This document shows, one piece after another, positions 1 through 64,000 of a stretch of 64,000 bases of DNA (within the stretch, counting starts at the first letter, position 1; each line of letters opens with the position of its first letter). The DNA is from Apoderus coryli (Eukaryota; Arthropoda; Insecta; Coleoptera; Attelabidae), in contig OU452198.1 of assembly GCA_911728435.2 (NCBI GenBank), forward strand, positions 18,448,001 to 18,512,000, in the 5' to 3' direction. The position numbers and the translations under genes were made by a program. A model generated the notes under the pieces. It worked only from the letters and a program-made list of their open reading frames with translations, was not told the origin of the DNA and searched no databases.

Positions 1-2160
1 TTTATTTTTGCTCAAATAATTGAGTTATTGAAAAAATTCCATATCATCTGTATTTCATTAAATTCAATTCATTCAAAATCTGACAAAAATCATGAAAAGA
101 TGAGAAATTCGATTATGCCACACTTTATTTGAAGTTTTTCACCATCAACATAGTCCACTACATTTTCCTCAATAAATCCACACATTACACATGGAGCATT
201 ATTAGATACTTGATTTTCCAACAAATTTAATTTACTCAACTCCTACAATAATATGACAAATATGAAATCATTATTTTATCTAAAAAACTACTAATTATTA
301 TTATTTTACTACTATAGAAATAAACTAAATCTGACTTTTTAAATGACAGATTTGGCATTCTAATATTGATTTTTTACCGTTCTCTAGACATTTGTGGTGG
401 GAATTATGATTAATTTTTTTTAGATCGTTACGTTAAACGATAGCAATGTAAAAAACTAACCAAGTTATTATCTTTACATATGACAATAGATACGTAAACA
501 GCACATAATCACGGGAAATAATATTATATACTAGGAAAACATATAACATAATATTCAAATTACTGGTGCCAGTAGTCAATATTGTCCTTCACAACTTGTA
601 TTATACATAAAGTATCTTTAGAATTAAGTACTACACCAGTTTTTCAGATTGTTCCACAGTGTGGTTTCTCCAACATCAATGGAACCCTGCCCGGTGGGAC
701 TCTTGGTATAAATATAACCATTTTAATTCTTTTGCGTGATTCACTTTCTTAATTTCTCTAATTGTTTTTCAATAAAATTAAAATATTCAAATGCATCAAA
801 CAAAACTAGCATCACGTTAGAAATGTTAATTTTTAAAAACTATTTTTAAATCAAGTCAATAATGTAGTTCGGTTGTGAATATAATTCTTCAAAGTAGAGT
901 AAACCAATACACATTGTTTCCAATTCTCATACGCCCACACATATGAAAAGCAAAAGTATGTTTTGAATTTAGAAATTAAGGTTACGTTGTGAAATATTCA
1001 TACGACTGAATGGTTTATAAAGGAATGTTAAATAGTGCAAGTGATACAGAGCCTAATTGTTTATTTAGTGAAATTTAAATATTACTGGTCAAAATTATAA
1101 TTCAATACCAATTCAATGATAAATTTAATTTAACAACAATAACAATTAATTGTAAAATAATAATTGATATACAGTTTCTGCTTAAGCTTCAAATTTGAAA
1201 ATAATTTTTTCTACGACTGTCTTTAAATGCCTTTATTATATGTTCAATCATGATAAGGAAAAAAAGTTAGGTTATAATTAAGGCAAGGGTCCCCCCCGTT
1301 TACCCGCCTATGGTCAGCTTACGACATTTAACTAGGTGAATAAATATGCTACATTTGGTTAATTCATCTTTACTCGTTTCGAAAATATTTCAAAAAAATC
1401 ATCCTCAGGCAGTCATCTTTAACACCCTGTAGCTTTGTATATAAAGACTTTTCGAAAAATTACAATTTACGTTTTTTTCATGATGGGATGTCTCCAATTC
1501 GCTCACAAATTTTGACCATGTCTTTCTGAAACACCCTGTATAATATATCATGATTAACGTATTAACAGCTTATGTAGAAACAGATAAACAAAGGGTCTCG
1601 GAAAATTTTCAAACATGTTCTGTAACATAAAAACCAATGAAAATTTTTCTGAGAGTGCATTTTTCGTACCACCAAAGAGCAGCATCCGTTCCCTAAAACC
1701 GCAAAGCCCTTAATGCTAATGTTTTACTATTTTCTTACACAAAATTTAGTAAAGTTGAGAGCTTGTTGTTGTTCAACTTGAGTAAAATACACGTCTCTCG
1801 GTTAACCTTTAACTTAGCGGAGAGATAAAAACTGACCCCGATAGAGATTTTTGCATATAATCCAGTGGCGTAGTTAGATTTTATATGAGGAAAACGATTG
1901 CGGAGATATAAACCAATCTTTTGTTTTTTTTTAATTGCTCTATTTTTCTCTATTTTTGTCGGGCTTGTTATGTGCTTTCCAAAAAAATATATTTTTCATA
2001 TTTATTTCATTTCATAAATTTGTAAAAAAATCTTATAAACGGTCAGAATAGCCATGCGAAACAAACCAACGTTTGTATTTGTATTTGATTTTTTTTTTAA
2101 TTTTTTGAGTTATTGTTTTTGAACTGCCAACATTTGCAACTATCTCCTTGACTGATGTTG
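1..2160. other. A/T-rich non-coding DNA with dispersed repeats
   Basis: No coding stretch is recognised. A segment at about 345-480 (TTGGCATTCTAATATTGATT followed by TTTTACCGTTCTC) recurs in diverged form at 32520-32660. A segment at 600-720 is a copy of dispersed repeat family A. Short CACCCTGTA motifs near 1421 and 1541 resemble the outer tips of the TA-inserting elements found elsewhere in the window. Confidence 0.6.
600..720 (-). repeat. Dispersed repeat family A, copy 1
   Basis: The string TTTTCAGATTGTTCCACAGT, then GGTTTCTCC and CCCGGTGGGA, matches 38560-38635. The same family appears, in different parts, at 12840-12990, 13330-13560 and 36670-36960. Shared words include CAGACAGACAG, GACTTCAAAATGG and TTTTTTTAGCGC. 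No protein is visible, so it is probably a non-autonomous element of unknown class. Confidence 0.6.
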
Positions 2161-2184
2161 CACTACACGGCCTTCTTAATATTA

Positions 2185-3080
2185 CGAGGGTTGCGTTTTA
2201 TATTTCGGGATTTGGCAACCCTGGTGTTGCAATCTGGCAACTGACAGCTCTATCGTAAAGTTGGACATTTTTGAGGTTATACGTACTCAGAACGTTTTGA
2301 CCAGCATACATTCAATATTGTATAAAAATTTGACGGTCAAAAAAAATTTGTTCACGTTGGATCCCACACAATTTGTCAATCGCTCAAAAAAAGGCTCGTG
2401 TCGATTGGTCGAAAGAAATGCTCAAAAAATACGATCGCGGTGCTTCGAAACACGTCTATGACATCGTGACAGTTGATGAATCGTGGATTTACGCATATGA
2501 GCCCGAAAATAAACAGCAGTCGACTATATGGGTGTTTCAAGATGAGCCAAATCCAAAAAAAGTTGTTCGCGCACGAAGCACTTCCAAGCAAATGGTCGCC
2601 TGTTTTTTCGGAAACATTGGACATGTCGCAACCGTATCACTAGAGCAACGCAGTACAGTTAATTCTGAGTGGTACACAACCATTTGTACGCCAGTTGTCT
2701 TCCAAGAAATCAGGAAAGCCAACCGCCGAAGACGGATCGGCTCAAACAATTGCATTTTGGAGCACCCAAAACATCGATTTGATGAGTCATCCGCCGTATA
2801 GTCCTGACTTGGCACCGAGTGACTTCTTTTTATTCCCGTACGTAAAAAACAAACTGAGAGGTCAACGTTTTTTGACACTTGAAGAAGCGGTTGCTGCATT
2901 CAGAATGCATGTTTTGGAGATACCTCAATCAGAATGACAAAAGTGCTTCGACAATTGGTTCTAACGCATGCAAAAGTGTATAGATCTTCATGGGGAATAT
3001 TTTGAAAAACAATAAAGTGATTTTCGATGATTAATATTTGTTTTTGTTTTCTAATCCCGAAATATGAAAGGCAACCCTCG
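2185..3080 (+). mobile_element. mariner (DD34D) element, internally deleted, with TA target duplication
   Basis: Terminal inverted repeats of about 28 bp begin CGAGGGTTGC and contain ATATTTCGGGA at both ends with two mismatches. A TA dinucleotide flanks each end (2183-2184 and 3081-3082), the mariner target signature. The element is 896 bp against about 1.3 kb for full-length mariners. The missing part encodes the DNA-binding N-terminus. Preserved ends mean it could have been mobilised in trans, but the internal gene is dead. Confidence 0.9.
2373..2937 (+). pseudogene. mariner transposase, C-terminal catalytic half, frameshifted
   Basis: The remnant encodes part of the DDD catalytic domain that would cut and join transposon ends. 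The first aspartate lies in TVDESWIYAYEPE (about 2470) and the third in the mariner signature YSPDLAPSDFFLFP (about 2800-2835), where D3 is in APSD. The region around the second aspartate is corrupted and the frame changes near 2695-2750, so the two halves lie in different frames. The N-terminal helix-turn-helix domains are absent, matching the short element. The family call is secure from motifs; loss of function is certain. Confidence 0.9.
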
Positions 3081-3425
3081 TAGTAATTTGAATACTTACA
3101 CACTATAACCAACAAATAATTATTATTGTATTGATTGTCACTTCTGACAGGTGGCAAGAGATGTATTTGGCGTTTTTGCAATCATGGCTATCCTGATTCT
3201 GTCTGACTATGTGATTTTCTTATAAATTTATGAAACACGCTTATAACTTTTAAGCTAATGAACACAAATATAAAGAACTATATATTTTTGGAAAACTCAT
3301 AATAAGCCCTACAAAAATAGAGAAAAATACGTTTACAAGATGATGGCATTACATTTAAAATTCGACGTATTATTTTTGTGAAATAATCATGAATAATTAT
3401 TATAATTAATTATAATTAATAAAGA

Positions 3426-3885
3426 GCATTTCAGATAATGATCTTTTTTGGTAATTAACCTCACGATCAAGGATTCTAACGCTATTGAAGTCAAAATCGT
3501 TGTATCTTAGAGACTTTTTATTTTTTGTCATGCCAACATAAACACTATCGCAAGACGCACACTAATATTGTGACGTACTCAAAGAAGAAAGTACAGCACC
3601 TTTTCACTAACTTGAAGGATAGGACAGCGCTACAAAATATATCTGAAGTGGTTTATTTGATACCGTGTGCGTCTTGCGATAGTGTTTATGTTGGCATGAC
3701 AAAAAATAAATTGTCTCTAAGATTGAAGCAGCATGCAAATGATTGTCATCCTGGTAAGATAGATTCTCTTTCAAAGACAGCCCTTGCAGCACACCACTTT
3801 CAGACACACAACGATTTTGACTTCAATAGCGTTAGAATCCTTCATCGTGAGGTTAATTACCAAAAAAGATCATTATCTGAAATGC
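3426..3885. repeat. Inverted partial duplication of a Penelope-like fragment
   Basis: Bases 3426-3503 are the reverse complement of about 3808-3885, and about 3504-3557 are the reverse complement of about 3667-3722. The left arm lacks the roughly 85 bp present between these blocks on the right. The arms flank a spacer of about 110 bp and can fold back. An open frame beginning at 3525 starts inside the inverted arm, so its first residues are an artefact of the inversion. Confidence 0.85.
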
Positions 3886-3977
3886 AATTTACTAATAAGT
3901 TCCGAGACAAGTCCCTAAATTATAGAACTGATACAATGAATTTGAGCATTATTTATTCAGGTTTGTTGTCATGCTAA
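3558..3977 (+). pseudogene. Penelope-like element GIY-YIG endonuclease fragment
   Basis: This is the C-terminal endonuclease domain of a Penelope-like retroelement, which nicks target DNA for reverse transcription. The GIY-type segment VVYLIPC precedes VYVG, then LSLRLKQH, where the conserved arginine sits, and a C-terminal part resembling the family block TALAAHHFQTHNDFDF. No reverse-transcriptase domain is found upstream, so only the 3' end remains, followed by a stop near 3975. The usable frame starts only after the inverted arm. The assignment rests on motif order and spacing. Confidence 0.75.
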
Positions 3978-4740
3978 CGGATGTATGGATGTTCACTCAG
4001 ATCTCGTTTGTTTTGGATATAACACTGAAAAAAATATTGTACGTAAAACCAATGAATGGTTGTCATAAATATTTTGAACATTAATATTATGAATTGGTCA
4101 CTATTACAATGAATTTTGATCATAAATTAATACTTTCATACATAGAAACAATGTACGATGAAACATTAATCAATAAATGCAAGACATCGAAAATTTATGT
4201 TTTTTTTCATCAATATAATGTCACTATTTATTGCTTCAATGTTTTAAATTTATTAATTTATGCTCTTCGCCTTTAACACAATAATTTGTAAATCATACAC
4301 CTATGAACAGCGAACATAAAAACTAATAAACGATCATCGTTGATTCAATGGATGCTAAGCATTAATTTTACGAACCTAACCATTAAATTCTGAATAACGC
4401 GCGTAAATCAATGCACCCGGACCATAGACTGAATACTCAAAACATTGACATTATAACATTCTCATAGACTTTTTGTTTACGCGTCCTTTTTGTTTTGTTT
4501 AGTTAAATGTATACAGTTGAAAAGTGAAGTGTGTTCCTAAATCTATTTTTAAAATTTGTTCCCAAATAATACAACAAATGTAGAAATATAAGGTAAGTAG
4601 TAATCCTTTTATATAAGTACCATTTAGTAAAGTACAAAACTAAAGTCAGTTTAAAACGAAAAAAAACACAGTGCGGTATTCCTTTGTAATGTTGAAAACC
4701 CGCCAATACGAGGGGAGAAATTTTATGGGCTCTTCATGGA
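3978..4740. other. A/T-rich stretch with faint repeat units
   Basis: No coding signal is credible here. Several segments (around 4090-4200 and 4290-4440) share words such as CATTAAT, TAACCATTAA and TTACGTA-like strings with the 65-bp tandem repeat at 6350-6650. They may be decayed members of the same array, but the similarity is too weak for a firm call. Confidence 0.4.
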
Positions 4741-4746
4741 TATTTA

Positions 4747-4929
4747 GTGCTATCCGCTAAGCTATGTTCCCAAGGTGCCAGTGGAAAGATAAGCCATTTA
4801 AAGTACACAATAAAAGACTCTCAAGAATCTTTTTTATTTTGTGCTAAAACAGTTCAAGAAATAGAAGAACATATAATAAACCTTAAAGGAAGAAAATCTG
4901 CAATTCAACCGTACTTATGGGTTCTATAA
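4747..4929 (+). CDS. Short unidentified ORF, 60 aa
   Basis: The frame begins MLSAKLCSQGASGKISHLKY and ends with a stop at 4929. It is mildly hydrophilic with an acidic patch (EIEEHI) and no recognisable motif. The phrasing looks protein-like rather than random, and the upstream bases (about 4690-4745) keep a related composition, so it may be the tail of an exon from a decayed transposable element. I do not recognise the family. There is no visible promoter or polyadenylation signal close by. Confidence 0.25.
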   Translation: MLSAKLCSQGASGKISHLKYTIKDSQESFLFCAKTVQEIEEHIINLKGRKSAIQPYLWVL

Positions 4930-5049
4930 ATCTATTCTAAAGGCGCACACTGTTTACTTAAAAACCTGTTATTTTGATTAATAATAGTAATATAATAAAT
5001 GACTTTATTGGGAACTTAGAAAAGTTACACAAAAGGCGAAGTCGATGCA

Positions 5050-5935
5050 CAGCCTCCTAGCTTAACATATTAGCAATACTAAAGATAACTGCATAATAAT
5101 AACAACAACAAAAACCCTTATACATAAAAAAGGCAATGATTCCTGGATGCCCTGCGGCACTACGCAATGTCCTGGGCCCAGACACTGCCGTTCCCAAAAT
5201 GACAACCTGACTTCTATCATTCACATATGTTCCGAGTAGAGACACAGCAGACTCCCCAAAGCCCAGGTAACCCACAATGGCCAGCAACAAACCATGACCA
5301 ATGCGGTCAAATGCCCCTTGCGTAGTCCAACAGCAGCAATGCCGTCAATCGACCCTGAGCTACCGCCCCCAATGCATCATCCAGTATTTTAAGTCATGTC
5401 GTGGAGCAACTGTGACCCTTACGGAACCCAGACTGGACCTCCGACAACAACCCATGCCCATCAAGATATGTTTTCATTTGATTGCAGATCACTCTCTCAA
5501 TAACCTTGGAGATCGCTGGGAGTATATTAATCGGTCTATAAGATCCTTAAATGTTGATGGAGTTTTAGTTTTGGAATTGGAATGACAATGGCTTCTTTCC
5601 AACATGTTGGGAAGTTCCTCGTTTCTATATAGTAATTAACTAGATGTTGTATAAAGGGTATTATACACGGACAACTACTACTACTAGCATATCAATACTG
5701 ATCATCTCACTGCCTACAGCATTTGACTGAATCTCAAGCAATGCATCAAGTATCTCCCCATGATCCACCATTGTAAATTCAAAGTTAATATCAGGCCTAA
5801 TTTTATTACCTACGTAAAAATTAATCGTTTCTGGGTCCGGATTGTTGGTAGAAGTGGCCACAAAAAAAATCATTAATATTATCAACATCATGAATAAAAG
5901 ACGGTATTGTGATATTTTCCCTTGCATAAATGTTT
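5050..5935 (-). pseudogene. Non-LTR retrotransposon reverse transcriptase fragment
   Basis: Reading the minus strand, 5927 to about 5690 encodes the linker before the fingers (NPDPETINFY, then EILDALLEIQSNAVGSEMIS). About 5600-5580 carries CWKEAIVIPIPK, and 5500-5400 carries VQSGFRKGHSCST, the classic palm entry. A stop follows, then LLLDYA and, after a frame change, RIGHGLLLAIVGYLGFGESA. The catalytic YADD region is lost beyond 5050. It resembles jockey/CR1/R1-type LINEs. Several stops and frame changes show it is dead, and no LINE 3' end is attached. Confidence 0.85.
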
Positions 5936-6349
5936 AGATCTCGTAATAATTTCCAATTTTGTTTAGAAGAATTTCCGCGGACTTTAGTTTCCAAATAGTT
6001 TTTTCTCCCTTTTCACCTCACACGACAGACGAATCTGACATGTTTAGCATTTAATATTAACTAAATTAAAAATAAAGCCTTTAGATTTCGAGTGTCGTAC
6101 AAATATGATTTAATTTATTTACAAAGCAGGTGTATCAAATCAATGGACGTACAGCAAGATAATTTTGAGTCTTATTTGGGCTTTTAAATTCTCTAACCAT
6201 TGGTACTAGTATATTTGAACCATACTGCACTTTGTAGTACACATAATACATATGTACCTATATGCTCGCGATTATTGATTGAATACAGAACAATAATCTC
6301 AATCTTTCGTAATAATAATTTCCGGCAAAAACAATTACGTAAAACAATT

Positions 6350-6650
6350 ATTATAACCCAATGTAATAATCAGCTAACATTGGTTTAACGTACAAAAGTC
6401 ATAGATTCATGTTTCTCGTTCGTAACATTAATAACCTTCAGACATCGGTTTAATGTACAAAAGTCATAGATTAATGTTCATCGTTCGTAACATTAATAAC
6501 CAGCTAACATCGGTTTTACGTATTGGAGACATAAACTAATCTTCATCGATCGTAACATTAACAACCTGGTAACATCGTTTTAACGTACAGGAGTTATAAA
6601 ATAATGTCCATCATTCGTAAGATCAATAACCGGCGAGCATAAATTTATGT
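6350..6650 (+). repeat. Tandem repeat, about 65-bp period, 4-5 units
   Basis: The anchor word ACATYGGTTTWACGTA starts at about 6376, 6442, 6507 and 6572, giving spacings of 66, 65 and 65 bp. Each unit also carries TTCRTNCGTAACATTAATAACC. The last unit decays after 6620. It is a short satellite-like array with no coding potential. Confidence 0.85.
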
Positions 6651-8340
6651 TCTTTATTTATTAATTCAACGTACAGAATTCGCTACCGAATTTATGTACG
6701 AACGTTCATTGTATTAATGTCATCCATCATCGGCTCAAATTTAATGTTGACATTCATTGATTTGAAGCACTTTTTTATTAATATCACGTACCTTTTCGGT
6801 TCAGTGAAGTGTATAGTTATTTTTATTTTTTGATTGTACCTCATATATATTGAATGAATAGCAGTACCTACTATGTCTAGTGCCTTAGATGATAAGTTTT
6901 AAATATTAGAGTTTTTGTAAATTAAAGAAAAACCAATTCTATTTTATTTTATTCCAATAGTGCTGCTAGACGAGATATTTTATACCTACATGTTGTGATG
7001 GATATTTGTTGTACCATTTTAAGTTTAATGTTGTTATGTGTATGTTTTCTTAGATCAAGACTAAATAAGATAATTAGTTGACTGATTTCCTATTGTATTA
7101 TACTGATTTTATTTAGTTATATTTGATTATATAGGCCCTGAAGAAGTTCACGTACATTGAAAGGTTTTATTTATTTGTCCAATATCGACAATCCCTGTTA
7201 CCAGTTAAATTTCTTGGACACAATTCGGTGCACTTCTTATTTTAATTTAGGTATTTCATAATACCAAAAATTGGTGTAATTTACGAGGTAATATTGCCAA
7301 TTAATTAAGTTATCGGGTAGATATTTAAGCCAAGACTGTTGTTGTATGATCAATTTTTAGAAAATAAATAATGCACTGCTACCTAATCTAATACATAATA
7401 ACTAAAATTACCAAATTCCCATTCATACTATTATCATTTTAACTGATAGATTACGAATTTCTTTATATGCACATTATTTATAAAAATACATCCATGATTT
7501 AATTTTAATAGGTAGCATATTATATCACATGACAAAAAACACACACAATTTTTGTATTAAACACTTTGGAATAAATGCACTTTTTTCAGAAACAAATCAT
7601 CTACTTTATCCACATACATACATACATTATGTCACCAACCGCGACCACGATAAAGAATAATAGTGGCACACAAAAAAATAAATAGGGCTGTTCTCATACC
7701 CGCTTACTACTCGTGTACTGATTATTAAAATGAGAACCGTAAATTTTTCGGAGCACTGTGTAGAAGGCCATGGATAGATTGTGAAATAGACTTATTGTTA
7801 TTTTAGGTGTGAGAGTGAAATGGCTAGTGGCGTTGATAATTTTTTCTTTTTTAGAGGGTAAACGAGACGCAGGCGTCGCGTCGCCAGTGCCGTTATGCTG
7901 TGTTTCGTTACAGGGCCGGCGTAAGGATGACAGAAACTTGTTTTTAACCAACAAGTGTATCTTTCGCCTATCACTATTAGTAATAAAGTAGGTAGTTGAA
8001 TACACACAACACAAATTGGTACGTCAAGGTTCAATTCTCTCGTGAAAAATAATTATGAAATGTTTCGAGGTTTTAAAACTACATCATCATAAAATGAACC
8101 ATAAATGTAACCCAAGCTACTGATGATAAAATATATAATAGGTTCCGAAACAAGTTTGCCATTATGAACAGCACATTTCAAGATTAAACATACATAAATT
8201 TTGATTTTGAGGTAACATGATTGAAATAAAATGTTTATTTCCCGTGATATAAACTGAGTATGTATTGTTAAACTGTCATTATTGTTACACAGTATCAAAC
8301 ATCTTGTGGTCCATGACAATTGTTGACTGCGATTCTTTAC
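6651..8340. other. Non-coding A/T-rich DNA with a possible hAT end
   Basis: Nothing coding is convincing. At 7911 the string CAGGGCCGGCGTAAGG resembles the outer tip of hAT-superfamily elements, and the local base composition (7870-7935) is richer in G+C than its surroundings. No matching opposite end was found, so this is at most a truncated piece. A CCCTGAAGAAG string at 7137 vaguely resembles a Penelope-like tail. Confidence 0.4.
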
Positions 8341-8734
8341 AATAGCAGCGTAATATACAGGGTTATTCACGCCATACGACACGGAATAGTGTGACTAAAC
8401 TATTTAATTTCCTGAAAGTTTTATTCATGAATTCGATCAAAATGATTTATGGCTACACTTTAAAAATATTGCGAATCTATACAGGGTGTCCCAAATATAA
8501 GAAATGAACCAAAGTTGTGTTTTTTTAAATGGAATGCCGTGTAACTTTCATTAAAGTACATCTCACCTAAACCTGACAGTTTTTTAAATATTTTAATTTT
8601 TATAAAAATATAGACATAATTTGAATGACAAAATTCACACCTATTCGTTTGTTCTTTTTAAGCCAGTCTGGTCTGATAAATGTACCCACTCACCATTTGT
8701 TACGCCAAATATAAAAAACCGTTAATACTAAATA

Positions 8735-9645
8735 CAGGGTGTCCAATAATATAAGTTATATGAACGTAAAGTTTAATTCTAAATAACTTGTTTATTTCAA
8801 ATGGAACACCCAGCATATAAGGTCAAAATTAGATGCACAAGGTAATTATCTGTCAAATATTATAATACTTTCCTATGGATAACTCTTGACGTTTTCGTGA
8901 AAAATGCACATATTCATAATATTAGGCGAATTTTTAATTGAATCTCTTAGTTTCATGTAGACCACCCTGTACTTGATGATGCAAAAATTAAAGTTAAATT
9001 AAAGTTTTCTTATAGATATGTATACTTATCTTTAATTTTGCGTGTTGAATTTTGTAGACTCTGTTATTTTTTAAATATATGGTTCTCATAGCTCATAGCT
9101 GACTTGATAAATATTATAATTTTGAAAAATTCTTCCTATTACTACCAATATGTGCTTTTTCCATGCAAAATTAAAAATATACATATCTATAGGAAAACCT
9201 TATAGTGATTAATAGATAATTAATTTCATCATCAAATACAAGGTTCAATTAAAAATTCGCCTAATATTATGAATATGGGCATTTTCCACGAAAACGTCTA
9301 GCTATCTATAGAAAATTCTTCCTATTATTACCAATATGTGTGCCTCTTCGATGCAAGATGAAAGATATACATATCTATAGGAAAACTTTACATTAACTTT
9401 AATTTTTGCATCATCAAATACAGGGTGGTCTACATGAAACTAAGAGATTCAATTAAAAATTCGCCTAATATTATGAATATGTGCATTTTCCACGAAAACG
9501 TGTAGATTTATCCATAAGAAAGTATTATAATATTTGACAGATAATTACTTTGTGCATCTAATTTTGACCTTATATGCTGGGTGTTCCATTTGAAATAAAC
9601 AAGTTATTTAGAATTAAACTTTACGTTCATAAAACTTATTATATA
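8735..9645. mobile_element. Foldback (long inverted repeat) element with CAGGGTGTCC tip
   Basis: The left arm (about 8735-8985) is the near-perfect inverse of the right arm (about 9412-9645): both contain CGTAAAGTTTAATTCTAAAT, ATAAGGTCAAAATTAGATGC and, innermost, a CAGGGTGGTCTACATG block. The left tip is CAGGGTGTCC after TA; the right tip has lost it. The central 420 bp holds further shorter inverted pieces around ATACATATCTATAGGAAAAC. There is no ORF, so this is a non-autonomous element of the kind mobilised by TA-targeting transposases. Confidence 0.8.
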
Positions 9646-9649
9646 TTAG

Positions 9650-10135
9650 TGGTTCAATTGTCAGTCTCTTAGCTACAAAAAAAAATAAAGAAAAATTAAA
9701 CTCTATAATAGCTAAATTTATAGATTTTTCCGCCTTCGTTTGCTGATGAAAAACACATTCTTCCATTTACTAAGAATTGTCCTCACCATTGGCTTATGGC
9801 GTTCCTCTTCACCGATCTTTGTTCAGACTTTACCTCTACCATTTCCTTTTGCTAACATCGACTAGAGATAAAAATGCCGTCGACCGAAATATTAAAATAA
9901 CACATAAAAAAGATGTTTATATCTGAATGACAGCTATTTATTTTCTTTACTCCTTTTTATTTTATGTTGTATACGTTCAAATTATTTACTTTATTCGAGT
10001 AGTATATAGCAACAAACCATAAGATGTTTAATGTATATATTATCTATAACTACACGGTATACAGTTTGTTAAATATTTAGATATAATTGACTTTCTATAC
10101 TACACATTTGAAATAATTCTGGAAATAACAAGTTT
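9650..10135. other. Unassigned A/T-rich spacer
   Basis: I see no gene, repeat or element end in this stretch apart from simple A/T-rich sequence. Confidence 0.5.
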
Positions 10136-10139
10136 GCCA

Positions 10140-10945
10140 ATATACAATTCCCCACCCTTTGGGGGTAGAATCTACGACCACAAATAAGACGAAAATCACT
10201 TGTCAAAATTTCGAAAAATGTCTCCTTATGGAATTATGATTAGTTTGAATATATTGAAATCAGGCAAATCTTTCACTTGGAAGTATTAATTTACATCTAT
10301 TCATCTTTGATAAAGACAGAATAGTAAATTTTGAATGTCAAAGTCAAGTTGTCATATAAATCGTAATCTGCAGTGAAAAATTGAAAAAGTGCGATTCAAG
10401 TATATTTAGACATGATTAAATTACTTTGTAACAATAATGCCCGTGCCGCAGAACGTCTGTACCGCGAACATTTTCAACTAGGCGGCACCCAGATCATAAG
10501 GCAATAAGTGCTGTTGAAAATCGCCTTCTTGAAACTGGGTGCTTTGCACCACGGAAGCCTAGAACACTTAGATGGGAACAGGAATACCAATTACTTCACG
10601 ACATTGAACAAGATCCGTCAATGAGCACCAGAATTATGAGAAATAATCGTCACCATCCACGTAGCAACATACACAAATTCATGCAAAAAGAAAATCTGCA
10701 TCCTTATTATCTAAAGCCGGTTTAAGAGTTGCATCCTATGGGGATAGTGAGTTGCGTTAACGATTTTGTAGATTTTTTTACATTTCCTGGACGCAAATGA
10801 AGACTGTTCTAAACAAGTACTGTAGAGTGATGAAGCCCATTTTAACCAGCAAATGAGTGTTCAATCAGCACAACTTGCATTTTTGGAATCACGAAAATCA
10901 TATAAACAAGCACGTTGAAGCTTAAATAGAGAAAAAGGATAATAC
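10140..10945 (+). pseudogene. DD41D-type transposase, N-terminal part, in a truncated element
   Basis: The first 190 bp (ATTCCCCACCCTTTGGGGGT onward) match the terminal region of the element at 54219, but the outer CAGGGTGTCCC tip is missing. From about 10410 a decayed frame encodes the DNA-binding portion (NNNARAAERLYREHFQ, then RKPRTLRWEQEYQLLHDIEQ). A stop follows HPYYLKPV at 10725, and past 10830 only fragments related to the catalytic start remain. The element is cut off where a different transposon begins near 10948. The family assignment comes from shared ends with 54219-55345. Confidence 0.75.
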
Positions 10946-10949
10946 TAGG

Positions 10950-11776
10950 TAGGCCAAAAGAAATCACCCTATTGGAAGATGCTCTCATTTTTGCAAATGG
11001 CCGCCAATGTCAAATCTGTTTTGACATTTGTGGACTAGACAGATGCAGTATACAAGTGAACAAGCCATGGAGCGATACACTTCCCAAGAACGCGGAATCA
11101 TCGTGTCTATTTTTTTGCGTGAATTCCGTCGCCGATTCCCCGGCCGTCCGACACCGCCTGCGCAAACACTGCGCCGTTTGGCCACCAACCTTGAAGAGTA
11201 TGGGACCACACGAGAAGGTGCCAAGAGTGGCCGGCCTCGGATCGCCCGTTCTACCGAGGATATCGCCGCTGTTGCCGAGGATGTCGAGCTGTCGCCGGAA
11301 ACATCGACCAGACATCGATCAGCCGGACGTATCTAAGGCGAATTTTGGTCAAAGACCAGCGCATGTTCCCGTACAAGGTCCAGTCCGTGCATCAGCTGCT
11401 GCCTGCCGCCCGCCAAACGCGCGTAAGCTACGCCCAAGCCATCCTCAATCTCGAGGAAAAAGTGGACGATTTTTCGACCAAAATCATAATGAGCGATGAG
11501 GCGCATTTCGACCTCAGCGGTTACGTGAACAAGCAAAACTATCGCTTCTGGGGCATCGAAAATCCACAAGTGATGCACGGGAGCCATTACACGCGCTCAA
11601 AGTGACTGCACGCTGTTCATGCTGGAGGAGTCATCGGGCCATTTTTTTTTCGAGAATGTCGCTGGCTAAACGACAACAGTTGACTGTGCGCGCTATAGGG
11701 CCATGTTGACCGAGTTTTTTCTGCCGCAATTGGACGAATTAGGACTGAGGGACATGTGGTTCCAACAGGACGGAGT
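10950..11776 (+). pseudogene. GC-rich DD41D-like transposase, frameshifted and truncated
   Basis: A frame from the ATG at 11067 encodes MERYTSQERGIIVSIFLREF, the HTH domain, then RRLATNLEEYGTTREGAKSG. A frame change near 11300 leads to LRRILVKDQRMFPYKVQS and the first catalytic aspartate in IIMSDEAHFDLSGYVNKQ (about 11490). Further frame changes near 11600 precede LTEFFLPQLDELGL and the second aspartate in MWFQQDG (about 11770). The sequence then breaks abruptly into another transposon. Codon use is much richer in G+C than every neighbour, which suggests a relatively recent arrival from a compositionally different source, though I cannot prove transfer. Confidence 0.85.
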
Positions 11777-12175
11777 GATATTTCTAAAACTAAAACTATT
11801 AAGTGTCGTATATCATTTAAAAAAACAAAAATGTGTAATTTTATTGGCTAAAAAAATCAGGGTAGTTCGATTTAAAAAAACATCTCTTAGAACGCCTCCG
11901 TATATGTGCGAGTTAAACCCAATAGAGTTAACTTACGCAAAACTTAAATTAAATAGGTATATAAGAACCCGCATACAACCCGAAATTTCAACCTTAATAC
12001 ATTAAAAAAAGTTCTTAATATCCATTAAGGATTGGAATAGTTCTTGCCGACATGTTAAGGAGTTGGAAGAAGAATTTTGGAGGAAATTGAGCACCTTATA
12101 ATAACTTTAGGACAAGATGACGACAGCGACACTGATGATAATAATGATGCTCAAGTTGAGGAAATCTAACAGATT
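11777..12175 (+). pseudogene. Tc1/IS630-like transposase, C-terminal end
   Basis: The sequence RTPPYMCELNPIEL (about 11893-11930) is the DDE_3-type block in which the glutamate of NPIE is the third catalytic residue. It is followed by YAKLKLNRYIRTR, ISIKDWNSSCRHVKELEEEFW and, after a frame change, an acidic tail LGQDDDSDTDDNNDAQVEEI ending at 12169. Such acidic tails occur in insect Tc1-like transposases. The upstream catalytic part is missing because this piece abuts the GC-rich DD41D fragment. A possible outer end lies at about 12770-12792 (ATCCAACCCTG). Confidence 0.75.
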
Positions 12176-12839
12176 ACCACCTTCTAATTATGATCGTTAT
12201 ATTTAATCGAAATATTTAAAACAGTTAATTATAGTTTCTAAACGTGACTTAAAGCAACAAGAAGATCCAAGATATTTTAATTGTTGTTTTAGATTTTCTT
12301 ATTTATTCAAGCAAGATCACCAAAGTATTTAATTCATTTCGTTACGTTGTTTTAGAATGTTTTTGTTTTTTATAAGAACGTTTTATTTTCATTTTTGGTA
12401 TGCAAACATTAGTACATAGTTAAAGTAAAATAAATAATTAAATAAATAAATGAAATACTTCTTGGGTGTTATAGCTTAATATCAGTAGGTGATTTTACCA
12501 AACACGTGAAGAACTTTTCATTAATTTTAATTTTTTAGTAACACATAAATGTTTATTAATTATTACTAAACTTTTACAACGCACGCCGCTGGAAATTTTA
12601 TGAATGAAATCAGCCATGTTTTATTACAACTGCATTCCCCTTACCGACACTGCGCTGTTACAGATCAATTTGACAAACAATAATTTGTTTCTAGCAAAGC
12701 AAGGAATCAAACGATCAAAGCGAAATGTCACATTTGTTACCTAGTTTAAACGTTGCGAACATTAGGCCAATCACTTTCATCCAACCCTGTGTATAAAACC
12801 GGCCAGATATAATATAATCTAAAATATATGACCTGGGTA
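12176..12839. other. Probable 3' flank of the Tc1-like relic
   Basis: Non-coding A/T-rich sequence. It ends in AGGCCAATCACTTTCATCCA followed by ACCCTGTG, which looks like an inverted-repeat end and may be the right terminus of the Tc1-like relic upstream. No matching left end was found, because that side is truncated. Confidence 0.4.
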
Positions 12840-13560
12840 AGGAAGCAGAATCTGGAAATGGTCGTAGTTGTCTCAGGGGACTTCAAAATGGTTATATCTA
12901 TCTTTATCTCAATTTTTTTAGCGCTAGGAGAATACTTTCCCTAGGTCGAAAAAGTAAAAATATCCGTTGTGTCACCCCCATAATTTTTCCGAAGGTTATT
13001 AATCTGTTTCACTGCAAATAATATTTACAGTTTTTCTTTCATACATAATTATATACCGTATGAAATTTAGTGGTGCTCGAAATGAACTACACAAACTAGG
13101 TGAATTTTTATATTTAAATTGTAAAAAATTATCAGAAAAACTAGAACTTGGTCATACGCTCGACGGTAGAAGATGTAAAACGAAACTGAAATATAGTTAG
13201 CGATGTAACTTTTAAATGCAACTTTCTCATGAATTATGGAAGCAAATATGGATACCGATAAAAAAGGATGCCGATAAAAAATGTTTTCAAATGATGTATC
13301 ACTCGTCACCTTCTGCTATTTAAGAGTTTGTGCACGCCTATCGCAGGGCTAAAGCGATTTCAACCAAAAACTAATGGGTTCATCCTAGCTAGAACTCCTC
13401 CAAACTCATATACCCAAGTTTAGCTGAAGCGTTTATGCGCTATCGTGGTAGAATACATACAGACAGACAGACTTCCAATTTAGGCGTCTCAAGGGACTTC
13501 AAAATGTTTATATCCGTCTTTAACTCAATTTTTTTAGCGCGTTCACCATACTTTCCCGGG
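12840..13560 (+). repeat. Dispersed repeat family A, copies 2 and 3
   Basis: 12840-12990 contains CTGGAAATGGTCGTAGTTGT, GGGGACTTCAAAATGG and TTTTTTTAGCGC. 13330-13560 contains AGGGCTAAAGCGATTTCAAC, ATGGGTTCATCC, CAGACAGACAGAC and the same GACTTCAAAATG to TTTTAGCGC end. The two match different parts of 36670-36960 and 38600-38760. The interval between them is unassigned A/T-rich DNA. Confidence 0.65.
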
Positions 13561-14400
13561 ATCGGGAAAGTAAAAATGTGCCATCATAATTCTTCGTACT
13601 AATTGTTGCTCGAAATCTATTGGAAAAGCAAGCATATCTGCCACTCTAAAAGGTCCTGCAAGCGGAGCTGATAGTAGTAGTTTTGAAACAATATCCGGAA
13701 CTATTGGATACGCAAACCTATTTCTTAAATAGGAAACACAAAATTCATCATTCATCCACGAGACTGCCCAAATAGGTGAGACAGGTAAGGTAAATTGCCA
13801 AGGACTAAAGTGAAAAAGAAGAAGAAGCTTGTTACAGCTCATAAAAAAATGGATAGAAAGATATGTATATCCATATGATGCGCTTTATAACAATACCGTT
13901 TCCTTTCTAAATATTTTTGAAATAGTAAAATTCGCCATGTGTTGGCCCAATATATTTCCATCGGATCCAACTAAGAGAAATAATTTTTCTTTGGGTAGCT
14001 GAGACGGCAAATAATATAAAAGCAAATGTTGGTATGTCGTGTTTGGAGTGGCATGACCAGATCTGAACTAATATGAGTCCTTTGTCAAAAATCAGATCAG
14101 CTAAAAAATATTCCAGCCATTGCAATAAACTGTTATTGTGAAAATATATTTTTCTGCCGACACTATGAGAAAATTGAATTTTACTGCTTCCATAGAGACG
14201 AGAAAGTATGCATTTCTAAGGCTAGCGCTACAAAACACTCAAAAATGGCTAGGCAAGAAAATTATTTTTAACTATTTGTAATAGATGGCGGCACAATAAT
14301 AAAAGCTATTAACAATGATGACAGACCAATGTGACAGTGGTTGTCAAAAATCGAGTGCGTGGTAAAATATTCAATTTGAATTTGATTCATCATTTATAAA
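13561..14400. other. Unassigned sequence
   Basis: A 99-codon open frame on the minus strand (13543-13842) overlaps the end of repeat family A and shows no recognisable domain. I treat it as chance. No other support for a gene is visible here. Confidence 0.4.
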
Positions 14401-14455
14401 ATAATCATGGAACATCTGATTGATCGTAGTGACGAGGAAACGAAGTTTCGATGAA

Positions 14456-15239
14456 TTTGCTGCCGGAAAAACCAAGAACCAAATATGAACTTCAGTATAA
14501 ACTGTTTGGTGGATTGGTGTAGTCCTAAAAACGTTAAAAAGTATAGTGAAAACGTGATTTTGACGTATTTATCGGATCTTTCACAAAAATACCAATCTTC
14601 AACACTGTGGTCAATTCATTCCATGTTAAAATCTACGCTATTAGTTAAAAATAACGTAAACATTAGAAATTTCAACAAAGTGACTGCCTTTTTAAAGAAG
14701 AAATCTGTTGGCCACATTGCAAAAAAGTCAAAAATTTTCGGCTAACGGGATATTGAAAAATTTCTTGAACCTGCACCGGATGCATTGTCATAAGCAATAA
14801 CCTTATGAATCAAAAACTATAATTTTCCTCTTCAAAAATATAATTTTAGGTAGTGTTGATTATAGGAGTGACCGGTGCTTGTAGAAATATTGAACTCACA
14901 AATATGATGATAGATCATGTGGTTAATAAAGACGATTTCTTAATAATTCACGTTCCAGACACAGAAACTCATAAGCGGCGAACTTTTACTGTATGCAACA
15001 CAGAACAAAAAGAAAATACTACTGACGTATCAATATGCAAAAAGTATTTTAGTCTACGTCCCAAAAATATGAATTCTCGACGATTATTTGTGAAATACAG
15101 TGCTGGAAAATGTTCAGCCCAAAATGTAGGACATCATGCAATTGGTGCAATTAAATTCTATTATTATTATTTAGTACGTTTAATGTTTTTTTTTTTATTA
15201 CCTACAATTGTACGGTGCCGGCAGAAAAATAATATGTAA
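14456..15239 (+). pseudogene. Crypton-like tyrosine recombinase relic
   Basis: The N-terminal core-binding part is visible as LPEKPRTKYELQYKLF, then after a frame change WCSPKNVKKYSENVILTYLS and TLWSIHSMLKSTL (to 14744). The catalytic-domain entry follows at 14853 as IIGVTGACRNIELTNM, where the arginine after GAC is the first recombinase arginine, then FLIIHVPDTETHKRRTFTV and YFSLRPKNMNSRRLFVKY. The distal H-R-Y catalytic part is absent, and stops interrupt the join. Insect genomes carry many such Crypton-derived copies. A separate C-terminal piece of the same type lies at 26590-26928. Confidence 0.75.
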
Positions 15240-15244
15240 ACCAT

Positions 15245-15345
15245 GGCGGTAAAGTGATTTTTTCAGGCTTCAAGAAGTGTCCGGGCTCGCTAAAGCTCGC
15301 CCGTACATTTCTTCTTTCAGCCTGAAAAAATGACACTTTACCGCC
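15245..15345. repeat. 101-bp hairpin element, GGCGGTAAAGTG ends
   Basis: Outer arms GGCGGTAAAGTG (15245-15256) and CACTTTACCGCC (15334-15345) are perfectly inverted. Pairing continues inward through TTTTTTCAGGCT / AGCCTGAAAAAA with a two-base offset, to an inner CGGGC / GCCCG stem. No ORF is present. It looks like a very small MITE or a structured RNA unit; which of these cannot be decided here. Confidence 0.7.
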
Positions 15346-15439
15346 TAGGAATACAATATACTATTTTCTGAAAATATTGACATTCTAGAAAAAACCTTTT
15401 TTAAGTTGTTAGTGGACCACGACAAAAATAACAGTACGG

Positions 15440-15582
15440 GAAACACTTTCCCAACAAGCAAAATTATTCCCGTACTGTTTTTCCCTGTGTTCTATAACAA
15501 AATGCCGAATGAATTAAGAACATTATCAACATCAAGTTTTTCAAACAGGGTTAAGGACTTTCTATTGAACGACGCCTCTTAT
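15440..15582 (+). pseudogene. LINE ORF2 C-terminal tail fragment
   Basis: The residues FYNKMPNELRTLSTSSFSNR followed by VKDFLLNDASY match the usual C-terminal tail of insect CR1/jockey-type reverse transcriptases (a short helix-rich block around 'LP..LR.L.S...FK...K.FLL...Y'). The fragment is cut at 15583 by the TAA-repeat tail of the opposite-strand LINE. Only this tail is present, so the call rests on pattern alone. Confidence 0.55.
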
Positions 15583-17003
15583 AATAATAATAATAATAGC
15601 TTTATTGCCCAACAGATTTACAAAATCCCTTTACAGGACAATTCCTAGATACAAAAACTTTATTACATTCATATCTTAAATTCTAGATTTATTTTAAAAA
15701 AAAAAGAACATCAAAATTCCAAAACAGCATGAACAACACGTTCTAATTTACTAACACTATCAAAAAATATATCAAAACAGTGACCTAATTCATTAAATTT
15801 AACAGATTACATAGAGTGGGGATCTCAAGAGAACATTAGTCCTAGCACGCTCACATCTAAACAAACAATCGTGTCTAGTGGAAATTCTGGGAATATTAAA
15901 GTTTAGTTTTGAAAGAATATAAGAACAATCCACCTTGTTATGGAGAACATTACACAAAAACATTAAAGATGACAAAACACGACGAAGTTCAAGACTCTGC
16001 ATTGAAAATCGAGCTAAAAGAAGTCACTGATCGTATCCTCGAGTTGGATAAGCGCCATCCTGCTTCCAGACCAAATATTTCAAAAATCTACGTTGTATTT
16101 TTTCTAATGACTGCTTATGATAAAATGGGGACCAAATGATAGATCCATACTCTAATTTAGAGCGAACATTGACAAAATAAAGGGCAATAAGAGCATCGAG
16201 ACTCACAAATCCCTTACAACTTCGCACTAAGAAGCCATACATACGACTTGCTTCCTGAATTCTGACTTTAATGTGCTCATTAAATGTGAGTCTCGAATCG
16301 AACATCACTCCGCGGTCAGTAACCAAGTCTGATCGGGACAAACAAATGCCGTTCAGTGTATAACAACAATGAATTTCTTCTTCCGAGAGTAAGTGACGCA
16401 TTTACACTTTGCTATATTTAGCGATAGTTTGTTTATGTCACACCAGTCGCACAAGTTATTAAGATCGCTCTGCAACGCCAAGCAATCCAACCTAGTTGTA
16501 ATAGGTTTAAAAATTTTAAGATCATCAGCAAACAAAAGCTTTCCTGCCTGAATAGTTTCGAAATCCGTGTATACCACATCCATTTGGCCACCACAATCCA
16601 AGGTTTCCGATATCTCTTGTGTAATGTGTGTAAGATTGGTAATTGTAGATCTATGATTCATAAATCCATGTTGAAACACAGAGATATCGTTACACAGATC
16701 ATTCTAAATACGCGCATATAAAATTGTTTCAAATATCTTTGAGAAATTCGACAGAATAGACACGGAGCGATAATTGGTTATCTCACACTTATCTCCTGAT
16801 TTAAAAACAGGAACAACCCTCGCCCGCTTCCATACATCAGAGTATTTTTGTGTCTTCAAAATTAAGTTAAAAATGAGTTCCAAAGGTTCCACAAAAGCTC
16901 CAATACAATCTCTGACAAGAAAAGGAGGTACCAGATCGGGACCCGCCGTCATCTTATTCTTCATCTTATAGTGTTCATGAATTTTTAAACTGTACAAATA
17001 TAT
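15583..17003 (-). pseudogene. CR1/jockey-like LINE, 5'-truncated, with ATT-repeat tail
   Basis: On the minus strand, 16997-16704 encodes the fingers and palm (KNKMTAGPDLVPPFLVRDCI, VPVFKSGDKCEITNYRSVSI). 16679-16353 carries QHGFMNHRSTITNL and, directly after TDF, LLFADDLKIF with the catalytic ADD; the block between them (KAFD to PQGS) is deleted. 16401-16024 holds the thumb (SKLEYGSIIWSPFY, then QRRFLKYL). The C-terminus runs to about 15705. The 3' end is an (ATT)n run at 15583-15600, as in the LINEs at 39305 and 41305. Frame breaks make it non-functional. Confidence 0.88.
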
Positions 17004-17004
17004 T

Positions 17005-17176
17005 TTAATGTGTAATGTTTGTTCTGTATGTCACAAATTTTTGTCGTTACGTCGTCTACTGTATTTATTGTATTGTAGTTTATTTACTAAGTATATGTTT
17101 TTTCTTGTTTGTTTGACTTGTGTAAAACCATGTTGGTTTGAAAGCACCAATAAACGATTTATTTATTTATTTATTT
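17005..17176 (+). repeat. 3' end of a plus-strand LINE with (ATTT)n tail
   Basis: A T-rich untranslated tail ends CACCAATAAACGATTT followed by ATTTATTTATTTATTT. This arrangement, an AATAAA-like signal followed by a short tandem tail, is typical of insect LINE 3' ends. The coding part is missing because the minus-strand LINE abuts it. Confidence 0.5.
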
Positions 17177-18625
17177 CAAACCCTCTAATATACCATAATA
17201 TAGACAAAATAATGCACATAAATACATTTATTTTTTATATATTATATATTTATTGTTATATTGCAATTATTACAATTATTTATTGATCAACGGCTGAACT
17301 TCTTTCCCTGAGAAATGGGCAACATTACTTACTACTTGTATTAATAACAGATTTTTCGCTTTTTCGTACTAAAAATCATATTAGCCCCTTCAATTTTATT
17401 ACTAAGAGATTCTTCAATGTATCCCTCAGCAACAGTTGTTCTTGACTTCCATCCCCCATGCCTCTTTAAACTACAGAGTCAACCAAAATTCTCGGCGAAA
17501 ACAATGCCCTGTATATTCTCCAGGATTTGCTGAATTTAATATTTGGCAACAATTTGATGCATTTTACCAAACTAATTTCCGTTTTGGTATTTAAAGAAAA
17601 AATGAGAATTTTCGTAATTTTTTGTCCCTAATGCAGAATATTTCGTATCAAGTTCCATGTATGTCTCATTATTGCTCTCACAAACGACCACGGCTTTTTA
17701 GTTTTGTTGTCTGGAATACTAATTAAAAGCTACACAGTATTAACTTGTAATTTAATCAATAAAAAAAAAATTCTATGAAAAACCTTAGCTTTGGGCCGAT
17801 CGATTTCTGGATTTCAATTATAAAAAAGTAAACAAAAATGGTAACTCTACGCATAGGTATAGTCTTTCTAATTTTAGTTTAAAATGATATGAAAAATTAC
17901 AAATCGATATCCCTTGGTAATGTCAATACCGACCGTAGCCGTCCATAGGCGCACCCTTTGATCTTTTCATAACAATACTTGTCCTACGATATTTGAAAAA
18001 TCCTTTATGTATTAACAATTGTATGTTCATTTGTATACAAGTATACTTTATTTTTCTTTGCCGCTCCAACACGGCAACATAAAAACCTACGCTGAAAAAG
18101 ACTGTTTTTGGTTTTAGAAGTTTAAACATAGATGCACACGTACCTAGTCCGTGATCGAACAGCAAGGAATATACCTTTATAATAATTAATACTATTTTTA
18201 ATACTTGTTATGCATATAAGTAGATACGTTTATAATAATATGCTTCTGATATTATAAACTAACAACAAATTTTACTCACTTAGTCACAGACATTTTCTAA
18301 TAGAACGTAAAAATTTTATAATATGTGTATTCGTCACATTATTTTCAGACCTTAACTGATGATAAATAATATTTAAAAGAATACGCTGGCTTTGTACCTA
18401 CATATAAATCTTGATGCTTAAACTCCCAACGTGTTCCGCTCGTGTCGTATACTGGCCGTGTCTGATCCAGTGACTGCAAAAAGTTTCATCCACTTGAGGT
18501 TTTATTAAAAATTATCTAATTTGATAGATCTTCTTTCATTTTATTAATCTACGAAAAACTATTGAACAAATTATAATTACAATATTCTGCCACCGTGTTT
18601 TACTGTCGGACAAAAATTTTCTTGT
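17177..18625. other. Unassigned A/T-rich DNA
   Basis: No gene or clear repeat is visible. An 80-codon minus-strand frame at 17923-18165 has no recognised motif and is likely chance. Confidence 0.45.
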
Positions 18626-18629
18626 TTAA

Positions 18630-19427
18630 GGGCCAGTTTTATAGGTATAGTTTAAACCAAATGTGGCAGTTAAACTTAAGTTTTTCTTTTTTGTTCGTTT
18701 TATAGCTGCATTTAACCACCAATCTTCAGAATTCTGTAGTTTAACTATCAACTGATGCTTGAAGTACCCGTTAAACTGTAAACTATAGTTTAAATATACC
18801 AATTGTGTAATTTTTAACAGTACGAATTGTTAGTAAAGCAATAGGTAGGTACGTAAAAATATTTGTGAAAGGGTTATAAATATTAAAAATAAAATTACAT
18901 ATAAAATAAGTACCTACCTAGTACTATTTGCTTGTGTAATATGGATGATGTATTAGAAGAAATATTTAGAGATTATTGTCTGATGATAAGGATTACGAAA
19001 ACATCATTGATGCTATTAAAGTCCCAAGAAAACTTCGAACTTTTAAGGAACGAATATATGATATGAATAATTTTTAGCGCGATTTATAATTTCAAAAGTG
19101 TCTCTTGATATTTTGCTAGAAATACTGGGCCCAGTTCTAGAAAATAATACAGTCCAATAAGTTTTACTTTTACTAACCAATTTATATTTTTACCAAGAAA
19201 TAGATTTTTTATCATGAATCATCCATGTCTGCTCTGATATTTGAATAAATACGTATTGATATAGAACGGTGTGCTGCTTAACAAGATAATTTCATATAAA
19301 GTGAAGTTAGCTAGATTTTGCAAGTAACCGTAATCTATAAAACTAACATTTTGAATAACTATGAGTTAAACTAAAGATAAAAGCTGGTGGTTAAACTATA
19401 GTTTTACCGTAACCTATAAAACTGGCC
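18630..19427 (+). mobile_element. PIF/Harbinger-like element relic
   Basis: Both ends read GGGCCAGTTTTATAGGT inward and are inverted, with ATAGTTTAA repeated just inside. The left flank is TAA and the right AAA, near the three-base TWA target of the superfamily. Between them, from about 18942, a decayed frame encodes MDDVLEEIFRDYC and, after breaks, RKLRTFKERIYDMNNF and a HARBI1-like 'SKVSLDILLEILGPVLE' block (to about 19145). The nuclease domain is absent, so the element is non-autonomous and old. Confidence 0.65.
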
Positions 19428-20075
19428 CAAAATTCAACATTAAGTCTTCGCCATACCATCCGATTATATTTAGATTAATCTGAGAAAATAACACGTTGCC
19501 AAAAATTATTTGTTTCATTCATATATTTATTTGCAAGCTCTTTTTTTTTCGATTAATTATTAACCCAATACTTTTTCCAGTCACTGTAGATATTTTTATT
19601 ACTGTCGGTATCCTTTGGCAGGCATGACGAGGGAGAAATGTATCAAAAAACGCTGCATTCGATGCCCTTTTATAATGTAAAGAGGCCTGGGAACGGATAG
19701 CCCCGGTAGAACCGATAAATTTATATATTTTAAATTAACTTTGGTTAAACTGTACATCGATTTTTTAAATGTTTTCATTAAGTTAATTTTTTTTATGTGG
19801 GTAAATAATAAATTTCGAGTATTACGATATATCCTCTAAAGTACCTATTAATGGTTTAAGTTAATTGAAATATTGTGGTGGCCTCTAGTGGAGATCTATT
19901 GAATTTATGAACTAACACACACATACCAGTGTATAATAAAATACATAAATACTCGTATTATAATACAGTACAGGTATTGCGGGGAATTGGTATGCTTTAC
20001 AAGTTACTTAAAAGATGCCGCCAGTTGTTACATGTAGTCTGGGTTGTCCGCGAAAAAATAAAATATTGACATATA
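19428..20075. other. Unassigned A/T-rich DNA
   Basis: No gene seen. Only simple A/T-rich sequence and short runs are present. Confidence 0.45.
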
Positions 20076-20640
20076 CAGGGTGTCCCATAATTAATGGTAC
20101 ACAGTAAAAGTGCAGAGTCCTTGGGTAAAAATATTGAGATTTGGCCAAAATTCCCTTAGCCCAAATGTTGATAATAATGGTTTGGGGGCGAGGCATTTGA
20201 ATTTGTTGATAATTTTGATGTGAATTGTAGAGGGCGCTCTCTGCAGCACTTTAATTACATAAAAACAAATGTAACTTTTTTGCCTCAGTGTATTTACGTT
20301 TTTATTAAAAATATCACTTCTCTCATCATTGTTACGTAAAAAAAGGTATACATTGTGAATGTCGCTCCGAGCAACTATTTTCAAGATATTTGCAATTATT
20401 AGATTTTGATTTGCAAATGTAGAATTTTTCAAAGTAGGCTTGGATAATAAAAACCATTGCAATGACACTAAACTAAATATAAAATGGGTGGTTGCCATTT
20501 AAAAATTTTGAATTTTGACACTTTTTCAATTTGATTTTTTACTTTTAATATTTACTAAAAAAATATACGTAGGCGCCTAAAGTAGGTCTATATCTCCTAG
20601 GATATTCTAACAAATTAGATTATTAGAGCTTCCATATAAT
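20076..20640. mobile_element. Half of a TA-inserted foldback element (family of 36922-38608)
   Basis: A TACAGGGTGTCCCATAATTA tip opens at 20074-20076. The stretch 20500-20635 (AATTTTGACACTTTTTCAAT, then ATATACGTAGGCGCCTAAAG and TATATCTCCTAGGATATT) matches the arms of the foldback at 36922-38608 closely. The opposite arm is not present: the sequence passes instead into another repeat near 20638. A minus-strand 135-codon frame (20091-20498) has no family resemblance. Confidence 0.6.
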
Positions 20641-20741
20641 AAATAAACTGTTGCCCTCGAGGCACGAATAGCTCTCCATATTTAAGTGTAAAAGTAATAA
20701 TTTTATGACCTTTTTGTCATTTATCTAAAATTTATAGATAT

Positions 20742-20875
20742 ACCATATTATTTCCGAGAGTTTGGCTGTCAACTACTGACCGATCACCACTGATGAGTCG
20801 TGGATCGACGAAACGGTCGTCTGGTGAAAGTATAGTGGTTGACAGACAAACTCTCGGAAATAATGTGGTATATAC
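20742..20875 (+). repeat. Hairpin unit with 37-bp arms enclosing a ribozyme
   Basis: The arms start ATATACCA and run through ATTATTTCCGAGAGTTTG to CTGTCAAC. They pair over about 37 bp with two mismatches (left about 20742-20774, right about 20839-20876). The loop is the hammerhead motif. Flanking TA steps could be a target duplication, but the palindromic ends make that ambiguous. Confidence 0.85.
20785..20826 (+). ncRNA. Hammerhead ribozyme, type I, canonical core
   Basis: This is predicted to be a self-cleaving RNA. Stem I is CACCA (20785-20789) with TGGTG (20822-20826). The core CTGATGA occupies 20790-20796. Stem II is GTCG (20797-20800) with CGAC (20806-20809) around a TGGAT loop. GAA follows at 20810-20812. 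Stem III is ACG (20813-20815) with CGT (20818-20820) around a two-base loop. C20821 is the predicted cleavage-site base, in the context CGTC. All invariant core residues are present. Outside stem I an asymmetric internal loop (CTGACCGAT / AAAGTA) leads into the long hairpin, placed as natural loop-loop contacts usually are. The three-pair stem III is short, as in retroelement-associated hammerheads. Confidence 0.9.
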
Positions 20876-20984
20876 TAAGTTTTGTTAAACAAGCCCATTT
20901 CAATATTTTTTTTGTTTTAGACAGTATTTTTTTTAAGTATCGGGTTTTGTTCCTTTTTCTTCTCTTTGGAGGCACTATACAATG

Positions 20985-21470
20985 TCTCGACGGATAGAGT
21001 TTGGAAGAGGAAAAACTTTTTTATTTGTCGATTTAGAAGAAACTCATTATTTATAAAAACGTTTGCTTGTGTCGAAACTACAATTTCAAATGCCAAATTT
21101 ACGATTACTATACAGGGTATATCAAAAATATCATTTTTAATGATTTTTTTGTTTTTTTTTAAATTTTATGAAAATATTTTCAAAACCGTGATTTATTACA
21201 CCAATTGTGCAAAAAACACTAATAAACTTTTTTCTTAAAGTGGTTAATTTCATAGCTACTATTAAAATAATAATATTTAAAAAAAACAAGGAAATCAAAA
21301 TCATTAAAAATGTTATTTTTGATATACCCTGTATAGTAATCGTAAATTTCGTACTCGAAATTGTAGTTTTGACACAAGCAGACGTTTTTATAAAGAATGA
21401 CTTTTTCTTCTAAATCTACAAATAAAAAAGTTTTTGCTCTTCCAAACTCTATCCGTGGACACATTCACGA
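20985..21470. mobile_element. Foldback element of about 480 bp
   Basis: Arms at about 20990-21160 and 21295-21470 are inverted copies. Shared blocks include GATAGAGTTTGGAAGAG, TTTATTTGT(C/A)GATTTAGAAG, ACGATTACTATACAGGGTAT and TATCAAAAATA. Three overlapping open frames cross the arms but read the same sequence in both directions, so they are not genes. It is non-autonomous. Confidence 0.8.
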
Positions 21471-21877
21471 GCCTTTTCGTAGGACAAATTACGCCTCAAG
21501 CTCCTTTATAACTAGAGTTCCGGCTCTAGCTAATCGATTCTGCCAGCGGCTTGATTTTTTCGGAGATTCGGCGAGCTGAACAGGGTAATTGGTTCCAATG
21601 ACGTGAGATAGATTTGTGGTGCGCTTCCCTTTGAGTTCTGTTCTTTAATTTTTAGTGTGATATTAGGTTAAGAATAGGAAATTTATTTGTTTAATTTTGT
21701 TTAACTTTCTTCTATTAATATATGTTTTCTGTTTTTCTTTACTTTTTTAATTGTAGTTATCCAATTTAAGAGGTGGTAATTATATTTAAATTTGTTGTTG
21801 TAGTGTATTGTTTTTAGTAGTTGTTATCAAATTGAAATTGGACATCATTGTCCGTTAATAAAGAAATAGAAATAAAT
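21471..21877 (+). pseudogene. LINE ORF2 C-terminus and 3' untranslated region
   Basis: The phrase PFRRTNYASSSFITRVPALA followed by NRFCQRLDFF, ending in a stop at 21579, has the layout of a LINE ORF2 C-terminal tail ('RT...SF..R...L.N'). A T-rich 3' region follows and ends with GTCCGTTAATAAAGAAATAG and AAATAAAT, a likely polyadenylation signal and short tail. Only the tip of the element is present. Confidence 0.5.
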
Positions 21878-21879
21878 GT

Positions 21880-22910
21880 TTATAAAGACGAACTCTCGTA
21901 GAAAAATTTTCAGAGGTCTGACAAAATTCGTTTGCAGAGCCGCGATACCAAAATATCACGCTCCGCCACTGACCTGTATGGATTAAGAGCATTTCAAAAT
22001 TCTACGGCATCCAATATTATTTAACAGATAAAATAATTTTCACCAATTTTAACTAAATTACAAATACTTCTTTATGTATATCTATGAATTAAATATATTG
22101 TTATGTAATTGTTAATTGTGTTATATGGAAAAGAAAGTTAACCTAATTATATTATATATTATTGATGCTGATTGTATATATTAATATCGATTGAAGATTT
22201 TCTAGTGATTTTTTAAAATAATTTCTACATTAGATTGAGAGATAAATAATATTATTTATCATTGTTAATATTAATTACATTTCATTTACATTGTTACCTA
22301 AACCTTGCATAGTAATAAACGTTTTTAGTGTCATCGACAATAAAAGCGCAATTTCCTGCCGGCCGGCGGCAATAAAAATTCCTATTCCGCTTTTGATGAT
22401 ATTAGGAAAATATTTTTTTGGGGCAGAATAGGGATTTAAATATAAAAATAACACAAGTTTGAGAGTTAGGTTTTATTTCTTTACAACTTGCAGTCCTCGA
22501 GGACATAGTTGAACCTTAAAAATAATCATGGATGATGAACCTTAAAAATATATAAATTTCTGTAAATTGTATTTGATTTGTAAAAGGCACCAAAATCTAA
22601 ATAGATATAAATAGAAATAAATAAAATAAAATCTTTGTATATAAAATTATAGAAAAATGTCATTAAATTCCTGTATATAATTACCGGTGTGAAATTTACA
22701 GCCAAAGCCAGCAGCCAAAATTTCCGAATACAGATAAACGACCAGTGGCGCGCTGAGAATTTTCAAGGTCAACGTCTTTATATATTAAATGAATACAAAC
22801 ATTTTATTTACAAATAAATGAACAACTTTTCTTAGGAAAACTATAAATATACCATATTAAAAAAATTATATAGGGGAGATTTCTAACAAAATCAAAATTG
22901 AACTGGTAGC
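21880..22910. other. Unassigned A/T-rich DNA
   Basis: No gene identified. A short GC island (CCTGCCGGCCGGCGGC at about 22356) sits next to an inverted pair, ATTCCTATTCCGC at 22378 and GGCAGAATAGGGAT at 22422, which may be a very small hairpin element. Confidence 0.4.
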
Positions 22911-22914
22911 AAAT

Positions 22915-24010
22915 CGAATGGTAGATCTTCATGAAACTTGAAAATGTATTTCCTGAAGCTACGCTGCATCTAATATTCTAGGTGGGAGCGACTCTTAAAA
23001 CTTTTTTTGAGAAATACCCATATACTTGTAAATTTTCACATTCCATTTGCTGGCCAACTATACGGTGGATCACCATGAAACTTGGAAATGTTTGTCACTA
23101 TACTATACTTCAGCGATTTTTTTTACATCCTTCTGGTCCTCTACTCGCACACCTCGTTACGCACTTAAGCCCCCGGCGTGTACGAATGGCGTACTTCAGC
23201 CTTCCAGGGTTATTGTGCCTTTTCAGGACCATACTGCACTCACTATCATTCTACTACCACGCAACATTCATTCTTCGCCTAGATGGGCCACCGTCAGGCA
23301 CCGTCTATATTGAACCCCCTAAACGATCACGCACCACGCGACATTCATTCTACAACCTAGATGCGCCTCCGCCAGGCCCGTGTTTAATAAACCCCCCAGA
23401 CGGTCCCCATCCAACGTGTAGCCGCGCTCCACAGAGCTGCACTTCGACGGTCGTCACTATATGATGCCGTCTTGGCTACCCGGCCCGGCTTCCCAAGGCT
23501 AAGTTTTTGAGAAAAGGCCATATACTTGTAAATTTTCAAAATCCATTTGCTGGCAAACCAGACGTTGGATCTCCATGAAAGTTAACAATATTTGTTATAA
23601 AACAATACTGCATCGAGTGATCTAGGTAGGTGCGACTCCCAAGACTTACTTTTTGAGAAAATTGCGAAAATACCCATATACTTGTAAATTTTCAAATTTC
23701 AATTGCTGGTAAACTATACGGTGGATCTTCATGAAACTTGGAAATATTTAATGAGGTGGAGTAATACTACTGTCGTCTCCTACTGTCTCTAGTGTTATTC
23801 CCCCTCATTATATTGAGACTCCACAGAAAATGGACTACTTCTTTGTCATGAAACTATAAAGCATCGAATGATCTAGGTGGGAGCGACTCCCAAGGCTTAT
23901 GTTTTGAGAAAATTGAAAAAATACCCATATACTTGTAAATTTTCAAATTCCAATTGCTGGTAAACTATACGGTGGATCTCCATGAAACTTGGAAATATTT
24001 GTCACGAAAC
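22915..24010 (+). repeat. Degenerate tandem repeat, interrupted
   Basis: The block 'GGTGGATCTYCATGAAACTTGGAAAT' (split here: GGTGGATCTCC, ATGAAACTTGGAAAT) recurs at about 22920, 23064, 23556, 23722 and 23962. Each is preceded by ACCCATATACTTGTAAATTT and CTAGGTGGGAGCGACTC. Units are about 150-240 bp. The series is interrupted at 23115-23510 by unrelated GC-rich DNA, and at about 23750-23812 by a 62-bp palindrome (arms TAATGAGGTGGAGTAATACTA and its near inverse). Confidence 0.75.
23115..23510 (+). repeat. GC-rich insert with a duplicated segment of about 75 bp
   Basis: The base composition is far richer in G+C than the flanks. A segment around 23262-23335 is repeated at about 23336-23412: ACATTCATTCT, CCTAGATG, CCGTCAGGC / CCGCCAGGC and CCCCC(T/C)A follow in the same order. 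A plus-strand frame runs across it (proline-rich, SGTVYIEPPKRSRTT), but it begins in the flanking repeat, so I do not call a gene. Origin unknown. Confidence 0.55.
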
Positions 24011-24229
24011 GAAACTGTAAATATAGTGACTTGAGCAGTGGTTCTGACAACTTCTTTATTATTTATTTTATTTCAACTGACATCTATATTTTACTAACAA
24101 TCATAACTCTTTATTTTATAATAAAGACAAGAAATCCCTTGAGGGATTTTCCAGTTGTTTTGTGGTAGTCTTATCTATGACAAAAGTCATTGAGGGTTAT
24201 ATAAAAAATAACCGAAAATATGGGTTGAA

Positions 24230-24800
24230 AAACTAATCAAATAAATAGAATTACATTTCAGACACCCTGTATATAAATACATTTTATGAGACCATTCTAA
24301 CAAACTAAGAAAACTCAAAAGTTTTACTATTAATTAGGTTTTGCTGTGCCCAAAAATCTTCAAAAATAAATTAAAACGTTTTTGAGTTCCCTTGTATATA
24401 AATTGTATAACAACAAAAATTAAAAACCCCTCTGTATATAGTGAAACTCTAAAAAATATCAAAGAAATCAATTTTTTACTTCCTACATCGATAAATTTAT
24501 TAAGGGCATTAATAAATGAGTGAGAAATGTTTTGAGTTACCCCGTAGATAACCTTTAAGAGCTTATAGTTTACTTTCTAAAAAATCTTGAATTGAAATCT
24601 AAAGAAATCAAAAAATTATTCAAAATATTACTTTTTTGTCCTTTCCTTAACAAAATAAAGAAATACATTTTTAACTCACCCGGTATATAAATTTAAGGTG
24701 TATGCTAAAAATTTCGAAACATTTAAAAGTTATTCGGAAAATTTGTTAAATGTGGGCTAATTAATGTTTTTTTTTTTTGTATCACCCTGTACATGCTGCT
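24230..24800. repeat. Degenerate direct repeats around ACCCTGTATATAAA
   Basis: Related short blocks (ACACCCTGTATATAAAT, ACCCCGTAGATAAC, CACCCGGTATATAAAT, CACCCTGTACATG) recur about every 130-250 bp, each followed by A/T-rich DNA with AAAAATCTT and AAAGAAATC. It is probably an old array or a stack of element ends. 24801-25505 shows nothing further. Confidence 0.45.
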
Positions 24801-25507
24801 TATTAATTAATGTTGATATAATCTGATAAATACTTAATTTAAATACTAAAGCTACATGTCAAAATCAAAAACTTATAAAATTTTATACTAAATACCTACT
24901 ATAAATATATTAGATAGGTATTTTTAATCAGCTAGCCTCAAAATTGCTACCCACCTCTAGTGACGCCTCAGATGATAATACAACCTTAACCTTTATAGTG
25001 CCGGACGTTATTTTTTAGGACTACCATATTTCTCTATTTTGAAATTCTTTGGTTTGTCAGGTTTCATTGGCCTCAAAATGGCTTTCTATAATATGGTTGT
25101 CATACGTAGGTGACAACTCTGGCAAGGTTAGGTTTAGGTGTCACAGAGTACTATATAAAAGGAACGTCTGTGTGAAGTGAGATATTTTTAAAGATTAATA
25201 CTTTTTCTATAGAATTTACAAATGTGTACGTTATTCTTTGATACGATTGTGACTAAAAATATACGAAATTGCTTGTCCCATATGTTTTGTTAAATAGAGA
25301 AAAGTTGTACAATTTATACACCTTTTCATCGGTGTTTTCAAAAGTAAACTAACTTTAGCCATTTTCGAGTATTTGCGAAAAAACGATTTTTTGCGATTTT
25401 AGTTTTTATTTATTTCTGACATTGGTTTTACAGATATAAAAAAATGAAAAGCACTTCCTCATTGATACTTTTTGAGGACAAAATGATAGCGTTCAGAAAT
25501 TTTCACT

Positions 25508-26060
25508 ACAACGTTTCGTTTTTGAAAAACGATCATCAACTTCGTTTTTTTAAAAACGGCCCTGGATTTTTCATTTTTAAATTTAAAATAGGTGGTATAG
25601 CACACTTAATGGTTTCACCAATATTTCAGTATTTTTAGCTGTTTTTCACCTTATTCAAGAATCGCCATAATTTGGCTGACTGAATGCAGAGTAGTAGGTT
25701 TTGCAAAAACATTATTTCGTCATTACTCACAATTATTTGTTATTATTTGCCAATTTATTTCTCTCTCAGGACAACATTTTATTCTGTACACGGTTTTTTA
25801 AATTTATTAGAAACTTTTGTGCTTTTTTGAAGTTATTAAAAAAACACATTTCTCAGGTGAATGTTTAACGGAAAATAAGTGCCAAGCTATAGCGATTTTT
25901 CTTGAATAATTTTAAATAACAGCTAAAAACTTGTTTAAACCATTACGTGTGATATACGACCTATTTTTGAAATTAAAATGGCTTTAAATTTAACAATTAA
26001 AAATCCAGGGCCGTATTCAAAAAAGTTGATGATTGTTTTCCAAAAACGAATGAATATGAA
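25508..26060. mobile_element. Foldback element
   Basis: The left arm (about 25508-25700) and right arm (about 25868-26060) are inverted: both hold AAAACGATCATCAACTTTTT-like, GGCCCTGGATTTTT and ATTTCAAAAATAGGTC-like blocks with moderate divergence. The centre contains A/T-rich DNA with no ORF. Confidence 0.6.
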
Positions 26061-26310
26061 AAATACAGAAATCAATAATAATAAAATAATCTATGAATCA
26101 TTAAAAATGATGGCAGGTGTTAAAGCGAATAAGAGAAAAAACTTAAACCCAAGAAAAAAATCGGCAAAAAAAGTACAACATCGAACACCGCGCCGATATA
26201 AATTTCGTTCAAGGAAGGTCTGTTCAATCCATTATCTAAAATATGTCATCGATTTACAGGATATCTTGGTCAGGAAAAACAACGGTTTACACGTAGCATG
26301 GTCTTCTTAA
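26061..26310 (+). CDS. Unidentified lysine/arginine-rich ORF segment
   Basis: Downstream of the foldback arm the open frame continues NNNKIIYESLKMMAGVKANK and then a strongly basic stretch (RKNLNPRKKSAKKV, RRYKFRSRK). The frame nominally starts at 25978, but those first residues come from the inverted arm. The basic composition could be a nucleic-acid-binding segment of a transposon protein or could be chance in A-rich DNA. No family is recognised. Confidence 0.2.
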
Positions 26311-26589
26311 GCATTGTAGGGAATCATTCCTAGGCAACCCTCGAGCACGACAGCCTTTTGAAATTACCACTCCGCCACTCCGGGAAAATGCTTAGATGAA
26401 GAAGAAATAAGTCACAGAAATGGTTGAAATATTCGCTACAGCGATTTTAAAAGTTCTGCGGATCATCTTGCTATAACAAAGGCCAGTGCCAGATGGGTGT
26501 CGAGAGTGCTAAGTTTAAGGTCAGCGAGAAATTGATCAGAAAAAAAGAGGAAATTTAACGAAAGGTGTCTTGCTTCTGCACAACAATAC

Positions 26590-26928
26590 TCAAGTACACA
26601 AAAGTGTTGCCCTGCACAAACTGGATTTGGAATACATGGTCCAAATTTCTAGTGTCGCTTTTTCTGCCATCATTTGCTTATTATGTTGATTTGCTGCGAT
26701 AAAAGAATTTTCTTTTACCTCTTCAACTGAATTTTGGGATGTTGTTACAGAACTCGCAATCATACGAGCTACTTTATTTTTTGCAGCACCTGCTCTAACA
26801 AGAAGGGTAGATGAAGTACGCCGCAGACAGTGGCCAATGTAAGCCTTTGGATGATCTAATTTAAGATACGGCGCTATTATTGAAGGTACATTCCAGTCGT
26901 GTTTTTCCCAACAGGCTGTACTGTACAC
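26590..26928 (-). pseudogene. Crypton-like tyrosine recombinase, C-terminal piece
   Basis: The segment AYIGHCLRRTSSTLLVRAGA matches the H-x-x-R block of Crypton-type tyrosine recombinases ('GHSFRRSSATLLADSGA'), the catalytic region missing from the relic at 14456-15239. It is followed by degraded sequence with ASSVTTSQNSVEEVKENSFI in place of the usual catalytic-tyrosine segment (normally 'VAEGYI'), so the active-site tyrosine appears lost. The upstream half of the domain is not present. The HCLRR block is the main evidence. Confidence 0.6.
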
Positions 26929-27323
26929 CGACCATTTCTATATGTAAGAAAAAATCTTCGTACCTTTATTCCTATCGGTCTTAATTATTATTTTTAATAG
27001 GAGATAATACTACAATAATTTGCGACTACCCTGAACTGTTATGGTTCAACTTGTGAAGAGAAATGACTTTCCTAAGAGTACCTTCAAAATTTCAATATAC
27101 TATCTGTTAAGGCTATGAAATAACGATTTTTGTCGGAAAACCTGTTTTTGGCCTAAGTTCATATCCACTTCCGGTATAAACGGAAGTGCCGCCATCTTGA
27201 AACTATTTTTAAAAAGAAGCTCTTTCCTACTTATATAAATGTAGAAAGTCTCAAATAAACATATAGATTTTTTGTTCTATTTAGTTCTATAATTAAACGG
27301 AAAAATTGTACATTTTAATACTA

Positions 27324-29203
27324 GACCAGGGTCGATAATTTTTGAGACCAAACAAAATTATGGTAGGATGAAACCCATTGGAAAAGGTAGAGAATATAAC
27401 AAAAATGAAAGGAAAAATAAATTACGGGCGATCTGAGGTCGGGAAGGGGGTGAATTTTTAAGGGTAAGAAACGGTTAATCTCGATTTCCGGTAAAACTGC
27501 AAGTCCTATGAAAAAAAGTTAAATAGCAAAGTTGTAGGTAATAAAAAGGTCTATAACTTTTGTATGGACACTTTTTTCACATAACCTCAAAATTTATGTG
27601 AAAAATCGAAATAACCGAGTTTTTGGTTTTTTATTTTAATCTTCTTGTGAAAACTTACCTTTTGATGTAACAAACATACAGTATTTTTTTTGTTTTAAAT
27701 GATTCATTTTTTCACCTTATTTTGACTTAATATCGAAAAAGCACCCTAATTTTCAATCGAAAATTCTCACGTCAAAATATCTGCTTTTTTAAAAAAGTTG
27801 GTGTGTTTTTTCTTCGTTGAAATCTCTACTTTCTGATGGTATAAAAAATATACACTGCTATGGTAAATGTTCTCAGAAAATGCAAATAATGAAAAAAACT
27901 CTAATCCGAAATTTTTTTTCTCTTATTACTTCTCCATTAGTTGTTGTCTCTGATGGCATTTCATCATCGTTAGATTCGACAAACCTTCCCGATTCTAGTG
28001 GATCTCTGAAATCTTCAAGACCATTACCGTCTTCGTCTCCAAGATTATTTCCAGTCTGCATTGGTTCTTCATTCACAATTTCATCTGAATCATCAACTTC
28101 CTCGTACGTTTTTTCTTCCTCAGTGGAGCATGTTTCAGAACCATGACAATTTGAGCATAAATTTGTGCATTTTAAACCATATTTTCGGCGCGTTGAGGTT
28201 GCTTCCAGTCCCAATCTGTTGCTGTCAGTTCGTTACCCAGCCAAGTCTGAAGCTGATAGTATGCCCTGTAACAATGTTGTTCTGCTGCATCTTCTGTGGG
28301 TGGGAGATTGGCCAATATGAAAGAAGATTTAATTATTGCCAATTGATATTTTTGAAATCTTAATTGGTTTAGTGTTATATCATTTTTCCATTTATTAATA
28401 GATTTGATTAATTGTAATCCATTTTTTCTTTGTTCGCATCTTTTTTATAAAAAAGAATTGGCCAAATTTGACACATTTTTATCGGCTAATAAAGAGTTGA
28501 CGATACTTTTCTTTCCTTTTCCGGCAAATCCAGATGTTGTATCGTAACCAGAAAAACAATGGAGAAATGCAACAATATTTTTTAAGGGTTCATATTTGAA
28601 ACTATTAGATCATTATTTGCATTTTCTGAGAACATTTACCATAGTAGTGTATATTTTTGTTATACCATCAGAAAGTAGAGATTTCAACGAACAAAAAACA
28701 CACCAACTTTTTTAAAAAAGCAGATATTTTGACGTGAGAATTTTCAATTAAAAATTAGGGTGCTTTTTCGATATTAAGTCAAAATAAGGTGAAAAAATTA
28801 ATATTTTAAATAAAAAAAATTACTGTATATTTGGGACATACAAAGGTAAGTTTTCACCAAATTTCGTGAAAAACTAAATAAAAATAAAAAACCAAAAACT
28901 CGGTTATTCGAATTTTTCACATAAATTTTGAGGTTATGTGAAAAAAGTGTCGATACAAAAGTTGTAGAGCTTTTCATTACCTACAACTTCGCCATTTAAC
29001 TTTTTTTCATAGGGCTTGGAGTATTACCGGAAATCGAGATTAACCGTTATTTTCCCTTAAAAACTCACTCCCTCCCGACCTCAGATCGCCCGTAATTTAT
29101 TTTTCCTTTCATTTTTGTTATATTTTCTACCTTTTCCAATAGGTATCATCCTAATATAATTTTTTTTCACTTTTTACCATTTTTAAAATTATCGACCCTG
29201 GTC
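27324..29203 (-). mobile_element. DNA transposon with very long (about 600 bp) inverted arms
   Basis: The ends are GACCAGGGTCGATAAT (27324) and its inverse (to 29203), flanked by TA at 27322-27323 and 29204-29205. The arms run about 27324-27895 and 28605-29203 with moderate divergence, sharing CATAACCTCAAAATTTATGT, GGTCGGGAGGGAGTGA-like and CAGATATTTTGACGTGAGAA blocks. The central 710 bp holds a decayed ORF on the minus strand. The architecture, TA duplication and coding remnant together identify a mobile element. Confidence 0.8.
27890..28605 (-). pseudogene. Decayed 'GxDTTS' transposon-associated protein
   Basis: From about 28600 downward the minus strand reads NPLKNIVAFLHCFSGYDTTS then GFAGKGKKSIVNSLLADKNV. 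Further on are SSFILANLPPTEDAAEQHCY and YYQLQTWLGNELTATDWDW, then after a frame change RRKYGLKCTNLCSNCHGSE, a cysteine-rich end, and an acidic tail to 27890. From memory of insect genomes, this 'H..(G)CDTTS ... LPPT..AA ... C.K.GL.CS..C..C.G' layout is a common multicopy family of transposon origin. Its biochemical role is unknown to me. Frame breaks and a deletion between WDW and RRKYG make it a pseudogene. Confidence 0.6.
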
Positions 29204-29205
29204 TA

Positions 29206-30030
29206 TACTACCAATAATTCCTCAAATATTTCAAGACCATATTAATTGCCCTCTCATTTTTATCACCGTGTAACAAATCTCGTTGTTTAATGACAACACC
29301 TTGTAATAATTCTTTAAATCTTTCATAAAAAGGCTAAGTTAAATGTTATCAACTAACAACATTTAGGAAGTGGAATATCTCGTTCTGCACACCAATTGTT
29401 GCCCAATTTACCACAAACTTTCAGTACACTGTTTGTCGATTGTATCTATTTAATAAAACCACAACCATGTATTTTACATACAAATGGCAAATTAAAATTA
29501 TTCATAAGATTATACTTTTTGTCATTACATTTATTATTAACTAAACATTCAAGGTCAACTATTTGTTATTGTTAGTATAACACTGAACTATGAGTCATGC
29601 ATATACGTGTACGCAATAATAATTTTATTTAGAGCTACTTCTCTAAAATTGCTTTTAAACAGCTATTAAATAAGAGAGTAAAGATAATTTGTTGCGGTTT
29701 ATTAGTAAATAAATTTGAATATTTATCTATTTAAAAAAACAATAATTTTTAAAAACAAGAATTTATGTCCCTATAATTTAAAGTAGCAATAACTTTGACG
29801 CTTCTAATTGAAAGCAAATAGTGGGCTTGGCGTCTTTAGAAAATTGGCTGAAACATAATGTATATTTCAAGAGCAGAAAAAGCTAATAGATAATTCCTGC
29901 TACTATTCATATTCTGAGCACTGTAAAATGCCATTTGATGCGAAAATGGGAAAAGGAACAATTAAAGTTCTCCTGGAGAAATACTTCCTCAGTGAGACAA
30001 TCGAAACGGTTCACCAACCCCTCAGAATCA
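29206..30030. other. Unassigned A/T-rich DNA
   Basis: No gene, array or element end recognised. Confidence 0.45.
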
Positions 30031-30036
30031 AAAGCC

Positions 30037-30210
30037 AATAAACTGTTGCCTTCGAGGCACGAATAGCTCTCCATATTTAAGTGTAAAAGTATGTTTATGA
30101 CCTTTTTGTCATTTATCTAAATTTAATAAATTTTTGTTTTGTTCCAGACATCAGCTATTTTTTTAAGTTCCGGGTTTTGTTCATTTTTCCTCTCTTTGGA
30201 GGCACTATTT
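30037..30210 (+). repeat. Dispersed repeat family B, copy without the ribozyme hairpin
   Basis: It matches both flanks of the unit at 20638-20985 (AAACTGTTGCCTTCGAGGCA, CGAATAGCTCTCC, TTATGACCTTTTTGTCATTT, CGGGTTTTGTTCATTTTTC, CTCTTTGGAGGCACTATT), but runs directly from TTTATCTAAATTTA into TTTTTGTTTTGTTCCAGACA. Confidence 0.8.
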
Positions 30211-30719
30211 ATACGTACATATTTTATATTTCAGGTCTTCTAGGCCAAGTTCTTGTACGCAAAATAATTGATTTTTTTTAGTTTTATCATAAAATTTATT
30301 TTGCCCCCTTTTCTAAATAGTAGACTTTTCTACTATGTTATCTTATATCAAAGCTATATATAAGTAGCCAATTTTTCTAGTATATTTGGAAAAACATTTT
30401 TTTTTCGTTTTTGACCCTTTTTCGAACGCCTGTGTAAACCAGTTCATTTATGTAACATTTTTTAGGTTATATTCTATCACAACTATGAAAATTATTCCAT
30501 ATTTCCAATAAATTTAGGAAGTATATATGTTTTTATTTTGAAAAAACAAGTTATTTATAACACATTTTTTAGGTTATATTCTATCAAAGCTATAAATAAC
30601 TAGTCAATATTTTTACTTCATTTAACACTTTTTTCGAATGTCAATGTAGTCTAATTGTTTATGTTAAATATTTTAGGTTATGTTTAATTAAACGCACAAA
30701 AAATTATAAATTTCAAAAA

Positions 30720-31110
30720 AAAAAAATTAGACAGAATAATGATATACTTACAAAAAGAAACGCTATATAAAAAATGACTAAATTTTTAGAATATTTTGAC
30801 CACACAAATGTTCTGGGTTTCTCATTTTCAATAAGAATATGTTTTAATTTTATAACATTTTATTTCAATAACTTCCACTAATTGTTTGTATATAGACGTT
30901 TAAATAATCCATGCCATACTCTGTTTGACTTGTACTTAACATGACTGCGTAACTATGTATACTGAGCCACTGATGATGGAAACTTAGTTTTCCGAAACAC
31001 GTCTGGCGCTGCAAGCTGATTGCGAACAAATATACAAATAGTTTGGTGGAGTAGACGCTGTTTTATTTGTGTCTTACACATTCAACTCCTCTCTAATATG
31101 GATTACTTCA
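30720..31110 (+). repeat. Hammerhead-like dispersed unit, copy 1
   Basis: About 390 bp, repeated in inverse orientation at about 36250-35868 and partly at 36297-36490. Shared strings include TAGACGTTTAAATAATCCAT, TTTGACTTGTACTTAACATG, GCTGATTGCGAACAAATA and TTTATTTGTGTCTTA. The motif at 30966-31008 resembles a minimal hammerhead. It interrupts a tandem array, as a mobile sequence would. Confidence 0.75.
30967..31007 (+). ncRNA. Hammerhead-like motif (one extra base at helix II)
   Basis: Stem I GCCA (30966-30969) pairs with TGGC (31004-31007). The core CTGATGA (30970-30976) is followed by an extra T. Helix II is then GGAAA (30978-30982) with TTTCC (30989-30993). GAA follows, then a two-pair stem III AC/GT and C31003 in a GTC cleavage context. 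The unpaired T before helix II departs from the canonical fold, so activity is uncertain. Minimal hammerheads with very short stem III are known from Penelope-like elements, which fits the tails seen elsewhere in the window. Confidence 0.55.
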
Positions 31111-32519
31111 GGAAAAATTATTCAATATTTCGGATAAGTTTAAGTACTATGATTTTTTGAATCCTCTTTTAAACCCCTTGCCTACGCTCAATGTTAATCA
31201 CCACCTATAAATATCCTATATAGTATTTTCGTACCAAATGTGGTTAAAATCCGTTATGTGGTTTTTGAGTTATCACGGGTACAAATTTTTTCTGACCCTT
31301 TTATAGAACTTTCACGGACGCCTATGGTACATTAATTTTTGTCGTGTATTTTTAATACCAATTCAACTAGTTAAATATAAAAAATTTTAAATTTAATTTT
31401 TTTTTATTTTACCCCTTTTTCTATTTACGAACGCCTATGTAAATAAAAATTTTATGCTGCATTTTTAGGTTATCTTATATCAAAGCTATATATAATTAGC
31501 CAATTTTTCTGGTATATTTGGGAAACATTTTTTTTTCGTTTTTGACCCTTTTTTAGACTATTTTGGAACGCCTGTGTGAACCAATTCTTTTATGTAACAT
31601 TTTTTAGGTTATATTCTATCACTACTATGAAAAATTATTCCATATTTCAAATAAGTTTAGAAAATATATATTTTTTAAGTTTTGACCCCTTTTCCACTAT
31701 TTACGAACGCCTATGAAAGTAAGTTATTTATGACACATTTTATAGGTTATATTCTATCAAAGCTGTAAATAACTAGTTAATATTTCTGCTATGTTTAAGA
31801 AATAGGTTTTTTAAAATCTTTTTTACCCCATTTTACACTATTTTCGAACGCCAATGTGGTCTAATAATTTATGTTCAATATTTTAGGTTATATTCAAGTA
31901 AATGCGTGAAAAATTATGCAGTATTTCGAATAAGTTTGAGAACTATGAATTTTTTTAATTTTTGAACCCTCTTTTAAATCCCTTGCCTACGCTCAATGTT
32001 TCCCAAAGTCTAATCAGCTCCTTGCCATGTCCAACAGTATTTTTGTACCAAATTTGGTTAAAATTTGTTTAGTGGTTTTTGCGTTTTCGTGGATACAGAC
32101 AGAAAGACAGACATTTTTTTAAAACTACTTATTTATTTATAAAATGACCAAAAACAAGTATTTCCGGTGAAATTAAAAAACAAAAAAATTTTCATGAAAC
32201 TAATAGTCTTCATATATATATTACATATATGATATGGAGAGCTAAAAAGTTATCGAACTAGATAGAATATTAAATGTTCAAATGGAACACATTATTATAT
32301 TATAGTATAAATCAATGCAATGATAATTTGAAAAATTGTGTTCAACCTGACCATAAAAATAATATTTATTGTCACAATGACCAAGTGCTGGGGTTTAAGT
32401 TTATTTTTATTATTAGTAATTGAAGAATTATACACTTATGGAAGACACCCTTAGAAGGTGAAAACGATATTACGCCTTATATTTTTCAACAATGAACGAT
32501 AATTTGTTAAAAGAATTAG

Positions 32520-32660
32520 ATCTTCTGTTGAGACATTTGGCATTCGAATATTGATTTTTTACCGTTCTCACCATCTACGTTCCGGGCGTCTGCATTTAAT
32601 GATAATTGTAAAAAACCAATCATGGCATATCTGTTGGCCTATATGTTAACATTTATTCTT
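32520..32660 (+). repeat. Diverged repeat shared with 345-480
   Basis: ACATTTGGCATTCGAATATT, GATTTTTTACCGTTCTC and GTAAAAAACCAA match the segment near the window start. The surrounding 32111-33190 region is otherwise unassigned. It includes a small GC-rich patch at 33075-33120 (CGCAGCGGCCGCCGTTCCG) of unknown meaning. Confidence 0.5.
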
Positions 32661-33211
32661 CGTAATCGTAAGATTGCGTTCAAAACTGAGCGAAGGAACT
32701 TGTTTTTCTTATTATTGAAATTGTAGCCGGTCTGAACATATTGTTACCTGACATGTTTATTAAACTCTTTTTACCAGATATTTCATTAATTATACACTGT
32801 CATGATATGAATTTATGGCTATGATAAATATACCGTGGAAAATTTAAAACATTTTGATATATGCCACGAAGCCAAACAATAATTGTGCGAAATGTATAAA
32901 AAATTATAAAAGATTAGTATTTGACGTGAGCGGGGGTGAATGAAAATTAATTTGGTTTCGACAATGAAGAACTAAAATATTGGCTTGACTTCTCCTATTA
33001 ATATAGGCAGATAATATTTTAAGAAGCTCAGCGACTGTTGTAAAAACTTGCAAATTCCATTTTCAGTACAACGCGTCGAGACTTGTCGTTGCCGCAGCGG
33101 CCGCCGTTCCGTTCACAACGCTTGTTCAGACGTGCAAATTAATACGACTTGTGGTGTATGTGCTTGCAATCTTGCATGATCGTGTATGATTCTTCACCAA
33201 TATAAATACGA

Positions 33212-33389
33212 ATGTCAAGTATTTACTTATAAGTAAATACTTGACATGAGTAAGTATACTTACTCATTGGTTTCTGGTATTTCATAAAGAAAAGTGAATC
33301 GATATTAGTGTTGACCACTGACGGCACAAAAGTCGATCCTCTACGAAATATTTAGATAATATGTAATATTTCGTAGAGGATCGACTTTT
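33212..33389. repeat. Three perfect palindromes in 180 bp
   Basis: 33212-33247 is a 36-bp perfect palindrome (arm ATGTCAAGTATTTACTTA). It abuts 33246-33267, a 22-bp perfect palindrome (arm ATGAGTAAGTA). 33328-33352 (AAAAGTCGATCCTCTACGAA then ATATT) is perfectly inverted at 33365-33389 with a 12-base loop. No ORF. They could be structured element ends or recent inverted duplications. Confidence 0.9.
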
Positions 33390-33722
33390 ATGCCTATTAT
33401 ATAATATAATTTACTCCAGTCCAGAGTGGACTACTTTCTTTAAAATAAAGTAATATATATTAGTACTTCTCTCTTGGGGCTATTTCCGTTTTTCCTAATT
33501 TATTAACACCCTGTACCTCTGATCGAAAATTTTCATATTGTAAGCAAGCAGAACTTTTTGTAAAACAATACTTTTTGTCGTAAAATGAAAAATAAAGAAT
33601 TGTTTCCGCTTTTACTGTGAATAATACCTACACATATACATCATTATGAAAAAAATCGGTTGTGTCACCCCAAATCTTTCCCGACAAGTTATCATATAGG
33701 GAGATATACCCAATCAAAAATA

Positions 33723-35809
33723 CAGGGTGGTCCAACGAAAAGTTTGCACCTAGCTTTTCTCTTTTTTTTGTAGTCGAATGCGAAAATGCTCGGACACGTC
33801 GATTTTGCTTTTGAGGGGGACACATTTTAAACATATTTTTCGATCTGCGCCTTTAACCCCCTAGCGGGGGTGAGTAACAACCCTAAAATTTTAAATGGAA
33901 AGAGGGGTCTAATGACATATCATTTGAAAGGACACAAAATTGTCTTTCTAATGATACCCTATTTGTCGAATTTTACTAAAACAGTTAATACGAAAACGAC
34001 TTTAAAGACATTAAGCCGATAATTTTGGTATTAATGAGAAATACAAATAAGTTTTAATTATTGCGAGTGAAAACACCTGCAATCGTTAGTACATTCCAAT
34101 GTTTGTTAGTTTTAACATTGCTTTGTAAAAAAAGTAAACAAGCTGTTAAATTGATTTATTAAAACGTTACATTAACAAATGTTGAAAATGTGACCCATTT
34201 GATTCCATACAATAATACAGATTTTGTTCAAATCTATTTCTAACATTTTGTAGCATATCAGGTGTTATGTTTCTGCACTCTTCTGTAATGCGTTGGCGAA
34301 GATCTTCTATGGACTCGGGCTTCGTGGCAAAACATTTATTTTTTAAGTGCCCCCAAAGAAAAAAGTCTAAAGGCGATAAATCCGGTGACCTGGCAGGCCA
34401 TTCAATTGGGCCCCTCCTTCCAATCCACCGTCCAGGGAACCGGTCATCTAAGAACTGTCTTACAGGAGCCACATAGTGCGGAGGTGCTCCATCTTGCTGG
34501 AAATAAAGCCGATCAGCAGTATGATTTTGGTCATCTTCTATTATTTGTGTTATTAAAGGATCAATTGTGTCTTCTAGCATGTTTAGGTACACTTCACCAG
34601 TTAAATTTCCAGGAATAAAAAGTGGTCCTATAATATGATTTCCTAATATGCCACACCAGACGTTTATTTTTTGAGGATACTGGGTATGAACCTCACGGAA
34701 TAAATGTGGGTTACTGTCATCCCAGTAACGGCAATTGTGCCTATTTACAGCTCCATTCAAATAAAATGTGCATTCGTCGGAAAAACAAATGTTAAATAAT
34801 AATTGCGGATCTTCAATTAAACGCTGGCTCATTGCTTCACAAAATTGCAGCCTTCTATCAGGATCATCCTCATTTAGTTCCTGTACTAATTTGATTTTGT
34901 ACGGATGAAATTTGTACGCTTTTAAAATTCGTATTATGGACGAACGGGAGACACCTGAGGCTTCAGCTAGTTGACGGGTACTTTGACTATGATCCATTTC
35001 AACATGCCCTAAAACAGCGACTTCCACAGCTTCATTTCTGATCGGTTTCTGCGGCTGGTGTTTTACATTACAGACAGATCCGGTATCTACAAACTTTTTA
35101 ACTAACTTGCCAACGTACACATCATTCACATTTTTATCGGGATGTCTCTCATTAAATAAGCGAGCCGTAAGTCTAGCACTACTATTATTTTGAAAATAAA
35201 GTTTAACAATTTCAACTCGTTCTAGAATGGAATAAATCATTTTGTACGGTAAAAGTAAAATAACTTGAGAAGCAACCAAACTGAATCAATGAAAAGACTA
35301 AAATAAACGGTGTAAATTCTTTTCCTACACGTATCTGCAGTTTTTATTTCAACAAAAAACGCAAACGATTAGTGAGGAATTTAGTTCTGATAAATAAGAT
35401 AGTGTTTTTGAAATCCCGTTTTTCTTCAAAGTAAATAATTTAGAAATGATTGTAGTTGTTTTCAGTCGTAATAATTAAAACTTATTTGTATTTCTCATTA
35501 ATACCAAAATTATCGGCTTAATGTCTTTAAAGTCGTTTTCGTATTAACTGTTTTAGTAAAATTCGACAAATAGGGTATCATTAGAAAGACAATTTTGTGT
35601 CCTTTCAAATGATATGTCATTAGACCCCTCTTTCCATTTAAAATTTTAGGGTTGTTACTCACCCCCGCTAGGGGGTTAAAGGCGCAGATCGAAAAATATG
35701 TTTAAAATGTGTCCCCCTCAAAAGCAAAATCGACGTGTCCGAGCATTTTCGCATTCGACTACAAAAAAAAGAGAAAAGCTAGGTGCAAACTTTTCGTTGG
35801 ACCACCCTG
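33723..35809 (-). mobile_element. Apparently complete DD41D (Tc1/mariner superfamily) transposon
   Basis: The ends CAGGGTGGTCCAACGAAAAG (33723) and the inverse (to 35809) are flanked by TA at 33721-33722 and 35810-35811. The terminal inverted repeats are 340 bp (33723-34062 and 35470-35809), and I saw no difference between them on reading. A single uninterrupted transposase gene fills the centre on the minus strand. Identical long repeats plus an open gene point to a young insertion that may still move. Confidence 0.93.
34167..35279 (-). CDS. DD41D transposase, open and apparently intact (370 aa)
   Basis: This enzyme is predicted to bind the 340-bp inverted repeats and cut and paste the element into TA sites. 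A likely start is Met14 (MIYSILERVEIVKLYFQN), since the first 13 residues look untranslated. Residues 14-70 form the first helix-turn-helix. 95-125 form the second (STRQLAEASGVSRSSIIRIL). The catalytic residues are D168 in CFSDECTF, D263 in YFQQDGAPPHY and D305 in PDLSPLDFFLWG. There are 41 residues between D263 and D305, hence DD41D. The length is usual for the superfamily. There are no internal stops. The closest relatives in this window (46679, 54556, 10140, 11067) are all broken. Confidence 0.93.
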   Translation of the reverse strand: MVASQVILLLPYKMIYSILERVEIVKLYFQNNSSARLTARLFNERHPDKNVNDVYVGKLVKKFVDTGSVCNVKHQPQKPIRNEAVEVAVLGHVEMDHSQSTRQLAEASGVSRSSIIRILKAYKFHPYKIKLVQELNEDDPDRRLQFCEAMSQRLIEDPQLLFNICFSDECTFYLNGAVNRHNCRYWDDSNPHLFREVHTQYPQKINVWCGILGNHIIGPLFIPGNLTGEVYLNMLEDTIDPLITQIIEDDQNHTADRLYFQQDGAPPHYVAPVRQFLDDRFPGRWIGRRGPIEWPARSPDLSPLDFFLWGHLKNKCFATKPESIEDLRQRITEECRNITPDMLQNVRNRFEQNLYYCMESNGSHFQHLLM

Positions 35810-35867
35810 TATATGACCTGCGTAACGAAACAGAAATAATATTTCTTGAAGTAATCCATCTCAGAGA

Positions 35868-36250
35868 GGAGTTGAATGTGTAAGACACAAACAAAACAAC
35901 GTCTACTCCACCAAACTATTTGCATATTTGTTCGCAATCAGCTTGCAGCGCCAGACATGTTTCAGAAAACTAAGTTTCCATCATCAGTGGCTCAGTATAC
36001 ATAGTTACGCAATCATGTTGAGTACACAAGTCAAACACAGTATGGCATGGATTATTTAAACGTCTATATACAAACAATTAGTGGAAGTTATTGAAATAAA
36101 ATGTTATAAAATTAAAATTAAAAAACATATTCTTATTGAAAATGAGAAACCCAGAACATTTGTGTGGTCAAAATACTCGTATTATAAAAATTCAGTCATT
36201 TTTCTGTATAGCGTTTCTTTTTGTATATCATTATTAGGTATTGTGTCTAA
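35868..36250 (-). repeat. Hammerhead-like dispersed unit, copy 2 (inverse)
   Basis: On the minus strand, 35999-35951 reads GAGCCA, CTGATGA, T, GGAAACTTAGTTTTCT, GAAAC, AT, GTC, TGGC. Stem I (GCCA/TGGC), the short stem III (AC/GT) and the GTC cleavage context are intact. Helix II has one G-T wobble and the same extra T as copy 1. The rest of the unit matches 30720-31110. Confidence 0.7.
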
Positions 36251-36296
36251 TATTTTGCAATCTAGAACTTTCGACAAATGACCGCCATTTGTTTGA

Positions 36297-36490
36297 AATA
36301 GACGTTTAAATAATCCATGCCATACTATGTTTGACTTGTACTTAACATGACTGCGTAACTATGTATACTGAGTCACTGATGATGGAAACTTAGTTTTCCG
36401 AAACATCTCTGGCGCTGCAAGCTGATTGCGAACAAATAGACAAATAGTTTCGTGGAGTAGACGTTGTTTTATTTGTGTCTTAGAATTGTA
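36297..36490 (+). repeat. Hammerhead-like dispersed unit, copy 3 (decayed)
   Basis: GTCA CTGATGA at 36374-36384 begins the motif. The stem III/cleavage segment reads ACATCTC rather than ACACGTC, which breaks one stem III pair and loses the GTC context. It faces copy 2 head-on across about 45 bp, so the two units form an inverted pair. Confidence 0.7.
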
Positions 36491-36669
36491 ATAATTAATA
36501 TTATTATAATTGTATTATTTTCATCATTTTCAATAAACTAACGTAACAAACTAACTACTTTATTCAAAAATTAGAAAAACAAAAGCTGAGCTGGGATTCG
36601 AACCCATAATCTTCCGCGGGTACTCAATTAGCATATATATTCTTATAAGATTATAAGTTCCAACTACCT

Positions 36670-36921
36670 AACTGGTGAAATTTTAAATGCAAATTTCTCG
36701 AGAATTGTGGGGGCAAATATCAAAAGTGACCTATAGCTGCCGCTGTAAAGCAGATAATAATGCTTTAAAATCAGTTGAAAATTTAGCGGTTGTGTCTACC
36801 TCTATCACAGGGCTTAAGCGATTTCAACCAAAAACGAATGGGTTCATCCTAGGACTCCCCCAAACTCATATACCAAATTTAAGCTCAATTGGTTAAAGCG
36901 TTTGGGCGCTATCGTGGAAGA
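36670..36921 (+). repeat. Dispersed repeat family A, copy 4
   Basis: ACAGGGCTTAAGCGATTTCA, ACGAATGGGTTCATCCTAGG, CTCCCCCAAACTCATATACC and GGGCGCTATCGTGG match 13340-13450. It leads without a visible break into the left arm of the foldback at 36922, so family A and this foldback family may be parts of one element. Confidence 0.65.
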
Positions 36922-38608
36922 GATTCGATCGATTATGGAGAAACTACACTGTGGAAGAATCTGAAAGTCTGGTGTAGTACTTAGGTCGACGAAAGCAATT
37001 CGGCTAAAATGTTTTCAAGAATCTAGCACTTCCGGTTATACCGGAAATGGGTGTCAACTTCCTTATTTCAAATGTGACCCTATGTAAAGTATATCTTTGT
37101 TGGATTCTCTTTGTAATTCTAAACATATTTCATGCATAATATTGTAACGAAGTAGGGTTCGGCAGGCCAAATTAAAACAAACTAAATTGATGCTATTTGT
37201 TTATTTTTGCAGTTCCCTAAAAAAAAGTCACACATTACAAAATAATTCTATTTCGCCTGAGCTAAAACTTATATAATTCAACAGTATCAGTATCACGAAA
37301 GTCCTTAATAAAAGGCAAAGTGAATCTTTAATTAAAACCACTAAACTTAAGGAACTGTAAACAATAAATGAATGAAAATAATATGCTACTGAAATTTCAA
37401 TATCAAGTTACATTTTTTTTAAAAATAGATATATATTTATTTATTCTGAAACCTACTAGGTATAGACCTCCGTTGGCCAGAAAAGGAACTACAAAAATAG
37501 ATTTCACCTTTATATTTATTTATTTAAACAAAACACTAAACTTATAAATTTCGTTACAATATGTTATACGTATCGCCAGCCGTTTTCGAAATATTTGAAA
37601 TTTTATGTCAAAAATGACGTTTTCAGAATAGAGAATAATAACAATTTTTTATTATATGGAAGCTTTAATAATTTAATTTGTTAGAATATCCTAGAAGATA
37701 TAGACCTACTGTAGCCGCCTACATATATTTTTTTAGTAAATATTAATACAGGGTATTTGAAAAAAAGGGTAAAAAATCAAATTGAAAAAAGTGTCATAAA
37801 TCAAAATTTTTAAATGGCAACCTCCCATTTTATATATTTTTTTACATCAAAAATAAGGGCAAGTTTATGAAAGGATGTCTATCCCAAAAACTGATATTTT
37901 TCAAAATATTGGCAATTTTACATTTTTCTATTACAATAGTGATATGAATTTGAAATTTAATTGATTTTAGTTGGTCATGATGGCTTTAGATAGCAAATAA
38001 ATATGACACTTGACAAAAATAATCAACAACTATGACAAATTGTAGACATTAATTAGTAGTAATAATCATGGCGGACGTATAAATTATACTAACGAATCTA
38101 AATTTGTTTATTATTTATGGAGAATGGTGGTGGTCACAAATAGGTTAAAAATTTTGAATTACGTCACTTTTTTCAATTTGATTTTTTACCCTTTTTTTCA
38201 AATACCCTGTATTAATATTTACTAAAAAAATATACGTAGGCGGCTAAAGTAGGTCTATATCTCCTAGGATATTGTAACAAATTAAATTAATAAAGCTTCC
38301 ATATAATAAAAAATTGTTATTATTCTGAAAACGTCATTTTTGACATAAATTTTCAAATATTTCGAAAACGCCTGACGACAGGTATAACATGTTAGTATGA
38401 AATATATTTAGAATTACAAGCAGAATCCAAAAAAAATATAATTTATATAGAGTCGTACTTGAAATAAGGAAGTTGACACCCATTTCCGGTATAACCGGAA
38501 GTGCTAGATTCTTGAAAACATTTTAGCCGAATTGGTCCCGTCGACCTAAGTACCACACCAGATTTTCAGATTGTTCCACAGTGTAGTTTCTCCATAATCG
38601 ATCGAATC
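36922..38608. mobile_element. Large foldback element, left arm split by a solo LTR
   Basis: The outer edge GATTCGATCGATTATGGAG (36922) is inverted at 38608. Ignoring the insertion, the arms cover about 36922-37815 and 38150-38608. Shared blocks are TAGCACTTCCGGTTATACCG, AGTTGACACCCATTTCC (inverse), AAATGACGTTTTCAGAATA and TAGACCTACTGTAGCCGCCT. The centre (about 37816-38149) is A/T-rich and non-coding. Related fragments lie at 20500-20635 and 56880-57000. Confidence 0.85.
37143..37558. mobile_element. Solo LTR (about 416 bp) with 4-bp target duplication
   Basis: The element starts TGTAACGAAG and ends TTCGTTACA, the TG...CA form of long terminal repeats, and is bounded by ATAT on both sides (37139-37142 and 37559-37562). 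Removing it restores continuity with the opposite arm of the host foldback, which pins down the insertion precisely. No coding sequence is inside, so this is the product of LTR-LTR recombination. The gypsy group is likely from the 4-bp duplication and end sequence, but is not proven. Confidence 0.85.
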
Positions 38609-38760
38609 CCTTCCCGGTGGGACCCCCGGTATAGAGACACACATCCACACACAGACAGACAGACCTCCATCTGGAAATGGTCTTAATCGTCTCAGGGAAC
38701 TTCAAAATGGTTTATCCGTCTTTATCTCCAATTTTTTTAGCGCATTCACAACACTTTCGA
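38520..38760 (-). repeat. Dispersed repeat family A, copy 5
   Basis: CTTCCCGGTGGGACCCCCGG, ACACAGACAGACAGACC, CTGGAAATGGTCTTAATCGT, GGGAACTTCAAAATGG and TTTTTTTAGCGCATTC link the copies at 600, 12840 and 13330. 38761-39300 shows nothing further beyond A/T-rich DNA. Confidence 0.65.
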
Positions 38761-39304
38761 TGTGTAGGAAATTAAAAATAAAACACTTATTATAGGAGAA
38801 CGCTAATATTAGTAACAAAAGTAAACAATAGAATACTAGAACTATTATTTGTATGTTTTTTTTTGTTAATTTTGTCTGTATGTGGGTCAATATCATATGT
38901 CATTTATATTAAATTATTATTTTTTAATTAGTTGTTATTATAATTGACAGGGTCGCATTTCGTAAATATCTACATAGATACCTACAGTTATTATAATAAT
39001 TGTGTTAAAACCACGTAATTAGTGGTTTGATTTTTAACAATGAAATATATATCTTTCTGTTGTAAACAAAACAGATTTTACTTTCTTTAATTATTTACCA
39101 TCTTTCATACAATTTTCGAAAGTATGTAATTCGTTGCAAAGAAAACATTGGTTTAGTTTTCGTTCGGTTTGGTTATTACTATTCGCCATTATCATTGATC
39201 CTTTAAAATTCGTATTTTTTGGTATTGACGTATTTTGAATGTAACTAATAGCGTTTGCTGTTAGCTTTCAAACTATTTTTATCCCATGACTACTCATCAA
39301 AAAC

Positions 39305-40790
39305 TAATAATAATAATAATGCCTTTATTTTTTTTTTTTGTGAAATTACAAAAATACAATGATTTTAAAATATGTTCTACGTCACATGAAAATGGTGGCG
39401 AAATTCAACAGGGTTGCTCTTCCATTTAACCACCATTAAGCTATTGAAATCCAACAATTTGTACAGATACTGAAATAATACATACATAGAAAAACCATAG
39501 AACCATTATTTTGCCTTATTACAATTTTAAGCCTACTAATCCTAAGAACTATCATTGCACATGAACAAATACATAATCATACCAAATTAATGAACGATCG
39601 ATCGCTACACCCTTTGATTAAATAGAAATTTTTTAAGATCCCTCTTAAAAGCAGTCAAGGATGGCAGGTTCCTAATACTCAATGGTATTGAATTATAGAA
39701 TTTTACTGCATTGTAGTGAAAGGACCGCTGAAACTGAGCAGTCCGATTTCTCGGGACTGTATAAAAGACACTAGCCCTGGTATCTCTGTTATGTACATCT
39801 GTAGCCCTCAGCAGTTTAGAATGCACATATACAGGCTCCCGTATGGTATTAATTTTAAATGTCAGACATGCCAAATGCTGTTGAAATCTCTCATGTAAAC
39901 TAAACCATTTAGTCTGTTGGAAATGACCGGAAATGTGATCGTACTTTCTCAGATTATAACAAAAACGCACGCACCAGTTTTGTATATTTTGTAAACTTTT
40001 CCTATCTTTATCAAGAAGTGCTGGCCAATACACAGTATTACAAGAATTTAATTTTGATAGAATGAGAGATTCACAAAGTCTGAGTTTAGTATTGATATCA
40101 AATATGTCCCTGTTCATATACAACACCTTCAGGCTGTCGTAACATGTTTGCAATAACGCATTTATTTGCTTAGAAAATCGCAAATCATCATTAAGATAAA
40201 CACCGAGACTTTTCGCACAATCAACAAAAGTTAGAACTTCCCTGTTAAGCACTACCCTAAACAATGGATTCCGAATGATAGTGATTGTGGTCCAAACATT
40301 AGTAATTGGGTTTTACTGGCATTTAATACTAAATTATGAGCATTGGATATGCTTTTGATAGTTTCAAGGTCCCGATTTATAGAGTCTGCAGCCACAACGC
40401 CGCGCCGTCGGAATAAGGAAAAGAATAGTACATTTGTGTATCATCAGCGTACACAACAGTTTTTCAATGACTTGTGAAAATCAGATGTATATAAAGAGAA
40501 TAAAAGTGGAGATAAAACACTTCCCTGCGGAACACCTCTTGTAATAATTGCAGATGACGAAATATTTCCATTTAAAACCACTCTTTGAACGCGATTGGTC
40601 AGAAAACTGTTCACCAAATCCACGGCAGTAACATCCAAACCGAAATATAGAAGTTTTGAACACAGAGTGGAGTGATTGAGGGTATCGAAAGCCTTGCTGT
40701 AGTCTAAAAGGATGAGACAAGTATTTTCATTTTTATCAGAGGCCTTAAAGATATCATCGGTGATATCCAGCACCACCATCCATCACCATA
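39305..40790 (-). pseudogene. CR1/jockey-like LINE reverse transcriptase, 5'-truncated
   Basis: On the minus strand, 40779-40444 encodes the palm: LILLDYSKAFDTLNHSTLCS (catalytic D in LLDYSKAFD) and TRGVPQGSVLSPLLFSLYTS. After a frame change at about 40440 comes VYADDTQMYYSF with the YADD pair. 40264-39605 is an open frame for the thumb and C-terminus (AKSLGVYLNDDLRFSKQINA through FHYNAVKFYNSIPLSIRNLP and FKRDLKKFLFNQ). The 3' end at 39305-39325 is an ATT repeat after an A-rich run. Fingers and endonuclease are missing upstream of 40790. Confidence 0.9.
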
Positions 40791-41300
40791 CTGGTCATCA
40801 TCAAAATAAAGGGTATTACAACTGTTCAGTCTTCTAGTGTTATACGAAGTCTTTGGTGTGTGAAACTCATGTAGACACCCAAGAAGAATGACTGGAAGAG
40901 TGATGGCAGGCTCTCTTCACGCACAGCAAGTTCCGCACGGGTGCGCGAATCAATGCGTCGAAGGGTCAAGTAATATAACGCAGTTGTGGGTCGTCATTTT
41001 GAAACCTTATTATAATTCTTTTTAATTATTTGTCATGAAAAATAGTAAGATATTGACGATTTTTACATTGAAGAAGGCAACAACTTTTTAAGCAAAAATG
41101 ACTCTAGAGTTATAAAAAATGTAAAAAGTCATTTTTTCCAAATGGAAACCCCCTAGTTTTATTTTTTAATAAAGTCAAATATTTTTTCGAAATCTTAGCA
41201 ATTAAAATTTGTATTATGAAAATGCTATGGTTTTTAAATTTTGTTAGTTTGGTACTACAGCTGCCATGACGGCGTTAAAAAAAAATCAATTTCAATTAAT
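40791..41300. other. Unassigned spacer between two LINEs
   Basis: 40800-40980 has a less A/T-rich composition (CTCTCTTCACGCACAGCAAG) but no identifiable product. 41030-41250 resembles element-end DNA (AAAAGTCATTTTTTCCAAAT). Confidence 0.35.
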
Positions 41301-41304
41301 AATA

Positions 41305-42905
41305 ATAATAGTATTTATTCAAATTGCATACATTTTAAATAAATCAAATAATCAATAATACACAATCGAAAAGGCATGAGGCATGCAATGTGCATGCCTC
41401 ATCTGTCTTAACACTTATCCTTAGAAAAAAAAAGTAATATATATCTACCTAATTCTATTACTAATAGTCCCATGCAAGAAACAGGAAGACAAAAGAAAAA
41501 AACACAAAAAGTCACTAGGCGAACAATTAATTAATTCATTAATTTTAATTTTAAATACTTATTTGTCATAAGACAAAAAAAAAGAGAAATATAATATTTT
41601 TTCAAAATTGTGAACTATTAAACATTTTTTTTCGCAATTCTACCTTAAATTTATACAGACTAGATTCGAGCATCAGGCAGCGAGGCAAATCATTATAAAC
41701 ATTAGCAATATCGTATGTAACTTACCGTTCTATGGATTGGTGGCGTTAGTTTACATTTATGTCGCAAGTTTACATTGTGAACGTCCGTACGAAATTGTAT
41801 TTTATGGTATAAGTAAGCCGGTGTTTGCGTTTTAACTATTTTATGGTCAAAAGAGCAACGATGCATATATCGTCTGTTTTTCATGTCAAACCAACAAGCA
41901 TCTTTCAATTTGGACTGATAGGTCTACTTATATTTATCCCATATGCAAATCGAAGACAATACTTTTGGATACTAGCAGAAACCTCAGCAGTCAAACAAGG
42001 TTCATATACAAGATCACAGTGATTAAACCTGGAAAGAACCATAGAGTCGCACAATAATAATTTTACCTTCGGGTTAAGGAGATGTCGAGAGCTATACAAT
42101 AACTTTAGACACCCAACAGCCTTTTTTGTGAATGTGCGACATGTTGCTCAAATCTCAGTCCGTTATCCAAAATCAACCCCAAATTCCTCGCCTCTGTCTT
42201 GACCTCAACAGTAGAGCCATTGATTGTGATGTTGACTAAATGCCTCAAACTATCCACATCCTTTCTCCTCCCAAACAACATGACCGCACACTTACTTGGG
42301 TTCAAAATTAATGAATGATCCTGCGAAAATATTCTTAGTCGTTCCAAATCCATGTTTATCCTAGCGCAAGCATCCGCTATCAAATTAGAAGGACAGGTCA
42401 AATAAATCTGAGGATCGCCAACAAAAAGTTACCTACAAAAAGCAAGGTGTTTAGGAAACTCTGAAGTATACAGACTAAAAAGTAAGGGGCCCAAAATTGA
42501 ACCTTGAGGTACTCGTCTCTGTACATTAAGAACCTGAGAAGTTTTATTTTTATAAATCACCCGTTGTCTTCTATTGCTTAAATAGTTGTGGAAAAAATTG
42601 ACTGCATGTTGACTTAAGCCTACGTAGCCCAAATCTTTAGTAATGTTTCATGGCGAAGCGTATCAAGTGCCTTGAAGTAGTCGAGCATCACTAGTATTGT
42701 ACACTCACTCCTGTCAATTGCACGAAAAATGTCGTCCGTTACATTTAGTAGGGCAGATGCACAACTATGTCCAGAACGAAATCCCGACTGAACTTCCGGC
42801 AAGATTTTGTTATTAGAAACATGCTGGTATAACTGAACCTTAATAACTCTCTCCAAGATCTTCGACAACACAGGCAATATGCTTATGAGACGCAGGTCCT
42901 TAAAA
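41305..42905 (-). pseudogene. CR1/jockey-like LINE reverse transcriptase, 5'-truncated
   Basis: Minus-strand pieces in order: SFKDLRLISILPVLSKILER (from about 42905), LPEVQSGFRSGHSCASALLN, VMLDYFKALDTLRHETLL (palm; the family's KAFD is KALD here), RRVPQGSILGPLLFSLYTSE, then LNPSKCAVMLFGRR and EARNLGLILDNGLRFEQHVA. The YADD region near 42405-42430 is damaged: the frame changes at GDPQIYLTCPSN. The thumb and C-terminus follow (42099-41702). The tail is an ATT repeat at 41302-41315. It is cut at about 42905-42915 by a Penelope-like fragment. Confidence 0.9.
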
Positions 42906-42914
42906 GATTTAGGA

Positions 42915-43145
42915 CCATTAGAAAGGAGGTTGTACAGTCATAAAAATATGAACGGTAACAAAACTGCATTAACCAAGCACACTGAGATGTATGGCCATTC
43001 TTTCGATTTTGATGACACCAAAATCCTAGCATCTCAGCCACATACTAAAAAACGAATAATCCTGGAAATGATTTATATAAAAAAAGAAACCCATAGTGTC
43101 AATGATAGAACAGATATTTTAGACTCCATTGTATTTTTGTTGTAG
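42915..43145 (+). pseudogene. Penelope-like element, C-terminal end
   Basis: The residues NKTALTKHTEMYGHSFDFDD, then TKILASQPHTKKRIILEMIY and KKETHSVNDRTDILDS, follow the GIY-YIG C-terminal pattern seen also at 3790-3900 (TALAAHH ... FDFNSVRILHREVNYQKRSL). A stop follows at 43143. The GIY-YIG core itself is missing. Immediately downstream is a hammerhead-like tail. Confidence 0.65.
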
Positions 43146-43151
43146 ATGTAC

Positions 43152-43180
43152 CTGAAGAAGGCAAAAACATTGCCGAAACT
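43152..43180 (+). ncRNA. Degenerate hammerhead-like motif after the Penelope-like stop codon
   Basis: CTGAAGA (compatible with CUGANGA), an extra A, then GGCAA/TTGCC as helix II, GAAAC, and a GTA at 43181-43183. The helix I complement is not present, so it is probably inactive. The extra base before helix II is the same departure seen at 30967, which links that family to Penelope-like tails. Confidence 0.35.
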
Positions 43181-43199
43181 TAGTATAAAAAATAAAATT

Positions 43200-43870
43200 A
43201 TGACAATGTTATTTCAAAACATATAGGAAGGTGTTTTAATTTTTGATACGAACCAGAACCCAAAGAAAGAATAAAAAAATATACATAATAAAAGGTTCAA
43301 GAAAAACAAAACAAATAAATTATTTCTAGTTATTTGACAATATTAAGTAATCCTAAAAATTGTGGGATTGTTGTGCCGGCAATCGGAGATGTTTGGTTCG
43401 AATCCCACTTATATCTCGGAATTGTTTTCCAGTTCGTAAATATTAGTTTATTTCACTTTTCTATTTATATATACAATGTAGGTATATATATTATTATTAT
43501 ATCATTAATTATTACTCATGAAATATAAACAATTAGAAAATGAAAACGGAAATAATTATCACAGTTATGAAACCGTATTGTTTTAAATAATTATAAGGAA
43601 ACCTTGGATTTGCGTACGACAATTTTTTTAATTAAACTGCTACCTAATTTACGGTAATTTTTGCGATTCTTATTGTAGTTTTTATACATCGAGAGTTTGT
43701 AAAAATATAGAAATAGATATAAAACCATATATTATGGTATATAAAAAGTTCGATTGGATTTCGATTTTTTAATTTAAAAAGTATGAAATATCTAGAATGC
43801 TCAATATTTTAAAATTCGGATCTTACAAAACACGAGAAGAGCGAGGAATAGCAAAACATATTAATGGGCC
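43200..43870. other. Unassigned A/T-rich DNA
   Basis: Nothing beyond simple A/T-rich sequence is recognised. Confidence 0.45.
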
Positions 43871-43875
43871 ACTTA

Positions 43876-45035
43876 GGGCCGGTTTAATAATGTGCTGATA
43901 AACCCTCTAATAGCTAGCAGGAGGATAACTTTCATCTCTCGGGTAAAGGTATTGATAAATTTATATCTGTTTATTAAACGAAATTTATCCCTCTGATAGC
44001 TATCAGCCGAAACACAACTTGGCAACAACGCATTGTAGAGGCCACCAATAAGAAGAAAATTTGTGGGTTATGTTTTGTATTTTTGTTTATATCTTGTCTT
44101 TGTGAACCTTATTTTTAGTTTAGTTTGTTTTGTCCTTGTGGCCCCTTTTAAGTGAACCATGGACAAAGAGCTTGAAAAAGCAAAAAATCGGTCTTCAAAT
44201 TTTACGACCTCGGATACAGATCTGCTATGTAAGTTAATTAAAAAAATTTTAATGCCACAAATTGCTCTAGTAACTCTTCTTACAATATTTGACACAGTCG
44301 ATTTATGCACTCCTGCGTGATCTTCTACAGGTATCATGAAATCCCCCGAGGCGTAAAATCGTAGACAAAGCAAAAACTGTTGTAGTGGGCTTACTGGAAA
44401 ATTCCATAAATAAAAAAAAAATTGATATAACTTCTGAAGTAATTGTAATGTTTTTTATACTTAGAACTTTCTAAAAAAATTATCCTAGTACTGTTCAACG
44501 AGAAAGATAAAATCCATACAAAAGGCGTAAATTTTCAAGTGCATCAATACTTAGTTTGAAAAATTATGTTATAAGACCGATTCGTTCCTGAATTTGCCCC
44601 AGAACAAGTTGAACAGGTTCCTTTGTTAGACGAAACCGATTAAAAAAATCATAAGCATCCCAATAGTTCATATGATTTGGACGATCTTGAAATACTCTAG
44701 TGAACAATATTGATGTGATCTTCAATTTCTTCATCAGAAGAGTCATCAGAGAAAATATTAATATCAAAGAAAACCGCCATAATTTATTTCCTGAAAGCCA
44801 AAGGGAACGAAAACCATTCAAAACACAGTAATCAAACAAAATAATACCAAAGAAATTTAGGTTAAGTCGCTGGCAACTCGCTTATCTGGACCTATTTTGT
44901 GCTGATAACTTATCCTGCTGATATGTCCAATTTATCCTTCAGATAATCTAATCAGCATATTGATAAACGCAGTTTTAACACTATCATCAAGATAGCTCTA
45001 TCGGAAACTTTATCAGGACATTATTAAACCCGCCC
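43876..45035 (-). mobile_element. PIF/Harbinger element, 1,160 bp, with TTA target duplications
   Basis: The ends GGGCCGGTTTAATAATGT (43876) and, inverted, GGGCGGGTTTAATAATGT (to 45035) differ at two positions over the first 25 bases. TTA lies immediately outside each (43873-43875 and 45036-45038), the superfamily's three-base target. Inside are inverted GATAGCTATC-like subterminal repeats. The body encodes only N-terminal transposase parts, so the copy is non-autonomous. Confidence 0.92.
44068..44839 (-). pseudogene. Harbinger (HARBI1-like) transposase, N-terminal remnant
   Basis: Reading from 44839, NHMNYWDAYDFFNRFRLTKE followed by PVQLVLGQIQERIGLI matches the HARBI1 N-terminal helix block. 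After about 170 bp lacking a frame, possibly an intron because TTTTCCAG precedes the next block, the minus strand resumes PLQQFLLCLRFYASGDFMIP with DHAGVHKSTVSNIVRRVTRA, the DNA-binding segment. The DDE nuclease domain that should follow is deleted: the frame runs into unrelated residues by 44200. It could not transpose itself. Confidence 0.88.
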
Positions 45036-45284
45036 TTAATGTTGTAAATCATATTGACTGACACTGCAAGCTACGTATCAATCTTTATAAAAGAAAAACG
45101 GATTGCACAAATGTCCTTCGAAGCAAGAGCAATAGGTAATTGTATGTAAGTGATTTTTATATTCAAACTCATCATCTAAAACTAATAATGATCTTGTATT
45201 TAATAAATGCGCTCGTTTTAATCTCAAAATGTCTATTTCTGACAAATTCTAATTACAGTTGCTGGTGATTTGTCTAAGTCTTTA

Positions 45285-45640
45285 CAAGTTAGCACGGTTT
45301 TAATGATGTGGATGTGAATTTCTTGTCCACAATTTTGTCTCAATTAGCTGTCCCCTGGAGCACCATAATGACGAATGTTATAAATCAAGAGATTCTCCCG
45401 CGATATACAAATTTCACGTTCAATTCGCATCCTCATGTCGTCGACGCTGCTCTTCAAAAACTTGATGGCGCTCGTAAATGGTACGCGATCGTCGATCTGC
45501 TCCCAGTTGTCACATCTAAGCCACACTTCTTCATGTTGGTCTTAAGAACATCCTTGTACCGCTTTTGCTGCCTTCCCGGATTTCGTGAGCCGACCTTAAG
45601 CTGTGAATAAAGGATTTGCTTTGGAAGGCGAACTTACTGT
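45285..45640 (-). pseudogene. LINE-derived C-terminal fragment (RLPKQ...GRQQKRYKD block)
   Basis: From about 45635 the minus strand reads RLPKQILYSQLKVGSRNPGR, then QQKRYKDVLKTNMKKCGLDV. After a frame change it continues with AIKFLKSSVDDMRMRIERE. This is the familiar C-terminal segment after the reverse transcriptase of some insect LINEs ('...RLP.Q.LY.EL..G.R..G.Q..R.KD.LK...'). No polymerase core is attached. Confidence 0.6.
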
Positions 45641-45859
45641 GTAACTAATGATTTGGTACTGAATTTTAAAAAGACTAATCATATATCAATTTCGCGGCAA
45701 AAGAGGTAGACTATAGTGTTAGAGCCCGGATGAGGGTCATTCGATTGTCCAAAAATCTTCGGTAAAGTTTTTCGAAGTGAAGATTAACTCGCAATTGTAC
45801 TGGTACAAGCAGATTTAAATCGTTTCAAGCAAACTGTGCAGGTTTTTGTTTTTGATTTG

Positions 45860-46071
45860 GAAACTCAGAAGCTTTGTTTCTATTGATTGATTCTTTTGCA
45901 CATGTGAATTATGTGCTTAGCTATTATATAGATGAAATTCTCATCATACAGAAAAGGATTTTCAGAACGATGACATTTAAACAGGCGAGAGTTTCTTGTC
46001 GTCAATTGTTTAAAGAATTGAAGATTTTAACCGTAACATCTGAATATATTTTAGAGCGCGTGTCCTATGTA
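45860..46071 (+). pseudogene. LINE reverse transcriptase C-terminus, left part of interrupted copy
   Basis: The frame ILIIQKRIFRTMTFKQARVS, then CRQLFKELKILTVTSEYILE, matches the thumb/C-terminal block also present at 62990-63080 (SCRELFKKHQILT). It runs into the TA target of the DD41D transposon at 46072 and resumes at 51002. Confidence 0.75.
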
Positions 46072-47553
46072 TACAGGGTAACATAGAAAAAAGTACATTG
46101 CATAGTGCCACACAATAGAGGACATTAAAATAAGAAAAAAAGTTCCCAGGAACACGGGTCCGCAAGGCCTTCGGTTAAAAGATACGGGGAGTTGAATTTT
46201 ATTTTTTTTTTTTGGGTTTTTTTTGCCAGAGACGCAAGAAATGCATAAAATGTGGTATACAGGGGTTTTTTATCATGCAAAAAACAAATATGATCTTAGT
46301 TTTGTGATTACTGATAGAGGGGCGCTACATACAGGGTTCCATCCCTATTGAATCGGTTGTAACTTTTTTGCTATACATTGTATGTCATTTTCGACTGAAA
46401 AAAATTGTTATCCCTTCTTTTATACTTAAGAAAGGTATACCTTGTCCAAGTCGCTAGAAGCAATGGTTCCAGTACCAATGCATCTAAAAGCCGACAATGC
46501 ACGCAAATTATTCAAAAAGCGCCAAAGTAACCTTTGCAAAAACAATGATAAATAAAAATTAAATAATGTGTCATAATGACACTTGTCAAACTAATGTAAT
46601 AATTGTTAGAGGTATTTTGTGTTCTTGATTAAGTTTTTAATTGGTTTTCTCACTAATTATTCAAAATTGCTTTCAAAAATGGTTCACTACACTTTTGAAG
46701 AATACAGGGACATGATTATGTGTTACGGCGAAGCTAGATCAAATTCTTACGAAGCTCAATGTATCTATCGAGAAAGATATCCTTTAAGACAAGTTCCTAA
46801 TGTTCGAACATTTATTGATGTGCATAGGCGTTTGGGAGAAGATGGTTGTTTTAGAAAACCAAAATTGAATAGTGGGGTTTCCAGAACTCGTCGCACTGTG
46901 TGAAACGAAGAAACTGTTTTACGAATGGTACGAAACCTTAATCGTGAATCAGTTAGAGAAATTTTCAAAGAACAACTTGTTCGCCCATATCATTTCCAAA
47001 AAATTCATTGACTATTGCAACTCGTGTACAATTTTGCGAATGGTTGCAAAACCAAAGACAAAACATTATTTTATCAATTTTGTTTACTGACGAAGCTGGT
47101 TTTAGTCGTGATGGTATTCTGAACCTAAATAACACGCACCATTGGAGTGATGAAAATCCTCATCAAACTGTAATTCGAAGTCACTAATATGGGTTTTCTA
47201 TTAATGTGTGGGCAGGTATAATTGACAATTACTTAATTGGCCCAATTCGATTGCCCAATCGATTGACAGGTGTATTGTATCGAAATTTCTTGGAGAATGA
47301 TTTAAACACATTATTAGAGGATGTCCCATTGGCCATTATTGGAAGAATGTATTACATGCATGATGGGGCGCCAGCTCACTTTTCTCGAGTGGCAAGGGAA
47401 TATTTGGACAGGAAATTTGAAATACGTGGATTGGTCGAGAGGGGCCTGTACCTTGGCCAGTTCGTAGTCCCGACCTTAATCCCCTCCATTTTTCATTTTG
47501 GGGATTTATGAAAAATGAAGTTTATGCAGTAGAAATACATAATGAAGAACAAT

Positions 47554-50320
47554 AATTGGAGGGCTCAGAAGTCAATCAGTGTAAGTCACTAAATATAGAA
47601 AATGAGAAAATTGGTGTTTTTCGAAACTTGTTGTATTAAAATAAAGATTTCTGTTAAGGTACTAATAACCATTTTTATTGAGATATAACATACTCATAAA
47701 CATAAATATAACACATCTTAATAAAAAAGGAACGCGTTTTTCATTCATTTAAACAGAAAAAAAATGACTTAAGCGAAATGTCCACTGAAAACTTTTTTTT
47801 ATTGAGGTATAAAATACTGAAAAATTAAATAATATTTACACATTATTAAACGCCTTTCTCTTTTTCATTCGTTTAAACACAAAAAAAATGGCTGATAAAG
47901 TAGCAGTATAATAAAAATGAAAATCATTTTTGTTTTTTTTTGAAACTAACAAAACATAAAATAAAAAATCAGTCTATGAAATTATCCGAACCGCCACTGT
48001 CAAGGGTGTCCAGTTGAGCGACTTTTGAAGTTGAAGCTCGAGTTTTTGTATCTACTGGTAGATTTTTATAAAATTTGTGATAGTTTGGCGGAATATAAGG
48101 CAGCAAATCAAACATGTGTTTCTTTTTTTGATCTTTGACAGGTCTGCGATTTGGGTAGAGGGGCTCCTGAACAATATTGCACAAATTAGGTCGTCTTCCC
48201 TGTCCTGAAGTTTTTGTGATATTAATCTCATTAAACGGCATATCATCCTGTAGAGTTTCTTTATAAAAAATAGATTCCGGTTTATTTTTTGAATACCTAA
48301 GCCATTTTATAGTCAGCCAATTCACTTTTGCCCCTCCATTACTGATTTTTCTATTAATTATATTGTCTTCTAACATTTTCGTAGAGATAAATTCTTCCCG
48401 CTTCATTTTTAGTACTTTAAATGGATTCGTCTTTTTAGCAGTGGTAACTAAATTGATCCAGTCTTCAGGACCATAAATGAACTCCTTTTTCTTTGCCTTT
48501 GATTCAATGACTCCAAAATCCGCATCATTTGGAAGATAGCTATGACCTGACACGAGAAATTTATGGTCAATTGAAGAAGCAGTCATTTCTGGATCTTGAA
48601 CGAGTTTTAACAGCGATAGACTCAGTTTAATATTTCGGTTTTGACCTGTACAACAATCAGAGTACAAAACGATATTTTCACAATTCCTGGCATTCCTTTT
48701 CAGATGTTTTATCAAGCAGGCAGCAACTTCTTGTGAACCTCGAGACCCCTCTGTTTCGTCCCACATAAACATGTACCCGTTATTGTCATTGAAACTATGA
48801 ACTCCCAGGTTGTAAATGTATAAGTTCATCTTATAATAAGTTACAGATGTGCTTGGGATGAATTTGGGAAAGGGTAAAGCTTTTTGTAGGTCGAATGTAA
48901 GAACATAAATATTGCTAGTTTTGCTTTTCTGAGATGAAGTTCCTTATCTATTTTTGCTTTCTTTACCTCTTCGACATTCTTCCCAAACGTGATGATAGTT
49001 TGCAAAGAATCGCATAACTGACACGTATCTTTAGATGGGAGCTTGAAGTGAAGATTGAAATTTGTAGAAAAAACATGATAGTACATTTTTTCTTTCACTG
49101 CTTCTGAACCTTCTTGATCGCATTTCTCTCTATAAAGCTGAAACATCTTTCTAATGTTTAAATCTGGGTTTAAGTATCTCCGGTCTGGGGCATCACAAAG
49201 TGTATAGTGGCTTTTATAGCAAGGAAATGATGCAATATGTTCCTTGACTTTCGTGACGTCTATTTTATTGGTAGGTTCTTTGTGACCCCTTTTATCAATG
49301 CAAGACGATGGCTCTGTTCTACAAGACAGTTTATAGAGACGCCCATCACTCACTTGAAATGTATCCATGAAAAATTTCTTGCACACACGAATTGACTTGT
49401 CCGTCGTAGTTAAGTAGTACTTTATTGATTTTAATCTTGGCTCTTTTGATGCATTTCTGGCACGACGCTGTTTAATAGGACTATTTTGAGTAATCCCACG
49501 AAGATAAATATTTTGTTTAGTGTTATCTGCTAACTTGTAAAACGAGTCGAAAATCAGTTCTCGTTCTACAGGTGTTACATTGACAAAACAGCGACGTGCA
49601 CATTTGCAATCAACATTTTTAAATGTTTTGCTATGCAAGTTCTTCCGGCTCCTGTTCACGTAGGCTTTTCCACTGTACCTTCGCACTGCGTTGACTATCC
49701 GTTTCCATTCTGTTGGATTCCTTTTGCGTTTTCTTCCTCTTGTCGAAGATTCTTCTGTATTGCCATTTTCATTCTCAACCACATTATTCTCTGCCCTAAG
49801 AGCATCTTCTACAGACAAATTATTGGAAATATCTGAAACAAATCATCATTAAAATTTAAACTATTATTAACAGGAAAGGCTTAGACAACATTATCAAAAA
49901 TCATTAAATATTTTATTAAATTTTTAGGTTACTTACCTGAATCAGATGACATTTCACTGTTAGGCACATATTCCGATCTACTATCCGAGTAAGGATCATT
50001 TTCTTCTAGTTCTGATGGTAAATCAACTGTATTTTCACTCATTATTACAGATTTAAAATCATTATTAGCGTTTTAAGGTGATTAATAAAACTGCAACCAC
50101 GTTTTGACACGCCGAGATGACTTACACTATCTGACTTCGTAATATTTTCTAATTTTATTCACTAGCCAAATTAAATCCTGCCATCTGTTGGCTTTACTGT
50201 GAAGCATCGACTTAGGCGGTTTTCCACTGAAAGTTTTAACTTTAAAGAGGAACCTTTACTACCTAACTCAATTTTCACAGAAAAATGACTTACGCTGATT
50301 GGCTTCTGAGCCCTCCAATT
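47554..50320 (-). mobile_element. DNA transposon with 35-bp inverted repeats carrying a GQNRN-type gene
   Basis: The ends AATTGGAGGGCTCAGAAG (47554) and its inverse (to 50320) match over about 35 bp with two differences (TCAATCAGTGTAAGTCA against CCAATCAGCGTAAGTCA). Removing it rejoins the coding tail of the DD41D transposase, so the boundaries are supported on both sides. The flanks are AT-rich palindromic steps (AT 47552-47553 / AT 50321-50322, or TA/TTA in other registers), so the duplication length is unresolved. It carries one gene on the minus strand. Confidence 0.88.
47969..50042 (-). CDS. Two-exon 'GQNRN' transposon protein, near-intact with one frameshift
   Basis: This is probably the mobility protein of its element. 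Exon 1 (50042-49937) starts MSENTVDLPSELEENDPYSD. A 104-nt intron (GTAAGT ... TTTCAG, 49936-49833) joins in frame to exon 2 (49832-47969). A basic segment (RGRKRKRNP, about residue 68) precedes a cysteine cluster (CKCARRC, about 111-117). The C-terminal half has YMFMWDETEGSRGSQE, NIVLYSDCCTGQNRN and SGHSYLPNDADFG, whose spaced acidic residues could form a DDE-like centre (inference). A single indel near 48920 breaks the frame: SNIYVLTFDLQKALPFPKF continues in the other frame. Similar proteins are multicopy in insects and, as I recall, annotated DUF7869; that label needs checking. The tail is acidic, GGSDNFID. Confidence 0.75.
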
Positions 50321-51001
50321 ATGGATAAGAATTATGGAATCGGCAGATAGATTTAGTAATAACCCAGGAATATTTCAAAGATGCCGTCAATCATTAAGAA
50401 GGAGAATGGAAAAATGTATTGAAGTACAAGGGCAACAATTTGAACATCTTCTAAAAACCTAATGTTTTGTTTTAATTAATCATATTTTTCATCAAACCAC
50501 TAAATTGTTGAAGTATTTATCATTGTTTTTGCAAAGGTTACTTTGGCGCTTTTTGAATAATTTGCGTGCATTGTCAGCTTTTAGATACATTTGTACTGGA
50601 ACCATTGCTTCTAGCGACTTGGACAAGGTATACCTTTCTTAAGTATAAAAAAAGCGATAACAATTTTTTTCAGTCGAAAATGACATATAGTGTATAGCAA
50701 AAAAGTTACGACCGCTTCAATAGGGATGGTATGTAGTGTCCTCTATCAGTAATCACAAAACTAAGAACATAATTGAATTTAGCATGATAAAAAAACCACT
50801 GTATACCACATTTTATCCATTTCTTGCGTCTCTGGCTAAAGATGTTCAAAAAAACCCAAAAAAACACAAATAAAATTCAACACCGGGGTAACTTTTAACC
50901 GAAGGCCTTGCGGACCCGTGTTCATGGGAACTTTTTTTCTTATTTTAGTGTCCTCTATTGTGTGGCACTATGCAATGTACTTTTTTCTATGTCACCCTGT
51001 A

Positions 51002-51530
51002 TTAAAACATTGGTAAATTAACTACCAATCAAATATCCAACTATGAACTTCGACATAGTTTAAATTTAAAATTGCCGAATCATAGACTCTCTCTTTCATG
51101 ATGCCTATAGAAAATTTTAATCACCTACCTCAGCATCTGAAATTGATGAACACGAAAGTAAGGTCAAAGAATGGCTGTTGCAATATAGTTTTTATTCCTT
51201 TAATGAAGATTTTTTTAATGATTTTTCAATTTGTAATTTTGACATGTAGTATGATTAATAATGTATTATTGTCTTATTACAGTTAATTATTAAATGTAGG
51301 TTTTAATTTATTATGACTTTGATATTATATACACCATGGTACATTGCGTTATGTCTCCAAACCTTTGTATAACCTGATATTAATCATTACATATTATTTT
51401 GTAATTGTGAAATGGCACTTTAAAATGTTGTTCGTCTTTTTTCATGTGACAATTTATTGTTGCGTGTGCTTTTTTTTCTATTATTTAGATACTTAATTTG
51501 ACGCATTCTATGTACATCTGTTTTGCCTTA
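51002..51530 (+). pseudogene. LINE reverse transcriptase C-terminus, right part of interrupted copy
   Basis: After the DD41D right TA the LINE frame resumes in pieces: MMPIENFNHLPQHLKLM (51098-51150), then in another frame VKEWLLQYSFYSFNEDFF and a stop near 51245. The 3' untranslated region continues to about 51530 and ends in a TAGTAATACTACTATTAT-type repeat. Together with 45860-46071 it forms one copy split by the DD41D insertion. Confidence 0.65.
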
Positions 51531-52110
51531 TGAATGAAGAGCTATTAGTAATACTACTATTATAAAAAAAAAGGTTTGTTTCACCTCAAATTTCGGTATT
51601 TTACTCAATCTTGGGAGGGTCCCAAAACGCAAAAAAAAAACATGTACAAAGTTCGTGTCCAGTTTGGCAATTGGCACCGAAGAAACTAATCCTGGGGCTA
51701 ATACAAAACCAGGACTTTAATTAATTTAACCATATAACAACAGAAGCATTTGATGTAAAGAGACTGGTTTGTAATTTCAATCAATCAGTCAATGATTTAA
51801 AAATGTATTATCGTTATGGCTATTTGGATAATCCGGGAAATTCGCGGGTATGGAAGACCATCAGCTCAAGCCGCAATTAGTTTTACAACTTCACCCTTTT
51901 ATAAATTTAAATTTCACAATATATCCCAATCACAACCATGTAATTTTTGATTTAACAATAAAAATGTTAAATTTGGGAAAACAATTATTAGCATCAATAA
52001 CCAACAACTAAGAATGGCATGGAAACATCAAAATGCTAGCAAGCCGGAAGTAGAAGATAATCCGTAGAAACCTTAATACAAGCGTATTTACGAGGCTATA
52101 CCGCAATATA
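51531..52110. other. Unassigned sequence before the R4-like LINE
   Basis: No firm gene. The phrase QLRMAWKHQNASKPEVED at about 52003-52060 resembles protein but leads to stops and is not classified. Confidence 0.35.
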
Positions 52111-52127
52111 TATAATAATAATAATAA

Positions 52128-54152
52128 GCTCAATGATTTCGGACCCGAATGATATACCAACATGCCTTAATCCCTAAAAACGAAGACACATTAGATCCAA
52201 AGAACCATAGACCTATTACATGTCTTAATACAATGTATAAAAATCTAACATCTATAATAACAGACCGACTATACAGACATGTATATCCAAATGGTTTACT
52301 TCACCCGAACAAAAAGGATGCAGAAGAAAAGCTCAGGGGTGTAAAGATCAAATTCTTCTATCGAATATGGTGTCGCTGGACTGTAGAACACGAAGTAAAA
52401 ATCTTAGCGTGGCCTGGATCGATTACCGAAAAGCATTTGATTCAGTGCCACATAGTTGGAGAGTCCTAGAGACAGTGATGTCTAACTGGCGAACACAAAT
52501 CACGGTCAACACAAATTCGGGTCTTATTACAACGAGAGGGATTCAAATAAAAAAAGGAATATATCAAGGTGACTCACTATCCCCGCTCCTGTTCTGTATA
52601 GCCCTAATTCCCCTGTCTAGGGAGATACAAAATTCTAAATTCGGATAGAGTATACACAATGAACGCACAAAAATCCACATGACAGTTTAGCCGTGACATC
52701 AATATGCAGTTTGGCCTGGATAAATGCGCGCGCATAAGTTTCCACAGGGGCAGACTGACTCGAAGTATAGTCACCAGCAACAATCAAGTTTTCGAGTGTT
52801 GGAGGCGAGCGCTACATACAAGTATTTGGGAATTAATGAGAGAGAGGGAATCGAGCAGAAAGGGATGAAGGAGTTAGTAGTGAGGGAGTATTTCGGAAGA
52901 GTGAGGGGGCACACAACTATCTAGTAAGAATAAAATTGAAGCAATTAACTCGCTTGCAGTTCCGGTGATTCAGTACGGTTTCGGCCTTATTGCGTGGAAA
53001 ATCGATGAATTGAAGATACTGGATAGAAAAACAAGAAAATTGATGACGAAACTAAATCAACACCTCCCAAGAGCAGATATTGACCGATTGTATGTTTCTA
53101 GATCAGAAGCAGGCAGAGGCTTAATGCAAATTGAAAATGCATGAAAAACGAGCATAATATCGTTGCGCAAATACTTGCAACAACCCAATTTAGACAAATA
53201 TCAAAACATTATTAAACACAAGATGATAAAAGGCCTGCCGGAAAGTCAATATTAAAACTAGCAAACAAACTTGAGAAAGAACTACAAATCGAACAAAACA
53301 CTAAACAACAACACATCCTCACAGAAAACTAAAGAACAAAAAACATGCACGGACAATACAAAAGAGACACAGAACAAGAATACGTCAACAAACGAGAAAC
53401 ATGGAACTGGTGGGCATTTAGCACGTGAAACGGAGGAACTCCTTATAGCAGCCCAAGATCAAGCACTTGCCACTAATTACATAAAGAAAAATATATTTAA
53501 GACTACAACAAACGCAAAATGCCGAATGTGCAAACAATATGACGAGACTATGGATCATATTATCTCGGGTGTCCCATCTTAGCGGTACATATCCCGCCAT
53601 GACAGAGTTTGCACACAATTGCATTTCAATATTTGTAACAGCCTGTGCGTAACCCTCGAAACAGGGAAGTGGTAAAATACGTTCTTAAAGACGTCACAAG
53701 TTCAGAGTGTCGCCGAACTACAATACTTTGGAACCAACCTGTGTAACAGACAGAACAATACACGGCAACAAACCTGATATAATTATTAAAACAAACGAAA
53801 TGTGCTATATAATTGACGTTTCTATTCCAACAGATAAGAACATTAACAAGAAGGAAACAGAGAAAATCATGAAATATAGGGATCTCGAGATAGAAATTAA
53901 ACGAATGTGGAACTCAAAAACTCAAATCTTGCCCGTAATACCTGGGTGCTACTGGCACTGTATCCTGCTCACTCCAAAAATTCTTAGACGAAATACCAGG
54001 TAACCACTCCATTTTAGAACTTCAAAAAACAGCAATAATTCTAGGAACCTCTCATATAGTGCGCAAAATATTACCTTAAAACCAGCCATCCTTTGGAAAC
54101 CGGATAGTTTCCCGAGTGGATAAAAAACCAGTGGATCAAGCTGAGAACTCAC
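52128..54152 (+). pseudogene. R4/Dong-clade LINE, 5'-truncated, in a TAA microsatellite
   Basis: Pieces in order: ALIPKNEDTLDPKNHRPITC and LNTMYKNLTSIITDRLY (fingers), AWIDYRKAFDSVPHSW (palm, first aspartate), KKGIYQGDSLSPLLFCIALI. A deletion near 52650 removes the YADD motif. Then come MQFGLDKCARISFHRGRLTR, LAVPVIQYGFGLIAWKIDEL and LMTKLNQHLPRADIDRLYVS (thumb). A CCHC-like finger CRMCKQYDETMDH sits at about 53520, and the restriction-type endonuclease KPDIIIKTNEMCYIIDVSIP at about 53770, where PD and D of IIDV are the expected catalytic positions. The C-terminal endonuclease and single ORF mark the R4/Dong clade. TAA repeats lie at both ends (52112-52127 and 54152-54166). Confidence 0.85.
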
Positions 54153-54216
54153 AATAATAATAATAATCTTTATTACAATTCTTACAAACAAACAACCTTA
54201 CGACAAACTATATAAG
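54152..54216 (-). repeat. ATT-repeat 3' end of a minus-strand LINE
   Basis: (AATA)-type repeats followed by ATCTTTATTACAATTCTTAC resemble the 3' ends of the LINEs at 15583 and 39305 (repeat then CTTTATT on the plus strand). Only about 60 bp remain before the DD41D element at 54219. Confidence 0.5.
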
Positions 54217-54218
54217 TA

Positions 54219-55345
54219 CAGGGTGTCCCAAACAACATTCCCCACCCTTTAGGATTAGAATCTACGACCCAAAATTAGACGAAAATCACTTATGTCAAAA
54301 CTTCGAAAAATGTCTCCTTATGAAATTATGACCATTTTGAATATTGAAATTAGACAAATCTTTCACTTGGAATTAATAATTTAAATCTGGTCATCTTTGA
54401 TAAAAACAGATTTATGCAAAGAAAAAATCTGCATCCTTATCATCTAAAGCTGATTCAAGAATTGCATCCTGGAGATAATGAGTTGCGCTTATGATTTTGT
54501 AGATTTTTTTTTTAAATTGCCTGGACGCAAATGAAGACATATTTAAACAAGTACTGTGACTGATGAAGCCCATTTTAAACAGCAAGGAGTGTTCAATCAG
54601 CACAAGTTGCATTGTTGGAATTACGAAAATCAGCACCAAATTAGAGAATCACATAAGCAAGCAAGCTGGAGCTTAAATGTGTGGATTTGTCTGTTGGGAA
54701 ATAGGATAATAGAACCACAGTTTCTACCTAGGATACCAAACGCCGAAAACTATGCCAATTTTTGCAATAACAGATTACCAACTCTTCTGGAAGAAGTTCG
54801 TTTAGTACAGCGGCCAAATATTGTATTTCAACATGATGGTGCACCTGCCCGTTATTCTCGAAATGTTTGAGAGATATTAAATCGACGTTTTCTCAACCAA
54901 TGGATCGATCGTGGAGGACCTATTTCTTGGCCTCCTAGGTCCCCGGATCTCAACCCAATAGACTTTTGGCTTTAGGGTTATCTGAAAAATACGGTTTACC
55001 ATGTCCTACCCAACAGTGAAGATGATGTTATTGTTCGCATTTATGGAGCTTTAGCACAAATTGCAAACGAAGCAATAGGCCGTGTAGAAAATTATTGAAT
55101 AAAATAGTGACGATTTCGAACACTTGCCTTTGTAAATTGATATGTTTTTGTTTTATTATGTGTCTAGATAATAAATAATTTGAACATTTGATTTTATTTT
55201 CGAAAATTACTTCATTTTAATATTCAAAATGGTCACAATTTCATAAGGAGACATTTTTCGAAATTTTGACATAAACGATTTTTGTCTTATTTTTGGTCAT
55301 AGATTCTACCCTTAAAGGGTGGGGAATGTTTTTTGGGACAACCTG
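54219..55345 (+). mobile_element. DD41D element with internal deletion
   Basis: CAGGGTGTCCCAAACAACAT at the left is inverted as CAGGTTGTCCCAAAAAACAT from the right. The inverted repeats extend about 130 bp, with TA at 54217-54218 and 55346-55347. The DNA-binding part of the transposase is deleted (join at about 54412-54416), whereas the related piece at 10140-10945 keeps that part but lacks the catalytic end. Confidence 0.92.
54416..55130 (+). pseudogene. DD41D transposase, catalytic part
   Basis: TDEAHFKQQGVFNQHKLHCW (first aspartate, about 54562) is followed by WSLNVWICLLGNRIIEPQFL, then PNIVFQHDGAPARYSRNV (second aspartate, about 54836). A stop directly follows. RFLNQWIDRGGPISWPPRSP and DLNPIDFWL carry the third aspartate at a spacing of 41, with another stop at WL. 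The C-terminal helices end near 55095. Two stops and the missing N-terminus make it non-functional. Confidence 0.88.
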
Positions 55346-55627
55346 TATAATAATTATTACGTACTAAAAGATATATATATCATCTGACACCACTAAGTAC
55401 AATGACTTGTCAGCAGCTATCAGACGACGATACCCTGCACATTACCTATCACAGCTTTGTAGAGAAAATGAAGAGATTAAAATCACCCTGTATATAGAAA
55501 ACTAATATCACCAATTTCTTTGTAGCATTTTACGGTACTCAAACCAATAAAATGAGATGGTTGCTCTACCTCGTGTTTGGCTGTAACTTATAAAACAATC
55601 AAAATTTGGGAACACTACATCCTTTAT

Positions 55628-56421
55628 ATTGTCACGTTTAGGATTAACGCTTGGCTGCGAGAGGTACCGGGATCGGTACCCGGCGCCTCCACCAATTGTC
55701 ACGTTTAGGTTTAACGTGAACTACGAGGGCATTGAAAATAAGGACCTTATCTAAAAGATTGAAACACCGAATACCAAGTTTAAATAGATTAAGTTTATTA
55801 ACAGTAAAGTTGAGTAGAGTTTACAAAATGATGAAACTTAAATTAGAGACTATAGAGTTATAATAATAGAAAACAAATAATATTACTTATATTAGAATAT
55901 ATGAGACCACATACGGTCAAGTTGAACTATGGTTCACATTTTACTGCTTTCAGGTTTTCTTACTATTAGTTTAAAATTAGGACACAGCTAAACTTATTTC
56001 TCTGGAGAGAAGAATTTATAATAAAAGGGTTATCCCTCTCTTAAACAATCTTGCGCCTAAATCCTCCCTGTCTTGACCAGTGAGAATGAGGGAGGTTGGA
56101 TTGAAACAAAGATGGTTTTCTGATTTCTCTATGCTAATTGGTTATTAACATAATCATAATATTCCACCACCACCCCTATATCGCGTTTATTTAGTTGTGG
56201 TGGTCAGAATAGCTGATGCTGCATTTTCTAGTATGACTACCCTTGAAAGCGGAGGGTAAGGCAGGGCTCCTGATTGTCGAGAAATGGTGACTCATCTAGA
56301 TAAACTAGAATAAACAGGAAAATAATATGTTTGTATTTTTCCATCGAATATCTGGGGTTTGTTATTTATTTATAATTTATATTTATTTATCAATAATATT
56401 GGAATCTGTACTCGTGACAAT
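55628..56421 (-). mobile_element. LTR remnant with primer-binding site and tRNA-like segment
   Basis: Minus-strand reading: an LTR-like block starts TGTCACGAGT (56421) and ends AACGTGACA (55697). After two bases comes TGGTGGAGGCGCCGGGTA (55694-55677), a primer-binding site complementary to a tRNA 3' end ending CCA. The complementarity continues well past 18 nt through a whole T-arm. A second copy of the LTR terminus (22 bp, one mismatch) lies at 55628-55649. No gag or pol is seen beyond it. The LTR length of about 725 bp is inferred from the inverted TGTCACG/CGTGACA ends only. Confidence 0.55.
55650..55694 (+). other. tRNA-Ala-like 3' half including CCA
   Basis: The plus strand has the geometry of a tRNA 3' half: CGC(TTGGCTG)CG-like anticodon arm, GAGAGGTA, a five-pair T-stem CCGGG/CCCGG around ATCGGTA, a seven-base acceptor strand CGCCTCC, discriminator A, then CCA (55692-55694). 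The anticodon-arm text resembles tRNA-Ala(AGC), with G for A in the anticodon. There is no 5' half, so it is not a tRNA gene. Confidence 0.65.
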
Positions 56422-57180
56422 ATTTTTGCTATTTTTAACACATACTGGTAGAGAACTTCCAAGAATTGGATACCAATCTAGAACACTAATATTATGTGAG
56501 TGTGAATACTTATATCTCTCCATAATAAGGATATAATAAAACTTGCACAGCCTTGACATTTTGTTTTGTATATAACATTATAGCGTCTGAAAATTTCCAA
56601 AAATACTAAATTATTTATGACAAAAAAAATAATACAAAACAAATGTATGTTTTTACTTTTATTTATTCATTCTAAAAATGTTAACGATATTATACAGAGT
56701 GTCCACGTGAAAACTTACACCTCCGACTTTATCTTAGATGTTTACAATTATGGGATGTTTAGTAGTTCCTACAACACTATACAGGGTGTCCTTCGGAGAC
56801 TAGTTTGAGTTGAATTTGGAAAATTTTGGTATATGTATTGCCAAATATGGTCTATTCAAATATCATAATACCAACCGCTTAGCACTTCCGGTTATACCGG
56901 AGGTTGATAGTGACTTTGTTATTTTAAACAGAACACCCTATATATTATGACATTTTTGGATTCCACATAAACTTCTAGACATCTTTCGTGTATCCTATAC
57001 TTAAATCCAGCAGTTTTTGATGTATATAAAGATTTATCTCCAAACTGACATTTTAGGGCTCAATAATAATCACATCTTTTTCTTATAAAGAAGTCTTTAG
57101 TAATCATTTTGCAGGCGTTTTCTTATTAAATAAGGTCTCCTTTTTCCGATACGTACGATATTTTCTGATTTATTCATACA
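56422..57180. other. Element ends and fragments, no gene
   Basis: ATACAGAGTGTCCACGTGAA (56692) and TACAGGGTGTCCTTCGG (56780) look like tips of TA-inserted elements. 56878-57000 (AGCACTTCCGGTTATACCGG, ACACCCTATATATTATGAC, TTGGATTCCAC) is a fragment of the foldback family at 36922. Confidence 0.5.
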
Positions 57181-57181
57181 G

Positions 57182-57830
57182 GGTGGTCAAAAATTATACT
57201 GAAACGGTGTTATAAAAACAGTTGAAAGTCAGTTTTTTCAAATGGAACAGGTATATTTTTATAATTTTATCTTACGTAGCATTAAAAAGTAAAGAAACTT
57301 TCTAATAGGTTACTGATTTCGAAAATGCATGGTTTCCGAAACATCGGCATTGTAACATTTTTTAGGTTTTTCACTATTCTCGTATATTACTTTGACTAAT
57401 TAATTTAGTGTGCCATGAAAATAATAAAATTTTTCTGCAGGCGCATAAATGTCACAATAATTATTATAAAAATGGAAAATACTTATTCAAATGCTGAGAT
57501 TCTAAATTTATTATTTATACAAAATGACTGATTAATTACGATTATTGGATTAACAACAATTAACTTTTGATGTTTGATTTGACGCTTATGGGCCTGCAGA
57601 AAAATTTTATTATTTTCATGGCACACTAAATTAATTAGTCATAGTAGTATACGAGAATAGTGAAAATGCTAAAAAATGTTTCATTGCCGATATTTCGGAA
57701 AACATGCATTTTCGAAATCAGTAACCTAATAGAAAGTTTCTTTAATTTTTAAGGATACATAAGATAAAATTATAAAAATATACCTGTTCCATTTGAACGA
57801 TAACTATGTTGTTTCTTTCAGGCATAATTC
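57182..57830. mobile_element. DD41D-related foldback element
   Basis: A CAGGGTGGTC tip at 57179-57190 follows TA. The arms about 57240-57450 and 57590-57805 are inverted (AAATGGAACAGGTATATTTT, AAAGAAACTTTCTA, TCGAAAATGCATG, AATTAATTTAGTGTGCCATG). A short start-like frame near 57484 (MENTYSNAEILNLLFIQND) matches the first residues of DUF4817-type transposases. The right tip is missing. Confidence 0.7.
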
Positions 57831-57984
57831 TCTCTCTGTCAAATATTTTTTCCATGCCATGCCAGTTGTTCATGAAAGAACAACCTCTGAATAACTGATA
57901 TTTTGCAGCTGTTTCAAGTCAAATTTTATTTGTAAAAATTTTGTTTAATTTTAATTTGCAGCTGGACAATTTTTGTATCCTGAA

Positions 57985-59260
57985 AAATGTTGAGATGTTT
58001 TAATGGGGATTTTTTAAGAAATATTTTATGGACCGATGACTCATGGTTTACTCGACCTGGTATAGTTAATTTTTACAATTTTGTATGGGCGCATGAAAAT
58101 CCACATAAAATCAGACAACGAAAGTTTCATAGGGATTCAGTATTAACATTTGGATAGGAAGCTACAGTGGAAATCTGTTTGACCCTTATGAACTTTTACA
58201 GCGACTTCAGTATGAAAATTATTTCGAATTTTTTGAGACTGCGATTCCCAAAATGTAGGAAGACATTCCACTCCTTATTCGAAGATAAGCCTGGTTCCAA
58301 CTTGATGAGTGTCCGGCACATTTTGAACGTTCGATATTTGCTGAATATAAATTTCGAAGATAGATGGATTTATCGCGGTAGTCCCATTGCGTTGCCATCA
58401 CGTCATTCAGATTTAACTTCAATCTATCATTTGAAAGACGTCATTTATTCAACTCCCTCCGGTTCCTTCTAGGTCCCTTTCTAGAAGGAACCGGAGGGAG
58501 TTGAATAAACGATGTCTTTCATATGATGTCCGGCACATTTTGAACGTTCGATATTGGCTGAATATAAATTTTGAAGATAGGTGGATTTGTCGCGGTAGTC
58601 CCATTGCGTCGCCATCACGTCATCCAGATTTAACTCCAATCTATCATTTGACTAAACGATGTCTTTCATATAATGTCCGGCACATTTTGAACGTTCGATA
58701 TTGGCTGAATATAAATTTTGAAGATAGATGGATTTGTCGCTGTAGTCCCATTGCGTGGCCATCACGTCATCCAGATTTAACTCCAATCTGTCATTTGAAA
58801 GACATCATTTATTCAACTCCCTCCGGTTCCTTCTAGGTCCCTTTCTAGAAGGAACCGGAGGGAGTTGAATAAACGATGTCTTTCATATAATGTCCGGCAC
58901 ATTTTGAACGTTCGATATTGGCTGAATATAAATTTTGAAGATAGATGGATTTGTCGCGGTAGTCCCATTGCGTCGCCATCAAGTCATCCAGATTTAACTC
59001 CAAACTATTATTTGAATAAACAATGTCTTTCATAAGATAGATTGGACTTAAATCCGGATGACTTGATGGCGACGCAATGGGACTACCGTGACAAATCCAT
59101 CTATCTTCAAAATTTATATTCAGCCAATATCGAACGTTCAAAATTTGCCGGACACCCATCAAGTTGGAACCAGGCTTATCTTTGAATAACGAGTGGAATG
59201 TCATCCCACTTGTTGGGATTCGCAGTTTCAAAAAATTCTAAATAATTTTCAGACTGAATG
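57985..59260 (+). pseudogene. DD41D transposase remnant scrambled into tandem and inverted copies
   Basis: 58015-58110 encodes NILWTDDSWFTRPG and FVWAHENPHKIRQRKFHRD, the first-aspartate region. From 58311 a segment encoding PAHFERS (second-motif remnant) and RWIYRGSPIALPSRHSDL (third-motif remnant) is repeated with starts at 58311, 58528, 58675 and 58892 (spacing 217, 147, 217). An inverted copy at about 59155-59040 is followed by an inverse of 58200-58310. Two identical hairpins separate units. Open frames crossing these copies simply re-read the repeat. No functional enzyme remains. Confidence 0.8.
58444..58509. repeat. Perfect 29-bp hairpin, copy 1 of 2
   Basis: The arm TTTATTCAACTCCCTCCGGT...TCTAG (58444-58472) is perfectly inverted at 58481-58509 around GTCCCTTT. 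An identical hairpin lies at 58808-58836 / 58845-58873. Pairing extends outward imperfectly through GAAAGAC. Confidence 0.93.
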
Positions 59261-59497
59261 CAAATGCAAATTGCGTATGCAAAAATTACTCTAGTGACAG
59301 TTAGCTTAAACAATTTGAATGGAAAACGCTGTCCGTTATGCATTCAATAGAATGGTTTTCATTTCGAACAGTTATTAAATACATTATAGTTCATCTTGTT
59401 ATTGGTTTTTTACTTTTATCATGGTTATCAGTTATATTTTCGTTAAATTAAAATTTATTTGGTTAGAATTTGTATGAATACTTCTTCTTCTTCTGAA

Positions 59498-59570
59498 GAG
59501 AATCTTACAGGTATGTAACCGTACCATTAAGAGAATCTTACAGGTATGTAACCGTACCTGTAAGATTCTC
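59498..59570. repeat. Direct duplication plus 16-bp hairpin
   Basis: A 28-bp segment starting GAGAATCTTACAGGTATGTA is repeated at 59498 and 59531. The second copy forms a hairpin with TACCTGTAAGATTCTC (59555-59570). A minus-strand frame with a repeated VRLHTCKIL merely reads the duplication. Confidence 0.85.
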
Positions 59571-59764
59571 CAATACCATATAAAAAATGCTGAGCCGTTA
59601 ACTATTTGTGTGGGGGACATTGAATAACGTTATTGTATTTGCAATAAAGTCAGTATTCGAATTTTATTATCATATTCCTTATCAAGAATTCTTAGGCACT
59701 ACGGTGTGCCAAATTTCAAATTTTTCTTGGCAGTAACATAATATTTTTCCAAAATTTAAACACC

Positions 59765-61200
59765 ATCTATCTTGAGAAGGAAGCTCTCGTGGTTATAAGT
59801 GTATTGGGAACAGCCATGAAGACGTTAGACTTATTGGTCGCATAGCCTTTGCCCCTTCCTGTCCGGATTTCCCAGGTTTGGGTATAAATGCTACTCTGCT
59901 TATCTGCCAACTTTTTGGCAGATATCTCAGTGCCAGACTGCCCCGGAATACCATACACAGGCTGCTAATCAAGGAGTCCCCTCCCTCCTGCAGCATTTTT
60001 GGATAATTGCCGTCAATTCCCGGCGATTTATATCGTTTAAATGTTCTCATGGCCCATTTAATTATACTACAATTTATCACTGTCTTTGCGTATTGTCAGC
60101 TCTCTCTCTGGTAGCCTTTATTCGTATGCTGCCAATTTTCCAGTGACATATTTGTAATTTCACAGCCGGGAAAGTGTACTCTCAGAAGTTCTCTAATAGT
60201 ATACCTTCCCGTATTTGTGAAGACACCGTTTTCTCCCCTTATAGTCGTAATGGTGTCTCCTGTTCCCTTCGCGAGAATTCTACCGAGTCTGGTACATTCT
60301 GGAGTCTTTTCTATGTCCTCGCAGTACATCCTCCATGAGTCTCTCTTAGCTTTCCTTAATGCTTTATTATAGTCTGTCAATGCCCTGCTATAGCAGTCCC
60401 ATTGGCCAGTCCTTTTTGCATCATTGAATTTCTTTCTAACACTTTTCCTCATCCGAGCCAGCTCATAGTTCCACCAGGGTGTGTTCCTATTTGAGCTCCG
60501 TCTCTGCTGGGGCAGTTGTCATTATACGCAGTAATGATGGCGTCCTGTATTTGGTCCACCATCAAGTCTAGGTCGTGAGAGTCCCTTATGGTACTTTTTA
60601 TTTCTCTAATATTGCTTACTAGTTCAGCATGGTATGCTCTCCAGTTTGCCCTTCGAGGATTTTGATAGGTTTCATATGATTGGATCATATCCCCTATATT
60701 AAAATTGATGTGTCTGTGATCCGAGCAACTTACCTCATCAGACACTACTGACAAAGTGAGTAGCTATTGTTATGTCAATTACCTCCTTTCGCACTGAATT
60801 TACAAAACTCGGTTGTTTTCCTACATTGAAAATGTCCAAATTGTTAGCCAAAATATTCTGTAGTAATAACTCACCTCTATGGTTGGTGTCTGTGCTGCCC
60901 CATGCCATGTGGTGTGAATTTGCATCGCAGCCAATAACCATCTGAGTTCCCAGATTACGACATTGTCTCACTAGCTCGTCCATTGCCCCGGTCGGTGGTG
61001 GATTCGGGTCATCGTACGGAAGGTACGCCGATGCGAGAACAAGCTTCCTCGGCACCCCTCCTGTTTGGATTCTAATGCTAGTCAGATCTCTAGAGCAAAA
61101 GTTCACCAATGGCAATACCTTGAGGCCTTTTTTTTCTACTATACACGTTCTTGGGGAGTCTTCGGAATTACTGTATATAAGTTCCCACTTCAAAGCCCCT
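59765..61200 (-). pseudogene. LINE (jockey/R1/LOA group) endonuclease and reverse-transcriptase start
   Basis: 61193-60738 encodes the AP-type endonuclease: LASAYLPYDDPNPPPT, MVIGCDANSHHMAWGSTDTN with the catalytic D-x-N and H, RGELLLQNILANNLDIFNVG and EVIDITIA. 60754-60700 gives SDEVSCSDHRHINF, the terminal SDH motif. 60620-60096 is the linker (KSVRKKFNDAKRTGQWDCYS). 60080-59800 enters the fingers: MRTFKRYKSPGIDGNYPKML, VAFIPKPGK and AMRPISLTSS, after which it stops. Palm and thumb are missing. Two frame changes interrupt the coding. It is unusual here in retaining the 5' rather than the 3' half. Confidence 0.88.
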
Positions 61201-62530
61201 CATTGCCACAGCCAGGGCAGCCGAAGCAGCCCTACTGTGGTGAAGGTTCACCTGAAGGACCCTGATCAGCTCCATCGACGCCCCTCAGCACTCTGAAGAT
61301 GACCGTTCCCAGCCCATAAAACTCATCTTAATACTTGTATTTTCCAGATATAAACAAGGTTCTCAGCAAAAACAGGGTCCTTCGGGTCATTTTGTTCATT
61401 TTTTATAATTCTTAACATTGAACTGCGACACTGGAAATAAATATATCTCCGACAACTGCCTCCTTCCAATCTCTTGGAAGTTAAATATTAAGCCGGGATA
61501 ATAAAAATGGTAATATGACCAAAGTGTATAATGGGGCACATTTAAAATACTCATTGTGATTAGGCAACTACTTCATCACCTATATATTTGACTGGTTGGA
61601 TTTATCATCCATCGTTCGTCTCTCCGTGTCTTATAAATAAACAGGTACGCTCATCAAGGTAACGCTCAATAACGACATGCTATGAACATGTGAAATGCCC
61701 TGGTTTTGATCAGTACCTGGTATTTTCAGGTAACGTTAACTATACTTTAAGTAAGCATCAGTCAGTATCACTATTTAGGTCCCCCAGAAACAGTGAAACC
61801 ATATATTTAAAATTTTTTAAATTAAATATTCGAGATGATACTGCTCGGACACTCTGTATTTGCCCAGAGAAAGATTTTGTTATTTTATTTAAAGAAATAA
61901 ATAAACATTCTATGGTTAATAAATACATTGAATGCTCACGACAAAGAAGAATTACATGAAGTGAAAGAGACCCTATATTATCTTCATGCAATTTGAAAGT
62001 AATATAAAGGCGATATTAAACAAAGCAAAAAGGTGAGATTTATATGAATACGAGAACTGCATCAGATGACCTAGATATAGAGTAAATAAAATACACTGTA
62101 ATAATAAGTTTTGGTGGATTTTCATAGTAAACAATTTTAACTTTTTATAACAAACTGAATTTTAACATTTTTAATTATAATTATTCTATGTTCGTAGGCC
62201 GAAACCAACTGGAGCAACATGTCTTCATCGATGTTGGTTCTCTTTATGCCTGTACCCCCAGCTCAAAAAAAGAAGATCAAAATTGTGTCTCAGATGTATA
62301 GACACAGACTGCCCCCATTCTTATGGCAACCAGAGATCTTCTGAAGATTTAACTTAACATAATTTAAACTTATGTCGTATATCTCCTAGTGACCCGAACT
62401 CAGGCCTATTTGGTGATGCCTGATTGTAAATAACGAACAGTTCCAATAAATGGTACATGGCAGATCAAGATGAACTTCGCGGGTGAACGCTCATTGTAAG
62501 AAACTTGAAAAACTTTATAGATTTTAGTAG
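61201..62530. other. Unassigned sequence
   Basis: 61201-61320 has LINE-like base composition (probably the start of the endonuclease ORF, read on the minus strand). The remainder is A/T-rich with no confident gene. 62190-62345 is less A/T-rich (AACTGGAGCAACATGTCTTC) but its product is not recognised. Confidence 0.4.
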
Positions 62531-62539
62531 TTCCTTTTA

Positions 62540-63640
62540 CTCTGCCAAACTTTGTTATTAAAAACTATTGGCTTGCGGGGAAAGTTTACCCTCTTTGCGG
62601 ACGATACAACACTCCTGTGGAATATTATCAAGCGGGATATTCAGACTGATTTGATAGAACTAAAGGAGTGGTGTGATTGTAACTATCTTTCATTCAATAT
62701 AGCAAAGACGCATATCTTGTCTTTTAATTTTGACTTTGGTGACTTGATCCTGGAGAGCAATCCCATCGAAAATATTAAGTGTATTAAATTTCTTGGACTT
62801 CACATAGATATAAGGCTTAAATTTGAGGAACATGTGAGGCAGTTGAGTGGAAGAGTTTCGTCGGGTTGTTATGCGTTAATGGTTGTTGCGTGGGAATTGG
62901 GATCGGAGGCTGCGCGTAACGCTTATTTTTTGCTAGTTGAATCACATCTTAGATACGGTATAGCCTTCTGGGGCTCATGCTGTCGAACTTTATTCAAATG
63001 TGTCTTTATTTTACTTGCTGTCTGGGCAAGTTGTAGAGAACTGTTTAAGAAACATCAAATATTGACTTCATTAGTTATATTAGAAACTGTATATCTCCTG
63101 CATAGAAACTTGCAGAATATATCTTCGTCTGCTCCATCTGCTCACCGTTATCCTACGAGATTGCTCCAGCGCGCACACCTACCTATACCTAGATCAGCCG
63201 TAACAAGGAGATCTCTCATTTATGAAAGCCGCAAAATTTATAATTCCTTGCCACCAACTTTAACGGCAATGGAAAATTATAGGCAATTTGGGTCTGTCAA
63301 AAGAAGGCTGCTTAACAATGCCTCCTATTATCTTGATGATTTCGTTTCAGATGCCTGGTAGTGTTTTTTTTTTCCTTAACACTGTTATGTTGGGCTCACG
63401 TTACGTTATGTCTGGTAGTGCCCATGTTTTGTATTGTTGTATGGATGTATTATTTATTGTATTGTTATGTGTATATGTTTGTAATTTTAAATTTGTATTT
63501 TTGTTTTTTTTTTATTTATTTGATATGATGATTGCACACTTGTGTATATCTTGTAATTTTTAAATTGTAAATTTTTTTAAGTACCTGACTTTGTCTACGA
63601 GAAAAGTGTAAGTCTTTATGACAATAAAGTTATATATATA
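62540..63640 (+). pseudogene. LINE reverse transcriptase C-terminal half with 3' UTR
   Basis: An open frame from 62552 to 63361 begins at the active site: GLRGKFTLFADDTTLLWNII contains FADD. It continues LKEWCDCNYLSFNIAKTHIL, KFLGLHIDIRLKFEEHVRQL and SHLRYGIAFWGSC (thumb), SCRELFKKHQILTSLV, and the C-terminal SLIYESRKIYNSLPPTLTAM. The segment FKCVFILLAVWASC replaces the usual 'LQKRAIR.L.G...' block, suggesting a small frameshift. Everything before the YADD-type motif is missing (5' truncation). The 3' UTR ends with GACAATAAAG near 63625. It is the longest uninterrupted LINE frame in the window. Confidence 0.88.
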
Positions 63641-63641
63641 C

Positions 63642-63945
63642 AGGGTGAGTCACGAGGAACTGTACATACTTCTACCATAAGTAGAGGCACATTAGGGGAT
63701 CATCAAATGACCATTAAAAACTGTGTCCTTGTTTTCATTATTAATATAGAGGGTGAATTATGGATCTTCACTAAAACAATGTTTCGTCATATATTTTCAA
63801 TGATTAAGTCGATTTCTCTCATTTTTTTATAAAAGTGTGTATTGGTGCCTGGCAACTAAGTGACATATTCAGAATTGAGAAAATCCTGGTCCATCTTCGA
63901 GAAAATTTGTGGGACTGCATTCAACACTTCACCCTGTATACGATA
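63642..63945. mobile_element. Small TIR element (MITE), about 300 bp
   Basis: TACAGGGTGAGTCACGAGG at the left and TTCACCCTGTATACG at the right are inverted over about 12 bases, with a TA step at each side. A second internal AGGGTGAATTATGG string sits at 63750. There is no ORF. The tips resemble those of the TA-inserted elements elsewhere in the window. Confidence 0.6.
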
Positions 63946-64000
63946 TTTCAAAAATCTGATATAATGTTTTCAGAGGGCATAAATAGACAGTTAGACCGGG

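Follow-up and report, generated by a model that had tools for sequence, protein, structure and literature searches.

Non-LTR retrozymes of metazoans were defined by Cervera and de la Pena in 2020 (PMC7229834), and insects are named among their hosts in the consulted sections of that account. The mobilising enzyme is left open in the same sections, which name LINEs or Penelopes and regard Penelopes as a strong candidate; the part of PMC7761336 that bears on the question likewise proposes Penelopes as a strong candidate for moving retrozymes. Penelope copies have been described as inverted and head-to-head, with 8-10-bp duplications and an optional tail, an anatomy that the pertinent section of PMC3846280 explains by self-priming. 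A purified Penelope protein has been shown to cut AT-rich DNA and to extend both of its strands, starting in vitro at two internal RNA sites that bound the tail; the start site did not differ between strands, and the ribozyme was not required. In a lizard element the cut lies 26 after the start codon and reverse transcription starts at 111-118, and the later steps of the two-strand mechanism are said there to be yet to be validated (PMC11167929).

The locus described here lies in a 64-kb stretch of the 428-Mb Apoderus coryli assembly (the whole stretch analysed is called the window). It carries a lone, altered and truncated fragment of a non-LTR retrozyme (Table 1). Retrozymes of this sort are established as non-autonomous retroelements, and the present family is an additional member. 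The family as a whole is probably used in trans by the protein of a Penelope-like element, through two-strand target-primed reverse transcription, a reading to which we give a probability of about 0.78. That Penelopes move retrozymes is an earlier proposal, found in the consulted parts of PMC7229834 and PMC7761336; genomic evidence is what is added here.

Table 1. Features of the retrozyme fragment, its hammerhead hairpin and a Penelope-like gene piece in the window.
Feature	Position	Strand	Basis or remark
Partial retrozyme copy, subfamily A, ~u250 to ~u72	20738..20902	+	mapped on the unit consensus (positions u)
Outermost hairpin pairs, 5' arm	20742..20751	+	ordinary unit sequence; a stem only through the changed 3' arm
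Outer conserved stem I, 5' arm	20752..20777	+	26 pair positions with 20834-20859, across the internal loop
Inner stem I, 5' arm	20784..20789	+	pairs with 20822-20827
Hammerhead type I core	20790..20821	+	read from sequence and Rfam alignment
CTGATGA element of the core	20790-20796	+	read from sequence
Stem II, GTCG/CGAC	within 20797-20809	+	read from sequence
GAA element of the core	20810-20812	+	read from sequence
Short stem III, ACGGTCGT	20813-20820	+	read from sequence
C17 of the core	20821	+	predicted cleavage 20821|20822
Inner stem I, 3' arm	20822..20827	+	stem I pair count
Outer conserved stem I, 3' arm	20834..20859	+	stem I pair count
Outermost hairpin pairs, 3' arm	20860..20869	+	nearly unique to the window copy
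GIY-YIG endonuclease piece, Penelope-like element	3525..3977	+	Pfam GIY-YIG, E 2.2e-4, 21.9 bits

A preliminary description of this DNA had proposed a hammerhead core at the tip of a long hairpin, with a predicted cut after C20821, and this much is borne out by the sequence. The type I core is complete, the predicted cut agrees with it, and Rfam Hammerhead_1 aligns to it over its full length; the score of 31.2 bits, with E 3.2e-6 in a sequence of 221 bases, falls slightly short of the curated cut-off of 34 bits. At that cut-off the whole window yields no Rfam hammerhead, and neither do three sampled loci with copies of both subfamilies (L029, L061, L078), so that the curated threshold can miss such elements and screens relying on it may overlook this family. 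The 134-nt hairpin strand folds at -73 kcal/mol (z = -12.8, with none of 200 shuffles equally good), a value due mainly to the long inverted repeat. The same property would account for the best microRNA matches lying on both strands (mir-552, MIR395 and others), all of which fall well below their cut-offs, and a microRNA identity was rejected. A loose core pattern has four matches in the 64 kb against 0.16 expected: the core of Table 1, related minimal motifs at 30970 and 36376, and another at 18980.

With up to three mismatches allowed, the genome contains 4,193 occurrences of the 27-nt core (2,103 forward, 2,090 reverse), against none for the reversed control. The 39 other best-scored relatives cover the 134-bp hairpin only partly, at most over its positions 1-122 or 3-126, and the 29 that were fetched and aligned run on into other sequence beyond it. 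Because relatives match a part and continue into a unit of about 331 bp, the hairpin is not the repeated unit. Cores are spaced 331-333 bp apart in the tandem arrays among sampled copies; a second subfamily (B) has units of 334-338 bp, and sampled units measure 331-338 bp overall, with one type I hammerhead each. Among 136 cores found at 87 partly overlapping loci with a pattern requiring CTGATGA and GAAA, 112 are identical over 32 nt. The consensus of subfamily A has a GC content of 0.46, and its unit is predicted by circular RNA folding to form a strongly paired circle. Taken together, the canonical core (its Rfam score under the curated cut-off), tandem units within 150-450 bp, a GC content below 50% and target duplications longer than 4 bp are the features of a hammerhead retrozyme. 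A tRNA scan of four retrozyme loci found none. Two tandem arrays of the window itself (6364-6631, 65-bp units; 31396-31976, units of ~138-141 bp) show no match to retrozyme units.

Subfamilies A and B have an identical consensus core and largely different stem I arms. Across the family stem I comprises 32 pair positions (26 + 6) flanking a 6x6 internal loop. When 38 stem I pair positions are compared between the two consensus sequences, 12 have changed on both sides with pairing kept, all of them in the outer conserved stem, while 3 show a change in a single arm, 19 are identical and 4 lack a pair in A or B. Among 45 of 69 distinct sequences, intact and with both arms recognisable, 92% of cells are paired, against 32-45% after one side is slid by 1-3 positions. 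Given the compensated changes and this level of pairing, the long stem I looks like a maintained RNA structure. The numerous copies, compensatory stem changes and tandem units elsewhere in the genome for which the preliminary description had proposed to search are thus all present, and the tandem units could yield circles. The outcome it named as refuting, a single-copy unit whose stems lack compensatory changes, was not observed. Its long stem I stands for the 32 family-wide pair positions; the outermost ~10 pairs are peculiar to the window copy.

Those outermost pairs (20742-20751 with 20860-20869) stem from a change in the right arm of the window copy, which may be read as a fold-back copy of the left arm. 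A 30-mer spanning the change occurs once in the genome without mismatch, and the single further place at one mismatch (C11:25961043) likewise has the right-arm form. At up to three mismatches the count rises to 898, of which the first 100 places as listed were examined; the matches listed open with GCCAAAC or GTCAAAC, the sequence of the normal left arm in reverse and not the right-arm form. The right end of the copy is the regular site P1 (...AAACAAGCCCATTTCA) described below, and inspection of the flanks of this diverged copy by eye gave no convincing target duplication. Since it has just one ribozyme, the window copy presumably could not by itself release a unit circle. A 102-bp dispersed repeat, present at 20545-20646, 38212-38313 and 37645-37746 with 93-94% identity, stops ~90 bp upstream of the fragment. 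Elsewhere in the window (33720-35812), a transposase-like open reading frame of 370 aa (34167-35279, minus strand), which we take to be mariner-like, lies between inverted repeats of 376 bp that are 98% complementary.

How retrozyme copies are inserted was read from two sets of loci. The first consists of the first 60 of 68 clusters derived from 100 listed core places, every one of them on contig C1 and without a mismatch in the 27-nt core. Cores on both strands occur in 14 of the 68 clusters, in every case in minus-then-plus order, and 36 of the 60 loci are two-sided, all 36 head-to-head (minus-then-plus); the other 24 are one-sided. Outer ends gather at two sites of the unit, P1 and P2, whose bands were set by eye after a first mapping. 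Where the end is fixed by a flank repeat, P1 falls mostly at u70-72 in subfamily A (range u68-75) and u75-78 in subfamily B (range u73-82), while for P2 the usual positions are u226-230 in A, with outliers at u216, u235 and u237, and u229-235 in B. Among the 36 two-sided copies 26 have one P1 and one P2 end, none has P1 twice or P2 twice, and 10 have one unclassified end; these 10 include L041, whose ends at u72 and u68 lie just outside the P1 band and could be P1/P1. L040 and L041, 30 kb apart on C1, share the same inner junction, and one is probably a segmental duplicate.

The second set, 25 loci chosen for likeness to the window copy, omits the window copy itself (L001), L026 (which overlaps L025), L029 and L030 (the places of L091 and L090), L031-L038 (already in the first set) and the one-sided L027. 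All 19 of its two-sided copies are again minus-then-plus; 13 are P1/P2, none has the same site twice and 6 have an unclassified end. As L008 and L009 have common flanks, the 13 represent 12 independent cases. Were ends chosen at random, 38 mixed pairs in 38 would have a probability of ~4e-12. Selection for a perfect core might enrich P1 ends, but it does not explain the pattern, since P1/P1 copies would then be common and none was seen.

In the first set, flank repeats of at least 8 bp accompany 24 of 26 P1/P2 loci, against 3.7% of 3,540 mispaired flank pairs, and in the second 12 of 13, against 4.2% of mispaired flanks; over all loci they are found at 33 of 60 and 13 of 25, respectively. The 33 repeats are most commonly 12 bp long (range 8-16) and 85% A+T. 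In one-sided copies the 3' end is at P1 (16) or P2 (4) in 20 of 24, and the 5' end is unclassified in 21 of 24. Inserts mostly span 1 to 3 units and at most ~6, and in 36 of the 60 insertions a stretch of one orientation exceeds 340 nt, roughly the length of a unit, as expected of a circular or tandem template. Inner junctions could be anchored in 33 of the 36 two-sided copies, with listed fillers that are upper bounds because exact extension breaks at diverged bases; shared bases were rejected as a joining rule (at least 3 nt in 2 of 33, null 5%). The hairpin before P1 is well supported; a conserved hairpin before both start sites was also rejected, that at P2 being local only, with a pair probability of 0 in the circular fold. 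These insertions bear the marks of what would be target-primed reverse transcription that uses both strands and copies a circular or tandem RNA from two fixed internal starts.

The window also holds a possible relative of the machinery. The GIY-YIG piece, scoring just below the Pfam cut-off of 22.6, is partly inverted-duplicated at 3415-3702, and appears to be kin of the candidate autonomous element. Within 3415-3977 the GIY-YIG frame is partly overlapped by its inverted relative, at 50% protein identity over 3702-3415; a protein search with the frame returned no match. A genome search with the piece gave 2,718 candidates, and among the best 150, which were scored, open frames of 820-862 aa occur in several. 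In these 150 there are 25 clusters with more than one hit within 7 kb, namely 22 minus-plus, one minus-minus-plus, two plus-plus and no plus-then-minus, so that all 23 mixed clusters are minus-then-plus. Three Penelope-like insertions were readable on both sides (two other fetched pairs were unreadable), and each has one end with a 27-nt tail and one without, between flank repeats of 12-14 bp. In L099 an inverted repeat of 1,569 bp (arms 198-1766 and 1783-3351, 100% complementary, 16-nt spacer) lies within a 13-14-bp flank repeat; one end halts at ...CAGTATTCAT and the other runs 27 nt longer. Its perfectly complementary arms and short spacer suggest a very recent insertion. L102/L103 and L104/L105 also have one tailed and one untailed end, with repeats of 12 and 13 bp. 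The window further contains three copies of a Penelope-type terminal repeat, at 30881-31122 (+), 35835-36078 (-) and 36289-36482 (+), the latter two 94% and 95% like the first; they bear a minimal hammerhead-like motif (CTGATGATGG...CCGAAACA), and those at 35835-36078 and 36289-36482 stand head-to-head, with an extra ~40-nt tail in one alone.

Measured from the hammerhead or hammerhead-like cut, the end lies at ~70 nt for P1 of subfamily A, at 66 nt for L099 (untailed end) and at 73 nt in the terminal repeat at 36289-36482; for the lizard element we compute 85-92 nt from cut to the start of reverse transcription, using the numbers in PMC11167929. No long sequence common to retrozyme ends and Penelope-like ends was found. 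A unit of 331-338 nt is too short for an open reading frame with reverse transcriptase and GIY-YIG endonuclease, and the retrozyme is not itself a Penelope-like element but a likely client of one. Retrozyme copies and the genome's own Penelope-like elements alike show head-to-head arrangement, two alternative 3' ends (P1 and P2 being taken as the analogue of untailed and tailed) and duplications, those of Penelope-type insertions being ~8-14 bp.

From the observed unit, core number, covariation, polarity, pairing of one P1 with one P2, duplications and matching Penelope marks, we infer the following course of cleavage, circularisation, enzyme action and order of steps. Every hammerhead in a tandem retrozyme transcript would cleave it, and the units so released would circularise, as in the published family, and a circle or multimer would be used in trans by a GIY-YIG Penelope-like reverse transcriptase and endonuclease of the same genome. 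This enzyme would make a staggered cut ~12 bp wide in AT-rich DNA and prime on both target strands, with P1, ~70 nt downstream of the predicted cut, as the start of one cDNA and P2, another ~155 nt round the unit, as the start of the second; the two cDNAs, often longer than one unit, would then be joined 5' to 5' by end joining. A Penelope-like mover is suggested by the polarity of the genome's Penelope-like elements, which the LINE family tested did not show, by their two alternative ends, and by the ability of purified Penelope protein to extend both strands from two internal sites (PMC11167929). Counted against it are the in vitro starts without strand difference and the dispensable ribozyme; the 10 of 36 two-sided copies with an unclassified end, L041 and the 24 of 60 one-sided copies; the lack of a long sequence common to both kinds of end and of a clear duplication around the window copy; and the by-eye bands, the perfect-core selection, the zero probability of the P2 hairpin and the small number (three) of readable Penelope insertions.

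Beyond this, we lean slightly towards a view in which a Penelope dimer grips one retrozyme RNA, probably a circle, each subunit starting at its own internal site, one per strand, so that a complete insertion has one P1 and one P2 end; the same would hold for the Penelope tail. If true, the 'optional tail' of Penelopes would follow regularly from priming on both strands, and a retrozyme would amount to a minimal, circular substrate for the Penelope machinery. A literature search among open-licence papers found no statement of the one-of-each pattern per insertion, for retrozymes or for the tail.

Two alternatives would dispense with reverse transcription. The preliminary description had taken the ribozyme for the loop of a MITE-like inverted repeat, that is, a passenger in a non-autonomous DNA transposon with the hairpin arms as its terminal inverted repeats. 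A near-perfect inverted repeat in the window copy and a core in many copies would suit this, but the hairpin is the extended stem I of the ~331-bp unit, to which the sampled ones among the 39 partial relatives continue; its outer 10 pairs are nearly unique; and copies are bounded by P1 and P2, with 8-16-bp duplications, and not by fixed terminal inverted repeats. Fixed 3' sites, a variable 5' side and AT-rich ~12-bp duplications also misfit a DNA transposase, which makes a MITE very improbable. Hammerheads in units of this kind are already known, as metazoan non-LTR retrozymes (PMC7229834). Amplification as satellite DNA, by unequal exchange or extrachromosomal circles, would account for tandem units of 331-338 bp; it is scarcely credible for dispersed inserts that usually measure 1 to 3 units, never more than ~6, and that have fixed 3' ends and repeats in their flanks.

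The other two alternatives keep reverse transcription and alter its agent or its course. A LINE, for example of the family of the reverse transcriptase piece at 62552-63361 of the window, could move the retrozyme in place of a Penelope. LINE-type reverse transcriptase pieces are abundant in the genome (14,325 candidates), and LINE insertions also show ~12-bp duplications. The pertinent sections of PMC7229834 name LINEs besides Penelopes as possible carriers. Against this, the control made with that one family gave no minus-then-plus cluster, and hence no head-to-head pair, and one plus-then-minus cluster among 143 scored hits of the 14,325 candidates, which leaves a LINE carrier quite improbable. 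The head-to-head structure might instead arise by self-priming (snap-back), as proposed for Adineta Penelopes in the consulted part of PMC3846280, and not by two-strand priming. The inverted repeat of L099, with its fully complementary arms 16 nt apart, is as predicted by snap-back, and 11 of 33 retrozyme junctions join unit positions within 30 nt, where ~6 would be expected at random. Snap-back should, however, copy back to the same end, whereas, by the bands used, 39 P1/P2 and no same-site copies occur among 55 two-sided ones; all three readable Penelopes have one tailed end, and 22 of the 33 junctions join more distant positions. Self-priming is therefore judged unlikely. With two-strand priming by a Penelope-like enzyme as the preferred reading, the insertion anatomy constitutes strong genomic evidence pointing to Penelope-type mobilisation, and the one-of-each pattern suggests an ordered two-strand mechanism for Penelope elements. 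Fixed ends, duplications and the one-of-each pattern make the Penelope question testable in vitro by the assay of PMC11167929.

Compared with known systems, this family has in common with metazoan non-LTR retrozymes, as characterised in the consulted sections of PMC7229834, a type I hammerhead, tandem units of 150-450 bp, a GC content below 50%, duplications longer than 4 bp and a highly self-paired unit RNA. Its sampled copies are often head-to-head with two fixed 3' ends, unlike that account, in whose main text the word 'inverted' is absent and head-to-head copies are not described under that word. The hammerhead satellites of newts, schistosomes (Sm alpha) and Dolichopoda crickets also place a hammerhead in repetitive tandem DNA (PMC6155905 and PMC7229834, in the parts consulted), a likeness taken from descriptions and confined to that one trait. 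With GIY-YIG Penelope-like elements, as presented in PMC11167929 and the relevant sections of PMC3846280, the retrozyme shares head-to-head copies and copies in full or partial tandem, targets rich in A+T with duplications of ~8-14 bp, a pair of alternative 3' ends (the 'tail') and a hammerhead motif, which in those elements lies upstream of the start of reverse transcription. It differs from them in its full canonical hammerhead core, in a unit too short for their open reading frame and in start sites ~155 nt apart, against ~27-40 nt in the Penelope-like elements.
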